Assembly (NCBI GenBank): GCA_001784565.1
Contig: MFRL01000001.1
Span: 1 to 46,535 of the forward strand
DNA from: Candidatus Melainabacteria bacterium GWF2_37_15
GTDB taxonomy: Bacteria > Cyanobacteriota > Vampirovibrionia > Gastranaerophilales > UBA9971
DNA: 46,535 nt
Direction: 5' to 3'
The position numbers were made by a program, and so were the translations under genes. A model generated the notes under the pieces. That model searched no databases. It was not told where the DNA came from and worked only from the letters and a program-made list of their open reading frames with translations. Below are positions 1 through 46,535 of the stretch, piece after piece; the stretch's first letter is position 1; each line of letters begins with the position of its first letter.

Positions 1-648
1 CCCGCCGAGTATCGTGTAGATTACGCCTTCGTCGCCTTCCAGGTTGAATTTATCCTGAATTCTTCCTTTAGGCATAGAAATAACTTCTTTAATACCTACG
101 GCAACGCTTGCCGGTTCGAGTTCAGGTAATCCCCAGGCTTGTCTTGCGAGCATGGAGTTTACACCGTCAGCAACTATTGTTACTCTTGCGTAAAATTCTT
201 CCTGTGCGGTTTTTACGCCGACTACTTTGCCGTCTTCTATGATTAATTCCGTGACCAGTGTTTCAGGAACTATGAATGCGCCTGCTGCTTCAGCCTGTTC
301 TGCGCACCATCTGTCCCATTTAGCCCTGATGACTGTAAAACTGTTGTAATGGCCTTCCTGTGAGTGTTCGCCGTTTTTGTAGCCAATAACAGTGCCGTCT
401 TTATCACCTAATAAGGCGTATTTATGTTCTACGTTGTATCTTTCTACGGGTGCGGTTTTCCAGAATTCCGGGAATATTTCTGCTACGGGCTGTGCATATA
501 TTGCACCGCCGAACATGTTCTTGCTGCCGGGGAAATCGCCTCTCTCGAGTATCACAACTTCTTTTCCTGCTCTGGCGAGGGTTATCGCTGCAGCTATTCC
601 GGCAGGGCCTGCGCCCACTATGACCGCATCAACTATCTCTCTTTCCAC
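1..648 (-). CDS. FixC-type FAD-dependent oxidoreductase (ETF:quinone oxidoreductase-like), 3' part cut off by window edge
   Basis: The first 216 codons read without a stop on the minus strand. The protein opens with a dinucleotide-binding fold, IVGAGPAGIAAAITLARAG at about residues 10-28, which ends in a Glu-Arg typical of FAD binding (VILERG). The stretch NMFGGAIYAQPV is characteristic of FixC and electron-transfer-flavoprotein dehydrogenases. Family members accept electrons from FixAB/ETF and pass them to quinone through FAD and a FixX-like ferredoxin. I chose the GTG start at 648 because AGGAGA lies at 660-655, six bases upstream, and no ATG fits. The C-terminal half and any fixX gene lie outside the window. 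The geranylgeranyl reductase branch of the same superfamily is the main alternative. Confidence 0.88.
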   Translation of the reverse strand, partial: MEREIVDAVIVGAGPAGIAAAITLARAGKEVVILERGDFPGSKNMFGGAIYAQPVAEIFPEFWKTAPVERYNVEHKYALLGDKDGTVIGYKNGEHSQEGHYNSFTVIRAKWDRWCAEQAEAAGAFIVPETLVTELIIEDGKVVGVKTAQEEFYARVTIVADGVNSMLARQAWGLPELEPASVAVGIKEVISMPKGRIQDKFNLEGDEGVIYTILGG

Positions 649-727
649 TATAATTCTCCTATTTTCCCATACATAATATTTATCAATAAAAATTTATCAT
701 AAAAATGTTATTTGGCATAATCAGCGT

Positions 728-760
728 CAAAAAATTACAGGGTGCGCATTGCGCACCCTG
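728..760 (-). terminator. Intrinsic terminator of the 792-1193 gene
   Basis: A perfect 11-base inverted repeat (CAGGGTGCGCA / TGCGCACCCTG) at 738-760 is followed in the minus direction by TAATTTTTTG. It lies about 30 bases past the stop of the minus-strand gene. Confidence 0.85.
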
Positions 761-791
761 CTACAACTACTGTAACTATAATTGCTACATC

Positions 792-1193
792 TTAAGAAGG
801 TAATTCTTTAAATAGATTGTTTGCATCTTCTTGCTCTTTAGTGCCATCTTCTAGTACGAATTCTATTGATAAATCTCTTGCAGGGCTTTTATGATCTATC
901 TCCACTTTTTCAACATTATTTACTCCCGGCGTAACGGTAAATTTAATATCTGTTAATGAATCAGGTTCTTTCTTACGAAATGTAATAACATCGTTTTTCT
1001 GATCATGACCTTCAAGTCTATAAGATCGGAGGTTAGGCGTATAATAATTTAAAAGTTTAACACCTTCTTTTGAAGTCAACGGAACAGGCTTTTGTGGTAC
1101 GTGTATAGTTTCCATCATAGTCCCGCTTTTAAACGAGGGCGCCTTTTTCATGGCGTTGTTGGCAATATTTGCGCAAGAAATTTTGCTAATCAT
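792..1193 (-). CDS. Small lineage-specific protein with N-terminal PSFKSG motif
   Basis: This 133-residue protein has no family I recognise. It has no signal peptide or membrane segment. The N-terminus carries A-P-S-F-K-S-G at residues 18-24, one of six comparable [PV]-[SA]-F-[KG] motifs in this window. The rest alternates charged and hydrophobic residues in a way that suggests a small beta-rich domain (for example DIKFTVTPGVNNVEKVEIDH). The start is supported by AAGGAG seven bases upstream. It is monocistronic, with a strong terminator after its stop and a T-tract/TTTATA element upstream at 1216-1240. Confidence 0.75.
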   Translation of the reverse strand: MISKISCANIANNAMKKAPSFKSGTMMETIHVPQKPVPLTSKEGVKLLNYYTPNLRSYRLEGHDQKNDVITFRKKEPDSLTDIKFTVTPGVNNVEKVEIDHKSPARDLSIEFVLEDGTKEQEDANNLFKELPS

Positions 1194-1215
1194 AATTTTC
1201 TCCTTAATAACTATG

Positions 1216-1240
1216 TTTTTATAAAACTCGTAAATAAAAG
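1216..1240 (-). promoter_or_regulatory. Candidate promoter: T-tract plus TTTTATA element
   Basis: On the minus strand CTTTTATTTA is followed by CGAG and TTTTATAAAA, 23-47 bases before the start codon at 1193. Similar arrangements precede the genes starting at 3579, 3777, 9602, 33012 and 33179. Found by eye in AT-rich DNA, so tentative. Confidence 0.35.
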
Positions 1241-1304
1241 AGTTGATAGTAAAAATTTAAAATCAAATGTTAAAAATTGTTAAGGTAAATTTTTGGAGAG
1301 TACT

Positions 1305-2669
1305 TCATTCACGGTTATTAAACTCAGGCAAATCGAAGTAAAAAGTAGTTCCCTCATTAATTTTTGTCTTATAATCAATATTCCCGCTCATTTTTTCAAT
1401 AAGGGCCTTGCAAATACTTAAACCTAGCCCTGTTCCACCTTTATGACGAGTATCTGAGGAATCTGCCTGTGTAAATTTTTCAAAAATTTTGTCCCTAAAC
1501 TCTTCCGGAATGCCACAACCATAATCAGTAACGCTGGTCCGTACTAATTCTCCCTCCTTATGAATAAAGATTAATACCTCACTATCAGGTGGAGAAAATT
1601 TAGCTGCGTTTGAAAGCAAATTGGTAATAACTTGTATAAGTCTGTTTTTATCAGCATAAACCTTTGTATTCGGTAATATTTTTTTCAATTTGAATTTAAC
1701 ATTGTATTGTCCAGCATAATGTTTATTTGATTCAATAGCATATTCCACAATTGAAGTTATTTCGATGGGTTCAAAAGCAAAAACCATCTTTCCTGCTTCA
1801 ATTTTTTCAATATCTAAAATATCATTAACTAAATCAACAAGGCGTAAACCATTTTTATACGTAATATCTATTAAACTTTTAACCTGATTTGGGTCAACAA
1901 TGCTGCTGTTAATAAGAAGTCCCAAAGAACCGCATATTGCAGTAAGAGGAGTTCTGAGTTCATGACTTACAGTAGAAACAAACTCGTTTTTCATTTTATC
2001 AATCTTTTTACGTTGAGTAATATCACTTATAATCACAACAAATATAATTTTGGCTTCCAATACTATTCTATTAATGCTTATTTCTATTGGAAAAATAGTT
2101 TTATCCTTTTTCATTCCTGTAAGCTCAAACTTGTTATCAATAACATTAGGAGATATACGGGAATTGTTTTTGTCTTTTAAATAAAAACCATTTGCATTAA
2201 TATACAATTCAGGTAATAGTATACTAATTTTTTTATCAATAATTTTCTGATTCGAATAACAAAACATGTTTTCGCCAATAGAATTAATAGATTCTATAAG
2301 ACCTTTATCATCAGTGGTAATTACACAATCTGTCATATTATCCATAATAGCAGTCATACGTCTTTCATTAATTTCAAGAAGTATATTGCTTGTAATAAAT
2401 TTAGGAGATTCTTCCTCTTTAACAAGTTTGTAAAAATCACATTTTAAACAATTTTTTCGTTTTGTTGCATAAGTTCCTTGAATTGTACCTTCGCATAAAG
2501 TGCCCGCTACAATCCAGCAGGCTCTCCCTGCATTTTTTCCGCAATGAATGCCGTTGAGTTTTTTTTCAATGGCAGCAGGACATACTCCCAATTCAGCAGC
2601 ATTGATGCCGCCAGGCTCTCTGCCGCATTTATTGTATTCCCAACAATTTAGTTTTGAAATGTTTTCCAT
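1305..2669 (-). CDS. Sensor histidine kinase with N-terminal Cys/Trp-rich (two-CW type) domain and PAS domain
   Basis: A 454-residue two-component sensor kinase without membrane segments, so probably cytoplasmic. Residues 1-85 hold eight cysteines (C9, C15, C30, C43, C51, C59, C74, C77) in an arrangement including NCWEYNKCGREPGG and RACWIVAGTLC. It resembles the two-CW domain known from some signalling proteins and could bind metal or an Fe-S cluster. A PAS domain follows at about 100-220. The HisKA motif VSHELRTPL has the phospho-acceptor at H236. The ATPase domain shows the N box (LLSNAAKF), G1 (DYGCGIP), F box and G2 (GGTGLGLSI). No response regulator is adjacent. No clear ribosome-binding site precedes the ATG. 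Confidence 0.93.
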   Translation of the reverse strand: MENISKLNCWEYNKCGREPGGINAAELGVCPAAIEKKLNGIHCGKNAGRACWIVAGTLCEGTIQGTYATKRKNCLKCDFYKLVKEEESPKFITSNILLEINERRMTAIMDNMTDCVITTDDKGLIESINSIGENMFCYSNQKIIDKKISILLPELYINANGFYLKDKNNSRISPNVIDNKFELTGMKKDKTIFPIEISINRIVLEAKIIFVVIISDITQRKKIDKMKNEFVSTVSHELRTPLTAICGSLGLLINSSIVDPNQVKSLIDITYKNGLRLVDLVNDILDIEKIEAGKMVFAFEPIEITSIVEYAIESNKHYAGQYNVKFKLKKILPNTKVYADKNRLIQVITNLLSNAAKFSPPDSEVLIFIHKEGELVRTSVTDYGCGIPEEFRDKIFEKFTQADSSDTRHKGGTGLGLSICKALIEKMSGNIDYKTKINEGTTFYFDLPEFNNRE

Positions 2670-2745
2670 TGTTTATTTTAGGTTAGGTGAAATCCTATTT
2701 ATAATTTTAAAATTTATTGTACCATAAATTTCGGGCACATCCTCA

Positions 2746-3579
2746 CTACTGTTTTTCAAAAATATAACTTTTTCTAAACAATTGTTTAATAGGCTTAAAG
2801 CCTTTATTTTCAAGTAAAATATCAACTCGATGAGACAACTCACTATCCCTGTGATGATTTTCAGTTTCGCCAATAACCACTAAACTCCCTTTTTTTAAGT
2901 TTGATGATAAGTTATCAGCTAGTTTTTCTATATTAGAATCACCTAATGTATACCAGGCATTTCTAAACATAACCACACAGGGCTTTTCAAACTCTTTTTT
3001 AGTATCTTTTAATATATTCCCCTGCTTAAATTCAATTTTTTCTGTTAATTCTTTAGCGACTTTATAATAACTAATTGTCATAGGATTGTCTTCACAATCA
3101 TATTTTACAGGCTTTCTAGTATCATCTTCTGTGAAATAATCTTCAAAACGCTTATGTTTAATATTGTCATTAAAGCTGTGTCTATCAGGCCATCTGCCTG
3201 TTTCATCAATTCCTAACAAGCCGGAATTAGCCAGATCAATATTTTCTTTATTCAAATCAATAGATTCTATCGAAAATTTTTCTGCCTCTATATCGCCGAA
3301 TTTATCTATAAGTTTCATTGCCAGGGAATACGCCTCTGAACCATCTGATCCGGCATAACAATATATTTTTGTTCCTTCCGGGAAATGCTTTTTTATAGTT
3401 TTTGTAAGGAAATTCCAGTTTATATCATCTCTAAAAAGCTTTGTTTGCGGATTTAATTCGGATTCTGTTTCAGGATTAATAACGCTAATCCGTGGTACAG
3501 TTGTGCCAAAACTTACCCTTGTCGGTTGTTTTCTGTATAAAGGCTGAGTATAAGGATTATAGTTTCCTGATATTTGCAT
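2746..3579 (-). CDS. CheR-like SAM-dependent methyltransferase with N-terminal VSFG motif
   Basis: The 277-residue product has CheR hallmarks: TKLFRDD (46-52) corresponds to the family's T-x-F-F-R segment, IYCYAGSDGSEAYSLAM (72-88) to the SAM-binding glycine motif, and IDLNKENIDLANSGL (107-121) to the ribose-binding acidic motif. MFRNAWYTL stands where CheR has its FCRNV-type motif. The usual N-terminal helical CheR domain is replaced by about 45 residues containing R-V-S-F-G (21-25), and no chemotaxis genes are nearby. The substrate is therefore unlikely to be a chemoreceptor; a divergent role is inferred. A promoter-like element lies at 3611-3642. Confidence 0.75.
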   Translation of the reverse strand: MQISGNYNPYTQPLYRKQPTRVSFGTTVPRISVINPETESELNPQTKLFRDDINWNFLTKTIKKHFPEGTKIYCYAGSDGSEAYSLAMKLIDKFGDIEAEKFSIESIDLNKENIDLANSGLLGIDETGRWPDRHSFNDNIKHKRFEDYFTEDDTRKPVKYDCEDNPMTISYYKVAKELTEKIEFKQGNILKDTKKEFEKPCVVMFRNAWYTLGDSNIEKLADNLSSNLKKGSLVVIGETENHHRDSELSHRVDILLENKGFKPIKQLFRKSYIFEKQ

Positions 3580-3610
3580 GATAGTTTTTCTGTTATTAAT
3601 AACTAATTAT

Positions 3611-3642
3611 CTAAAAACAGAACAATTAAAAAATTGCTTTTA
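3611..3642 (-). promoter_or_regulatory. Candidate promoter/operator: GCAATTTTTT...TTGTTCTG...TTTTTAGA
   Basis: Upstream of the CheR-like gene the minus strand reads GCAATTTTTT, then TTGTTCTG, then TTTTTAGATAATTAG. The plus-strand region before the gene at 33179 has almost the same succession: GCAATTTTTTT, TTGTTCTG, TTTTATACTATTAG. The match extends over about 40 bases at a similar distance from the start codon, beyond what AT-richness alone would suggest. Whether it is a promoter or an operator cannot be decided by eye. Confidence 0.4.
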
Positions 3643-3724
3643 AGAAATATTAAAACCAATTTTTTCATATCAGAAGCGATTTTTTAGGATATTATAAAAT
3701 TTTTTATCATCTTTTTTATTAACA

Positions 3725-3746
3725 AATTTTTTTAGGGGATTTTATA
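3725..3746 (+). promoter_or_regulatory. Candidate promoter: AATTTTTTT plus TTTTATA element
   Basis: AATTTTTTTAGGGG is followed by ATTTTATAC, ending 31 bases before the ATG at 3777. The minus-strand region before the gene starting at 9602 is very similar (TTTAGGGG followed by TTTTATATA). Confidence 0.35.
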
Positions 3747-3776
3747 CGTTGTAAGTAAATATAAAGGTAAAGAATT

Positions 3777-4109
3777 ATGATTAAAAGTATTTCTCCTGCA
3801 TTTAAAGCAAGTTATATTCCTGAATACCCGAATGCACAACAGGCAGGAACGCATAAAAAAGCAATTTTAGCCAGAGCCGCTGAACTTGGTGAAAACGTAA
3901 CAGTAAAAACAGTAAATGTTATTGAAACAAAAAATCCTCAATGGTCTCCACTAGATTTAAGAATTGTAACAGAAGCTCCAAGGGAAAAGAATGATAATAC
4001 TGCCAGTAATGAAAAAGAAGGGTTACATAGTGATCAAATAAGTAAGATATTTGAAGCTTTTGATAGAAAATCATTCCTAACTAATACCATTAATTTAAAT
4101 GTAAATTAA
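3777..4109 (+). CDS. Small lineage-specific protein with N-terminal PAFKAS motif
   Basis: A 110-residue protein of unknown function. P-A-F-K at residues 7-10 matches the short N-terminal motif seen in several genes here. The sequence is hydrophilic with no signal peptide or membrane segment; the last third (SDQISKIFEAFDRKSF) should be helical. A T-tract/TTTTATA element precedes it and a 12-bp-stem terminator follows at 4129-4168, so it is a single-gene unit. The ribosome-binding site is weak. Confidence 0.65.
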   Translation: MIKSISPAFKASYIPEYPNAQQAGTHKKAILARAAELGENVTVKTVNVIETKNPQWSPLDLRIVTEAPREKNDNTASNEKEGLHSDQISKIFEAFDRKSFLTNTINLNVN

Positions 4110-4128
4110 ATTGAATTTTTAGATAGCC

Positions 4129-4168
4129 AACTTGTAGGGTATCATTAGGCACCCTACAAGTTTCTTAT
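4129..4168 (+). terminator. Intrinsic terminator of the 3777-4109 gene
   Basis: Arms AACTTGTAGGGT (4129-4140) and ACCCTACAAGTT (4151-4162) pair perfectly around a 10-base loop and are followed by a T-rich stretch (TTTCTTATTT). Confidence 0.8.
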
Positions 4169-4224
4169 TTACCTGCGGGTTTGTTTGATATAATTTTTTT
4201 ATTGATAGAAAGAGGAGGGAAGAA

Positions 4225-4485
4225 ATGACAAAGACTACAATTCTTGGAGTTTTATTAAGAAAAAGAACCGTTACATCGCCTGAATTCCAGGCAATTATTT
4301 CGAGGCATGGATGCAATATTAAAACAAGAATCGGAATTCATAACGCTTCAAATAACGTTTGCTCGCCGGATGGCGTAATTCTCCTTGATGTAATCGGAGA
4401 AGAAACCGACATACAGGCTCTGGAAAACGACCTTAGAGCTGTTGACGGCGCAGAAGTGCAGAAAATGGTGTTTAAATTCGAATAA
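4225..4485 (+). CDS. TM1266-family (iron-only hydrogenase system regulator type) small ACT-like protein
   Basis: The 86-residue protein fits the TM1266/putative iron-only hydrogenase system regulator family: an N-terminal V-L-L-R-K-R segment, then EFQAIISRHGCNIKTRIG and a C-terminal alpha/beta unit (VILLDVIGEETDIQALENDL) as in NikR-C/ACT-like folds. Family members often sit beside [FeFe]-hydrogenase maturation genes, but none is visible here. AGGAGGG precedes the ATG. Its stop overlaps the start of preA by one base (TAATG), implying translational coupling and possibly a shared role in redox or pyrimidine metabolism. Confidence 0.85.
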   Translation: MTKTTILGVLLRKRTVTSPEFQAIISRHGCNIKTRIGIHNASNNVCSPDGVILLDVIGEETDIQALENDLRAVDGAEVQKMVFKFE

Positions 4486-5612
4486 TGAATAGGGATCCTT
4501 TCATATTAGCATCCGGCCCGCCAACCCGAAATGCGGAAATGATATCAAGAGCGTTTGATATCGGGTGGAATGGCGCTGTTACCAAGACTATATGCCTTAA
4601 CCACGAAGATATGGTTGAGGTTGCGCCAAGAATTCACAGGGTTAATAATGGTTTAAAGAACATTGAGCTGATTAGCCCCCGCTCGGTAGAGGAATGGGTC
4701 GAGGATGTAAGATTTTTAAAGAGTAAATATCCTGAAAAAACCGTTATAGCAAGTATTTCAGCAGAGGCAGGTAATATTGCAGCCTGGCAAAAACTTGCAC
4801 TGATGATGCAGGATGCCGGAAGTGACGCATTGGAGCTTAATTTTAGCTGTCCGCATGGTTTGCCGGAAAAAAACATGGGCAACACTTGCTCGGATATCCC
4901 TGAAGCAGCAGGCCTAATAACAAAATCAGTTAAACAAGTAAGTAAAATTCCTGTATGGGTTAAATTATCTCCAAACGTAACCAGTATAAGCTACCTTGCT
5001 CAAGTATGTGTAGGTAACGGAGCTGACTGCATAACAGCAATAAACACTGTTAAGGGGTTTGCCGGTGTTGATATTGAGACAGGCAAGCCAATTTTGTCCA
5101 CCTACGGCGGAATTTCAGGACAAACAATAAAACCGATTGCTTTAAAAGCGGTGTCTGAAATTGCCTCATTAGTAAAATGTCCAGTATCTGCAGCTGGAGG
5201 TATAAGTACCTGGCAGGACGCTGTGGAATTCATCCTGCTTGGCGCATCAACAGTACAGATTTGTACAGAAGTAATGCTCAGCGGTTATGAAATTATACAT
5301 AATCTCAGTCAGGGCCTTGCTGATTACCTTGGAATGAATACTCTCGATAATATTCGAGGAACATCGCTTAAGTATGTGACGTCTTTTTATAAACTGGATA
5401 ATACCTACAAGGTAATTTCAGAGATAGATTTCGAAACCTGTACAAAATGTGAAAAGTGCTATATTTCTTGTCGGGATGCCGGATATCAGGCTATAGACAT
5501 ATGTTATAAAATTGATAAGGAAAAATGTACAGGCTGCGGATTGTGCAGCGCAGTATGCCCTGCGGAGTGCATAAAAGTAACTCCTGTCATTCTGAGGAGG
5601 GCGAACAAATAA
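4485..5612 (+). CDS. preA: NAD-dependent dihydropyrimidine dehydrogenase subunit PreA (dihydroorotate dehydrogenase-like, 2[4Fe-4S])
   Basis: At 375 residues this matches PreA, the FMN subunit that reduces uracil or thymine together with the NADH-oxidising subunit PreT. The N-terminal DHOD-type barrel contains ILASGPPTRN, GAVTKTICL and the active-site segment ELNFSCPHGLPEKNMG; AAGGISTWQDAVEFILLGAS is the FMN phosphate-binding end of the barrel. The C-terminus carries two ferredoxin motifs, CTKCEKCYISC and CTGCGLCSAVCPAEC. PreT is not in the window. The final codons (about TPVILRRANK) lie inside a repeat element that begins at 5584, so the original C-terminus may have been replaced. Confidence 0.92.
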   Translation: MNRDPFILASGPPTRNAEMISRAFDIGWNGAVTKTICLNHEDMVEVAPRIHRVNNGLKNIELISPRSVEEWVEDVRFLKSKYPEKTVIASISAEAGNIAAWQKLALMMQDAGSDALELNFSCPHGLPEKNMGNTCSDIPEAAGLITKSVKQVSKIPVWVKLSPNVTSISYLAQVCVGNGADCITAINTVKGFAGVDIETGKPILSTYGGISGQTIKPIALKAVSEIASLVKCPVSAAGGISTWQDAVEFILLGASTVQICTEVMLSGYEIIHNLSQGLADYLGMNTLDNIRGTSLKYVTSFYKLDNTYKVISEIDFETCTKCEKCYISCRDAGYQAIDICYKIDKEKCTGCGLCSAVCPAECIKVTPVILRRANK

Positions 5613-5745
5613 TTAGGAAGGATACAAAATAATTAGTTCTCGCCCGACGTGAGAATCTATCTAAGTGGGCCAAAGGCCCACAGTTTACATGCCACGTTGG
5701 ATAGATTGCCACGTCGTTCGCTGCGCTCACTCCTCGCAATGACAG
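5584..5745. repeat. 162-bp palindromic, MITE-like repeat with 16-bp terminal inverted repeats
   Basis: The left end CTGTCATTCTGAGGAG and the reverse complement of the right end, CTGTCATTGCGAGGAG, match at 14 of 16 positions. Internally there is a perfect hairpin (GTGGGCC AAA GGCCCAC) and further paired segments. The left end overlaps the last nine codons and stop of preA. Related GTCATT-ended palindromes occur at 6475, 16179, 19797 and 41281. Confidence 0.75.
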
Positions 5746-5810
5746 ACGTAATATTTACTTTTAACGATTGTTAGTGTAAATTTAATATAGATAAAAATAC
5801 AAAAAAGCAG

Positions 5811-5893
5811 GCCGAAGTGGTGAAATTGGTAGACACGCATGGTTCAGGGCCATGTGGGCATAGCCTGTGTGGGTTCGAGTCCCGTCTTCGGCA
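5811..5893 (+). tRNA. tRNA-Leu (anticodon CAG)
   Basis: An 83-nt class II tRNA. The acceptor arms GCCGAAG and CTTCGGC pair fully, the anticodon stem CATGG/CCATG encloses the loop TTCAGGG giving anticodon CAG, the long variable arm (GGGC/GCCT) is typical of leucine, and the T loop is TTCGAGT. The discriminator is A and CCA is not encoded. Confidence 0.97.
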
Positions 5894-5921
5894 AATACAA
5901 CCAGTAGTAAGTAGTTAACAT

Positions 5922-5936
5922 AGGAGAAAAGCCATT
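5922..5936 (+). promoter_or_regulatory. Ribosome-binding site and AUU initiation codon of infC
   Basis: AGGAG at 5922-5926 lies seven bases before ATT at 5934-5936. The ATG at 5970 has no Shine-Dalgarno sequence. AUU initiation of infC is known in Escherichia coli, where IF3 discriminates against it and so represses its own synthesis. Confidence 0.75.
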
Positions 5937-6467
5937 AGTAACGCAAAATTTTCAGGCCACGGGCCAATAATGAATGAAAAAATAAGATCAAGAGAAGTTC
6001 GTCTTATTGATGATGAGGGAAAAAACTGGGGAGTTATACAGACCCGTGAAGCGTTGGAAATGGCTTATAGTAAAGACCTTGATTTAGTCGTGGTCAGTCC
6101 GGATCAGGAACCGCCTGTTGCGAAAATTCTTGATTACGGCAAATACAAGTTTGAAGTTGAAAAAAGAGCCAGAGAAGCTAAGAAAAAACAGCATGCCCCT
6201 GAAGTAAAAGAAATCAAAATGCGCTATAAAATTGACGTGCATGACTATCAGGTAAAGCTTAAAAACATTAAAAAATTCCTTCATGAAGGAAACAAAGTAA
6301 AAATATTAGTTATGCTTAGAGGAAGGGAAATCCAGCATACTAATCTGGCTTTTGACCTGATAAAAAGAATCTATGCTGATCTTGAAGGCGAAAATTTCAT
6401 TGAGGAGAAAAGAGCCTCTATGGAAGGCAAGAACGCAATTATGATACTTGCACCGGCAGGGTCATAA
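5934..6467 (+). CDS. infC: Translation initiation factor IF-3
   Basis: IF3 binds the 30S subunit and proofreads start-codon selection. From the AUU at 5934 the protein has 177 residues, close to the usual length; starting at ATG 5970 would give 165 and cut into the conserved N-terminal region. The sequence shows NEKIRSREVRLIDDEG, the linker DYGKYKFEVEKRAREAKKKQ and the C-terminal domain with EIKMRYKIDVHDYQVKLKN. The frame between 5934 and 5970 is open and reads (M)SNAKFSGHGPI before MNEKIR, plausible for IF3. It follows tRNA-Leu and precedes a long inverted repeat. The ribosomal protein genes rpmI and rplT, often next to infC, are not downstream. Confidence 0.97.
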   Translation: MSNAKFSGHGPIMNEKIRSREVRLIDDEGKNWGVIQTREALEMAYSKDLDLVVVSPDQEPPVAKILDYGKYKFEVEKRAREAKKKQHAPEVKEIKMRYKIDVHDYQVKLKNIKKFLHEGNKVKILVMLRGREIQHTNLAFDLIKRIYADLEGENFIEEKRASMEGKNAIMILAPAGS

Positions 6468-6474
6468 GGTAATT

Positions 6475-6579
6475 GTCATTGCGAGCCTGGAAGTTGGGAT
6501 ATATATGGATAATTAGCTTGCGAAGCAATCTTCCAAGCCCTTTATAAGCGTTTATTCCAACTTCCAGGCTCGCAATGAC
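6475..6579. repeat. 105-bp palindromic repeat with 23-bp perfect inverted ends
   Basis: Positions 6475-6497 and 6557-6579 are exact reverse complements over 23 bases, beginning GTCATTGCGAGCCTGG, with a 59-base centre. It starts eight bases after the infC stop codon and may act as a transcript end or mRNA-stabilising structure. Same family as the repeat at 5584. Confidence 0.8.
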
Positions 6580-6635
6580 TGTTTCAAACATATTTTTATT
6601 GAGTTTTACACAATTAAAGGAAAAATCATTTATTA

Positions 6636-7250
6636 ATGTGGATAATTGAACAACTAGGCATAATTGAATACCAACAAGCTTTTTCTTACCAGGAACATCT
6701 TGTAAAACTTAAACAGGAAGGCGAAAAAAGAAATTTTTTCCTGCTGCTACAGCATTATCCTGTATTTACAAGAGGCAAAGGAGCTAAACTGGATAATATT
6801 CTTGACAAAAACGTTCCTGTGCATGTCATAAATCGTGGCGGTGACCTCACTTATCACGAGCCCGGCCAGCTTGTCGGATATATAATAATGGATTTGAGAA
6901 GTGAAAAACTGGATATACGCAAATTTATTACAAAAATAGAAAATCTAATAGTTAATACACTTCAAAAATTAAATATTCCTGCATACCGTGACCCTGACAT
7001 CGTGGGCGTATGGCTTGAGGGCAAAAAGATAGCTTCTATCGGTATAGCAATTCGCAAAGGCATAACAATGCACGGTTTTGCGCTTAATATAAACAATGAA
7101 TTGGCAGGATTTAAGAAAATCAATCCATGCGGCCTTAATGCGGAAGTTATGTCCTCCCTACAAAAAGTAATGGGGCAGGATATTTCTTTCGATACCGTAC
7201 AGGAAGCCATTATACAAGAATTCAATAACTTATTTACTGGACAAATTTAA
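6636..7250 (+). CDS. lipB: Octanoyl-[acyl carrier protein]:protein N-octanoyltransferase LipB
   Basis: LipB transfers octanoate from acyl carrier protein to the lipoyl domains of 2-oxoacid dehydrogenases and GcvH, the first step of de novo lipoylation. The 204-residue protein has RGGDLTYHEPGQ (67-78), the lysine of GKKIASIG (K131) and the catalytic cysteine in NPCGL (C165). AAAGGAA lies about 12 bases before the ATG. No lipA is visible nearby. Confidence 0.95.
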   Translation: MWIIEQLGIIEYQQAFSYQEHLVKLKQEGEKRNFFLLLQHYPVFTRGKGAKLDNILDKNVPVHVINRGGDLTYHEPGQLVGYIIMDLRSEKLDIRKFITKIENLIVNTLQKLNIPAYRDPDIVGVWLEGKKIASIGIAIRKGITMHGFALNINNELAGFKKINPCGLNAEVMSSLQKVMGQDISFDTVQEAIIQEFNNLFTGQI

Positions 7251-7337
7251 TAAAAACTTAAGGTTTTAGCTAACAATCCACCGAATTAAAAATTTTTTAT
7301 ATCTTTATAATATGTTTTTCAAGGGATGTGGATATTT

Positions 7338-8069
7338 ATGAATTTAGATTCTTCTATTTTTAATCAGGTAATGGGTAATGTGTATACTGCAAAGTCAAAT
7401 GGACTAAATAGCAGGATTTTACCTCAAACAAAGCCTGATTCCTTATTTAGTAAAACTAACCCTCTGGAAACAAAGCCCCCAACGCAGGCCCTTTTCCTGA
7501 CTCAAACCCTTGATGTAAAAAGTGTTGCAAACTCCATGATTAAAATAATTGACGCAAAAGATTCTTACACCGGCAAACATTCCAAGTCTGTACAAAAATA
7601 TGCCGGAATTTTCACAAAAATGCTGGGCTTTTCTGACGAGGAAAGCGAGTTTATAAGCGTTGGCTCAGCATTCCACGATATAGGCAAAATAAGTGTTCCT
7701 GAATCAATTCTAAATAGTAATTCTCCTTTAACAAATGAAGAATTTGAAAAAATAAAGCAGCACCCGGAAGTTGGCTGCAAAATTCTTGAGGGAATGCCTG
7801 CATTCAGCGAAGTAGCCTCCAAAATAGTAAGAAGCCATCATGAAAGCTGGGATGGATCAGGCTATCCTGACAACCTCTCAGGCGAAAACATCCCTACAGG
7901 TGCAAGAATAGTAGCCATAGTGGATTCTTATCATGCAATGACAAGTAACAGGCCGTATAGGAAAGGTATGCCGACTGATGAAGCCATAAGAAGGCTGGGA
8001 AATGGGGCGGGAACGCAGTGGGACCCTGAACTTGTAAAAGAGTTTATAAAAATAAGCCCTATGATTTAA
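7338..8069 (+). CDS. HD-GYP domain protein, probable cyclic di-GMP phosphodiesterase
   Basis: From ATG 7338 the product has 243 residues. I prefer this start to the ATG at 7326 because the AAGGGA sequence at 7321 overlaps 7326 but sits at a usable distance from 7338. After about 70 poorly conserved residues comes a complete HD-GYP domain: SYTGKHS, the HD pair in AFHDIGK, the second histidine motif RSHHESWDGSGYP, and DSYHAMTSNRPYR. These are the metal-binding and GYP signatures of enzymes that hydrolyse c-di-GMP. There is no receiver or sensory domain and no membrane segment. Confidence 0.92.
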   Translation: MNLDSSIFNQVMGNVYTAKSNGLNSRILPQTKPDSLFSKTNPLETKPPTQALFLTQTLDVKSVANSMIKIIDAKDSYTGKHSKSVQKYAGIFTKMLGFSDEESEFISVGSAFHDIGKISVPESILNSNSPLTNEEFEKIKQHPEVGCKILEGMPAFSEVASKIVRSHHESWDGSGYPDNLSGENIPTGARIVAIVDSYHAMTSNRPYRKGMPTDEAIRRLGNGAGTQWDPELVKEFIKISPMI

Positions 8070-8162
8070 AGGATTTACATCCCAAGATTGATGATTCAAC
8101 CCTGCATAAAGAGGTAATCTTATAAAGGTAGGGAAATACTAGCTTGGGGAGTCGTGTATAAT

Positions 8163-9272
8163 ATGAAAATTTTTAAGCAATTTATGTTTATAACAGGGCT
8201 GTGCGCATTGTTAATCAACAATCCTGTGAATGCTTTCGAAGGCGCAATATTAAAAGGTATAGAAATTGACTCTCCTGATAATCAAAGCTATAGAGTCATA
8301 GTAAGAACTGATAAAGATGTGCCTATTAAAAAATACATAACCGCATCGAACAAAGTTGTGCTTGAGCTGGAAGACATCAGGCCTGCCCAGTCCATAAACA
8401 CCAAATATAACAATGCTACGGAAATGGATCACGTTATTGTACAACCATCTTCAGGTAATAAACTACGGATTTTCCTTCAGGGGTTTAATATCGCAGCTGG
8501 TAAAATTATTCTTGATACAAGAGATGAAACATTAAGCTTTATAGCCACTCCTGAAACTCCAGAAATTCCTAAAACTTCTGAAACGGAAACAGCGGAAATA
8601 GTGAAAACAGTAGAAGTCGCACAACCGACGGAAACAGCACCATCTGAACCAATATTCATTGATCTTTCCGATAAATCAGTTGATAAAATAAAGTCTGTTA
8701 CACCTGTAGCAGCTGTAACGCCTGTAGCTGCCTACGAGGAAACAAGCAGTGCTAATTTTAAAAGTGTTCAAAATTCACTTACATCAGGTGATTCTTTTGA
8801 CTGGGTATTAAGGTTTATAATGCTAGCAATGATTATAGCTGTGGGTATTAAGTTCTTTAGCAAGCCTAAAGCTGTTGAAATTAGCCTGACATCCGAGAAA
8901 GAAAAGTCCAGGGAACTTCTGACTAAAAGCCTGGGCGCTCCAATTATAGCAAGAAAACCTGTTAACAATATTAATATGTCTACATCTCAATACGGACTCA
9001 AAGAATACCAGAACAGCCAGTTACCGCCAAGAAGAATGAGTTCGCCAGCGCCGCTGGAAAGGCCGATATTAAAACCAAAAGCCGCCCCGGCATCAAGCGC
9101 TGTAAGACAGGCTACACAAACAAAAATTACAAAAAAACAGACACAACAAGCACAGGAAAACTTTGACGGTACGAAATTCCTTGAAACAATGGCTGCAATA
9201 TATCAAAAAAGCGGCAGGGATGACCTTGCGACAGGCATAAGGGAAAATATTTTAAGAAAACAGGTAGGGTAG
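8163..9272 (+). CDS. AMIN-domain envelope protein with signal peptide and single membrane segment
   Basis: The ATG at 8163 is preferred over GTG 8154 because GGGGAG lies ten bases upstream. The 369-residue product begins with a signal peptide (hydrophobic FMFITGLCALLI, cleavage likely after VNAF), followed by an AMIN-like domain (about 25-130; YRVIVRTDKDVPIKKY, VVLELEDI). AMIN domains bind peptidoglycan or periplasmic polymers and are frequent in cyanobacterial envelope proteins, amidases and secretins. A Thr/Glu/Pro-rich linker follows, then a membrane helix (WVLRFIMLAMIIAVGIKFF, about 218-236), then a basic, Gln/Pro-rich tail of about 130 residues. A terminator follows at 9293. Confidence 0.78.
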   Translation: MKIFKQFMFITGLCALLINNPVNAFEGAILKGIEIDSPDNQSYRVIVRTDKDVPIKKYITASNKVVLELEDIRPAQSINTKYNNATEMDHVIVQPSSGNKLRIFLQGFNIAAGKIILDTRDETLSFIATPETPEIPKTSETETAEIVKTVEVAQPTETAPSEPIFIDLSDKSVDKIKSVTPVAAVTPVAAYEETSSANFKSVQNSLTSGDSFDWVLRFIMLAMIIAVGIKFFSKPKAVEISLTSEKEKSRELLTKSLGAPIIARKPVNNINMSTSQYGLKEYQNSQLPPRRMSSPAPLERPILKPKAAPASSAVRQATQTKITKKQTQQAQENFDGTKFLETMAAIYQKSGRDDLATGIRENILRKQVG

Positions 9273-9292
9273 GAGAAAAGGAATAAATAACG

Positions 9293-9318
9293 AAACCTGC
9301 GAATAACGCAGGTTTTTT
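9293..9318 (+). terminator. Intrinsic terminator after the AMIN-domain gene
   Basis: AAACCTGCG and CGCAGGTTT pair across a five-base loop (AATAA), and the hairpin runs into a T tract. It begins 20 bases after the stop codon. Confidence 0.88.
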
Positions 9319-9341
9319 ATTGTTTAGCTATTTTTAAATAT

Positions 9342-9602
9342 TTATTTAGTGCTGGATTTCATCATTTCAAAAGAATCAGCTTTATATTTATTTGAGTATA
9401 CTTTTAATTGTCCATCAGCTAAATTTAAAATTGCTGGTTCTGCTGGCACAACATAGCCGCTTAATTTATTTTTAGATGATTCCCCAAAAGGTAAAAATGC
9501 AACCATTTCAGGTTCTGTCCCTTTTTCAGACGATTTTATTCTGTCCCTCTCACTTTCCATGAATAGAGTTGGTCGTTTTAAATTAGCTGGATTAATATTC
9601 AT
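9342..9602 (-). CDS. Small hypothetical protein
   Basis: An 86-residue protein of unknown family with no membrane segment or signal. It is rich in charged residues near the N-terminus (SERDRIKSSEKGTEPE). AGGAGA lies eight bases before the ATG, strong support for a real gene. The upstream T-tract/TTTTATATA element at 9631-9654 resembles that before the gene at 3777. Confidence 0.7.
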   Translation of the reverse strand: MNINPANLKRPTLFMESERDRIKSSEKGTEPEMVAFLPFGESSKNKLSGYVVPAEPAILNLADGQLKVYSNKYKADSFEMMKSSTK

Positions 9603-9630
9603 AAATTTTCTCCTGACTTATATCTACTTA

Positions 9631-9654
9631 TATAAAACCCCTAAATAAAAAATT
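9631..9654 (-). promoter_or_regulatory. Candidate promoter: AATTTTTTATTTAGGGG plus TTTTATATA
   Basis: On the minus strand, AATTTTTTATTTAGGGG is followed directly by TTTTATATAAG, 29-52 bases before the start at 9602. TTTAGGGG plus TTTTATA is nearly the same as the element at 3725-3746. Confidence 0.38.
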
Positions 9655-9738
9655 AACCTCTTAGCATTAAACCTGTAATACTTTGTTACACCAGCCGGCA
9701 TTATTGTTATGTAAGTATTTTAAGTCTATAATTTTGAA

Positions 9739-10203
9739 ATGAATGAACAGAAATCATTTATGCTTGAAGCTGTAAAGCTCGCGGGGATGGCCTTAGACAA
9801 CAACCATGGCGGGCCGTTTGGTGCGGTTATTGTAAAAAACGGTAAAATCATAGCCCAGGGATATAACCAGGTAATCAAAACCAACGACCCGACCGCTCAC
9901 GCCGAGATACTAGCTATAAGAGAAGCATCAAAAATTTTAAATACCTATGACCTCGGCGAATGCGAAATTTATACAAGCTGCGAACCCTGCCCAATGTGCC
10001 TGGCTGCCTGCCACTGGGCAAATATACGTAAAATTTACTATTCAAACACACGTAAAGATGCTGAAAATATAGGCTTTAAAGATAATTTAATGTACGAAGA
10101 ACTTAAAATTACAACAAATAACCGGCTAACAAGGATTGAAATACCAGAAGCGCTAGAAATATTTAAAAAATGGAAACAAAAACCAAACAAAATAATATAC
10201 TGA
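9739..10203 (+). CDS. guaD: Guanine deaminase (CDA-fold, GuaD type)
   Basis: Converts guanine to xanthine in purine salvage or catabolism. The 154-residue protein has the zinc-binding pair of the cytidine deaminase fold, TAHAE (H54, E56) and PCPMC (C84, C87). The segment GGPFGAVIVKNGKIIAQG resembles Bacillus guanine deaminase, and the C-terminal KWKQKPNKIIY also fits that branch better than tRNA adenosine deaminase TadA. Its 3' end overlaps rimO by 34 bases in another frame. There is no strong ribosome-binding site. TadA activity remains a lesser possibility. Confidence 0.85.
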   Translation: MNEQKSFMLEAVKLAGMALDNNHGGPFGAVIVKNGKIIAQGYNQVIKTNDPTAHAEILAIREASKILNTYDLGECEIYTSCEPCPMCLAACHWANIRKIYYSNTRKDAENIGFKDNLMYEELKITTNNRLTRIEIPEALEIFKKWKQKPNKIIY

Positions 10204-11489
10204 AAATCGGGCTTATAAGCCTTGGATGCCCAAAAAACCTGGTGGATTCCGAAAATCTGCTCGGAATCCTGCATCAAGACGGCTATGAAATCACACTTGA
10301 TGAGCAGAACGCCGATATTGTCGTCGTTAACACCTGCTCCTTCATAAAAGAAGCCGAACAAGAATCTGTCAGGACAATTCTTAACCTTACTGAAGTCGGT
10401 AAAAAGGTGATTATCGCAGGCTGCCTGCCGCAAAAACACGGAGAAGAACTCAGAAAAGTCATCCCTGAAGCTTATGGATTTGTTGGCACAGGTGATTTAC
10501 ATAAAATATCCGATATTATTAAAGGCAATTCATCGTTTGAAGTCCAGAAAACACCACATCACCGTCATATTGAAGATGCTAAAAGATTTCATATATCCAT
10601 AGGCCCTGGCGCTTATGTAAAAATTGCCGAAGGGTGTGATTATTCCTGCTCTTTTTGCGTTATTCCTTCACTTCGAGGCAAATATACAAGCAGGCCAATC
10701 GAATCAGTCGTTAAAGAAGCCCAAGAACTCGCAAAAGAAGGCGTGAGTGAAATAATCCTCATAGCTCAGGACACCACCAACTACGGAAAAGATATTTACG
10801 GAAAGCCCTCATTGCCCGCCCTGCTTGAAAAATTAAACGATATTGATGAAATTTCCTGGATAAGAATAATGTATTTTTACCCTTCCCTGGCTAATGATGA
10901 ACTGCTCGATACAATGGCCCGGCTTGAAAAAGTTGTAAAGTATATAGATATTCCACTTCAACACTCACATCCTGATATTTTAAAAATGATGAACCGACCC
11001 GCCATTGATAACGGCAGGCTTATTGAGAAAATCAGGGAAAAAATCAATGATGTTGCGATCAGGACAGTGTTTATAACAGGCTTCCCTGGCGAAACCGAGC
11101 AGCATTTCGAGCATTTATACAATTTTATTGAAAAATACAGGTTCGATAAGCTGGGAGTGTTTGAATATTCAAAGGAAGCGAGCACTGTTTCAGGCAAACT
11201 TAAAGGCCAGGTTTCTGCTAAAGTAAAAAAATACAGAAAAAACCAACTTATGAAGCTTCAACAGGGAATCTCCACAGAAATTAATCAATCCCTCATAGGA
11301 AAAACAATACCTTCAATTATTGAAACCGTTTCACCTAAACAGGTTATAGGAAGAACATACCGGGACGCACCGGAAATTGACGGGCTTGTTTACATAAACA
11401 CAACCGAATCACTTACCCCGGGCGACATTGTAAATGTCAAAATAACGCATGCAACAGAGTATGATTTGAAAGGCATTATACCTTCTTAG
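10170..11489 (+). CDS. rimO: Ribosomal protein S12 methylthiotransferase RimO
   Basis: RimO adds a methylthio group to an aspartate of ribosomal protein S12. At 439 residues it has the complete architecture: MTTase domain with cysteines C20 (SLGCPKN), C56 (NTCSF) and C85 (AGCLPQ) for the auxiliary cluster, radical SAM motif CDYSCSFC (C156, C160, C163), and a C-terminal TRAM domain (about 373-439). GLISLGCPKNLVDSE distinguishes it from MiaB. It begins inside the guanine deaminase gene and ends 14 bases into the convergent universal stress protein gene, so spacing here is very tight. Confidence 0.96.
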   Translation: METKTKQNNILKIGLISLGCPKNLVDSENLLGILHQDGYEITLDEQNADIVVVNTCSFIKEAEQESVRTILNLTEVGKKVIIAGCLPQKHGEELRKVIPEAYGFVGTGDLHKISDIIKGNSSFEVQKTPHHRHIEDAKRFHISIGPGAYVKIAEGCDYSCSFCVIPSLRGKYTSRPIESVVKEAQELAKEGVSEIILIAQDTTNYGKDIYGKPSLPALLEKLNDIDEISWIRIMYFYPSLANDELLDTMARLEKVVKYIDIPLQHSHPDILKMMNRPAIDNGRLIEKIREKINDVAIRTVFITGFPGETEQHFEHLYNFIEKYRFDKLGVFEYSKEASTVSGKLKGQVSAKVKKYRKNQLMKLQQGISTEINQSLIGKTIPSIIETVSPKQVIGRTYRDAPEIDGLVYINTTESLTPGDIVNVKITHATEYDLKGIIPS

Positions 11490-12330
11490 TAGGCACAATC
11501 ATAACCGGGCAGAATGTATTATCTAGAACCCTTTTGCTTATACTGCCGAGTAACACAGAAGAAACCCCTTCCCTCCCGTGAGAACCCATAATTATAAGGT
11601 CTTTTTGTTTAGCTTCAGCATATTCCATTATTTCATTAGCTGTATCACCCTCCTGTATTATACCCGAATCCACCTTTATTCCTTTTTCTGCGGTCAGGCG
11701 TGTTGATTGCTCAATTATTTGTCGTGCGTTTTCTTCCTGTTTATCTAAAATTCTCTGCAACCACTCCTTATCCGTGGTTATTTCTATCGGCAAATCCTCT
11801 TTCCCTTGCTTAACAGTCAAAATTTCCACTGATGAATTCGTAAAATCAAGTATTTCCACTGCTTTTGTTATTGAATTGTACGAATTCTCACTCCCATCCA
11901 CAGCAAACAACACATCTTTTTTCCCTTGAGATGGTTTTACTCTCTGTGTCATCCTGGCAATAAAAACCGGTACTGAGGACTTTTCAGCCACTTTTCGACT
12001 TGTGCTGCCTATCCATTTATATAAAACATTACTACGTGAACCTATAACAATCAGGTCATACCTTTCTTCCAAGGTTCGTTTAATTATTTCCTCAGCCGGA
12101 TTTCCCAGCGGGCTAAGCGTTCTTATGACTTTTATCCCTTTGGATTCAACATAAGATCGGGCACTTTCAAGATTTTGCAGCTTATAATCTTTGTATATGG
12201 GAATATGCGCATAATCCAAATCGCTAACGCTTATAATATCAGCTTCACACCCATCCTTTAAAAAAGGCAAGGCTTTTTCGAACGAATGCAAAGCTGCATT
12301 AGAAAAATCAGTACAGTAAAGGATTTTCAT
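11476..12330 (-). CDS. Tandem-domain universal stress protein (UspA family)
   Basis: The 284-residue product contains two Usp domains. The first begins MKILYCTDFSNAALHSFEKA and includes the ATP-loop-like IVIGSRSNVLYKWIGSTSRKV. The second begins VLFAVDGSENSYNSITKA and ends LIIMGSHGREGVSSVLLGSISKRVL followed by CPVMIVP. The G-x2-G-x9-G[ST] pattern in both suggests nucleotide binding. It overlaps rimO convergently by 14 bases. The next gene upstream on the same strand stops 35 bases away, so co-transcription with the HAD/NeuB pair is possible. Confidence 0.9.
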   Translation of the reverse strand: MKILYCTDFSNAALHSFEKALPFLKDGCEADIISVSDLDYAHIPIYKDYKLQNLESARSYVESKGIKVIRTLSPLGNPAEEIIKRTLEERYDLIVIGSRSNVLYKWIGSTSRKVAEKSSVPVFIARMTQRVKPSQGKKDVLFAVDGSENSYNSITKAVEILDFTNSSVEILTVKQGKEDLPIEITTDKEWLQRILDKQEENARQIIEQSTRLTAEKGIKVDSGIIQEGDTANEIMEYAEAKQKDLIIMGSHGREGVSSVLLGSISKRVLDNTFCPVMIVPTKKV

Positions 12331-12365
12331 AATACATGAATTAAAAAGGAAAATTCATCTGAAGT

Positions 12366-12866
12366 CTATTGCATAACCTGACTAGACAAGAATAAAAGAG
12401 AATCAATAACTTCCCTAAACACTCCATCACCTGCATTAGCCTGCGTAATCAATACGCCCGGCACTTGCTTAACCCTGTAGTTAGCTTGAGGAACTGTCAC
12501 AGCAGCACCAACCACCTCCAGCGCCAAGATATCATTAATATCATCCCCAATGTAGCATATTTCTGATAACGGCACGCCGTATTTCTCAGAAATACTTGTT
12601 AACGCCGCTAATTTGTCCTTTATACCCTGATGCACGTCCTCAAGCTTGAACTTTGCAGCCAACCGGTCAATAATATAATTTTTTTCCCCGGAAATAATCG
12701 CCACCTTATACCCGTTTTTAACGGCCAGCGACATCCCCATAATGTCCTTAAAGCTAATGCGTTTTACTTCTTCATCACTAACAGACGAGTAATAAACATA
12801 CCCGTCTGTCAGTACACCATCAAAATCCGTTGCAATAATTTTTATGTTCTTATTTAAATTAAGCAT
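12366..12866 (-). CDS. HAD-family phosphatase of the KdsC/YrbI type
   Basis: A 166-residue type C0 HAD phosphatase with no cap domain. It has the nucleophile motif TDFDGVLTDG (D14, D16), IISGEKN as motif II, and YIGDDINDI as motif IV. The family hydrolyses 3-deoxy-D-manno-octulosonate 8-phosphate or 9-phosphate nonulosonates. The gene overlaps the upstream NeuB-family gene by 13 bases, suggesting that the pair makes and dephosphorylates a sialic-acid-like sugar, though KDO cannot be excluded. No transferase or CMP-sugar synthetase is adjacent. Confidence 0.88.
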   Translation of the reverse strand: MLNLNKNIKIIATDFDGVLTDGYVYYSSVSDEEVKRISFKDIMGMSLAVKNGYKVAIISGEKNYIIDRLAAKFKLEDVHQGIKDKLAALTSISEKYGVPLSEICYIGDDINDILALEVVGAAVTVPQANYRVKQVPGVLITQANAGDGVFREVIDSLLFLSSQVMQ

Positions 12867-13747
12867 TTGCTTGCAGAATTAAAAACCCTTCTAAGCTTTT
12901 TAATAATTGGTTTTTCACTGTTATATACGACTTTATGTCCATCACCAAGTAATCTTGGAACAGCGCGGATGTCTCTTACCATTTTATGTAAACCTGTCGG
13001 CTCAAGACTGGCCGCATGGTCGCTGCCCCACATTGTTCTATCAAGGGTTATATGCCTTTCAATAGATACCGCTCCGAATGCAGCAGCGAGTATAGATGGA
13101 GTTATACCTCTTTCATGCCCACTATATCCGATTGGACAGTCATATTTTCTATCAAATTCAAAAATTGCATTAAGATTCGCCTCATCAGCGTCTGTCGGAT
13201 AGGTTGATGTGCAGTGATAAAGTACTACATTATCAGTTCCGGTTATACTCAGGGCATGTTCAATTTCTTCCACGCTGCTCATGCCCGTGGATATTAATAT
13301 AGGTTTTCCTTTGGAAGCTGTATACCTTAACAATTCATCATCAGTAAGTGTTGCAGACGCTATTTTATAGCATGGAGGGTCAAAGAACTCGATAAAATCC
13401 ACAGCTCCACTATCCCAACAGGAAGCGAACCACATTATTCCCCTTTTTCTGCAATAATCGTCAATTTCTTCATAATCTTCCAGCTTAAGTTCAAGCCCTC
13501 TTTTCAAATCGCCATTTGTTTCACCAAACGGATTCGGCCTTGGTAAAGCAAGTTCTTCCGCTGAATACACAACATCCACGGTTCTTTTCTGAAATTTTAT
13601 CGCATCACATCCCATTGACCCGGCTATGTCGATTAATTTTTTTGCAATGTTAACACATCCGTTATGGTTTATGCCTATTTCAGCAATAATAAAACAAGGA
13701 TGCTCTTTACCAATTAATTTGTTTCCAACTCTAACGACTTTACCCAT
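12854..13747 (-). CDS. NeuB-family nonulosonate (sialic-acid-like) synthase lacking the SAF domain
   Basis: Members condense phosphoenolpyruvate with an N-acyl hexosamine (or its 6-phosphate) to make a nine-carbon 2-keto acid for surface glycans. Recognisable segments are FIIAEIGINHNG, DAIKFQKRTVD, ILISTGMSSVEEIE, CTSTYPT, IGYSGHERGI and a metal/substrate segment around ERHITLDRTMWGSDHAASLEP. At 297 residues it ends shortly after the TIM barrel; most NeuB, LegI and PseI proteins are about 340-350 residues with a C-terminal antifreeze-like SAF domain, which is absent here. The start is preceded by a G-rich stretch. Together with the phosphatase it forms a two-gene unit. Confidence 0.87.
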   Translation of the reverse strand: MGKVVRVGNKLIGKEHPCFIIAEIGINHNGCVNIAKKLIDIAGSMGCDAIKFQKRTVDVVYSAEELALPRPNPFGETNGDLKRGLELKLEDYEEIDDYCRKRGIMWFASCWDSGAVDFIEFFDPPCYKIASATLTDDELLRYTASKGKPILISTGMSSVEEIEHALSITGTDNVVLYHCTSTYPTDADEANLNAIFEFDRKYDCPIGYSGHERGITPSILAAAFGAVSIERHITLDRTMWGSDHAASLEPTGLHKMVRDIRAVPRLLGDGHKVVYNSEKPIIKKLRRVFNSASKCLI

Positions 13748-13872
13748 ATAATTCTACCCCCAGCCTTTTAAGTATATCCACTTTATCACCTTTTAAACTC
13801 AATTTCCTGCTATAATTAAATGAGTTTTTGTTAAGTACCTTCTTTTCAAGAAAGTTAGTTTTTAATTATAGT

Positions 13873-14721
13873 ATGGATTGTTATCTTTGTAAAAATAATT
13901 CTCATTCCTTAATAAAAGACAGGGTAAGGGACAGAGAAAACATAAAAGTCCTGAAATGCAACAACTGCGGTCTTGTTTTTCTTGACAAAAATGAACATAT
14001 AAACCCGGGGTTTTATGAAGAAGGCGGTATGGGGAAATCCATCAGTTTCGGCAGTATAGCAGCTGATACAGATAAAATTGATACAGAAAAAAGATTTAAT
14101 TTACACAAGGAATTTTTTAAGAACAAGAGAATACTGGATTTTGGCTGTGGCAAAGGCTCTTTATTAAAAAAGATTAAAGAATCAAACATTTCACTGGAAC
14201 TCTTTGCTCTCGAGCCTGATAAAAAATGCCGGGATTTTCTGGAAAAAGATTTTAAAGTTTTCTCCTCTATTGAAGAAATCCCTGATAAAACCCTTGATGT
14301 TATCACCTTATTTCATGTAATGGAACACTTAAAAGACCCTCTCACAGTATTAAATTTGCTTTATCCGAAGCTTGCAGCAGGAGGCAAAATAATTATAGAA
14401 GTGCCTTCTTCTACTGATGTACTTCTTCATTTGTACGATTGCAAGGCATTTTCCGATTTCACATACTGGAGCTGCCATTTATACCTGTTTGATCAGACTA
14501 CACTAAAGACCTTACTGGAAAAAACTAACTTTAAAACTCATTCTATAAGGCAATATCAACGTTACACCCTTGCAAACCACCTGCACTGGCTTTCTAAAGG
14601 CAAACCCGCCGGTCACATTGAGTGGGCTTTTCTGGATAATGAAACCTTGCAGGCTGAATACGAAAAAAAGCTTGCAGAAATTGGGCAATGTGATTCGTTG
14701 CTAGCAATTATTGAGGAGTAG
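13873..14721 (+). CDS. Class I SAM methyltransferase with N-terminal zinc ribbon
   Basis: I start this at ATG 13873 because the protein then opens directly with a CxxC pair (MDCYLCKNN) matched by a second pair, CNNCGLVF, giving a rubredoxin-like zinc knuckle. The methyltransferase_23-type domain has ILDFGCGKGSLLKKI (SAM-binding glycine loop), ALEPD, and the post-motif VITLFHVMEHLKDPLTVL. This architecture is common in surface-sugar biosynthesis clusters, consistent with the divergent NeuB/HAD pair 125 bases away. The substrate is unknown. The 282-residue frame ends 21 bases into the convergent gene. Confidence 0.87.
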   Translation: MDCYLCKNNSHSLIKDRVRDRENIKVLKCNNCGLVFLDKNEHINPGFYEEGGMGKSISFGSIAADTDKIDTEKRFNLHKEFFKNKRILDFGCGKGSLLKKIKESNISLELFALEPDKKCRDFLEKDFKVFSSIEEIPDKTLDVITLFHVMEHLKDPLTVLNLLYPKLAAGGKIIIEVPSSTDVLLHLYDCKAFSDFTYWSCHLYLFDQTTLKTLLEKTNFKTHSIRQYQRYTLANHLHWLSKGKPAGHIEWAFLDNETLQAEYEKKLAEIGQCDSLLAIIEE

Positions 14722-15801
14722 CTCTCTCCTCCGCTCAATAAGATCAACAAACGCCTCCAACCTCGTGACAAATCCCGCCTTGCCAGTGAATTCATCCATA
14801 ACCAGTGATAAAACAGGGATATTGTTTGCTTTTGTTACATTATGCATTATGTTTTGAGAAATTATTTCCGGCATACAGGTAAACGGCAGAAGATGAATTA
14901 CGCCGTCAGTCTTGTTATTTCCGGCATTAACCGCATCCCCGATTGATTCAAGCGCATCTCCACCCACATCCCTTTTTATAAAGTCTCTTGCAAGTTTTTT
15001 TACTTTTTCCCCGTGAGTTTCTTCTAATTTAAACAACACTGGCTTTAAAAAGGCGTTCGTCCAGTTGCTCAAGTTTATTTTCCTGTGAACCTGCACACCC
15101 AACCTCCCCAGTTCGTTCTCCACATCCATATTTGAGAACTGGTCAATCACAACATAGATCTCACCGGTTAAATCTACATTAAGCACTGGCTTATGCTCAT
15201 TTATAGCTAATCCTAAAAACAATTCCACGCTTTTTTTAAGCGCTTTTCGGCTTTCTCCGGGGGTCATTGCTTCATCCAGAAGTTTGAGAGCTTTTGTTTG
15301 TATCCTTTTTGCGCTTCCTTTTTTTTGTTCTCTTGCTCTGTAGTAGCTGTAAACATTATCCAACTCGTCTAATAGGTCAATCTTAACTAAAACGAGTTCT
15401 ATTGCCCTTATAATATCAACCGGATTATTATTGCCTGTTGCTTCCCGAAACCCGTTATACAGCTCAAAAACCTTTCCTTTATACAGATCAAGGTTTATAA
15501 ATTTTGTATCATAACCCATATCCCTGATGGCGTTTCTTGCCATATCGCTATACTGGCCTAGCCTGCATGTCCCCGGACTGTCAATCATCAAAACAGCGTC
15601 TGCTCCAGCCTCTATAGCTTCCAAATAATTCCCCAACACAAGCTTGTACGGCAAACAGACCACTTCGGGACTGTGTTTACTGCCCAGGTTTAAAGTCCTT
15701 TTGGTTGAATACGGCGGCACAACAAAATCCGCGCCTAGGAGCCTGAAGGCCGAAGCAAGGGCTATATAGGTATTTCCCATATGCGGAAAGGAAACTTTCA
15801 T
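14701..15801 (-). CDS. Acyl-CoA dehydratase activase-related protein (DUF2229 / HgdB-like)
   Basis: The 366-residue protein starts MKVSFPHMGNTYIALASAF and contains PEVVCLPYKLVLGNYLEAIEAGAD, DSPGTCRLGQY and LLPFTCMPEIISQNI, the conserved cysteine-bearing segments of the DUF2229/2-hydroxyglutaryl-CoA dehydratase D-subunit group. Such proteins normally bind an Fe-S cluster and are often fused or paired with a BcrAD/BadFG-type ATPase activase. No ATPase partner is in the window, so the actual reaction is unknown. Convergent with the methyltransferase (21-base overlap). Confidence 0.82.
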   Translation of the reverse strand: MKVSFPHMGNTYIALASAFRLLGADFVVPPYSTKRTLNLGSKHSPEVVCLPYKLVLGNYLEAIEAGADAVLMIDSPGTCRLGQYSDMARNAIRDMGYDTKFINLDLYKGKVFELYNGFREATGNNNPVDIIRAIELVLVKIDLLDELDNVYSYYRAREQKKGSAKRIQTKALKLLDEAMTPGESRKALKKSVELFLGLAINEHKPVLNVDLTGEIYVVIDQFSNMDVENELGRLGVQVHRKINLSNWTNAFLKPVLFKLEETHGEKVKKLARDFIKRDVGGDALESIGDAVNAGNNKTDGVIHLLPFTCMPEIISQNIMHNVTKANNIPVLSLVMDEFTGKAGFVTRLEAFVDLIERRRELLLNNC

Positions 15802-15865
15802 AATTTTTGATTTTAATTTGATTTAAGATCAAAAAATATTATCCGGGTGGGCATATAACGACTAT

Positions 15866-16084
15866 CTATTCAAAAAATCTTTGCGGATAAATATCAAGAA
15901 CAAAAGCAATTTTCAACAACATTTTTAAACTTGGATCTTCTTTTCGATTTTCAACTCTGTTAATAAATTCCCTGGAACAATCCACCTTTTCTCCCAGTTC
16001 CTCTTGGGATAAGGCTTTTTCTTCCCTGTATTTTTTAATATTTTTGCTGATTATTTCCAGATATTTTAGTTCAAATTCTTGCAT
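15866..16084 (-). CDS. Small XRE-family helix-turn-helix regulator
   Basis: A 72-residue protein that is almost entirely one HTH_3 domain: NIKKYREEKALSQEELGEKV, then SREFINRVENRKEDPSLKMLLKIA. No ligand or toxin domain is attached. It stands alone between the DUF2229 gene and a repeat, so its target is unknown; it could be the remains of a mobile element or an orphan regulator. Confidence 0.88.
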   Translation of the reverse strand: MQEFELKYLEIISKNIKKYREEKALSQEELGEKVDCSREFINRVENRKEDPSLKMLLKIAFVLDIYPQRFFE

Positions 16085-16178
16085 AAAAAGATTTTAGATT
16101 TATATTTAATATAAATCTGTGAAGTAATACATCACTATATTTTATGCTGCTTGATATTGAATAAAAATCCCCAAAAAT

Positions 16179-16287
16179 GTCACCCCGTGCTTGACACGGG
16201 GTCTAGCTAATTAACAATAAAGTCTAATAGCCAAAAGGGATAGATGCCGCACTTGATGCGGCAAGACATTCCATGGCTCGCAATGAC
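16179..16287. repeat. Composite palindromic repeat (GTCATTGCGAG family)
   Basis: Contains CCCCGTG CTTGA CACGGGG on one side and GCCGCA CTTGA TGCGGC on the other, bounded by GTCACCCC and the reverse complement of GTCATTGCGAGCC. It lies between the XRE gene and the START-like gene. Hairpin units of this type are widespread dispersed repeats in many bacterial genomes. Confidence 0.7.
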
Positions 16288-16290
16288 GAA

Positions 16291-16854
16291 TTACCTCTCC
16301 GCCTCCCGCTTTATCGACCTCATAATATCTTCCACATCAGACTTAAGATTACTGCTGACAAATACCGGAATGTAAAAACCCGGGTCAGCATATACCTGGC
16401 AATCCAGAATTGTACTATCTCCGTATGGAATGAATTCAAAACAGCCGAATAGCTCCTTAAAACATCCACTAGTCTTTCTAAAAGTCATTCTTCTGTATTT
16501 TTCACTATGATCAAAACAAATAACATAATCAAAACTCGGTAAAAGTTTACATATTTTAACGGAAGTTTTAACCATCTGGTCACTCCCATTATTACTGAGC
16601 ACCCGAGCCTCTTCCACCTGATCAATAAATTTAGAAAGATTTTCTTTCTGCTCCAACACCTGCCATACCTTTTCCTGAGGCGCATTTATAATAATCGCAG
16701 TTTCTGTTCCTTTTACGGAATTCTGCCTAACAGGCTTTAAAACCACACTCCCGCCCTGAAGACTCTGCATATCCTGAGAATCAATAGTAAGCGGATACGC
16801 CGCAGAATAAAAGAAAAAAAATATTGCAAAAGCAAAGACAACCCTTGTCACCAT
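16291..16854 (-). CDS. Exported START-like (SRPBCC) lipid/ligand-binding protein
   Basis: ATG 16854 is chosen because GGGGGGAGAAAGAG immediately precedes it; the product is 187 residues. A signal peptide (MVTRVVFAFAIFFFFYSAAYP) leads into a SRPBCC fold, recognisable from AIIINAPQEKVWQVLEQKENLSKFIDQV and the later beta strands (YRRMTFRKT). These proteins bind hydrophobic ligands in a helix-grip cavity. Export to the periplasm is inferred. There is no operon partner. Confidence 0.78.
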   Translation of the reverse strand: MVTRVVFAFAIFFFFYSAAYPLTIDSQDMQSLQGGSVVLKPVRQNSVKGTETAIIINAPQEKVWQVLEQKENLSKFIDQVEEARVLSNNGSDQMVKTSVKICKLLPSFDYVICFDHSEKYRRMTFRKTSGCFKELFGCFEFIPYGDSTILDCQVYADPGFYIPVFVSSNLKSDVEDIMRSIKREAER

Positions 16855-17061
16855 CTCTTTCTCCCCCCTTTTTAAGTACAATGTTTGAATTTTAACTCTT
16901 TTCCTTCACGGTTTTATGCTACGAAAAGATAGTTTTATTTTTATAGTCATTAAGATATGTAAAATATCTGGATATCTATTTTATTTAATTTTTTTTTGTT
17001 AAAGTAAAAACTATCCAAAAGATATACATAATTAAATAGATAAAAGGAGGCAGTAAAATTT

Positions 17062-17574
17062 ATGAGTATTAGTATTAACTCAACATCAGGTATCACACAA
17101 AACAATTTAGCCGCAAATAAATCTTGCCAGCCTCTTTTAAAGTCAGCACCGCTAGCCTCCGACACATTTGTTTCCAGTAAACAAAAATCCAACGTGAGTT
17201 TTGGAGCCTTACCAGGAAAACTAACACCAATTACAGTAAACCAGATTACAGGGTTTGTCAGAACAATAAAAAAGATGGTTGATGGAAAACTTTCCAAGGA
17301 CTCTGCACACAAAGTTAACACCCATTTAAAAGCAATGTTAGGTAACACTCCTAAGGCAGCAGCAGAAAAAGATAAAAATAACGAGATTTTTAAGGGTTTG
17401 AACTTCAGTAAAATGCTAGAACAACTATTTGATATGCAAACGTCTAATGCCGTATCACGTAAGAACCAGCAGGCAGTAAATCAAGTTTGGCAAACACTAG
17501 AAGCCGGAAAATCCGTTGAAGAAGCCGCAAAAGTTTTATCCCCTTATACACTTCCTGCAAGAGCTTTTAAATAA
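17062..17574 (+). CDS. Lineage-specific protein with N-terminal VSFG motif
   Basis: A 170-residue protein of unknown function with an excellent AAAGGAGG ribosome-binding site. Residues 1-44 are Ser/Asn/Lys-rich and probably disordered, followed by N-V-S-F-G at 44-48, then a helical domain (ITGFVRTIKKMVDGKL, HKVNTHLKAMLG, FSKMLEQLFDMQ, VWQTLEAGKSVEEAAKVL). No signal peptide or membrane segment. It precedes the PBP1A gene by 86 bases, and the two may share a transcript. Confidence 0.72.
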   Translation: MSISINSTSGITQNNLAANKSCQPLLKSAPLASDTFVSSKQKSNVSFGALPGKLTPITVNQITGFVRTIKKMVDGKLSKDSAHKVNTHLKAMLGNTPKAAAEKDKNNEIFKGLNFSKMLEQLFDMQTSNAVSRKNQQAVNQVWQTLEAGKSVEEAAKVLSPYTLPARAFK

Positions 17575-17660
17575 ATTAAAAATAAATATTTTCTATAGAC
17601 AGCAACTCGGGTTTTTATCATATAATCTAACTATAATCCTAATCCCGGGAGAAAAATTTC

Positions 17661-19766
17661 ATGAATACTAATAAAAGAAAAGGCACTATATTAGTTTTAT
17701 TTGCCCTACTCGGAGCATTTTTGCTGGCGGGAGCTATGGCTGGCTTTATGTATTTGCAGAGCCTTCCCTCTATTGAGCAGCTTGAGCAATACGAACCAAC
17801 ACTAACCTCACAGATTGTTTCCAACGATGATGTTGTAATAAGAACCTTTGGCGCCTACAAATACAACAGAGTCAGTATCAACCAGGTTCCCGATAACATG
17901 AAAAACGCCATCACTTCAATTGAAGACAAAAATTTCTATAGGCACAGCGGCTTTGATGTTATCGCTTTAATCAGATCAACAATAAAAAATATTAAAGCCG
18001 GAAAAGTAGTCCAGGGCGCCAGCACAATAACCCAGCAAATCACAAGGATTTTATTCCTTTCTCAGGAAAAAACTTTTACCCGGAAATTTAAAGAGCTGGT
18101 ACTAGCCCACAGATTGGAGAAAACCGTTTCCAAAGACAAAATACTTGAACTATACCTTAATAACGTATACCTGGGCGAAGGTGCATACGGAATATCGGGC
18201 GCAGCAGATATTTATTTTGATAAAAAAGTCAAAGACCTGAACTTAGCTGAATGCGCGCTCATCGCAGGCTTACCGCAGGCGCCGTCCGTTTATAGTCCGT
18301 ACAGGAATCTGGAATTAGCTAAAAAACGCCGGGCCATGGTACTTAAAAGGATGTTAGAAGACGGACACATCACCGCAAAACAGGCCCTCGACGCAACCAA
18401 CTCCCCAGTAATTCTGAGTTCAAACCACCAGGCAAATACCCTGAAAAAAGCGCCATATTTTGTGGATTTAGTAATGAAGGAGTTAAAAGATAAAGCTGGC
18501 CTTGACGAAGATGAAGTTATTAAGGGAGGGTATAAAATATACACAACCCTGAACTACGACTACCAGAAAGCCGCCGAAAAAAGCATGGTGGACAACATGA
18601 AGACCTGGGGTTTAAGCGATTCCTCAGAACAGGCAGCTCTTATCTCATATGATGTAGTATCAGGACAAATCTTAGCCTATATAGGCGGCAAGAATTATTC
18701 CGAAACCCAATTCGATAGAGTTTCGCTTGCAATAAGGCAGCCGGGATCATCGTTTAAAGTTTTTATTTACACCACAGCAATGGAACAGGGCCTCACCCCG
18801 TTCACCATTTATCCTGATGCCCCGGTAAGAGTAGGAGATTGGAGCCCACAGAACTACGGAAGAAAATACCGCGGCCCGCTCCCTCTTTATAAGGCTCTCG
18901 CAATCTCTTCCAACGTGATTGCCGCACAGCTTATAATGGACGTCGGAGTTAGCGAAGTAGTAGATACCGCAAAGAAAATGGGCATAACCACGCCTCTGGA
19001 AAAGGATCCCACCATCGCACTCGGTTCTAACGGGGTCAAAATGGTAGATATGGCCACCGCATACGGAGTTCTCGCAAATGGCGGCATTAAAGTCGAGCCA
19101 TACGGCATTGAAAAAGTCGAAACCTCTAACGGCAAGGTTATCTATCTGGCTAACAACGACTACAAACGAATCCTCGATGTAAAAACCGTGGCATATATGG
19201 TTGAAATGCTAAAGCAGGTGGTCAAATTCGGTACTGGCCGCGCATCTAATATAGACCGCCCCTCCGCTGGAAAAACCGGCACCACTGACAGTTACCGGGA
19301 TGCCTGGTTTGTAGGCTTTACTCCTGACATTGTTACCGCTGTCTGGGTTGGAAATGATAACAACAGACCCACCCCCGGGCTTACAGGCGGCACTGTGCCT
19401 GCTCTTATCTGGCGGGATTATATGAAGGTTGCTACAGCCAACAAGCCTGTTATGGATTTTATGTACCCTGAAGTAATTATGGACACAAACTACGGCCCCG
19501 CCGTCCCCGAACACGAGCTCGAAAAGCTGATTCAGGAAAATGAAAAAGCTGCGGTACAAGAAGACAAAAAAAATAATGAAAATAAAGAAAATAATAAAGA
19601 ACCTAAAGTCGAGGAGGTAAGTGACAGGGAGCCACCGACCCCCGGCGACACTCAAGAGTTTACCCCCGTACCGATTCCCATAAAAGAGATAAAGATAAAA
19701 CCCATCAGTGAAGTTTCTATTCCACAAGACGTCAGGAAGGATCCTGTAGGCATGACCGGGTTTTAG
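17661..19766 (+). CDS. Bifunctional penicillin-binding protein 1A (glycosyltransferase/transpeptidase)
   Basis: Class A PBP, 701 residues, which polymerises and cross-links peptidoglycan. One N-terminal membrane anchor (about 9-31) is followed by a GT51 domain with SIEDKNFYRHSG (catalytic E88), GASTITQQ and LELYLNNVYLG. The transpeptidase domain has the SxxK motif in GSSFK (S363, K366), SSN at 416-418 and KTGT at 538-541. The C-terminus after about 610 is a Glu/Lys/Asn-rich, then Pro-rich disordered tail of about 90 residues. GGGAGA precedes the start. A repeat element follows 30 bases after the stop. Confidence 0.95.
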   Translation: MNTNKRKGTILVLFALLGAFLLAGAMAGFMYLQSLPSIEQLEQYEPTLTSQIVSNDDVVIRTFGAYKYNRVSINQVPDNMKNAITSIEDKNFYRHSGFDVIALIRSTIKNIKAGKVVQGASTITQQITRILFLSQEKTFTRKFKELVLAHRLEKTVSKDKILELYLNNVYLGEGAYGISGAADIYFDKKVKDLNLAECALIAGLPQAPSVYSPYRNLELAKKRRAMVLKRMLEDGHITAKQALDATNSPVILSSNHQANTLKKAPYFVDLVMKELKDKAGLDEDEVIKGGYKIYTTLNYDYQKAAEKSMVDNMKTWGLSDSSEQAALISYDVVSGQILAYIGGKNYSETQFDRVSLAIRQPGSSFKVFIYTTAMEQGLTPFTIYPDAPVRVGDWSPQNYGRKYRGPLPLYKALAISSNVIAAQLIMDVGVSEVVDTAKKMGITTPLEKDPTIALGSNGVKMVDMATAYGVLANGGIKVEPYGIEKVETSNGKVIYLANNDYKRILDVKTVAYMVEMLKQVVKFGTGRASNIDRPSAGKTGTTDSYRDAWFVGFTPDIVTAVWVGNDNNRPTPGLTGGTVPALIWRDYMKVATANKPVMDFMYPEVIMDTNYGPAVPEHELEKLIQENEKAAVQEDKKNNENKENNKEPKVEEVSDREPPTPGDTQEFTPVPIPIKEIKIKPISEVSIPQDVRKDPVGMTGF

Positions 19767-19796
19767 CACACAAAAATTACACATATTTCACACACC

Positions 19797-20003
19797 GTCA
19801 TTCTGAACTTGTTTCAGAATCTTTCCAGCCTGGAATGTTTCATGTTCATTTTTTCTTTTGAACGCAAAAGAAAAAACGAACCAAAAAAGAAAACTGAGTC
19901 GCTTCGCTCCGGTTCCGTTCGCTGCGCTCTCTTCACTACAGTCAGGGGCGTAGCCCCCGAACCCCGCAAGCTGGCTTCGCCAGCTTTGGAAAAGAATCAA
20001 GTT
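19797..20003. repeat. Left copy of an inverted, internally palindromic repeat flanking the 20149-21091 genes
   Basis: From 19843 to 20003 this is, by eye, roughly three-quarters identical to the reverse complement of 21192-21343. Shared landmarks in order are TGTTCATTTT, GAACGCAAA, ACGAACCAAAA, CTGAGTCGCTTCGCTCC, GTCAGGGGCGTAGCCCCCGA and a GCTGGC-GCCAGC hairpin. A GTCATTCTGA end precedes it at 19797. No gene is evident from 19767 to 20148; open frames across it translate repeat sequence. Confidence 0.8.
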
Positions 20004-20148
20004 TTTTATTGAGCTAAATCTATAGTAAATTAATATCTTTACATCGAAAAATCCTTTTAATAATACATAAAGCCATGATATTATCAATTCAGACAAAATA
20101 GATTGATAATAAAAAATTTAGCAAAAATATTTTTAAGGAGTTTTATAA

Positions 20149-20790
20149 ATGCCTAATTTACTTTCTCCAACAGGAAAATTAACGCGAAAACCATACGTAA
20201 TTATCATTTTATCATTATTATTTATAATGCATTTTTATGATAAAGCTCCTACTGAAAATCTAGCAATAAACATAATAATTCTTCTTTTACTATTAGTTGT
20301 TTATATTTTTACTATAATTAAAAGATTAAAAGATATTGGCTGGTCAAGGTTGTTCATAATATTAACTTTTATTCCTTTTATTTCTTATATTTTCCTTTTG
20401 ATATTAGCTTTTGAAAAAAGTAATTCAGGAGTTGAAAAAGTAAAACAATCTTTTAGCTGGGAAAATTTTAAAAACCAAATATTCGGAATTTCAACCATTG
20501 GGTTTTATATTATGTATTTTATTTACGGAATAGTACAATTTTCGGCTATTTATAGTGGAGCAAATGCAATATTTAATAATGGGATAATAGCTTTTATTAT
20601 TGCTGGTTTTATCTGTTATATTCCTTTAATTGGCACTTGTGTCGGTATTTATGGAGCGCATATCGGCTGGGAGATGAGCTGGGCAAGTTCTTTTTTATTG
20701 TTCTTTGCCCCTTATCTTTTAATAGGAAGCTTTTTTCTAATTGGACTGTTAATAGACAAAGTTTCAACTTGGCAACATCAGCATGATTAA
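20149..20790 (+). CDS. DUF805-like multi-pass membrane protein
   Basis: A 213-residue protein with about six hydrophobic segments. The N-terminal part (GKLTRKPYVIIIL ... IIKRLKDIGWSRLFI) resembles DUF805 membrane proteins, whose hallmark is a KRL-x-D-I-G segment. AAGGAG precedes the ATG. Base composition is visibly more AT-rich than in the neighbours, and the gene overlaps the next by eight bases. Together they lie between inverted copies of a repeat, which suggests acquisition as a unit. Molecular function is unknown. Confidence 0.78.
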   Translation: MPNLLSPTGKLTRKPYVIIILSLLFIMHFYDKAPTENLAINIIILLLLLVVYIFTIIKRLKDIGWSRLFIILTFIPFISYIFLLILAFEKSNSGVEKVKQSFSWENFKNQIFGISTIGFYIMYFIYGIVQFSAIYSGANAIFNNGIIAFIIAGFICYIPLIGTCVGIYGAHIGWEMSWASSFLLFFAPYLLIGSFFLIGLLIDKVSTWQHQHD

Positions 20791-21091
20791 ATTAATTTAT
20801 ACTTCAATAATAATGTTGGTTTTAGCTTTTGTTCCAATGCCCTACGGTTACTATCAGCTTTTAAGATTTGTTGTTTCTATTACATCAGGCATTATTGGCT
20901 ATAAAATTTATAATGAAACTAAAAGTATTTCATATAAAGTTATTTTATGGACATTAGTTTTATTACTTTATAATCCTCTTATTAGGGTTCATTTAGAGCG
21001 TGAAATTTGGCAAATAATCAATATTATTACAATTTTAATAATAACAGGTTACTTGTGGATTATTAGGAAAAAGCCCAATCATTTAAAATAA
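20783..21091 (+). CDS. Small membrane protein, partner of the DUF805-like gene
   Basis: A 102-residue protein with three likely membrane segments (IMLVLAFVPMPYGYY, VILWTLVLLLY, INIITILIITGYLWI). It starts eight bases inside the preceding gene, so translation is probably coupled. Like that gene it is strongly AT-rich. No family recognised. Confidence 0.65.
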   Translation: MIKLIYTSIIMLVLAFVPMPYGYYQLLRFVVSITSGIIGYKIYNETKSISYKVILWTLVLLLYNPLIRVHLEREIWQIINIITILIITGYLWIIRKKPNHLK

Positions 21092-21191
21092 AAGTTTTTT
21101 ATTAAACAATGAAGTAGGTAGCGTAAGTACATCAAAATACCCTATAAATAATTACACCTAGTCAGCTCAAGCCCCTCGGCCTGCATCTGAT

Positions 21192-21343
21192 AACTTGATT
21201 ATTTAAAGCTGGCAAAGCCAGCTAATGGGGGTTCGGGGGCTACGCCCCTGACAGTACGTAGCGAAGCGAAGTGGAGCGAAGCGACTCAGTTTCTTTCTTT
21301 TGGTTCGTTTTCTTTCTTTGCGTTCAAAGAAAGAAAATGAACA
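21192..21343. repeat. Right copy of the inverted palindromic repeat
   Basis: Reverse complement of the left copy at 19843-20003, starting with the GCTGGC/GCCAGC hairpin and ending TGAACA. The rest of the gap (21092-21191 and 21344-21550) shows no gene, only low-complexity C/A-rich sequence and a short palindrome (ATGGTATAATACCAT). Confidence 0.8.
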
Positions 21344-21550
21344 AGAACTAAAAAACTCCGCAAAAATCAATTAGCGGACTTCGCCCGCCCCAAAACAACA
21401 AAACCGCACCCCCTCGCAATCCCACCAAAACTATGGTATAATACCATTGATACCTTTCCAATCAATCCCACACCCCCTCTTCCCCAAAAAATCAAAAAAA
21501 AATTTTTCATCAAAAACCGTTCGATTTCGTTCGATTTTTTGGTTAATCAC

Positions 21551-21577
21551 AAAAATAGCTTCTGATAATCAGAAACT
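21551..21577 (-). terminator. Intrinsic terminator of the HD-domain gene, overlapping its stop codon
   Basis: Minus strand: AGTTTCTGA, loop TTA, TCAGAAGCT, then ATTTTTG. The stem is nine base pairs with one G-U and begins within the stop codon. Confidence 0.75.
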
Positions 21578-22139
21578 ACCCCACCCTCAACTGCACCTCA
21601 AAACCAAACTCCCTCTCAAATAGGTCTTTCTTATCCTGCGCCTTGCATATCTCGAAGTAATAGGACGGCGTGTTCAGCTTTAGATAAACAACCAAAACCC
21701 CCACCAATGAATCAAGAACAAAATCCATATCGTTGACAACATTGCAATGCGTTCTATCCAGCGCATCAGACAACCTCACAAAAGCCGCCAGCTTGCTAAA
21801 TAACACATGTCTTTTTTTAGGAAGCCTGCCCTTATGGTATCTGGCGATTTTCCCAATAATTTCCACTTCCCGCTCTGAAAAACCCTCAAGCCTATCCCGG
21901 TTAATCAATATCTGGGCGTTTTTATGATGTCCCTTGGCAGATATATAATACCCGATGTCGTGCAAAAGCGCGCCCGCCTCAAGAAGCTCCCGATCATTTT
22001 CCGACAGGTCATGAATCAGGCCCTTTGTCTTATCAAAAATGATGAGGCTAAGGTTCCTGACCTGCTCCGCATGGCACCGCTCCATCCCGTACTTGCCAAG
22101 CATCCTATTAACGCTGTTTTTTCGGACCTCATTGATCAA
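21576..22139 (-). CDS. HD-domain phosphohydrolase resembling the Ppx/GppA C-terminal domain
   Basis: The TTG at 22139 is the likely start: AGGAGG lies nine bases upstream, whereas the ATG at 22175 has no ribosome-binding site. This gives 187 residues. ALLHDIGYYIS is the HD metal motif, preceded by a histidine in RCHAEQVRNLS and followed by GHHKNAQILI and IARYHKGRLP, the order found in the HD domain at the end of exopolyphosphatase/guanosine pentaphosphatase proteins. The ASKHA-type ATPase half is missing, so it is a stand-alone hydrolase. Its start lies only 28 bases from the divergent xer gene. Confidence 0.85.
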   Translation of the reverse strand: MINEVRKNSVNRMLGKYGMERCHAEQVRNLSLIIFDKTKGLIHDLSENDRELLEAGALLHDIGYYISAKGHHKNAQILINRDRLEGFSEREVEIIGKIARYHKGRLPKKRHVLFSKLAAFVRLSDALDRTHCNVVNDMDFVLDSLVGVLVVYLKLNTPSYYFEICKAQDKKDLFEREFGFEVQLRVG

Positions 22140-22167
22140 AATCGGCTTCCTCCTATACAATAATAAT

Positions 22168-23016
22168 ATGAACATGGAATTAGAAAATTTCAGACTCTAT
22201 CTTGAAATAGAAAGAAACCTCTCTTTCCATACAGTAAAGGCTTATACAGGCGATCTTCAGGATTTTCTGGAACGCGCTGGCAAGGATTTTTGCAGCATGA
22301 CCTATAAAAACATAAGGTCATACATAGCTGAAATCCAAAACAAGAAGTACACAAAGACCACCATTGCCAGAAAAATAGCAGCCATAAAGGCATTTTATAG
22401 GTATTTATACAGGGAAAAACTCGTTGATATAAACCCCGCCGCCAATGTTAAAGCCCCGAAGAAAAACAAAGCCCTGCCTGAATTCCTGACAGAAAGCGAG
22501 ATTAAGAGAATAATAGACCAGGTATCAAACCAGCGTGACCGGGCAATACTGGAACTTTTATACGCAACCGGCATGCGGATTTCTGAACTATGCAGCCTGA
22601 ACTTTGAGAACATGAACCTTGAAGAAAACGAGATAACCGTATTTGGCAAGGGAGGAAAGGAAAGAATTGTCCTGGTAAGCAACAAAGCCAGGAAAATTCT
22701 CTTAAAATATATGGAAAGCAGGGACATAGCACCAAATAATCCTGTTTTTACAAGTATCAATGGAAACAGGCTGCTGCCAAGACAGGTACACAGAGTAATA
22801 GCAAAAGCAGTGCAAAAGGCAGGGCTATCCAAGAAAGTATCCCCGCATACATTCCGGCATACTTTTGCGACAAGGATGCTGGAAAAAGGAGCTGATTTAA
22901 GGGTAGTTCAGGAACTATTAGGCCATGCAAGCATAAGTAACACGCAGATTTATACGCATGTATCGGTAGAAAGATTGCGGCAAACGTATATTAACACCCA
23001 CCCGCGGGCTAATTAA
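22168..23016 (+). CDS. Tyrosine recombinase of the XerC/XerD family
   Basis: From ATG 22168 the protein has 282 residues, close to typical XerC/D length. Catalytic residues are all present: R137 (GMRISEL), a lysine in GKGGKER (161-164), H227 and R230 (PHTFRHTF), H253 (LGHAS) and nucleophile Y262 (QIYTHV). The N-terminal SAM-like core-binding domain spans about 1-95. It probably resolves chromosome dimers at a dif site, but a phage or element integrase role cannot be excluded. No dif-like site was identified. It is divergent from the HD gene, and its stop overlaps a small convergent gene by four bases. Confidence 0.93.
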   Translation: MNMELENFRLYLEIERNLSFHTVKAYTGDLQDFLERAGKDFCSMTYKNIRSYIAEIQNKKYTKTTIARKIAAIKAFYRYLYREKLVDINPAANVKAPKKNKALPEFLTESEIKRIIDQVSNQRDRAILELLYATGMRISELCSLNFENMNLEENEITVFGKGGKERIVLVSNKARKILLKYMESRDIAPNNPVFTSINGNRLLPRQVHRVIAKAVQKAGLSKKVSPHTFRHTFATRMLEKGADLRVVQELLGHASISNTQIYTHVSVERLRQTYINTHPRAN

Positions 23017-23186
23017 ACATCTTCTGGAAGGTAAATACAGTTTTCCCTCAACTTCTTCCTTATTTCCTCATAGGTCAAATCCCGACCATTGCACCTCTGT
23101 TGATACATCGCCACTATCGTCAACACATCATCAACAGACAGCCTTACCATCCTTCTTCCATTAGGATTTTCAACAACATAAGCCAT
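23013..23186 (-). CDS. 57-residue hypothetical protein
   Basis: A short open frame on the minus strand encoding a 57-residue peptide that begins MAYVVENPNGRRMVRLS. It looks like a folded mini-domain: a beta hairpin (VVENPNGRRMVRLSV), then helices DDVLTIVAMYQQ and TYEEIRKKLRE. The composition is balanced and charged, unlike translated noise. AAAGGGCGAG lies upstream of the ATG. It overlaps the xer stop by four bases. No family recognised. Confidence 0.55.
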   Translation of the reverse strand: MAYVVENPNGRRMVRLSVDDVLTIVAMYQQRCNGRDLTYEEIRKKLRENCIYLPEDV

Positions 23187-23362
23187 TCTCTAACTCGCCC
23201 TTTACATTTGTTTGTTTTTTTAGTTATATAGAACTTATCGAAAATTTTCAGGATTGGTTAATGGTATATAGGTTTAAATCATCCATCTGGTGTAGGTAAT
23301 ATGTACTTTATAATTTGTTGTAAACAGGATATTAATTGGAGTATACTAAAATTAATTATAAT

Positions 23363-23393
23363 TTGAACTTTATTTAAAAAACTTCGTTATATA
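23363..23393 (+). promoter_or_regulatory. Candidate sigma-70-like promoter of the exported TrbI-like gene
   Basis: TTGAAC at 23363 and TATATA around 23388 are separated by about 19 bases, with AAAGGAGA and the ATG about 25 bases further on. Weak match found by eye. The gap 23187-23422 otherwise holds nothing recognisable. Confidence 0.3.
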
Positions 23394-23422
23394 AATAGGT
23401 AAACAGGGAAAGGAGAAATACG

Positions 23423-24274
23423 ATGAAAAAAAGCATTAAAACTTTAACATTAACCGGCCTAAGCGGAATAATGCTCGCAACAACAGTACTTCCTGCTTTT
23501 GCTCAGGATTATTCATACAGCAACTACGGCTATAACTCCCAACAAACCCCTCAATATCAGAATCAAAATTACCAGCAAGGCTATCAACAAAGTTACCAGC
23601 AACAAAACTATGTCCCAGTGCAGAATAACTACAGCTTACCTCCTTTACAAGGTCGTGTTGTAAGTGTTCCTCCTGGAACAATGCTCCCTGGTGTTACTGC
23701 TACCAGAAAATTAAGTAGTCAAAACCTTAGAACAGGAGATAGCATAAACGTTGTAATGAATACCCCCTTCTACTATGCCGGCGCAATGGTACTTCCTGCC
23801 GGAACAAGCATACTTGGCACAGTTGTTACAGCAAAACCTGCCGGAAGAGCAGAAGCTAACGGACAATTAATGATCGTATTCAATCAGGCAATTACCCCAA
23901 GCGGACAAAGAATCGGTCTTACAGGCAAATTGGCAACTGAAGACGGATCCGGCCTCTTAAAAGGCGGCACCGGAATGAGTCGTGCTACTGCGGTAGTTAA
24001 GGATACTGCTGTCGGAGCTGGAAGCGGAGCTCTTTTAGGCCTTATTTTTGGTGCACTCTCCGGCGGAAAAGCAGGAAGAGGCGCTGCACTCGGAACCGCT
24101 GTAGGTGGTGGAGCAGGCGCAGTTAAAACTATTATTGATAAAGGAAATGAAGTTGTAATTAATGCAGGAGATCAACTGGACATTATTCTTGACAGCGAAT
24201 TAAGGACAGGCGGCGAAGAAACCAGTAATCCTGCCCCTTCAAACTATAATTCCAACTATAACTACGGATATTAA
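23423..24274 (+). CDS. Exported protein with TrbI/VirB10-like beta domain and glycine-zipper segment
   Basis: The 283-residue product has a signal peptide (TGLSGIMLATTVLPAFA, cleavage after AFA), a Tyr/Gln/Asn-rich low-complexity region (about 30-75), and a domain with VVSVPPGTMLPGV, LRTGDSINVVMNTPFYYAGAMVLPAGTSILGTVV and QLMIVFNQAITPSGQRIGLTGK. This is the pattern of VirB10/TrbI-type beta barrels. A glycine-zipper stretch (AVGAGSGALLGLIFGALSGGKAGRG) follows, then an Asn/Tyr tail. It is likely periplasmic or outer-membrane associated. AAAGGAG supports the start. It lies 42 bases before the TonB gene in the same orientation. Confidence 0.72.
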   Translation: MKKSIKTLTLTGLSGIMLATTVLPAFAQDYSYSNYGYNSQQTPQYQNQNYQQGYQQSYQQQNYVPVQNNYSLPPLQGRVVSVPPGTMLPGVTATRKLSSQNLRTGDSINVVMNTPFYYAGAMVLPAGTSILGTVVTAKPAGRAEANGQLMIVFNQAITPSGQRIGLTGKLATEDGSGLLKGGTGMSRATAVVKDTAVGAGSGALLGLIFGALSGGKAGRGAALGTAVGGGAGAVKTIIDKGNEVVINAGDQLDIILDSELRTGGEETSNPAPSNYNSNYNYGY

Positions 24275-24316
24275 TTTGTGATAAACTTTAAACATTGTAA
24301 TTATTGGGTTTAACTG

Positions 24317-25396
24317 ATGAATACTATACTCGGGAAAAAGCCTGAAACACAAGAGGAGCTTAATAAGCAGAAAGAGCAGATATCGGCGGTTCTCAGAGAT
24401 AATAAAGAAGAAATTTCCCTGGAAAAAGCGCTCGTCATATCAGCTATTGCACACCCTTTGCTGCTCTTTTTAATATGGCTAATTATAGCTACTCTTACAT
24501 TTTTTAACTGGCTTCCTTCTGTGGTTGAAAAACCCAAGCCTAAAGATATAGAATTTGTAATTGTAAATAAGCCCGAAAAGGACCCGATTAATAAAAATAC
24601 AAAGTTAAGATCGGACAGGAATTCAAGGGCAGGTGGAAAACATGACCCTACAAGGAAGGAATCAGATCCTGAGCCGATATCAGCTCCATCAAAACCACAA
24701 CAGCCGACTCCTCCGCCTCAAAAAGCACAAACAAAGGTCACTCCAAAACCTCAACCTGCGCCAAGACCAGCTCAACAGGCGCCAAAAGTCCCACCAAGGC
24801 CAATAATTAATGAAAAGCCATATACTCCTCCTAAACAACCACCCAATGCTTTTTCAGTACCGGTACCAAGATCGACTATACCACCTAATGCAGTTCGTAC
24901 ACCAGGAGGGCCTGTAACAAGTGGGCCTGTAGGGCCATCTGCTCCCAGTTCTGAGCCTGCGCCCATTATGTCTGCAGGTAGCAGTGGCGGTGATACAGTA
25001 AGAAGATCAAGCGGGTATTCCATAGGTGGAGGAAATCCAGGTAACCCAAGCCCAGGAAACCCTGGAGGCAGCCCGGGTATTGATGCTCTTAAAGAGCCTG
25101 ATTTTGGGCCCTATATGATGGAATTACAAAGAAGAATAAAAAGAAGATGGAATCCTCCGAAAGGAAATGAAAGCAAACGTGTTATGCTGCTATTTAAAGT
25201 AAGCAGAGATGGAAGATTGCTTTCTCTCAAGGTTTATAAAACTTCGGGCGTCCCCGAGGCTGACCAGGCAGCAATAGAGGCAGTAAAGTTAGCCGCACCT
25301 TTCCGCCCACTGCCTCCTGAATATAGAGGTAATGATATTGACATTCAATTCACATTTGATTATAACGTGTTTGGTGTAGGCGGACAGAAATTTTAA
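24317..25396 (+). CDS. TonB-family energy transducer
   Basis: A 359-residue protein with TonB layout: short cytoplasmic N-terminus, one membrane anchor (about 41-66, VISAIAHPLLLFLIWLIIATLTFF), a periplasmic Pro/Gln/Gly-rich spacer (about 75-255), and a TonB C-terminal domain (LQRRIKRRWNPPKG, VMLLFKVSRDGRLLSLKVYKTSGVPEADQAAIEAVKLAAPFRPLP). TonB links ExbB/ExbD proton flux to outer-membrane receptors. It is longer at the N-terminus than usual (40 residues before the anchor). No TonB-dependent receptor is in the window, so TolA-like or other roles remain possible. Confidence 0.88.
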   Translation: MNTILGKKPETQEELNKQKEQISAVLRDNKEEISLEKALVISAIAHPLLLFLIWLIIATLTFFNWLPSVVEKPKPKDIEFVIVNKPEKDPINKNTKLRSDRNSRAGGKHDPTRKESDPEPISAPSKPQQPTPPPQKAQTKVTPKPQPAPRPAQQAPKVPPRPIINEKPYTPPKQPPNAFSVPVPRSTIPPNAVRTPGGPVTSGPVGPSAPSSEPAPIMSAGSSGGDTVRRSSGYSIGGGNPGNPSPGNPGGSPGIDALKEPDFGPYMMELQRRIKRRWNPPKGNESKRVMLLFKVSRDGRLLSLKVYKTSGVPEADQAAIEAVKLAAPFRPLPPEYRGNDIDIQFTFDYNVFGVGGQKF

Positions 25397-25428
25397 GTAG
25401 AAATTTAGACAGAAAGAGGGTATAAAAA

Positions 25429-26124
25429 ATGGAATTAATTCTTCATTCAATCAAGCAGGACTGGGCGGTATTATTACCGATCTTAATCTGCTCTGTTCTT
25501 GTAATTGGTGTTGTGATCAACAGATTTTCTTATTACAACAAGAACAGAAGGGATGTTATCCAGTTTATTCAAAGGCTTCAGAGAGAGCTTAACAGAAACA
25601 ACCTTGAAGGAGCGCAAATTTTAAGCGCCCAGCTCGGTGGAGTTATCGGTGACGTAGCGGAAGAGGGAATACGTGTCCTTTCCGAACAAAAAAAGGAATT
25701 TTCAAGGTCATTTGATATTTCAACAAGCCTCGCAGTAAGAAAATTGGAAAAACATTTAACTGTACTCGGTACCATAGGCGGAGTTGCTCCGTTCCTTGGC
25801 CTTTTCGCCACAGTATGCAGGATACTTTATACATTCCAGGATCTTGCAGCTCAAGGTAACCAGAGTGCTGCAGTAGCTATGGGTATTGGATCAGCTCTTA
25901 TAGCAACAGCTTTTGGTCTTGGTGTTGCTATTGTGGCCGTTGTTTTCTACAATTCCTTCCAGGCAGTTGTAAGAAGATATGAAGATGATTTTCAATTACT
26001 TAAATTATTATTCTTAAGTTTTGCAGACAGTGATTCTGATTTAGGGAAAAAAGTGCAACAGGCTGTAAAAGACCAGGATCTTCAACCAACAGGATATCAA
26101 AAGTCTTTAGGTCCTCAATTTTAA
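25429..26124 (+). CDS. ExbB/TolQ/MotA-family proton channel subunit
   Basis: A 231-residue protein with three membrane segments: LLPILICSVLVIGVVI near the N-terminus, then LTVLGTIGGVAPFLGLFATVCRIL and GIGSALIATAFGLGVAIVAVVFY. The last two form the conserved MotA_ExbB signature. It lies between the TonB and ExbD genes with 32- and 21-base gaps, consistent with an operon. Confidence 0.93.
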   Translation: MELILHSIKQDWAVLLPILICSVLVIGVVINRFSYYNKNRRDVIQFIQRLQRELNRNNLEGAQILSAQLGGVIGDVAEEGIRVLSEQKKEFSRSFDISTSLAVRKLEKHLTVLGTIGGVAPFLGLFATVCRILYTFQDLAAQGNQSAAVAMGIGSALIATAFGLGVAIVAVVFYNSFQAVVRRYEDDFQLLKLLFLSFADSDSDLGKKVQQAVKDQDLQPTGYQKSLGPQF

Positions 26125-26145
26125 GCTAATAACGGGAAATAAACC

Positions 26146-26598
26146 ATGTCAATTAAAACTTCAGGAAAAAATGACGGAATATTTAATGAAATAAACATCA
26201 CACCTTTAACAGATATATTTCTGGTGCTGCTCATTATTATGATGGTTATAGCGCCAATGTTTCAGGCTGTTGACCAGGATATTAAACTTCCGTCAATTAA
26301 TAGCGGTTTGTCTGTTGACGAAAAGGAAGTTACTGTGTCTGTAACAAAAAATTCCAACTTTTTTGTTAATTCCAAGAACGTCGCACAAACACAGCTTGCT
26401 GAAGAATTAAAAGCCCTGCTTGAACAGGCAAAAGATAAAAAACTTGTGGTTAAAGCAGATGCCAGCACAAAGACAACGGAAATTATGAAAGTCATAAAAG
26501 CCGCCCAGGAAGCAGGATATGAGAAATTGACCGTAGCAGGTGAACCTTTAACAACAGTTCAGCAGGAAGACCTTGAGAAACAGGAAGAAAAAGAATGA
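26146..26598 (+). CDS. ExbD/TolR-family protein, copy 1
   Basis: A 150-residue protein with the ExbD signature NEINITPLTDIFLVLLIIMM; D23 within the membrane segment is the proton-carrying aspartate. The periplasmic domain ends with an acidic tail (QQEDLEKQEEKE). The last four bases overlap the start of a second exbD gene. Confidence 0.93.
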   Translation: MSIKTSGKNDGIFNEINITPLTDIFLVLLIIMMVIAPMFQAVDQDIKLPSINSGLSVDEKEVTVSVTKNSNFFVNSKNVAQTQLAEELKALLEQAKDKKLVVKADASTKTTEIMKVIKAAQEAGYEKLTVAGEPLTTVQQEDLEKQEEKE

Positions 26599-26993
26599 GC
26601 AGTTTTAGTAAAAAAAGAGATTCATTTAATGAGATAAACATAACTCCTTTAACCGACATATTTCTGGTACTGTTAATTATTATGATGGTTATAGCGCCAC
26701 TCCTTGACCAGCAGGGCTTGAATTTAGCGGTGCCGTCCGAGCATGAGGCTCAAAAACAGGAAAAAGAATTCAAAATTATCACTGTTAACGTGTCTAAAGA
26801 GGGCGAATATGACCTTGATGGCAAGTCATTTGCCGGGGAAGACCTGATAGCAGGAATTAAAGAAGCGTACAAAACAAAAACTGACGGCCTGATGATTAAG
26901 GCAGACGGGGAATCCACACACGGCGCGATCGTAAAAGTAATGGACGCTGCCCAGCAGGCGGGGGTTCAGAATATTTCCGTGATGGAGAGGTAG
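26595..26993 (+). CDS. ExbD/TolR-family protein, copy 2
   Basis: A 132-residue protein sharing an almost identical membrane segment (NEINITPLTDIFLVLLIIMMVIAP) with copy 1 but a divergent periplasmic domain, pointing to tandem duplication followed by specialisation. The membrane aspartate is D21. ATGA overlap with copy 1 implies coupled translation, and the operon ends at the hairpin beginning one base after its stop codon. Confidence 0.93.
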   Translation: MSSFSKKRDSFNEINITPLTDIFLVLLIIMMVIAPLLDQQGLNLAVPSEHEAQKQEKEFKIITVNVSKEGEYDLDGKSFAGEDLIAGIKEAYKTKTDGLMIKADGESTHGAIVKVMDAAQQAGVQNISVMER

Positions 26994-27025
26994 AAAAATT
27001 AAGCAGGTTTATGCTTAATTTTTTT
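26994..27025. terminator. Bidirectional terminator between exbD copy 2 and the antitoxin gene
   Basis: AAAAATTAAGCA (26994-27005) and TGCTTAATTTTT (27012-27023) form a perfect 12-bp stem with a six-base loop, with T tracts in both directions. It overlaps the last codons of the convergent antitoxin gene. Confidence 0.85.
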
Positions 27026-27322
27026 AACAGTTAACTGAAATCCCAATGAATTAAGGATTTTGCTTACTGTCAAAAATTGCGGCTGTGTCTCATTTTTCAT
27101 AATTTTATAAATATGTGATCTATCTATGTTAGCTTTTTTAGTAAATTCTGATATATTCCCCTGAGCTCTTATTAGTAATTCCAAAGCGTTTGCAAATGCT
27201 TCAAAGTTATTATCCTGCTGGTATTCTTCTAGAATAGCGTCAAGAAAAGCTTTTGCTTCTTTTTTGTCTTTTAACCTTTCCACAAGGAAATCGTCGAATT
27301 TTATTGATCTATTAGTAACCAT
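26999..27322 (-). CDS. Antitoxin of an addiction module (HTH, TIGR02684/HigA-like)
   Basis: A 107-residue protein whose N-terminus (KFDDFLVERLKDKKEAKAFLDAILEEY) precedes a helix-turn-helix (GNISEFTKKANIDRSHIYKIM ... PQFLTVSKILNSLGF). This matches the addiction module antidote family paired with RelE/Gp49-type killers. AAGGAG precedes its start, which follows the toxin stop with no gap. The toxin-first order resembles higBA. The C-terminal lysine-rich end is encoded within the terminator stem. Confidence 0.9.
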   Translation of the reverse strand: MVTNRSIKFDDFLVERLKDKKEAKAFLDAILEEYQQDNNFEAFANALELLIRAQGNISEFTKKANIDRSHIYKIMKNETQPQFLTVSKILNSLGFQLTVKKIKHKPA

Positions 27323-27649
27323 TTATTTATTCTCCTTATATATTTTTAAGTATTCTTTTGCTTTAGTTATATCTTTATTTTGAATTGATTTATCACCGCC
27401 TAACAGTAACAAAATAATAATATTATCAATTTCCGAGTAGTATATTCTATAACCTGAACCAAATTGAAGTCTTAATTCGGAAACTCCGTCAGACAGGTAT
27501 TTGTAATCTCCAAAATTTCCATATTTTAATCTGTTTAATCTTGTTTCTATACGTGCTCGTGTAGAAAAATCCTTAATAGAATCCAACCAGTCATTAAGTG
27601 GGCATTTACCTGATTTTGTTTTATAAACTTCTATTTCTTTCATAAACAT
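27323..27649 (-). CDS. RelE/Gp49-family toxin (addiction module killer protein, HigB-like)
   Basis: From ATG 27649, chosen because GGGGAG lies 11 bases upstream, the toxin has 108 residues. Family features are IEVYKTKSGKCPLNDWLDSIKD, ARIETRLNRLKYGNFGDYKYLSDGVSELRLQFGSGYRIYY and LLLLGGDKSIQNKDITKAKEYL. These proteins are ribosome-dependent mRNA interferases. An in-frame ATG at 27682 would add 11 residues but lacks a ribosome-binding site. Confidence 0.9.
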   Translation of the reverse strand: MFMKEIEVYKTKSGKCPLNDWLDSIKDFSTRARIETRLNRLKYGNFGDYKYLSDGVSELRLQFGSGYRIYYSEIDNIIILLLLGGDKSIQNKDITKAKEYLKIYKENK

Positions 27650-27685
27650 ATTGTAGCAAACTCCCCACACTTTTTCAAGCATAAA

Positions 27686-27703
27686 ACATAGAATATTTTA
27701 TGT
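27686..27703. promoter_or_regulatory. Near-perfect palindrome, possible operator of the toxin-antitoxin operon
   Basis: ACATAGAATATTTTATGT is an 18-bp palindrome with a single mismatched pair, placed 37 bases upstream of the toxin start and 13 bases upstream of bioA. An autoregulating HTH antitoxin typically binds such a site. Binding is inferred. Confidence 0.38.
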
Positions 27704-27716
27704 TATTATTTGCTTT

Positions 27717-28976
27717 ATGCACACCGACCTCACACAAAAAGACTTAAAATACATCTGGCACCCGTTTACCCAGATGAAAGACTACGAAACCGACGCCCCA
27801 CCGCTGATTATAGATAGAGGTGAGGGTATCTACATTTGGGACATTGATGGCAATAAATACATTGATGGTATTTCTTCCTGGTGGGTAAATACTCTGGGCC
27901 ACTGCCACCCACGGCTTAATGCGGCATTAAAGCGGCAAATTGATAAAATAGAGCACGTCCTGCTAGCGGGATTTTCCCATGTACCGGTAATTGAACTAGC
28001 TGAAAAGCTCATACAAATTACCCCACCCGAACTAGCAAAGGTTTTTTATTCTGATAATGGTTCTACCGCTGTGGAAGTCGCACTTAAAATGGCTTATCAA
28101 TACTGGCAACAGTCAAATCAGCCCCAAAAAACCAAATTCATTGCCCTGAAAAACTCCTACCACGGCGATACACTCGGATCGGTGTCTGTGGGTGGAATTG
28201 ATGTTTATCACAAGCTCTATAAACCGCTGTTATTTGACATTTATCAGGCGGAAATGCCTTATCCTGATTCAATTGAAACAATCTTAAAAGAACATCATAA
28301 AGAAATCGCCGGGCTTATTGTAGAACCGTTAGTCCAGGCCGCTGCGGGAATGCTTATGTATCCTACTGAATACCTCACGCAATTCCGAAAACTGTGCGAT
28401 AAATATGATGTACTGCTTATTGATGATGAAGTTGCAATGGGATTTGGCAGGACAGGTCAGATGTTCGCCTTTGAGCATGCGGGTATTGTCCCTGACATTA
28501 TTTGTCTTGCAAAGGGTTTAACTGCCGGATATCTTCCTTTGGCTGTTACAATAACCACTGAGCAAATTTATCAAGCGTTTTATGACGATTATGATAAATT
28601 CAAGACTTTTTTCCATGGCCACAGCTTCACAGGGAACCCTCTTGCGGCTAGCGTAGCAGTAGAAAACCTTAAAATATTTGAGGAAGAGAAAATAATTGAA
28701 TCCCTGCAGTCCAAAATTCAATGCCTGAAAAAAAACTTGGAAAAATTCCGGAATCTGGATTATGTTGAGGATATCCGGCACATTGGGATGATAGGCGCTG
28801 TGGAGTTTAAGGAAAACATAGGCAAAAATATATACAAAGAAGCCCTGAAACGAGGCGCAGTGCTGCGGCCTTTAGGCAAAGTAGTTTACTTTATGCCACC
28901 TTATGTGATTACAGAAGAGGAAATTGACCGCTTAACCGATATCGCTGTTGATGCAATTAAGGCTGCTTTGGGTTAA
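27717..28976 (+). CDS. bioA: Adenosylmethionine-8-amino-7-oxononanoate aminotransferase
   Basis: BioA makes 7,8-diaminopelargonate in biotin synthesis using SAM as amino donor. The 419-residue PLP enzyme has the diagnostic N-terminus YIWHPFTQMKDYE, ISSWWVNTLGHCHP, the cofactor-contacting IDDEVAMGFGRTG, and the PLP lysine in LAKGLTAGYLP. No other bio genes are nearby. No Shine-Dalgarno sequence is visible. The 3' end overlaps the convergent GH13-like gene by 20 bases. Confidence 0.96.
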   Translation: MHTDLTQKDLKYIWHPFTQMKDYETDAPPLIIDRGEGIYIWDIDGNKYIDGISSWWVNTLGHCHPRLNAALKRQIDKIEHVLLAGFSHVPVIELAEKLIQITPPELAKVFYSDNGSTAVEVALKMAYQYWQQSNQPQKTKFIALKNSYHGDTLGSVSVGGIDVYHKLYKPLLFDIYQAEMPYPDSIETILKEHHKEIAGLIVEPLVQAAAGMLMYPTEYLTQFRKLCDKYDVLLIDDEVAMGFGRTGQMFAFEHAGIVPDIICLAKGLTAGYLPLAVTITTEQIYQAFYDDYDKFKTFFHGHSFTGNPLAASVAVENLKIFEEEKIIESLQSKIQCLKKNLEKFRNLDYVEDIRHIGMIGAVEFKENIGKNIYKEALKRGAVLRPLGKVVYFMPPYVITEEEIDRLTDIAVDAIKAALG

Positions 28977-31900
28977 ATTCTTCTTCCCTGTAAAGAAGCA
29001 ACGCATTGTCTTTTATTTCTATTTGCTTACCATCAGCTTTAACCAGCTGGCCTTTATCATTTATGACATATTTACCATCTTTTTCGTCACGCGCATTTAT
29101 ATAAACCGTTCCTGGCTTCAGTCCGCCTGGCACGCCGAGTTCATTTTTATCATCTCTTGTTGTATCTATAAACGGTATTGTAGCAAAACTCACTTTATAA
29201 TCACCATGTTCTGTCTTGTGAATACCTGCTGCATTAATTATTGCAATAACATCTCTATCCTTGTTATACCTGTATAAAGGAATAATCTTGTCATTCTGGG
29301 TTCTTTGCAGCATTAACATCTGACCATCAATAAGCGGTGATAAGTTTGAGTTCTTTCTAAGGGAATTAATATCTTTTAATTCATTATTAAACTGTACAAT
29401 AGGATCTTTCTCATCTCTTTTCAGCCATTCGAAATGCACGCGGTTTCTATTATACAGGGACATATTTTTACCGTCGGATTCAAGGCCTGTTTCTGCCATT
29501 TCCTGACCATTATACATTGTTGGGCAGCCGGGAAGTATTTGTTTGTATAGCTCAACCGCCTTTATTCTTTCCATACCGGGTTTGACAAAGTTTACATGAA
29601 CTTTTTTAGCAAGCTGTTCTAACTGTTGTTTGTCTAATTTTTCGTTCAGTTTTGCTTCTTCAACTATATCTTCCCAGTTATGGTTAACAGCCCTTCTGCC
29701 AAATTGTTCAGGCGCCTTCATTGCTACAGCGTCAATAGCAGCTTTAACTGCCTTAATATCCTGCCCCCCTGCCTGTTTATACGATTCCATAATCGCATCA
29801 GCCGCGACTAGTGCAGGACCGTATTTTACTTTTTTATTAGGGTCTACCTTATTTAGATCATTAATTCGCTTCCTATATTCCTTAAATTTATCAGATAAGC
29901 CTGCTTTCTTTATTCTATCGTCATTATCTATCCAGCCATTATTCCACTCTTTACAAGTAAAAGCCATTTGGTTCTCTTTTGTCCACCATTCTTCCCCTGC
30001 AAAAGCTTTGTCCAGAATCTCTTTTTTAATTAATGGTATGGTTTGTTCAAGTACCTGGTCATATTCCTTGGAAGGTGATACCTTCTCTCCAAGCTTAGTA
30101 TCTTTCCATCTCTCGAGTTTAGTTTTGTCTATATTTCCGGTTTTATACTCATCTTCATCCACAGATAAAATATGCAGTGATCGCTTCATATCATGGTTAT
30201 CTGTAAATACGTGTGAGTATAGTACAGAATCAACAGGGCCATAACGAAGGAATCCCGGCGTTGTATTCGGGTCTCCGGAACCACCCCAACCGTTAATTAA
30301 TTTTTTATATGCATAATCAAATGCGTTGTTCTTATCTTCATAACTGCTTCTTGTCAGGTCAGGCAAGAAACCAAACAAATATGTATAATTACTTTCAGTT
30401 GTAAATCCTGTCTGTTCTATGAATTTACTTACTACTTCGCCTGCGTGTTTATAATTGCCTTTAGCATATCCATCAGGACGTCTAGGATCACCTTTAAAAT
30501 TATCAGAGAGATTAGAATATTCAGCTATAGAGTATTGTTTTGGATTTTCTTCCTGAACTCCTTTAAGGAATCCTCTCCATACTTTAATGACTTCAAGCCA
30601 GTTTTCTGCAAAGGTGTTTTGCTCTCTTGGATGATCTTCTTTATAAACAGGCTGGAGATTAGCCGCATCTTTTGCAGCGTCGATTCTCCAGTTAAGTCCT
30701 GACTCGGTTTTATTAATAATCAGTTTTGCAATCTTAAGTGTATTATCATTAAGCCCTTCAACACGAGTTTCAAGATATTTCTGGAATTCTTCCTTGTCCT
30801 GTTCTGTAATATTTTTATCAAGTCCTGCAGAAATAGCATCAATTAAGCTGTTAGCTTCATTTTCATGGCTACCCTTGGTTCTTCCTGCTTTTGCCCAGTT
30901 TATGAAAGATTTTTCAGCAAGTTCTTTTGGGTTATATTTCGGCGAGAGTGGGTTTATGTTTGCCAGGCCTTTAACAATAAAATATTTTGTGACATCGCTG
31001 GATAACACCCTGAATATTGCTTTACCTTCAGGGCTCAGGTTCCCCTTATCATCCAGCATTTTACCTTCTAATGTCGGGCTGTCTTTAATAATTTCCTTAA
31101 CCAATTTATCTATTTTTTTGTAAACTTCGTCATCCATTTTTTTATGGTGCATATCCCCGTAGTTGCCATTTTTAAAGATTTCATATCTTGAAACCCCGAT
31201 TTTATCAGGGGTTGTGGCAAGTTTTTTAAGGTATGGACTACTAAGGAATGAGCAAATTTCATCAGGGAATTCTATTGCTTCAAGTGGCAGGGACATAATT
31301 CCATCCATTATGCTTTCAGGCAGTGGCGCTGCCGATAATTTATAATTACCTGCCAGAAGATTTTCTATTTCTTCTTTTTTTATAAGATCTACGCTTTCCG
31401 GCGGAATAGCTTTCTCTTTTTTTAATTCCTGTATCGCCTGCATTATTGTTTGAGCGTTTGGGTTCTCTCCAATTTTTTTATGAAGCTCTTTTGCTGTGTA
31501 TTCAGATAAGGTTTTTTCTACTTCTCCTGTCCAGTATTTCCCGATTTGAACAAGATTATCCTGAACCTGCGAGCAGGCTTTGTCTAATTTTTTAAGTTTA
31601 ACAGGGTCATTTTCTTTTAATTCCCTTCTCTCAGTTTTCGATACAAAAAACCTTAATTTGGGTATATCATTCTGTCCATCCCAAAGATCCACATTGCTTC
31701 CTGATTTAGGATGAACAATCTCAAAATGCCTGCCCCAATCCGTTTTTTTAATGAAATCTCCCGCATTAATAGGTTTGTTAACTTCCTTTTCTAACTTTTT
31801 CTCAATACTTTCATGCTCGACCTCAGCAGAAAAAAGCTGGACAGAATCATCAAAATTCTTTAATTCATTATAATCCTTAGGCTCTACATTATAACGCTGT

Positions 31901-33012
31901 ACTATTTCATTATCATTTTGTTTATCAATAGAAACATAACGCCTGTCAAAAATCTGGATTTTTGTGGGCAAATGCTCGTTATCACCTTTATAATCCGGAT
32001 TTTCTTCAACTATTGGGTCTTGTTTGCCTTCTACATATTTGAGTCTGTACGGGCCGTTAATTATTTTTATTCCTATATGATTATCTGTAGTTGCTTTTTT
32101 GTTCCTATTAGGAAGAAGCTGAAGTTGTAATTTTCCGGAACGATCCTCAACAAAACTTTCTGAAGGGTAAAACCAATTAAGGAAAGGCGATTCAGCTTTT
32201 GCATTTTGAGTTTTTGAGCCGTAATTCACAACGTCTTTAATATGTATGCCTTCCCAGCTCTCGTTTACAAACGCTCCATCAGCAATAAATCCCATCCCTC
32301 TTTTAAATAAATCAATTTGAAGATTTTTGAAATCAGCAAGTTTACCCCTTGTCTGGTCTACCTGGTAGGCATTTTTAGTCCAGTATCCGTTGCTGTTGGC
32401 AGGGCCGTTTGCAAAAACCGGAGTACTCAGAATCATTGTATTGCCCATACCTTGAATATGATCCAGCCTGGTTATTATGTCTTTAATTTCTCCGCCAAAG
32501 TTATTAAAATGAGTACGCCTGTCAGGCATAGGCTTTCCGTATTTATCAAGTTCCGGGCCTATCATATCGGGCATAAGGTGATAAATTGCAATATTTTTTA
32601 TCCTGTCTGGCCTTGCAGGATCCCACGCAAGGTTAAAATCTTCTTTTCCATTTCCATCTAAATCAACTCTTCTGACTTCATCAAGGATTATATTTTCTCC
32701 ATCCCTGAACCTGTAAGCAAGTTTTGATTCAGGGCCTTTTATGTTGAGAATTTTTGATTTTTCATCATTTCCTGGTTTCCACATTTTCAGAAAACTGTTT
32801 GTGCTTGGTGCAGGAAGGATCTCCGGTTTTCCTACCGCTTCATAATTGCCTTTTTCATCCATTTTTACACGGACTACTTCAAGTTGAATTGGTTTTAAAC
32901 TGGGCTGGTAAAAAGTATGGTATTTTGTACCGTCAAGATTCGTTCCTACAGACAATCCCTTAAAAGCAGGCACCTTTTTTTGCGGTACGTTTCCTCTGGA
33001 AATTATCTCCAT
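28957..33012 (-). CDS. Giant GH13 (alpha-amylase superfamily) protein with roughly 480-residue insertion and N-terminal PAFKG motif
   Basis: The 1351-residue protein has V-P-A-F-K-G at 14-19 and no signal peptide. Residues 25-130 look like a beta-rich starch-binding or N-domain. The barrel starts near 142 (IAIYHLMPDM); GYWTKNAYQVDQTRG (209-223) and GFIADGAFVNESWEG (241-255) match GH13 beta2 and region I, with the usual Asn-His changed to Asn-Glu. About 480-490 residues (roughly 285-770) separate this from region II, WRIDAAKD (nucleophile D778). SIAEY (E831) is region III and TDNHD (D941) region IV. The end has GH13-type PTMYNGQEMAETG. The catalytic triad is therefore intact. Divergent from the 33179 operon; substrate unknown. 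Confidence 0.8.
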   Translation of the reverse strand: MEIISRGNVPQKKVPAFKGLSVGTNLDGTKYHTFYQPSLKPIQLEVVRVKMDEKGNYEAVGKPEILPAPSTNSFLKMWKPGNDEKSKILNIKGPESKLAYRFRDGENIILDEVRRVDLDGNGKEDFNLAWDPARPDRIKNIAIYHLMPDMIGPELDKYGKPMPDRRTHFNNFGGEIKDIITRLDHIQGMGNTMILSTPVFANGPANSNGYWTKNAYQVDQTRGKLADFKNLQIDLFKRGMGFIADGAFVNESWEGIHIKDVVNYGSKTQNAKAESPFLNWFYPSESFVEDRSGKLQLQLLPNRNKKATTDNHIGIKIINGPYRLKYVEGKQDPIVEENPDYKGDNEHLPTKIQIFDRRYVSIDKQNDNEIVQRYNVEPKDYNELKNFDDSVQLFSAEVEHESIEKKLEKEVNKPINAGDFIKKTDWGRHFEIVHPKSGSNVDLWDGQNDIPKLRFFVSKTERRELKENDPVKLKKLDKACSQVQDNLVQIGKYWTGEVEKTLSEYTAKELHKKIGENPNAQTIMQAIQELKKEKAIPPESVDLIKKEEIENLLAGNYKLSAAPLPESIMDGIMSLPLEAIEFPDEICSFLSSPYLKKLATTPDKIGVSRYEIFKNGNYGDMHHKKMDDEVYKKIDKLVKEIIKDSPTLEGKMLDDKGNLSPEGKAIFRVLSSDVTKYFIVKGLANINPLSPKYNPKELAEKSFINWAKAGRTKGSHENEANSLIDAISAGLDKNITEQDKEEFQKYLETRVEGLNDNTLKIAKLIINKTESGLNWRIDAAKDAANLQPVYKEDHPREQNTFAENWLEVIKVWRGFLKGVQEENPKQYSIAEYSNLSDNFKGDPRRPDGYAKGNYKHAGEVVSKFIEQTGFTTESNYTYLFGFLPDLTRSSYEDKNNAFDYAYKKLINGWGGSGDPNTTPGFLRYGPVDSVLYSHVFTDNHDMKRSLHILSVDEDEYKTGNIDKTKLERWKDTKLGEKVSPSKEYDQVLEQTIPLIKKEILDKAFAGEEWWTKENQMAFTCKEWNNGWIDNDDRIKKAGLSDKFKEYRKRINDLNKVDPNKKVKYGPALVAADAIMESYKQAGGQDIKAVKAAIDAVAMKAPEQFGRRAVNHNWEDIVEEAKLNEKLDKQQLEQLAKKVHVNFVKPGMERIKAVELYKQILPGCPTMYNGQEMAETGLESDGKNMSLYNRNRVHFEWLKRDEKDPIVQFNNELKDINSLRKNSNLSPLIDGQMLMLQRTQNDKIIPLYRYNKDRDVIAIINAAGIHKTEHGDYKVSFATIPFIDTTRDDKNELGVPGGLKPGTVYINARDEKDGKYVINDKGQLVKADGKQIEIKDNALLLYREEEFNPKQP

Positions 33013-33040
33013 ACATTCCCCTTAAAATAAAGTGATACTG

Positions 33041-33133
33041 TATATAAACTTGTAAAGGTAAAAAATTGCCATAATAAAACCTTTTCTTAAAAAAAATTTA
33101 CATTTAAAACTTAAAAAAAAAGGCAATTTTTTT
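33041..33133. promoter_or_regulatory. Divergent regulatory region with GGCAATTTTTT inverted repeat
   Basis: The 166-bp gap between the two divergent operons carries GGCAATTTTTT in both orientations: 33060-33070 on the minus strand facing the giant GH13 gene, and 33122-33132 on the plus strand facing the 33179 gene. Each is followed at 10-13 bases by a TTTATA element and then the start codon. It may be two promoters with the same recognition sequence or paired operator sites. Confidence 0.42.
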
Positions 33134-33178
33134 CTTGTTCTGCTTTTATACTATTAGGTATTAAGAGTTAAGGTCAGG

Positions 33179-34225
33179 ATGCTTAAAAATACAGGTTTTT
33201 ATCCGGTTAAAATCAATGAATCTTGTCCAGCGTTTGGCAACCAGGATGAGCTACTGCCTAATGACAGAATTACAAAAGTAAAAACAGGCGTTAAGCAGGC
33301 CTCAAAGCTTCCCAAATATGCGGTGGAAGGCTTAAAAGGCAATGAAGACGCAAACTTCTTTGAATTTTTGCAGTTAGGCAAAATCCCCTATTGGGTAGGC
33401 GGCCTTGTACTGGTAGGATGCTTTGCTGCAGGTGGAAAAAGCTCGATTCCGCTAGCAAAACAAAAAGCAGCAGGAGTTTTGCTTTATTACCTGGCAGCTA
33501 TGGCAGCAAAGGCCTTAATTAACAAACCGGTCAAGTTTTTTAAAGGAGTCGACCTTAACAGAAAATATGATGATCATGTTTCTCTTCAGCAAAGAGACGA
33601 AAAAGGGGAATCCCTGAAAAAGACAGAACTCCATAATTTATATGAAAGCATTGATTTTACCAGATGGGATTTATTATATAAGAATCAACAGGCACACGCA
33701 GCCTCAAACCCTGGTTTAGTAAACGAGGAATATGAGGACATCCTTCTTAAAATGGGACTGGATAAAAACCTGAATGACCCAGATTCTACGGTAAAGCCAT
33801 ATGTAAGCAAAATAATTGTAGCATCCCGTGCCTGGAAATCACTCCTGAGCGTTCCACTGGCCGGGCTTGCAATTGGACTCTCTACCTGGGATGGATGGCA
33901 GGATTGGGGCGATGGCTTTAAGAATAACCGCAAAAATGCGTTTAAGGGCATAAAGGCATTTAATAATAATATTATAAAACCTTATATTACTCAGCCGCTG
34001 GCAAGAAGCTTTGCTCATTTATGGAAAGGAAATGGATTTAACAACAAAATAGCCAAAAAATTTGGCGGAAAAGCTCTTATTCTTGCGCCTTTAGCAGCAA
34101 CAGCCTGGGCTAACCTTAATATATTAAGAATAACCTACCTTAAAGAAGACAAATACATTGATGCCAACAAAACAGGAAACAAAAACAACCTAATTAAAAG
34201 GACTTTCAACGCATGGAAATCCTGA
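33179..34225 (+). CDS. Multi-pass membrane protein with N-terminal PAFG motif, first of a paralogous pair
   Basis: A 348-residue protein of no recognised family. C-P-A-F-G sits at 16-20. Likely membrane segments are YWVGGLVLVGCFAAGG, AAGVLLYYLAAMAAKALI, LLSVPLAGLAIGL and ALILAPLAATAWANLNIL. Between the second and third lies NKPVKFFKGVDLNRKYDD, which matches AKPIKAATGVDLNLEY in the next gene; both pass from membrane segments into this motif, so the two are paralogues. It ends 13 bases inside the next gene. AAGGtcAGG supports the start. Location in the membrane beside GH13 enzymes suggests a scaffold or transporter role, which is inference. Confidence 0.7.
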   Translation: MLKNTGFYPVKINESCPAFGNQDELLPNDRITKVKTGVKQASKLPKYAVEGLKGNEDANFFEFLQLGKIPYWVGGLVLVGCFAAGGKSSIPLAKQKAAGVLLYYLAAMAAKALINKPVKFFKGVDLNRKYDDHVSLQQRDEKGESLKKTELHNLYESIDFTRWDLLYKNQQAHAASNPGLVNEEYEDILLKMGLDKNLNDPDSTVKPYVSKIIVASRAWKSLLSVPLAGLAIGLSTWDGWQDWGDGFKNNRKNAFKGIKAFNNNIIKPYITQPLARSFAHLWKGNGFNNKIAKKFGGKALILAPLAATAWANLNILRITYLKEDKYIDANKTGNKNNLIKRTFNAWKS

Positions 34226-36177
34226 CCTTAAAAAATCAATATAATAATTCCCCGGCTATAGCCCCGGTTATAGATTTATACGCAAATCTTAGAACCGGGA
34301 ATAATCCTGAAAATAATTACTATGAAATGAAAAATGCCGGAAGAAATCCTGGCATAAGCAAGCAAAAAGGCCGAATGGTAAAAGGCTCGCTTTTCCCAAA
34401 CCCCGTAAAGGAACTTTCCAGAGATCTAAAAACCTTCAAAAAGGCTTTAAAAGGACAGGGAACTGACTATTCCATAGGAAAGTTAAACGATCTGGCCATA
34501 GCTTCCGGCACAGGGTTAATAGCTTTAACGCTTTCAGGAGTCCAGAAAGTACCTCATGCAAGAGCAATGGAATTTATAGGGGCAGGTGCCTGGTTAGCTT
34601 CAATGCATTTATGGCCAAAAATATTCCTTGCAAAACCCATAAAAGCCGCAACAGGAGTTGACCTGAACCTTGAATATATAAACGCACAGGGTGACAAAAA
34701 ACCATACTGGCAGGATCCTCAGTATATTCCAATGGATTTACTGGATAAACAAACCCTTGATAAAGCAGCGGACAAGCTCAATGTTCCAAAGGATATGAAG
34801 GACAGGGATGAAGAAACTTTCCGCAGAATGAAAAAGGTTGCTACAGGCACAAATACCTGGTGGATGCTGACAGCAGGATTCTCCACGCCAATAATGGCAA
34901 GCATTATTGCAAACAAAATGGAAAGACCTGCTCATTATATTATTGATAATTACAACATAATAAAGGCACAGGCCCAGCTGGAAGCAGCAGGGATATCTAC
35001 GGGTCCAAAGAATCTTCTCGTCAAGATAGGAAAGAAATTAATTAAGCTGAGCAACCACTTTAGACCGGACAAAGATCAAAAAGCACTGGAAAAAGTACTT
35101 GTTACTGGAAATCAGGAAGCAATAGAAACTTTCTTCAGTAATAAATTTAAGAATACGAGTCTTTTCCATCCTGTCTTGAATGAAATAGAAGATGCCTTTA
35201 ATGAGGAAAAATTACCAAAAATTCCGGAAAGGTTAACCAAAGCTTTTGATGATGCAAATAAATTAATAGAAGTGGACAAAGCATTTAATAACTACTCTGC
35301 AGCGTTGAGCAGGAGAGCAGGACGTTTACGGGAATATGCAGCAACAAAAACACTCACGAAATTATTTACCAGAAAAGAAATCAAAGAAATTCCAAATTCA
35401 GAAAAAATAGCCCAAAGAGCTATAGATATAGCAGAAAAAGAAGGCAAAACAGAAAATATTATAAAAATGCTTGAAAAGATAGCTAAAAAACCTATAGAAT
35501 ATGCAACGCAAGTTTATGACCGTCTTGCTGAGCTATCCGGCAAAATGGCGGAAAGAATAGAAACAAATCCTTTCGGCAATTCAGTAACAAAAAAAGCAAA
35601 TGAATTAATACAAACAGCGGGATATAAACTTACAGGCACGGAAGCAACCTTTGGGAGAATCCCTCAACTACTTAGACAAGCAAAAGACCCGGCAAAGCAT
35701 GGAGTTGGAGATGTAATAAACGGATTCATTCAAATGGATCATGCCATAACGCATGATAGTCCTATCCTTAAAAAGCTCGCAATGATGGCAAGGAGCCTCG
35801 TACCGCATGATGTATGGAACTCCCTTGCTAAAAACCCTACAGATGACACCTTTTACTTAAATATAGATAACGCAAAAGAATTCCTCGAAGGACTCTTTGG
35901 CAAAGGAAAGCGTGCGATAGGTGCGCTGCTGAAATTTTTACCGCAAAACCGTAAGTCAAAAGAAAGTATGAGCAAACAAGTAAGCGATATGATCGGAGAA
36001 ACACCGGCTGACTTCCTACAAAAAATCGCAAAAGAATATAATAACAGCACAAATAAATGGTTCACTCGCGTAGGAGTAATAGGTGGAGGAGCTTTACTCG
36101 CCACAAGCGCAGCAGCACTTTATATGATAATAAACAATGCCAAAAAACCTGGAAAAGAGGGGGTAAAAAGAGTATGA
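34213..36177 (+). CDS. Membrane protein with long helical domain, second of the GVDLN paralogous pair
   Basis: A 654-residue protein. The N-terminal 240 residues correspond to the preceding gene: hydrophobic segments (LAIASGTGLIALTLSG, FIGAGAWLASMHLWPKIF), then KPIKAATGVDLNLEYINAQG and a third hydrophobic stretch (WWMLTAGFSTPIMASIIA). Residues about 250-610 are hydrophilic and strongly helical, probably partly coiled coil. A final membrane helix (VGVIGGGALLATSAAALYMII, about 620-640) ends in a lysine-rich tail. No signal peptide and no family recognised. Its stop overlaps the start of the following GH13 gene (ATGA), so the three genes form a tight operon. Confidence 0.72.
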   Translation: MEILTLKNQYNNSPAIAPVIDLYANLRTGNNPENNYYEMKNAGRNPGISKQKGRMVKGSLFPNPVKELSRDLKTFKKALKGQGTDYSIGKLNDLAIASGTGLIALTLSGVQKVPHARAMEFIGAGAWLASMHLWPKIFLAKPIKAATGVDLNLEYINAQGDKKPYWQDPQYIPMDLLDKQTLDKAADKLNVPKDMKDRDEETFRRMKKVATGTNTWWMLTAGFSTPIMASIIANKMERPAHYIIDNYNIIKAQAQLEAAGISTGPKNLLVKIGKKLIKLSNHFRPDKDQKALEKVLVTGNQEAIETFFSNKFKNTSLFHPVLNEIEDAFNEEKLPKIPERLTKAFDDANKLIEVDKAFNNYSAALSRRAGRLREYAATKTLTKLFTRKEIKEIPNSEKIAQRAIDIAEKEGKTENIIKMLEKIAKKPIEYATQVYDRLAELSGKMAERIETNPFGNSVTKKANELIQTAGYKLTGTEATFGRIPQLLRQAKDPAKHGVGDVINGFIQMDHAITHDSPILKKLAMMARSLVPHDVWNSLAKNPTDDTFYLNIDNAKEFLEGLFGKGKRAIGALLKFLPQNRKSKESMSKQVSDMIGETPADFLQKIAKEYNNSTNKWFTRVGVIGGGALLATSAAALYMIINNAKKPGKEGVKRV

Positions 36178-37940
36178 ACTTTGTAAATAACTTTACCTTT
36201 AATCCTTATTACCAGCAACAAATGTGGCCTCAACAGCAGCAGAAACAATGGCCTCAGCTTCAAACTACAGTATCTAATGTGCCTTTAGCCCCAGCTCCAA
36301 GGCCTATTCTTGAACCAATAAAACCTAAAGATAATTTTGTGTGGAAAAATGACCTTAAACAGCATTTTGAACAGAATAAAAGTGTTATTTATGCAATGGT
36401 TATGCGAACTTTTAATGCCCAGGACAAAGACGGTGACGGCCTTATAGATAGTGATAAAGGTGAAAAAAGAGGTACTTTTATTAACGCAATAGACAGGCTG
36501 GACGAACTAAAAGCACTGGGTATAAATACCTTACACATGCTTCCGATTACACCGCCGGCCAAAAAGAATGCCATGGGCATAGCAGGCTGTGTCTATGCTG
36601 CAGACAGTTATACAGAATTAGATCCTGCTCTGCGTGACCCAAACCACCCCGGAAATGTTTATGACCAGGCAAGAGAATTCATAAAAGAAGCCCATAAAAG
36701 AGGTATAAGGGTAATGATCGATCTGCCTAGCTGCGCTTCAGTTAAATTTGCAGAAAAGAATCCTCACCTTATAGCATTTAACCCTGATGGAACACCCAAG
36801 GTTCCCCAAGGGTGGGATGATATTAGAGCTTTCAGGGTATGGGATGATGAAAAAAAACGCATCCTTAATAAACCTCTTCTGGACATGCACAAACAATTCG
36901 TTGATATGATAATAGGTATAGGTGCTGATGGAATCAGGGCTGACGTGGCAAGATACAAGCCACCCGAGTTTTGGCAGGAACTTACTGGTTACGCAAGGAA
37001 AAAAGATCCGAATTTTGCTTTCCTTGCAGAAACATACACCTATGAAGATGCCTCACCAATGGCAAATATCCCTGCTGATAGGCCGGAAGATCTTTTGAAT
37101 TCAGGTTTTGACCTGATATACGGGCAGTATCACATATTCCCGCTATGGAATTCAGCTTCACAGGTTCATAATTATGTAAAAGAAATAACTGAAATGAGCC
37201 ATAAAGTACCTCCTAATAAGGGACTAATCGGATCATTCGCTACACACGACGATAAAGCATCATTTTCAAACGGCGGAGTGCCTTATTGTAATATGTCAAG
37301 CGCCCTCCAGGCAACATTACCCATGACAAACCCTTATTTTATTACCGGATTTGAATCAGGTGACAGATATCTTTATCCATACAGAAATAAATACATCTCA
37401 AAAACCGAAACTGATTCTCATTTAGCTTTTACGCACCCTGAATGGCTTGATATATTTAACCCTTCAAGAAAACCTGGCGGCGAACACCCTGAAATAGGCG
37501 AATATATGGGCAAAATATTCAAAATGAGACAAAAATATGAAAATATAATAACAAGAGGATCATATATTCCGCTCAAGGTAAAAAACAATAGTGACGATGC
37601 TATCATTGCATATGCAAGACATCACAAAGGCAGAACCCTGGTTGTTATCGCAAACAAAAACGTAAACGCCCATGAAACAGGCCGTGTCTTAATACCAACT
37701 TTGAAGAAAACCCAGAGTTTAGCCGACTTATCTCCTTCTTATGGTACTCCCAGCAAGGTGAAAGTATTAAAAGGTAGCCTTGAGGTGAATCTTGGTCCGG
37801 CACGAGCCCATATTTTTGAAGTGGACACTCCTGACATTGAAAAACATTTAAAAGAAATTTACAGGCCCAACCAGCAGTTTCCTGAGGTTAAAGAGCCTGT
37901 AAAAAGAGATATGTTAAGCATTTATCATTCAATGAAGTAA
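36174..37940 (+). CDS. GH13 alpha-amylase-superfamily enzyme with Gln/Pro/Trp-rich N-terminus
   Basis: ATG 36174 overlaps the upstream stop; a longer in-frame reading would only translate the end of the previous gene. The 588-residue protein has a low-complexity N-terminus (about 10-45), then a GH13 barrel. NAQDKDGDGLID is the calcium-loop-like DxDGDG segment common in the family. Region I is MIDLPSCAS (D183, lacking the usual Asn-His), region II GIRADVAR (nucleophile D257), region III FLAETY (acid/base E286), and region IV THDD (H358, D359). The triad is intact. A beta-sandwich C domain follows. No signal peptide, so a cytoplasmic glucan or maltooligosaccharide substrate seems likely. Confidence 0.9.
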   Translation: MNFVNNFTFNPYYQQQMWPQQQQKQWPQLQTTVSNVPLAPAPRPILEPIKPKDNFVWKNDLKQHFEQNKSVIYAMVMRTFNAQDKDGDGLIDSDKGEKRGTFINAIDRLDELKALGINTLHMLPITPPAKKNAMGIAGCVYAADSYTELDPALRDPNHPGNVYDQAREFIKEAHKRGIRVMIDLPSCASVKFAEKNPHLIAFNPDGTPKVPQGWDDIRAFRVWDDEKKRILNKPLLDMHKQFVDMIIGIGADGIRADVARYKPPEFWQELTGYARKKDPNFAFLAETYTYEDASPMANIPADRPEDLLNSGFDLIYGQYHIFPLWNSASQVHNYVKEITEMSHKVPPNKGLIGSFATHDDKASFSNGGVPYCNMSSALQATLPMTNPYFITGFESGDRYLYPYRNKYISKTETDSHLAFTHPEWLDIFNPSRKPGGEHPEIGEYMGKIFKMRQKYENIITRGSYIPLKVKNNSDDAIIAYARHHKGRTLVVIANKNVNAHETGRVLIPTLKKTQSLADLSPSYGTPSKVKVLKGSLEVNLGPARAHIFEVDTPDIEKHLKEIYRPNQQFPEVKEPVKRDMLSIYHSMK

Positions 37941-37945
37941 AGAAT

Positions 37946-38302
37946 CTACGTAGCAGCTCTTGTTCTTCCCACCACCATATTAACAAGCAAACTAAATAAA
38001 GAAAAAAGAAGTGAGCCTATAAGAGCCGGGAAGAAGCCATCTAAAGAGAAGCCCGGTACCAGGAATGCCGCTAACGCAAATAACAGCGCATTAATAACAA
38101 ATGCAAACAGCCCTAAAGTAACAATGTTTATAGGAAGGGCAAGAAACATAACTATTGGCCTGATAAACGTATTTACCAGGGCAATTACTGCGACAGATAT
38201 GAGTGCTGCCATAAATCCGGAAATCTCCATCCCCGGGGTGATTTTTGCGACAAGAATCAGTGCAAGTGCGAGTATTATCCATTTAACAATTCCAAGTAAC
38301 AT
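37946..38302 (-). CDS. Phage-holin-family (Phage_holin_4_2 type) membrane protein
   Basis: A 118-residue protein with four membrane helices. ALVNTFIRPIVMFLALPINIVTLGLFAFVINALLF is the family signature. Despite the name these are widespread chromosomal membrane proteins of unknown role; no phage genes are nearby. GGAGG precedes the start. It converges on the GH13 operon with a five-base gap. Confidence 0.9.
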   Translation of the reverse strand: MLLGIVKWIILALALILVAKITPGMEISGFMAALISVAVIALVNTFIRPIVMFLALPINIVTLGLFAFVINALLFALAAFLVPGFSLDGFFPALIGSLLFSLFSLLVNMVVGRTRAAT

Positions 38303-38400
38303 ATTCCATCCTCCTTATTTAAACTTTCATATTACCTGTGTGTATAATTTCCTTTATAAATTTTCTATTACACAATACAGTATAAAAAGGAGAATCAATT

Positions 38401-38706
38401 ATGGCAACCGCCGAAATAGCTATTATTCCTATGGGGACGGGATCCACAAGTACCAGTGATTTTATAGCCGAAGCAGACAGGGTACTTTTAAGCCATCCTG
38501 AGGTTAAAAATAAGTTAACCGGAATGGGGACTGAGCTTGAATGTTCGGATATTGATACACTTTTTGAGGTCTTAAAAGAAATGCACCAAAAGTCTTTCAC
38601 AAAAGGGGCTCAAAGGATGTATACCGTTATAAAGATAGATGACAGAAGGGATAAAGAATCTACCCTAGAAAGTAAAGTGACCTCTTTAGAGAAAAAGTTG
38701 GCTTAA
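38401..38706 (+). CDS. MTH1187 family (YkoF-like/DUF77) thiamine-binding-type protein
   Basis: A 101-residue protein with AEIAIIPMGTGSTSTSDFIAEADRVL and GMGTELECSDIDTLFEVLKEMHQKSF, typical of the MTH1187/YkoF-like ferredoxin-fold family. Members are thought to bind thiamine-related ligands. AAGGAGA supports the start. The C-terminus (STLESKVTSLEKKLA) is a short coiled coil. Its last four bases overlap a convergent histidine kinase gene. Confidence 0.88.
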   Translation: MATAEIAIIPMGTGSTSTSDFIAEADRVLLSHPEVKNKLTGMGTELECSDIDTLFEVLKEMHQKSFTKGAQRMYTVIKIDDRRDKESTLESKVTSLEKKLA

Positions 38707-40217
38707 AATATTGGCAACTCTATCCTGAAGGTTGTTCCCTTACTTTCCTCGCTTTCCACGGAAATTTTTCCATTGTGCTTTTCAATAATCTGATAGCAAA
38801 TAGATAAACCCAGCCCTGTCCCAATGCCTACCGTCTTTGTAGTAAACCCGGGGTCAAAAATTCTCGGCAGATGTTCTTTTGAGATACCATGGCCGGTATC
38901 AGATATTGTTATGACTACGTTTTCATTAAGTTTTTCTGTCTTTATGGTTATCTTGCCCGTACCTTCAATACTCTGGTAGGCATTCACAAGTATGTTCATA
39001 AAAACTTGGTTAAGCTGGTTAGGATAACATTTTATGGGAAGGATGTCCCCAAAATCTTCCACAATTTCAATGCGGCCCTTAATTTCGTGATTTATGAGTA
39101 TTAATGTGTTTCTTATACCTTCATGCAGGTCAGTTTCCTGATATTCTGCCTCGTCCAGCCTTGCAAAGTTTCTGAGAGACTTAACAAGAAGGTTTATTCG
39201 TTTAACTGCCTCAGCGTTCGTATTTATAGTTTCTTTAAATATTTCAAAAAATTCACCCTTATCGGGAATTTTGCTTATACATTTGGAAAATATATCATTA
39301 TTACTGTTTATAGAGCCCAAGGGGGTATTTATTTCATGCGCTACACCCGCGATAAGCTGGCCAAGTGAAGCCATTTTTTCCGCCTGTATAAGCCGGGTTT
39401 GCGCATGGAACTGGTTTATTGCTGATGCTAACTGGGAAGAAATGCCTTCAATCAGACTAATTTCTTCTTCATGCCACGATTTTTTATTATTTATATGGTA
39501 AAAAACCATAATTCCCAGGATTTTATTACTATACAAAACAGGAATGACAAGCCTTGGCTGGATATTATTATTCAACATAATCATGGAAACTACCGGTTTA
39601 TGCTCGATAATGGCCTGTTTTATGGCCGAATCATTATTATTATCCAGTTCATCAATATATAAAAAATACCCTTTATCAAGTCCCAGCGTGGTTGTTACCT
39701 CAGTTACAATAGTTTTTATTATTTCTTCAAGATTAAGGCTTTCCCGAATGGAGTTTGAAATCCTGTTTACAAGACCAGTCCTGATTGCGAGGTTTTGGGC
39801 ACGCTCTTTTACCTGCAAAAATTCACTGTTTTCCTTTTCCAGTTCAAAAATCCTTTTTTCATTCTCTGAAGCTGAGATATCGGACAAAATAATTATTGTA
39901 TTTTCATTATTTTTTATACTTCTTAAGTTGAATTTTTTATATTCTTCCCTGCCTGTTTGCAGCAATATTTCCGCCCTGAAGGTTTCTTTGGATAAAAAAG
40001 CCTCTTTTAAGGGAGTATAATCCGCTATACTTTTTTTATCCAAAATGCACACGTCAAAAGAGAAAAAATGCTCAATTTCCGTTAGGGATGAGGCTTGCCC
40101 AAAAAAAGAAGCCGCTTTATTATTCAGGTAAATAATATTCCTGTGCTGATCCACTATCAAAAGCAGCTCTTCGGAATACCTGAAAAGGTCATCAATGTTT
40201 AAATTTATATTTATCAT
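38703..40217 (-). CDS. Cytoplasmic PAS-GAF sensor histidine kinase
   Basis: A 504-residue sensor kinase with no membrane segments: PAS (about 12-120), a short coiled linker, GAF-like domain (about 150-275), then HisKA with GVAHEINTPLGS (phospho-acceptor H294) and the ATPase domain with NILVNAYQSI, DTGHGI and GTGLGLSI. The start codon directly abuts the stop of the upstream pseudopilin-like gene (TAA then ATG), so translation is likely coupled. No response regulator is adjacent. The pairing suggests a link to pilus or surface sensing, which is inference. Confidence 0.93.
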   Translation of the reverse strand: MININLNIDDLFRYSEELLLIVDQHRNIIYLNNKAASFFGQASSLTEIEHFFSFDVCILDKKSIADYTPLKEAFLSKETFRAEILLQTGREEYKKFNLRSIKNNENTIIILSDISASENEKRIFELEKENSEFLQVKERAQNLAIRTGLVNRISNSIRESLNLEEIIKTIVTEVTTTLGLDKGYFLYIDELDNNNDSAIKQAIIEHKPVVSMIMLNNNIQPRLVIPVLYSNKILGIMVFYHINNKKSWHEEEISLIEGISSQLASAINQFHAQTRLIQAEKMASLGQLIAGVAHEINTPLGSINSNNDIFSKCISKIPDKGEFFEIFKETINTNAEAVKRINLLVKSLRNFARLDEAEYQETDLHEGIRNTLILINHEIKGRIEIVEDFGDILPIKCYPNQLNQVFMNILVNAYQSIEGTGKITIKTEKLNENVVITISDTGHGISKEHLPRIFDPGFTTKTVGIGTGLGLSICYQIIEKHNGKISVESEESKGTTFRIELPIF

Positions 40218-40613
40218 TTATTTTCTTGGAATAATCTGCGATATTACCGGAGTCCGGGTATCCCCTGCATAACCATTAATTATAATTGAATTACTGGAAT
40301 CATCCACCACAAAACTAACTGAACCTTTTGCGGCAGAGTTAACAGTGTATGCCTTGGCATTTTTATCCACGGGGTTGTTGATGGTTTTATTAAGAGTATT
40401 TGACACTACATTAGCTATTTCATTCAGGGAATCTTTTGTTCTTAGCGCAAACACGCTGCTTATAGAAGAAACCGCAATCCCAACATGCGCACGGACAGTA
40501 GCTTCCTGTAATTCCTGTTTAGGAGTAAACAGATGCGGGCTTAAAAAGAGTGCGGACACGCTTAAAGCAAAAACAATTATTATTAATTCAATTACAGTAA
40601 TTCGTTTATTCAT
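40218..40613 (-). CDS. Pseudopilin-like membrane-anchored protein lacking the prepilin cleavage glycine
   Basis: The 131-residue protein begins KRITVIELIIIVFALSVSALFL, the outline of a type IV pilin N-terminus: a basic pair, a hydrophobic helix and a glutamate at E9 in the position of mature residue 5. However, Arg-Ile stands where prepilin peptidase needs Gly-Phe. The rest is a small Ser/Thr/Asn-rich domain with VSFVVDDSSNSIIINGYAG. It may be an unprocessed pilin-like anchor. It lies after the terminated major pilin gene and immediately before the histidine kinase. Confidence 0.7.
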   Translation of the reverse strand: MNKRITVIELIIIVFALSVSALFLSPHLFTPKQELQEATVRAHVGIAVSSISSVFALRTKDSLNEIANVVSNTLNKTINNPVDKNAKAYTVNSAAKGSVSFVVDDSSNSIIINGYAGDTRTPVISQIIPRK

Positions 40614-40629
40614 AATTTGATAATATCAT

Positions 40630-40658
40630 AAAAAGACAGAAGGGGTGAACCTTCTGCC
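40630..40658 (-). terminator. Intrinsic terminator of the type IV pilin gene
   Basis: Minus strand: GGCAGAAGG, six-base loop, CCTTCTGTC, then TTTTTATG. It starts about 30 bases after the pilin stop and ends just before the pseudopilin gene. Confidence 0.85.
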
Positions 40659-40689
40659 TTTATTACTTTTAAATAGTTTTCAAGCTTAA

Positions 40690-41112
40690 TTAGAAAGCTG
40701 CTACGGCATCTTCTGGAGCAAATACTGTTTTTGTAATTGTTGCTGCGCTAGTTGAATCACAACCTGTGATGTCATATGAGTCTGCAGCAGCTCCTGCAGC
40801 AATACCGACTTCGCCTGGGTTTCCGCAAGCAGCATTCGCTACGTACGCAGGTTGAGTATCATCAAACGGGTTAGCTGAACTAGCATTAAGGTCAGCAACC
40901 ATTGCAGTAATAGCAGCAGCATCTATAGTAGTACCGACTGCCAGTCTGCTACCTAGTGTAGAAGCCGCGGCACTAACGTTTCCTGCCATAACTGATTCTC
41001 TGGATTGCTCAGCTGCGTTCAATAATGCCGGAACAGCAATAAGGGCTAATACACCAAGGATAACGACTACGATCATCAACTCGAGTAATGTAAAACCTTG
41101 TCTTCTTTTCAT
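40690..41112 (-). CDS. Type IV pilin (PilA-like prepilin)
   Basis: ATG 41112 gives MKRRQGFTLLELM, a short basic leader of six residues ending in Gly6, Phe at mature position 1 and Glu at mature position 5. AAAGGA lies about nine bases upstream of this ATG. The hydrophobic helix continues to about residue 30, and the C-terminal domain (140 residues in all) is Ala/Ser/Thr-rich with two cysteines (ACGNPG and TGCDS) that could form the D-loop disulphide. Other pilus assembly genes are not in the window. The gene has its own terminator, as expected for an abundant structural subunit. Confidence 0.93.
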   Translation of the reverse strand: MKRRQGFTLLELMIVVVILGVLALIAVPALLNAAEQSRESVMAGNVSAAASTLGSRLAVGTTIDAAAITAMVADLNASSANPFDDTQPAYVANAACGNPGEVGIAAGAAADSYDITGCDSTSAATITKTVFAPEDAVAAF

Positions 41113-41280
41113 AAACTTCGTCCTTTCCACATAACTTAAAACACTTATTTCTGATTTTCAGAAATTATATTCTTATTTAAATATTTACTCTATTATTACT
41201 TATTTTTCAGAAAATTTGAAGTGTTTTTTTAAATTTTGTAATAATCGGAAATATATTTTGGCATATCAAAAAATTTTAAC

Positions 41281-41344
41281 GTCATTCCAACCGAAGCGCA
41301 AGCGTAGTGGAGAAATCGCAAGGGGTTGCAACCCTCAGGATGAC
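41281..41344. repeat. Short palindromic repeat of the GTCATT family
   Basis: Starts GTCATTCC and ends GGATGAC, with an internal CGAAGCGCAAGCG and the near-palindrome AGGGGTTGCAACCCT. The 41113-41447 interval contains this repeat and the terminator at 41353 and otherwise no gene. Confidence 0.6.
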
Positions 41345-41352
41345 TTTTACAC

Positions 41353-41381
41353 AAAAAAAAATATAGACCAGAGGTCTATAT
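41353..41381 (-). terminator. Intrinsic terminator of the 41448-41642 gene
   Basis: Minus strand: ATATAGACC, loop TCT, GGTCTATAT, then eight T residues. It lies 66 bases past the stop of the minus-strand gene. Confidence 0.8.
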
Positions 41382-41447
41382 GTAATTGAGCCGGGTAATA
41401 GTTTTCGGAGAGCATTGTATTGAGATAATTTGAGATAATATTTTGTA

Positions 41448-41642
41448 TTAAAAAATCTGGTTAATCACTGTATTCCCCAATATGTTAGTGCGGTCTTCTT
41501 CCTTTTCTTCCTTTGTATATGCCATAGAATTTGTAAGATTGTATGTAAAATCACTCATTCTACCGTTTAATTTCTTAGGATTAAGTAACTGGTCAATGTT
41601 TTCCTGAAGTTCATCATTATTTAAAATTTTGAATTCTGTCAT
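41448..41642 (-). CDS. 64-residue hypothetical protein
   Basis: A small hydrophilic protein beginning MTEFKILNNDELQENIDQLL. It is highly charged, with no membrane segment or known motif. AAAGGA lies upstream of the ATG at a long spacing. Independent terminators on both sides show it is its own transcription unit, which supports reality despite its size. Confidence 0.55.
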   Translation of the reverse strand: MTEFKILNNDELQENIDQLLNPKKLNGRMSDFTYNLTNSMAYTKEEKEEDRTNILGNTVINQIF

Positions 41643-41693
41643 CTGACCCCATTCCTTTTGTTCCCTTATATATACAATATATACTATCTAAAT

Positions 41694-41728
41694 AAAAAAA
41701 TAATCACGATTATCAGTGATTATTTTTT
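41694..41728. terminator. Bidirectional hairpin between the 41766 and 41642 genes
   Basis: ATAATCAC (41700-41707) and GTGATTAT (41716-41723) pair around an eight-base loop, with T tracts in both directions. It ends transcription of the 41766-42134 gene on the minus strand. Confidence 0.7.
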
Positions 41729-41765
41729 GAATTTATATCACCCCTGAGGGTTAGTACTTTATAAA

Positions 41766-42134
41766 TTAATTTTGCTGGCCAGCCTGGCTTTCCTTGTTAT
41801 CCCTGCTTTCTACCAGCCTTTTTTCTAAATCTTTTAACATTATTTCTAATTGTTTCAGAATAAATTTATGTCTCATTTTTAAATAAGCTTCAAATTTTTC
41901 TTTTTCTAAATCCTTTTTTTTGATTGCATTTTCAAAATAATTTCTTTCATTAAAAATTAAAAGCGACAGAAAAACATTATCTATTTTTTGAATAGCGTCA
42001 GCGTCGAGTAGCTTCCCCTGTATTACGTGATTATAAACAGCCGTTGATCTTTTTAAAAGATCCATAAGCATATCATTTAATAGCTGATTATCAGGCTGAC
42101 TATCAGGCTGGCTTACTTTACCCTCTTCACTCAT
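41766..42134 (-). CDS. Hypothetical helical protein, 122 residues
   Basis: The protein opens with a Gln/Ser/Asp-rich stretch (SQPDSQPDNQ) and then is helical throughout, with charged heptad-like segments (IKKKDLEKEKFEAYLKMRHKF ILKQLEIMLKDLEKRL). No membrane segment. No family recognised. GGAGA lies upstream of the start. Confidence 0.65.
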   Translation of the reverse strand: MSEEGKVSQPDSQPDNQLLNDMLMDLLKRSTAVYNHVIQGKLLDADAIQKIDNVFLSLLIFNERNYFENAIKKKDLEKEKFEAYLKMRHKFILKQLEIMLKDLEKRLVESRDNKESQAGQQN

Positions 42135-42244
42135 TTAATTATATTCTCCATATTAGATTTTATATATAGATTTTAACAGATTATGTAAAAATATTACAAT
42201 TTTATGCATATGTCCTAAATAGATTTTCCAAAGCGCTTAACAAT

Positions 42245-42274
42245 AAAAAAGCCTCATAACCAGACGTATGAGGC
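42245..42274 (-). terminator. Orphan intrinsic terminator hairpin in a divergent intergenic region
   Basis: Minus strand: GCCTCATA, eight-base loop, TATGAGGC, TTTTTT. It lies 110 bases before the 42134 start, between two divergent genes, so it ends no annotated gene. Either an unannotated minus-strand RNA ends here or it acts as a leader attenuator. Confidence 0.6.
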
Positions 42275-42427
42275 AAGTCGTATTATAGCATTGAATTTAT
42301 ACATTGCATTATAACTAATATTCCCAGTTTTCCAACAAACATATTTTCGGTTTTACATTTGTGCCCAAAATTTTACAATTCTTAATAAAGATGTTATTCT
42401 CATTAATGATAAAGGTATAATTTAATA

Positions 42428-44044
42428 ATGATAGTCATAGATTTAATAGCCTGGATTCTTTTCATCTACCTAGTTTATATAGTTATTTACAGGTTTGTAA
42501 TTATCTTAAATTCTTCTAAAGGAAGAATGACTGATATTAGCAAGCGGGAATATCAATCGAAAATCGAGCGTAAACTTACTGTTCTGATTTATTCCCGCAA
42601 TAATTCCATAAAAGTAAAATCCCTTGTAGAATCATTCTCCAGGCAACATTACAGTAAAGAAAAGTTTTCAGTTAATGTTATTCTCGATAACTGTGACAGC
42701 GAAAACATAAAGCTCCTCGAAATCATAGGCGGGGCCAGGCTGTGGAGAATAAACACTAACGTAAAGCCTATTGGTAAATATAAAGCATTTGCATGGCTTC
42801 TGGAAAGAATCAGGACTTGCGAAAATACAAATGCTTTTGTTTTTCTCGACGGGGACTGCATAATTAAAAGTGATTTTTTAGAGAAAGTAAACGCAAGCCT
42901 CAGTGAAGATGCTGTTATTGCAGGTGAAACAATAAAAAGGAAGAAATTCTTTTTAAACAAAATAATTAACCTTAAAAACAAAATTAATAACAGGGCAATC
43001 AGGCATGGCAGATTTTATTGCGGCCTTGGAAACATAATTGATTCAGATGTTCTTATAATAAAACAGGATATTCTTGAAAAAATTGATTTTCTATCAAGTG
43101 AGCACGGATTTGAAGAATACGAATATTCACTTAAATTAAATTATTTTAATATTCCTGTTTTTTACTCAAGTGATGTAATTGTGAACAAAAACCAGATTGA
43201 AACCTTAAAAACCCTTGTACTTAAGGATTATCAGCAAAGATACAAAGCTCTTAAAACATTTTTAAACAACTTTAATATATTATTTTCCCAAAACAAATTA
43301 ACCGTTAAAGAACAGGTTTTATCGCTTGTTTATCCTTCAGGAGTAACCTTTACTTTAGGGAATTGTGCGTTGCTGTATATTTCTCTGGCATACCCTGGCA
43401 GCTGGTTTTCACAAATCATAAGCACAAATCTTCTTCTGGTATTGCTGCTTTCCAGGTTCACTACTGACCTGCAATGCCTTATATCAATGAGGAGCAGTTT
43501 GCGGGATTATCAGTATGCCATTATGTTTTTCTTTATAGCTCCTGTAATATATGCAAAATCACTATTTGCAGGCTTTATAGTCATGCCGGAGCGCAAAAAA
43601 GAAAAAAGAGTAGATCATAATGTTAATGTATCCAATTTTGAAAAAAATATTGTGGATGTAAAAATAACTAACGGAAAAAGTGAATTTCCTGCCACACTTG
43701 AAATAAGCAAAAGCGATGAAAATTCCAGTGTTACCTTTATTTTTAAGGATAAAAAACTTAAATCATCAAAACAGCCTCGGGTTTGCTACGCAGTGGAAGA
43801 AATCGTAGCCAAGCTGAAAGAGCATGGATTTTCTCTCAAGGTGTGCGTAAACTGCGGGTATTTCCATCTTACTGAATCAGCTGCAGCACATACAGAGGGA
43901 GAACAAGGATATTGTCTTTTTAGAAACTTTAAAGAGGATTCCAAAGAAAAAGACTTTACACCCGCCTGGAGTTCCTGCGAGAAAATAATTCCTGCACAGG
44001 CAAGAAATTATATTTACCATGAAATGGGGATTGAGAAGAAGTAA
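42428..44044 (+). CDS. Membrane glycosyltransferase family 2 protein with C-terminal cysteine-rich domain
   Basis: A 538-residue protein. An N-terminal membrane helix (about 1-28) precedes a GT2 domain: LTVLIYSRNNSIKVKSLVESF, VILDNCDSEN, and FVFLDGDCIIK with the DxD-type metal site. Further membrane helices follow at about 300-390. The last 140 residues are unusual: a beta-rich region, then C473-x2-C476, C496 and C517 (CVNCGYFHL ... GYCLF ... SSCEK), which could bind zinc. It converges with the 44048 gene. It may build a surface polysaccharide or glycolipid; acceptor and donor are unknown. Confidence 0.85.
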   Translation: MIVIDLIAWILFIYLVYIVIYRFVIILNSSKGRMTDISKREYQSKIERKLTVLIYSRNNSIKVKSLVESFSRQHYSKEKFSVNVILDNCDSENIKLLEIIGGARLWRINTNVKPIGKYKAFAWLLERIRTCENTNAFVFLDGDCIIKSDFLEKVNASLSEDAVIAGETIKRKKFFLNKIINLKNKINNRAIRHGRFYCGLGNIIDSDVLIIKQDILEKIDFLSSEHGFEEYEYSLKLNYFNIPVFYSSDVIVNKNQIETLKTLVLKDYQQRYKALKTFLNNFNILFSQNKLTVKEQVLSLVYPSGVTFTLGNCALLYISLAYPGSWFSQIISTNLLLVLLLSRFTTDLQCLISMRSSLRDYQYAIMFFFIAPVIYAKSLFAGFIVMPERKKEKRVDHNVNVSNFEKNIVDVKITNGKSEFPATLEISKSDENSSVTFIFKDKKLKSSKQPRVCYAVEEIVAKLKEHGFSLKVCVNCGYFHLTESAAAHTEGEQGYCLFRNFKEDSKEKDFTPAWSSCEKIIPAQARNYIYHEMGIEKK

Positions 44045-44047
44045 AAT

Positions 44048-44467
44048 CTATTTCCTCAACTTATGCTTTATGTAAGAAGAGACCGCTTGCTCAACGGTTT
44101 TTGGATTCCGGGTGTTTTCTTTTTCTTTTTTATACGACGTTTTCTTAACTTTTACTTTTTTATATATCAAATAAACCCCGGCTCCGGTAAAAATCAATGC
44201 TGCTGTTTTACCAAGGGCAATCAGTACATCAAAAAGTACTTGCATAAAATTCCTGGTACCTTTTTTTACATCTTTTTTAGGTACTGTAACCTGGGATTCT
44301 GCAATAACAGGAGGAGGCTCAAGCCTTTCTTCCTTAGAAGTTTCAACAGGCACTTCATCTAAAACTAATGTTTCAGGTACATTGCTGCTGAAGGCAGAAG
44401 AACAGCCTGCATGCATCACAGTCGTAATTAAAACAACTGCTATTCCTTTATACAGTAACTTCAACAA
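44048..44467 (-). CDS. Small envelope protein, possible lipoprotein with internal membrane helix
   Basis: A 139-residue protein. The N-terminus (GIAVVLITTVMHAGCSS) looks like a lipoprotein signal with Cys21, though His at position -3 is unusual. A Pro/Glu/Val linker leads to a membrane helix (VLIALGKTAALIFTGAGVYLIY, about 82-103) and a strongly basic tail. It begins 11 bases after the RNase E stop, so it is probably co-transcribed. Function unknown. Confidence 0.6.
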   Translation of the reverse strand: MLKLLYKGIAVVLITTVMHAGCSSAFSSNVPETLVLDEVPVETSKEERLEPPPVIAESQVTVPKKDVKKGTRNFMQVLFDVLIALGKTAALIFTGAGVYLIYKKVKVKKTSYKKEKENTRNPKTVEQAVSSYIKHKLRK

Positions 44468-44478
44468 CTGCGTGTCCC

Positions 44479-46362
44479 TTATTTCTTAGGAGTTCTGCTT
44501 TTGGGTCTTGTTGTTCTGGGTGCAGTGCCGGGTCTTTTTCCACGAGAAGGAGTCTTGGGACTGGAAGGTTCAACCATTTCTTCGGTTTTTTCCTCTATAG
44601 TCTGTACTTCATGCCCTATTTCAATTTTTTCTTCATTAATAACTTGTTCTTCTTTAACAGTTTCTACAGACTCGATTTCTCCAAGTATCGTAAAGATATC
44701 CGGCTTGAAATCCTCGCTCATATTATTCTTTACTGTACCGGATGGAACAGCGGAAAATCTTATGTTTTTTGCCATATCAGGGATATATGCTTGTTCCTGC
44801 AAATGCTGCTTTATTGTTTCAGGAGTAATTTCTGCTGGTTTTTGCTCTTCAGGATTTTGTCTTATTATCCTGTGCGCATCAGCCGCAGTTAACCCGGGGT
44901 TAGTTTCAATTCTTTTAGGTGGAACTACAGGTGCATTATTTACCCGTTGCTGGTTTTGCTGGAATCCTCCCTGTTGGCCCCCCTGTCCATTTTTATTAAA
45001 AGGCCTTTGCTGATTATTTTGTTGGCCACCCTGTTGGCCATTTTGCTGACCACCCTGCTGCTGTCCATTTCCAAATTTGGGTTTCTGGTATGCAGGCTTA
45101 AACTGTTTTACTTTCTGCGCTTTAGCAGCCATTTCAGCTTCCTGCGGAGGCACTACAAAATTAAATTCTTCAATTAAATGTCCTGTGCCAGCGCATGTCG
45201 GGCATTTTTTGGTAAATATTTCAGCAAGACTCTGTCCCTGTCTATGTCTTGTCAATTCCACAAGACCAAGATCAGAAATCTGCCCTATTTGCGGTTTTGC
45301 TTTGTCCGGTTCTAGTGCAAGTTCAAACTGTTCCAGAATAGCTATCCTATCAGCCCTGTTATCCATATCAATAAAGTCAACGATAATCATACCACCGATA
45401 TTTCTTAACCTTAACTGCCTTGCTATTTCAGCTAAAGCTTCAAGATTTGTCTTTCTTATTGTTTCGTTCTGGGTAGCAGAACTTACAAATTTACCGCTGT
45501 TAACGTCAATTACGCTAAGGGCTTCTGTTGTCTGTATATACAGATAACCGCCGCTTGGAAGATTTATCTTTGTTTGAAGGGCTGCTTTTATTTCCTTATC
45601 AATGTTATGGGATGTAAGAATAGATTCTTTATCCTTGTGTAAGGTTAAGGTGATATTGCTGGCAAGGTTCCAGCTTTGTAAAAGCTGCTGCGCCCGGTGG
45701 TAAGCAAATGATGTATCAACAATTATTTCATTTACAGCTTCTGTGCATGCTTCCCTTATTACCTTATAAAGAAGGTCCTGATCCCTTAAAAGCAGGTTGG
45801 GCGGTGTAACGGTATCGGCAACAGTAACCACGCTCTGCCATTTTTCCAGCAGGAATTCTAAATCTTCTTGTATTTCAGCCTCGGACTGCCCTTCAGCTTC
45901 TGTTCTAATGATTACGCCTACTCCTGGTGGTTTAAGCACGCTCACAACTGATTTAAGCCTTGCTCTTTCTTTTGGGCTGGCAATTTTCTTACTTACGTTT
46001 ATACCTTTTTCAAAAGGCATAAGCACAAGGAACCTGCCCGGCAAGCTGATTGCTGTGGTAACACGCGGTCCTTTATGACCTGTCGGCTCTTTAACTACCT
46101 GTACAATCAGGTTTTGTCTGGGTTTTACAAGCTCAGTAAGTGCGCCTTTTCCAATAAGGTCTGAAGCATGGATGAAGCCCATTTTGTCGCTGCCTACATC
46201 TACAAAAGCTGCATCAATACTTGGTAAAACGTTTTGTACCCGTGAAAGGTAAACATCTCCTAAAAGTATTTCCCCTCTTTGAATGAAAAATTCTTCAACA
46301 CGCCCTTCTTTAACAAGAGCTGCAATGTTGTCTCTTTCTGCAATAATTAGTGTTTTGTTCAT
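44479..46362 (-). CDS. rne: Ribonuclease E/G family endoribonuclease
   Basis: A 627-residue single-strand-specific endoribonuclease for mRNA decay and rRNA/tRNA processing. The S1 RNA-binding domain lies at about 30-100 (GEILLGDVYLSRVQNVLPSIDAAFVDVG), catalytic metal ligands are D286 (VIDVNSG) and D329 (IIVDFIDM), and the zinc link is C387-x2-C390 (KCPTCAGTGH). The C-terminal 220 residues are disordered: a Gln/Gly-rich tract (about 430-480) of NGQQGGQQ repeats, an acidic patch, and a basic Arg/Lys/Pro/Thr tail. The layout resembles cyanobacterial RNase E, whose tail contacts partner enzymes. It is preceded on the same strand by a partial gene 35 bases upstream. Confidence 0.96.
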   Translation of the reverse strand: MNKTLIIAERDNIAALVKEGRVEEFFIQRGEILLGDVYLSRVQNVLPSIDAAFVDVGSDKMGFIHASDLIGKGALTELVKPRQNLIVQVVKEPTGHKGPRVTTAISLPGRFLVLMPFEKGINVSKKIASPKERARLKSVVSVLKPPGVGVIIRTEAEGQSEAEIQEDLEFLLEKWQSVVTVADTVTPPNLLLRDQDLLYKVIREACTEAVNEIIVDTSFAYHRAQQLLQSWNLASNITLTLHKDKESILTSHNIDKEIKAALQTKINLPSGGYLYIQTTEALSVIDVNSGKFVSSATQNETIRKTNLEALAEIARQLRLRNIGGMIIVDFIDMDNRADRIAILEQFELALEPDKAKPQIGQISDLGLVELTRHRQGQSLAEIFTKKCPTCAGTGHLIEEFNFVVPPQEAEMAAKAQKVKQFKPAYQKPKFGNGQQQGGQQNGQQGGQQNNQQRPFNKNGQGGQQGGFQQNQQRVNNAPVVPPKRIETNPGLTAADAHRIIRQNPEEQKPAEITPETIKQHLQEQAYIPDMAKNIRFSAVPSGTVKNNMSEDFKPDIFTILGEIESVETVKEEQVINEEKIEIGHEVQTIEEKTEEMVEPSSPKTPSRGKRPGTAPRTTRPKSRTPKK

Positions 46363-46397
46363 AAACTATACTTTTCCTCTAAAAAATTTTATAAAAC

Positions 46398-46535
46398 TTA
46401 AATTAACTCTTTAAAATCACTGTCCAATAGTCTTTCCCTGGTTATTCTCCAGTCTATTTCAGGATTTAATATTTTCACAAATTCATCAGCTCTAAATGAA
46501 CTTATAATGAATTCCAGAATATTACTCTCTTTGTC
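46398..46535 (-). CDS. 3' end of a gene upstream of rne (product uncertain)
   Basis: The last 45 codons and stop of a minus-strand gene, ending DWRITRERLLDSDFKELI. The fragment is hydrophilic and helical. In cyanobacteria a radical SAM protein fused to a DUF2344-like domain commonly precedes rne, so that is a candidate, but nothing in this fragment proves it. The 35-base gap to rne suggests an operon. Confidence 0.6.
   Translation of the reverse strand, partial: DKESNILEFIISSFRADEFVKILNPEIDWRITRERLLDSDFKELI

Follow-up and report, generated by a model that had tools for sequence, protein, structure and literature searches.

The stretch of DNA analyzed here (the window, 46,535 nucleotides) comes from a Candidatus Gastranaerophilales genome (Vampirovibrionia; 2.27 Mb in 102 contigs, 92 % complete), whose close named relatives are metagenome-assembled Candidatus Gastranaerophilales or Melainabacteria. 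In it, two genes for GH13 proteins, one of them a giant, flank the genes for two membrane proteins. An earlier note on this DNA had proposed that the four genes specify a membrane-tethered apparatus for the synthesis, storage or degradation of glucan. We therefore asked what these proteins are and whether they belong together. The genes are called bigGH, mem1, mem2 and smGH, and their features are collected in Table 1.

Table 1. Predicted genes and sequence features of the four-gene locus (window coordinates)
Feature	Position	Strand	Basis or conservation
Giant GH13 (bigGH), 1351 aa	28957-33012	-	Pfam PF00128, AlphaFold model, conserved triad
Helical insertion 2 of bigGH, about residues 962-1159, between region IV and the final strand of the barrel	29536-30129	-	Model
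Helical insertion 1 of bigGH, about residues 459-768, within domain B	30709-31638	-	Model; positions of D245 and D778
N-terminal FxG leader motif of bigGH, PAFKG	32956-32970	-	F17 and G19 invariant in 36/36 covering sequences
Divergent intergenic region, 166 bp, 23 % G+C, presumed divergent promoters	33013-33178	.	Recurrence of the layout in family f9
GGCAATTTTTT element, 11 bases then TTTATA, 58 bp before bigGH	33060-33070	-	
GGCAATTTTTT element, 12 bases then TTTATA, 57 bp before mem1	33122-33132	+	
Membrane protein 1 (mem1), 348 aa	33179-34225	+	Four weakly hydrophobic segments (profile hydropathy)
N-terminal FxG-type motif of mem1, PAFGN	33227-33241	+	Orthologues have INFSA, IRFNG, TFGES and similar near the N-terminus
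Membrane protein 2 (mem2), 654 aa	34213-36177	+	Paralogue of mem1; long helical middle, C-terminal hydrophobic segment
Small GH13 (smGH), 588 aa	36174-37940	+	Pfam PF00128, PDB profile matches, triad

The arrangement of the genes is as the earlier note described it. The mem1/mem2 and mem2/smGH overlaps are 13 and 4 bases, provided that smGH starts at the ATG at 36174; this ATG is preceded by a GAGGGGG ribosome site, and the longest mechanical ORF begins at 36057. bigGH diverges from this trio over 166 bp, in which the same GGCAATTTTTT element occurs once per strand. The stated difference from the glgABCP operon also holds, as no glgA, glgB, glgC or glgP is present in the same operon in the window; the GlgA and the phosphorylase of this genome are encoded on other contigs. 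On one side the locus adjoins an aminotransferase class III gene and on the other the genes for a 4-TMS holin-like protein, a thiamine-binding protein and a histidine kinase, so that the four genes stand alone here. Elsewhere in the window there is a probable addiction module (26999-27682), in which an antidote matching PF21716 (26999-27322) lies beside a RelE/HigB-looking ORF (27323-27682) for which no Pfam match was found, and a 538-aa protein (42428-44044) whose N-terminus matches glycosyltransferase-2 weakly, below the cut-off.

Membership of both enzymes in GH13 was borne out by matches to PF00128, at 53.6 bits for bigGH and 25.8 bits for smGH against a cut-off of 22. The triads, previously reported as intact, are strongly conserved among homologues: in bigGH, D778 and E831 are each present in 41/41 sequences and D941 in 40/41, and in smGH, D257 and E286 are each present in 112/112 and D359 in 110/112. 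R776 and H940 of bigGH are also invariant in 41 sequences. One of the two smGH homologues without D359 is the second copy found in genome G081 (locus L205), which has degenerate motifs. Region I reads DGAFVNE in bigGH and DLPSCAS in smGH; both are without the usual Asn-His and thus depart from the canonical Asp-x-x-x-Asn-His. Neither protein has an N-terminal signal peptide or hydrophobic segment, again in agreement with the earlier note, and smGH retains about 50 % identity across the whole order. The note had also raised the prospect that each GH13 protein might cluster with an enzyme of known independent function. Both were instead found outside the groups of known function: the best NCBIfam equivalog scores were 40.4 of 540 bits for bigGH (cyclomaltodextrinase) and 50.8 of 875 bits for smGH (MalA). 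TreY was considered for each and rejected, since the TIGR02401 scores of 25 bits for bigGH and 28 bits for smGH are far below the cut-off of 498.65 bits.

An AlphaFold model of bigGH (residues 133-1332, 36 aligned sequences) reached a pLDDT of 85.7 and a pTM of 0.89. Its barrel superposes on that of cyclic maltosyl-maltose hydrolase with a Z of 35 and a deviation of 2.6 A, 424 of 440 residues being aligned, and it superposes on those of neopullulanase and cyclomaltodextrinase as well (PDB 5zxg, 1vfm and 1j0j). Compared with these enzymes, bigGH is longer by approximately 770 residues, most of which lie in two helical insertions, and has Glu where their region I has His. Roughly 530 residues of the model make up domain B, which separates region I from region II. 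As modelled, bigGH is a cyclomaltodextrinase-type catalytic barrel with two large helical insertions.

For smGH, the best match to a solved structure in a PDB profile search was a Thermotoga AmyB-type GH13 (4gkl, E 1.4e-26), followed by the Thermotoga maritima maltosyltransferase (1gju, E 1.2e-22); the profile also matches 3dhu, and GlgE structures at approximately E 1e-15. The AmyB-type protein differs from smGH in keeping the region I Asn-His and in having no membrane partner. The maltosyltransferase has a similar barrel start and, like smGH, is missing the region I Asn-His, but the alignment is partial and the identity low; moreover, it is a soluble enzyme that is not known to have a membrane partner. 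These solved relatives, together with the absence of Asn-His from 1gju as well, suggest that smGH is a transglycosylase. There is some likeness to the GlgE pathway (the maltose-1-phosphate maltosyltransferase with TreS, Pep2 and GlgB), in that smGH matches GlgE and the genome has TreS, but the locus is without GlgB, Pep2 and TreS and has membrane proteins in their place. Gastranaerophilaceae have another smGH homologue, about 515-520 aa long. Two of these were read (L211:9681-11228 and L212:9860-11407); both have a signal-peptide-like start and lie beside a ROK-kinase-like gene, and to judge by this start, the second homologue is probably an exported form.

Because the region I Asn-His is missing from both GH13 proteins, the -1 subsite would be unusual. 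This might be taken to mean that the substrate is a small alpha-glucoside, such as sucrose, trehalose or maltose isomers, and not a glucan chain, and the matches of smGH to the NCBIfam TreS model and the sucrose-symporter-like neighbors described below point the same way. The closest relatives of both catalytic domains, however, use malto-oligosaccharides or cyclic glucans, and we regard a small-glucoside substrate as quite unlikely.

The two membrane proteins are paralogous, as had been claimed (hhalign 97.5 %, E 6e-12 over about 230 columns), and they belong to no named family: neither had a match among Pfam, NCBIfam or PDB sequence profiles, the PDB profile matches of mem2 being dismissed as coiled-coil noise. 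Profile hydropathy reveals four hydrophobic segments in each, the first three at corresponding places. These segments are weakly hydrophobic (mean Kyte-Doolittle values of 0.9-1.6, and weaker still in single sequences) and may be membrane-embedded hairpins instead of classical spans. The charges flanking the segments do not fix the membrane orientation; the C-terminus of mem2 is expected in the cytosol, given that smGH carries no signal for export. The model of mem2 (pLDDT 81) is mostly helical with a long coiled middle. It had no convincing fold match: the designed helical bundles and the helical proteins resembling pore toxins that it matched, at Z 5-7.5, were judged to be noise, the best PDB match (Z 7.5) being in the range usual for unrelated helical models.

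When 146 genomes sampled from the class were searched, mem1 was found in 65 and bigGH in 63. The two occur together in 63 of the 65 carriers and bigGH never occurs without mem1; the two genomes with mem1 and no bigGH are G044 (99 % complete) and G121 (56 % complete). Carriers are found in the window's order and in two further families, f9 and f15, and both genes are missing from the listed genomes of families f8 and f10-f14. Such counts are phylogenetically non-independent, but at least three separate lineages agree. Within the window's order mem2 is present in 53/60 genomes, and proteins like bigGH, of 1,100-1,500 aa, are found in most genomes; G002, G004, G006, G011, G017 and G018 are without mem2 and bigGH and have at most weak generic GH13 matches. 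In a sample of the phylum, mem2 was found in 85/194 genomes, every one of them a member of the window's order. For smGH, matches at E 1e-20 are confined to that order except for one marginal match. A scan of contigs with the smGH alignment gave 358 relatives; a scan of genome contigs with the single bigGH sequence gave no matches, and a search of plasmids for mem1 found none.

About 100 loci, spread over three family groups of the class, have mem1, mem2 and smGH together in one operon. Among fetched loci, to which one genome may contribute more than once, the layout mem1-mem2-smGH was seen in 92, and in 8 the trio is followed, mostly directly, by bigGH on the same strand. The median mem1-mem2 distance in these loci is 1 base and the median mem2/smGH overlap 4 bases. 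The order smGH-mem1-mem2 occurs in L079 and L112. The position of bigGH varies between lineages: in some it follows the trio directly or diverges from it, and in others it is located elsewhere. The divergent layout of the window, with bigGH facing away from mem1, recurs in five f9 loci (L202, L203, L204, L209 and L210), although mem1 of L210 fell below the single-stretch threshold of the layout survey and was seen when the locus was read. In the largest family, Gastranaerophilaceae, and in family f6, bigGH is unlinked to the trio. Scattering of the four genes in related genomes, which the earlier note had named as grounds for abandoning a common system, is thus confined to bigGH: the trio is contiguous almost everywhere, and bigGH, while unlinked in two family groups, still co-occurs with it. 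That unlinked position is what would be expected of mere neighbors with independent roles, but the gene order conserved across families, the overlaps, the near-perfect co-occurrence and the fusions described next make such independence highly improbable.

In L204, L209 and L210, which represent three f9 genera, mem2 and smGH are joined in a single open frame, in which the GH13 domain follows the final hydrophobic segment of mem2. In these genera the enzyme is therefore physically tethered to the membrane, and a fusion in a relative is good evidence that the separate mem2 and smGH proteins work in contact. Genome G081, which carries the fused form, also has a second copy of the trio (L205:8971-13227), whose smGH has lost the His-Asp of region IV; that copy is thus decaying or repurposed.

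Ties between a GH13-type domain and membrane proteins have a precedent in the SLC3 heavy chains (rBAT and 4F2hc), which are bound to amino-acid transporters. The tight linkage and the fusion could accordingly be read to mean that the GH13 domains serve the membrane proteins as partners or chaperones in the manner of SLC3, with catalysis secondary. The catalytic residues, however, are conserved in practically all copies, which counts against a purely structural role, since such a role would not require them. Moreover, SLC3 heavy chains are single-pass proteins whose domains lie outside the cell and whose partners are APC transporters, whereas in the four-gene system the enzyme is predicted to be cytosolic, its active-site residues are intact and its partners are unrelated. 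A chaperone function is thus very unlikely.

The genes around the operon differ from family to family. In f9, an MFS symporter of the sucrose/SLC45 group lies beyond bigGH in 5/5 loci with bigGH adjoining the operon, and in f15 a ROK-family kinase gene is near the trio in 2/3 loci. A glgC gene is near the trio in one relative only (G005), at L079, which has the smGH-mem1-mem2 order. These neighbors point to alpha-glucan or alpha-glucoside metabolism but do not fix the reaction. Elsewhere in its genome the window's organism encodes GlgA, a short phosphorylase, TreS, TreZ, a MalQ-TreY fusion and a GlgX-like protein. Given this conventional alpha-glucan set, the four-gene system would add to glycogen and trehalose metabolism and not replace it. 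The MalQ-TreY fusion (1478 aa) directly adjoins TreZ (L108:2593-8686), and the GlgX/isoamylase-like protein (L109:7825-10848) has about 430 extra N-terminal residues that carry the leader motif described below.

A different role is suggested by uppP- and kdsC-like genes, recognized by a look at their sequences only, which adjoin the trio in many Gastranaerophilaceae and would fit an envelope function equally. The four proteins might then synthesize and export an envelope or extracellular alpha-glucan, with mem1 and mem2 as the conduit, smGH as an elongating maltosyltransferase and bigGH as an editing enzyme. Transferases (the T. maritima maltosyltransferase and GlgE) are indeed among the closest solved relatives of smGH, two membrane proteins are dedicated to the system, and the exporter of mycobacterial alpha-glucan is likewise unknown (PMC11046441). 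However, the locus is without a glycosyltransferase, GlgB or maltose-1-phosphate enzymes, the transporter-type neighbors in f9 are of the sugar uptake type, and the model of mem2 has no convincing fold match. We consider export unlikely.

The description of the locus as an undescribed, membrane-linked GH13 system is well supported by these genome comparisons. As an explanation of the whole we favor, tentatively and at slightly less than an even chance, an alpha-glucan-processing unit, specific to Vampirovibrionia, that is docked on the inner membrane from the cytoplasmic side. The paralogues mem1 and mem2, with four membrane segments each, would form the dock. smGH would sit on mem2, to which it is translationally coupled and with which it is one polypeptide in some genera; as an active retaining GH13 it would most likely act on short alpha-1,4-glucans, disproportionating or trimming them by maltosyl-sized steps. 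The giant bigGH, in the cytosol, would act on the same material, and the two enzymes would convert imported or internal maltodextrin or glycogen chains to sugars for a kinase. Of the original proposal, the undescribed nature of the system stands, and its membrane tethering has direct evidence in the mem2-smGH fusions of three genera; the glucan substrate and the direction of the reaction we infer, as we do the complex in unfused species, the membrane orientation and the roles of the insertions.

The element in the divergent gap raises the further possibility of shared regulation. GGCAATTTTTT occurs 2 times in the 46.5 kb window against 0.24 expected, a count reached in 3/100 shuffles, and there are 22 exact copies genome-wide. 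The combination of GGCAATTTTT with TATA behind it was found six times genome-wide, including twice in the 166-bp gap, and the reversed control pattern was not found. A scan of the gap with the sigma-70 consensus found no promoter. GGCAATTTTTT is also upstream of bigGH in G001; the exact 11-mer was not found in the f9 gaps. At C39:21519, C66:10489, C68:2939, C76:3798, C77:5491, C77:35016 and window 33060-33132 it lies 50-70 bp before genes, closer in a few cases, and the products of these genes mostly have the leader motif. In a 0.98 Mb sample, in which some contigs had been picked for holding the element, it was found at most 260 bp upstream of 8/201 genes with an N-terminal F-x-[G/A/S]-type motif, bigGH and mem1 among the eight, versus 2/680 without (Fisher p 2e-4), in most cases at 53-68 bp from the start; the definition of the motif class preceded the reading of the genome-wide copies. 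GGCAATTTTTT is thus a candidate shared promoter or regulon of leader-motif genes.

The motif itself is a polar leader at the N-terminus, whose end reads h-x-F-[GKST]-[GASN]. In the window genome, even with the four families of the locus left out, it is concentrated in the first 56 residues (8.8 vs 3.0 per 1000 ten-residue steps, p 2e-9). The enrichment holds in contigs not picked for the element (p 0.0015) and in relatives (p 3e-5, with some orthologue redundancy), whereas no N-terminal enrichment was seen in 250 kb of Escherichia coli (3.3 vs 3.1). Proteins with the motif, mostly unnamed, are encoded in the window at 792-1193, 3777-4109, 17062-17574, 28957-33012 and 33179-34225 and in other loci at L231:6836-7707, L241:57-458, L085:15900-17435 and L291:3857-4165. 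The leader is possibly a lineage-specific address tag or a translation-level element; in bigGH, F17 and G19 may be no more than the beginning of the N-terminal domain. A bolder suggestion, with a rather small chance of being right, is that Vampirovibrionia have a carbohydrate domain of their own, docked on the membrane, with the four genes as its enzymatic core; the leader would address proteins to it, and their genes would share a GGCAATTTTTT-TATA promoter. A literature search on the four-gene set or the leader motif found nothing relevant.

Gastranaerophilales, which are closely related to Cyanobacteria but do not photosynthesize, are common in the gut and have essentially not been cultured. 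In published metabolic reconstructions, alpha-amylase and the use of starch or glycogen are mentioned in generic terms only (PMC3787301, PMC4040986). The four-gene set has been kept, in genomes of about 2 Mb, by almost every well-sequenced member of the main family. It holds two nameless membrane protein families and two GH13 enzymes outside all equivalog models, and offers a small number of candidates for expression and structural studies. If confirmed, the system would be a membrane-docked GH13 complex in bacteria, and a leader-addressed domain with a GGCAATTTTTT promoter, if true, would represent a new way of organizing alpha-glucan metabolism at the bacterial membrane.
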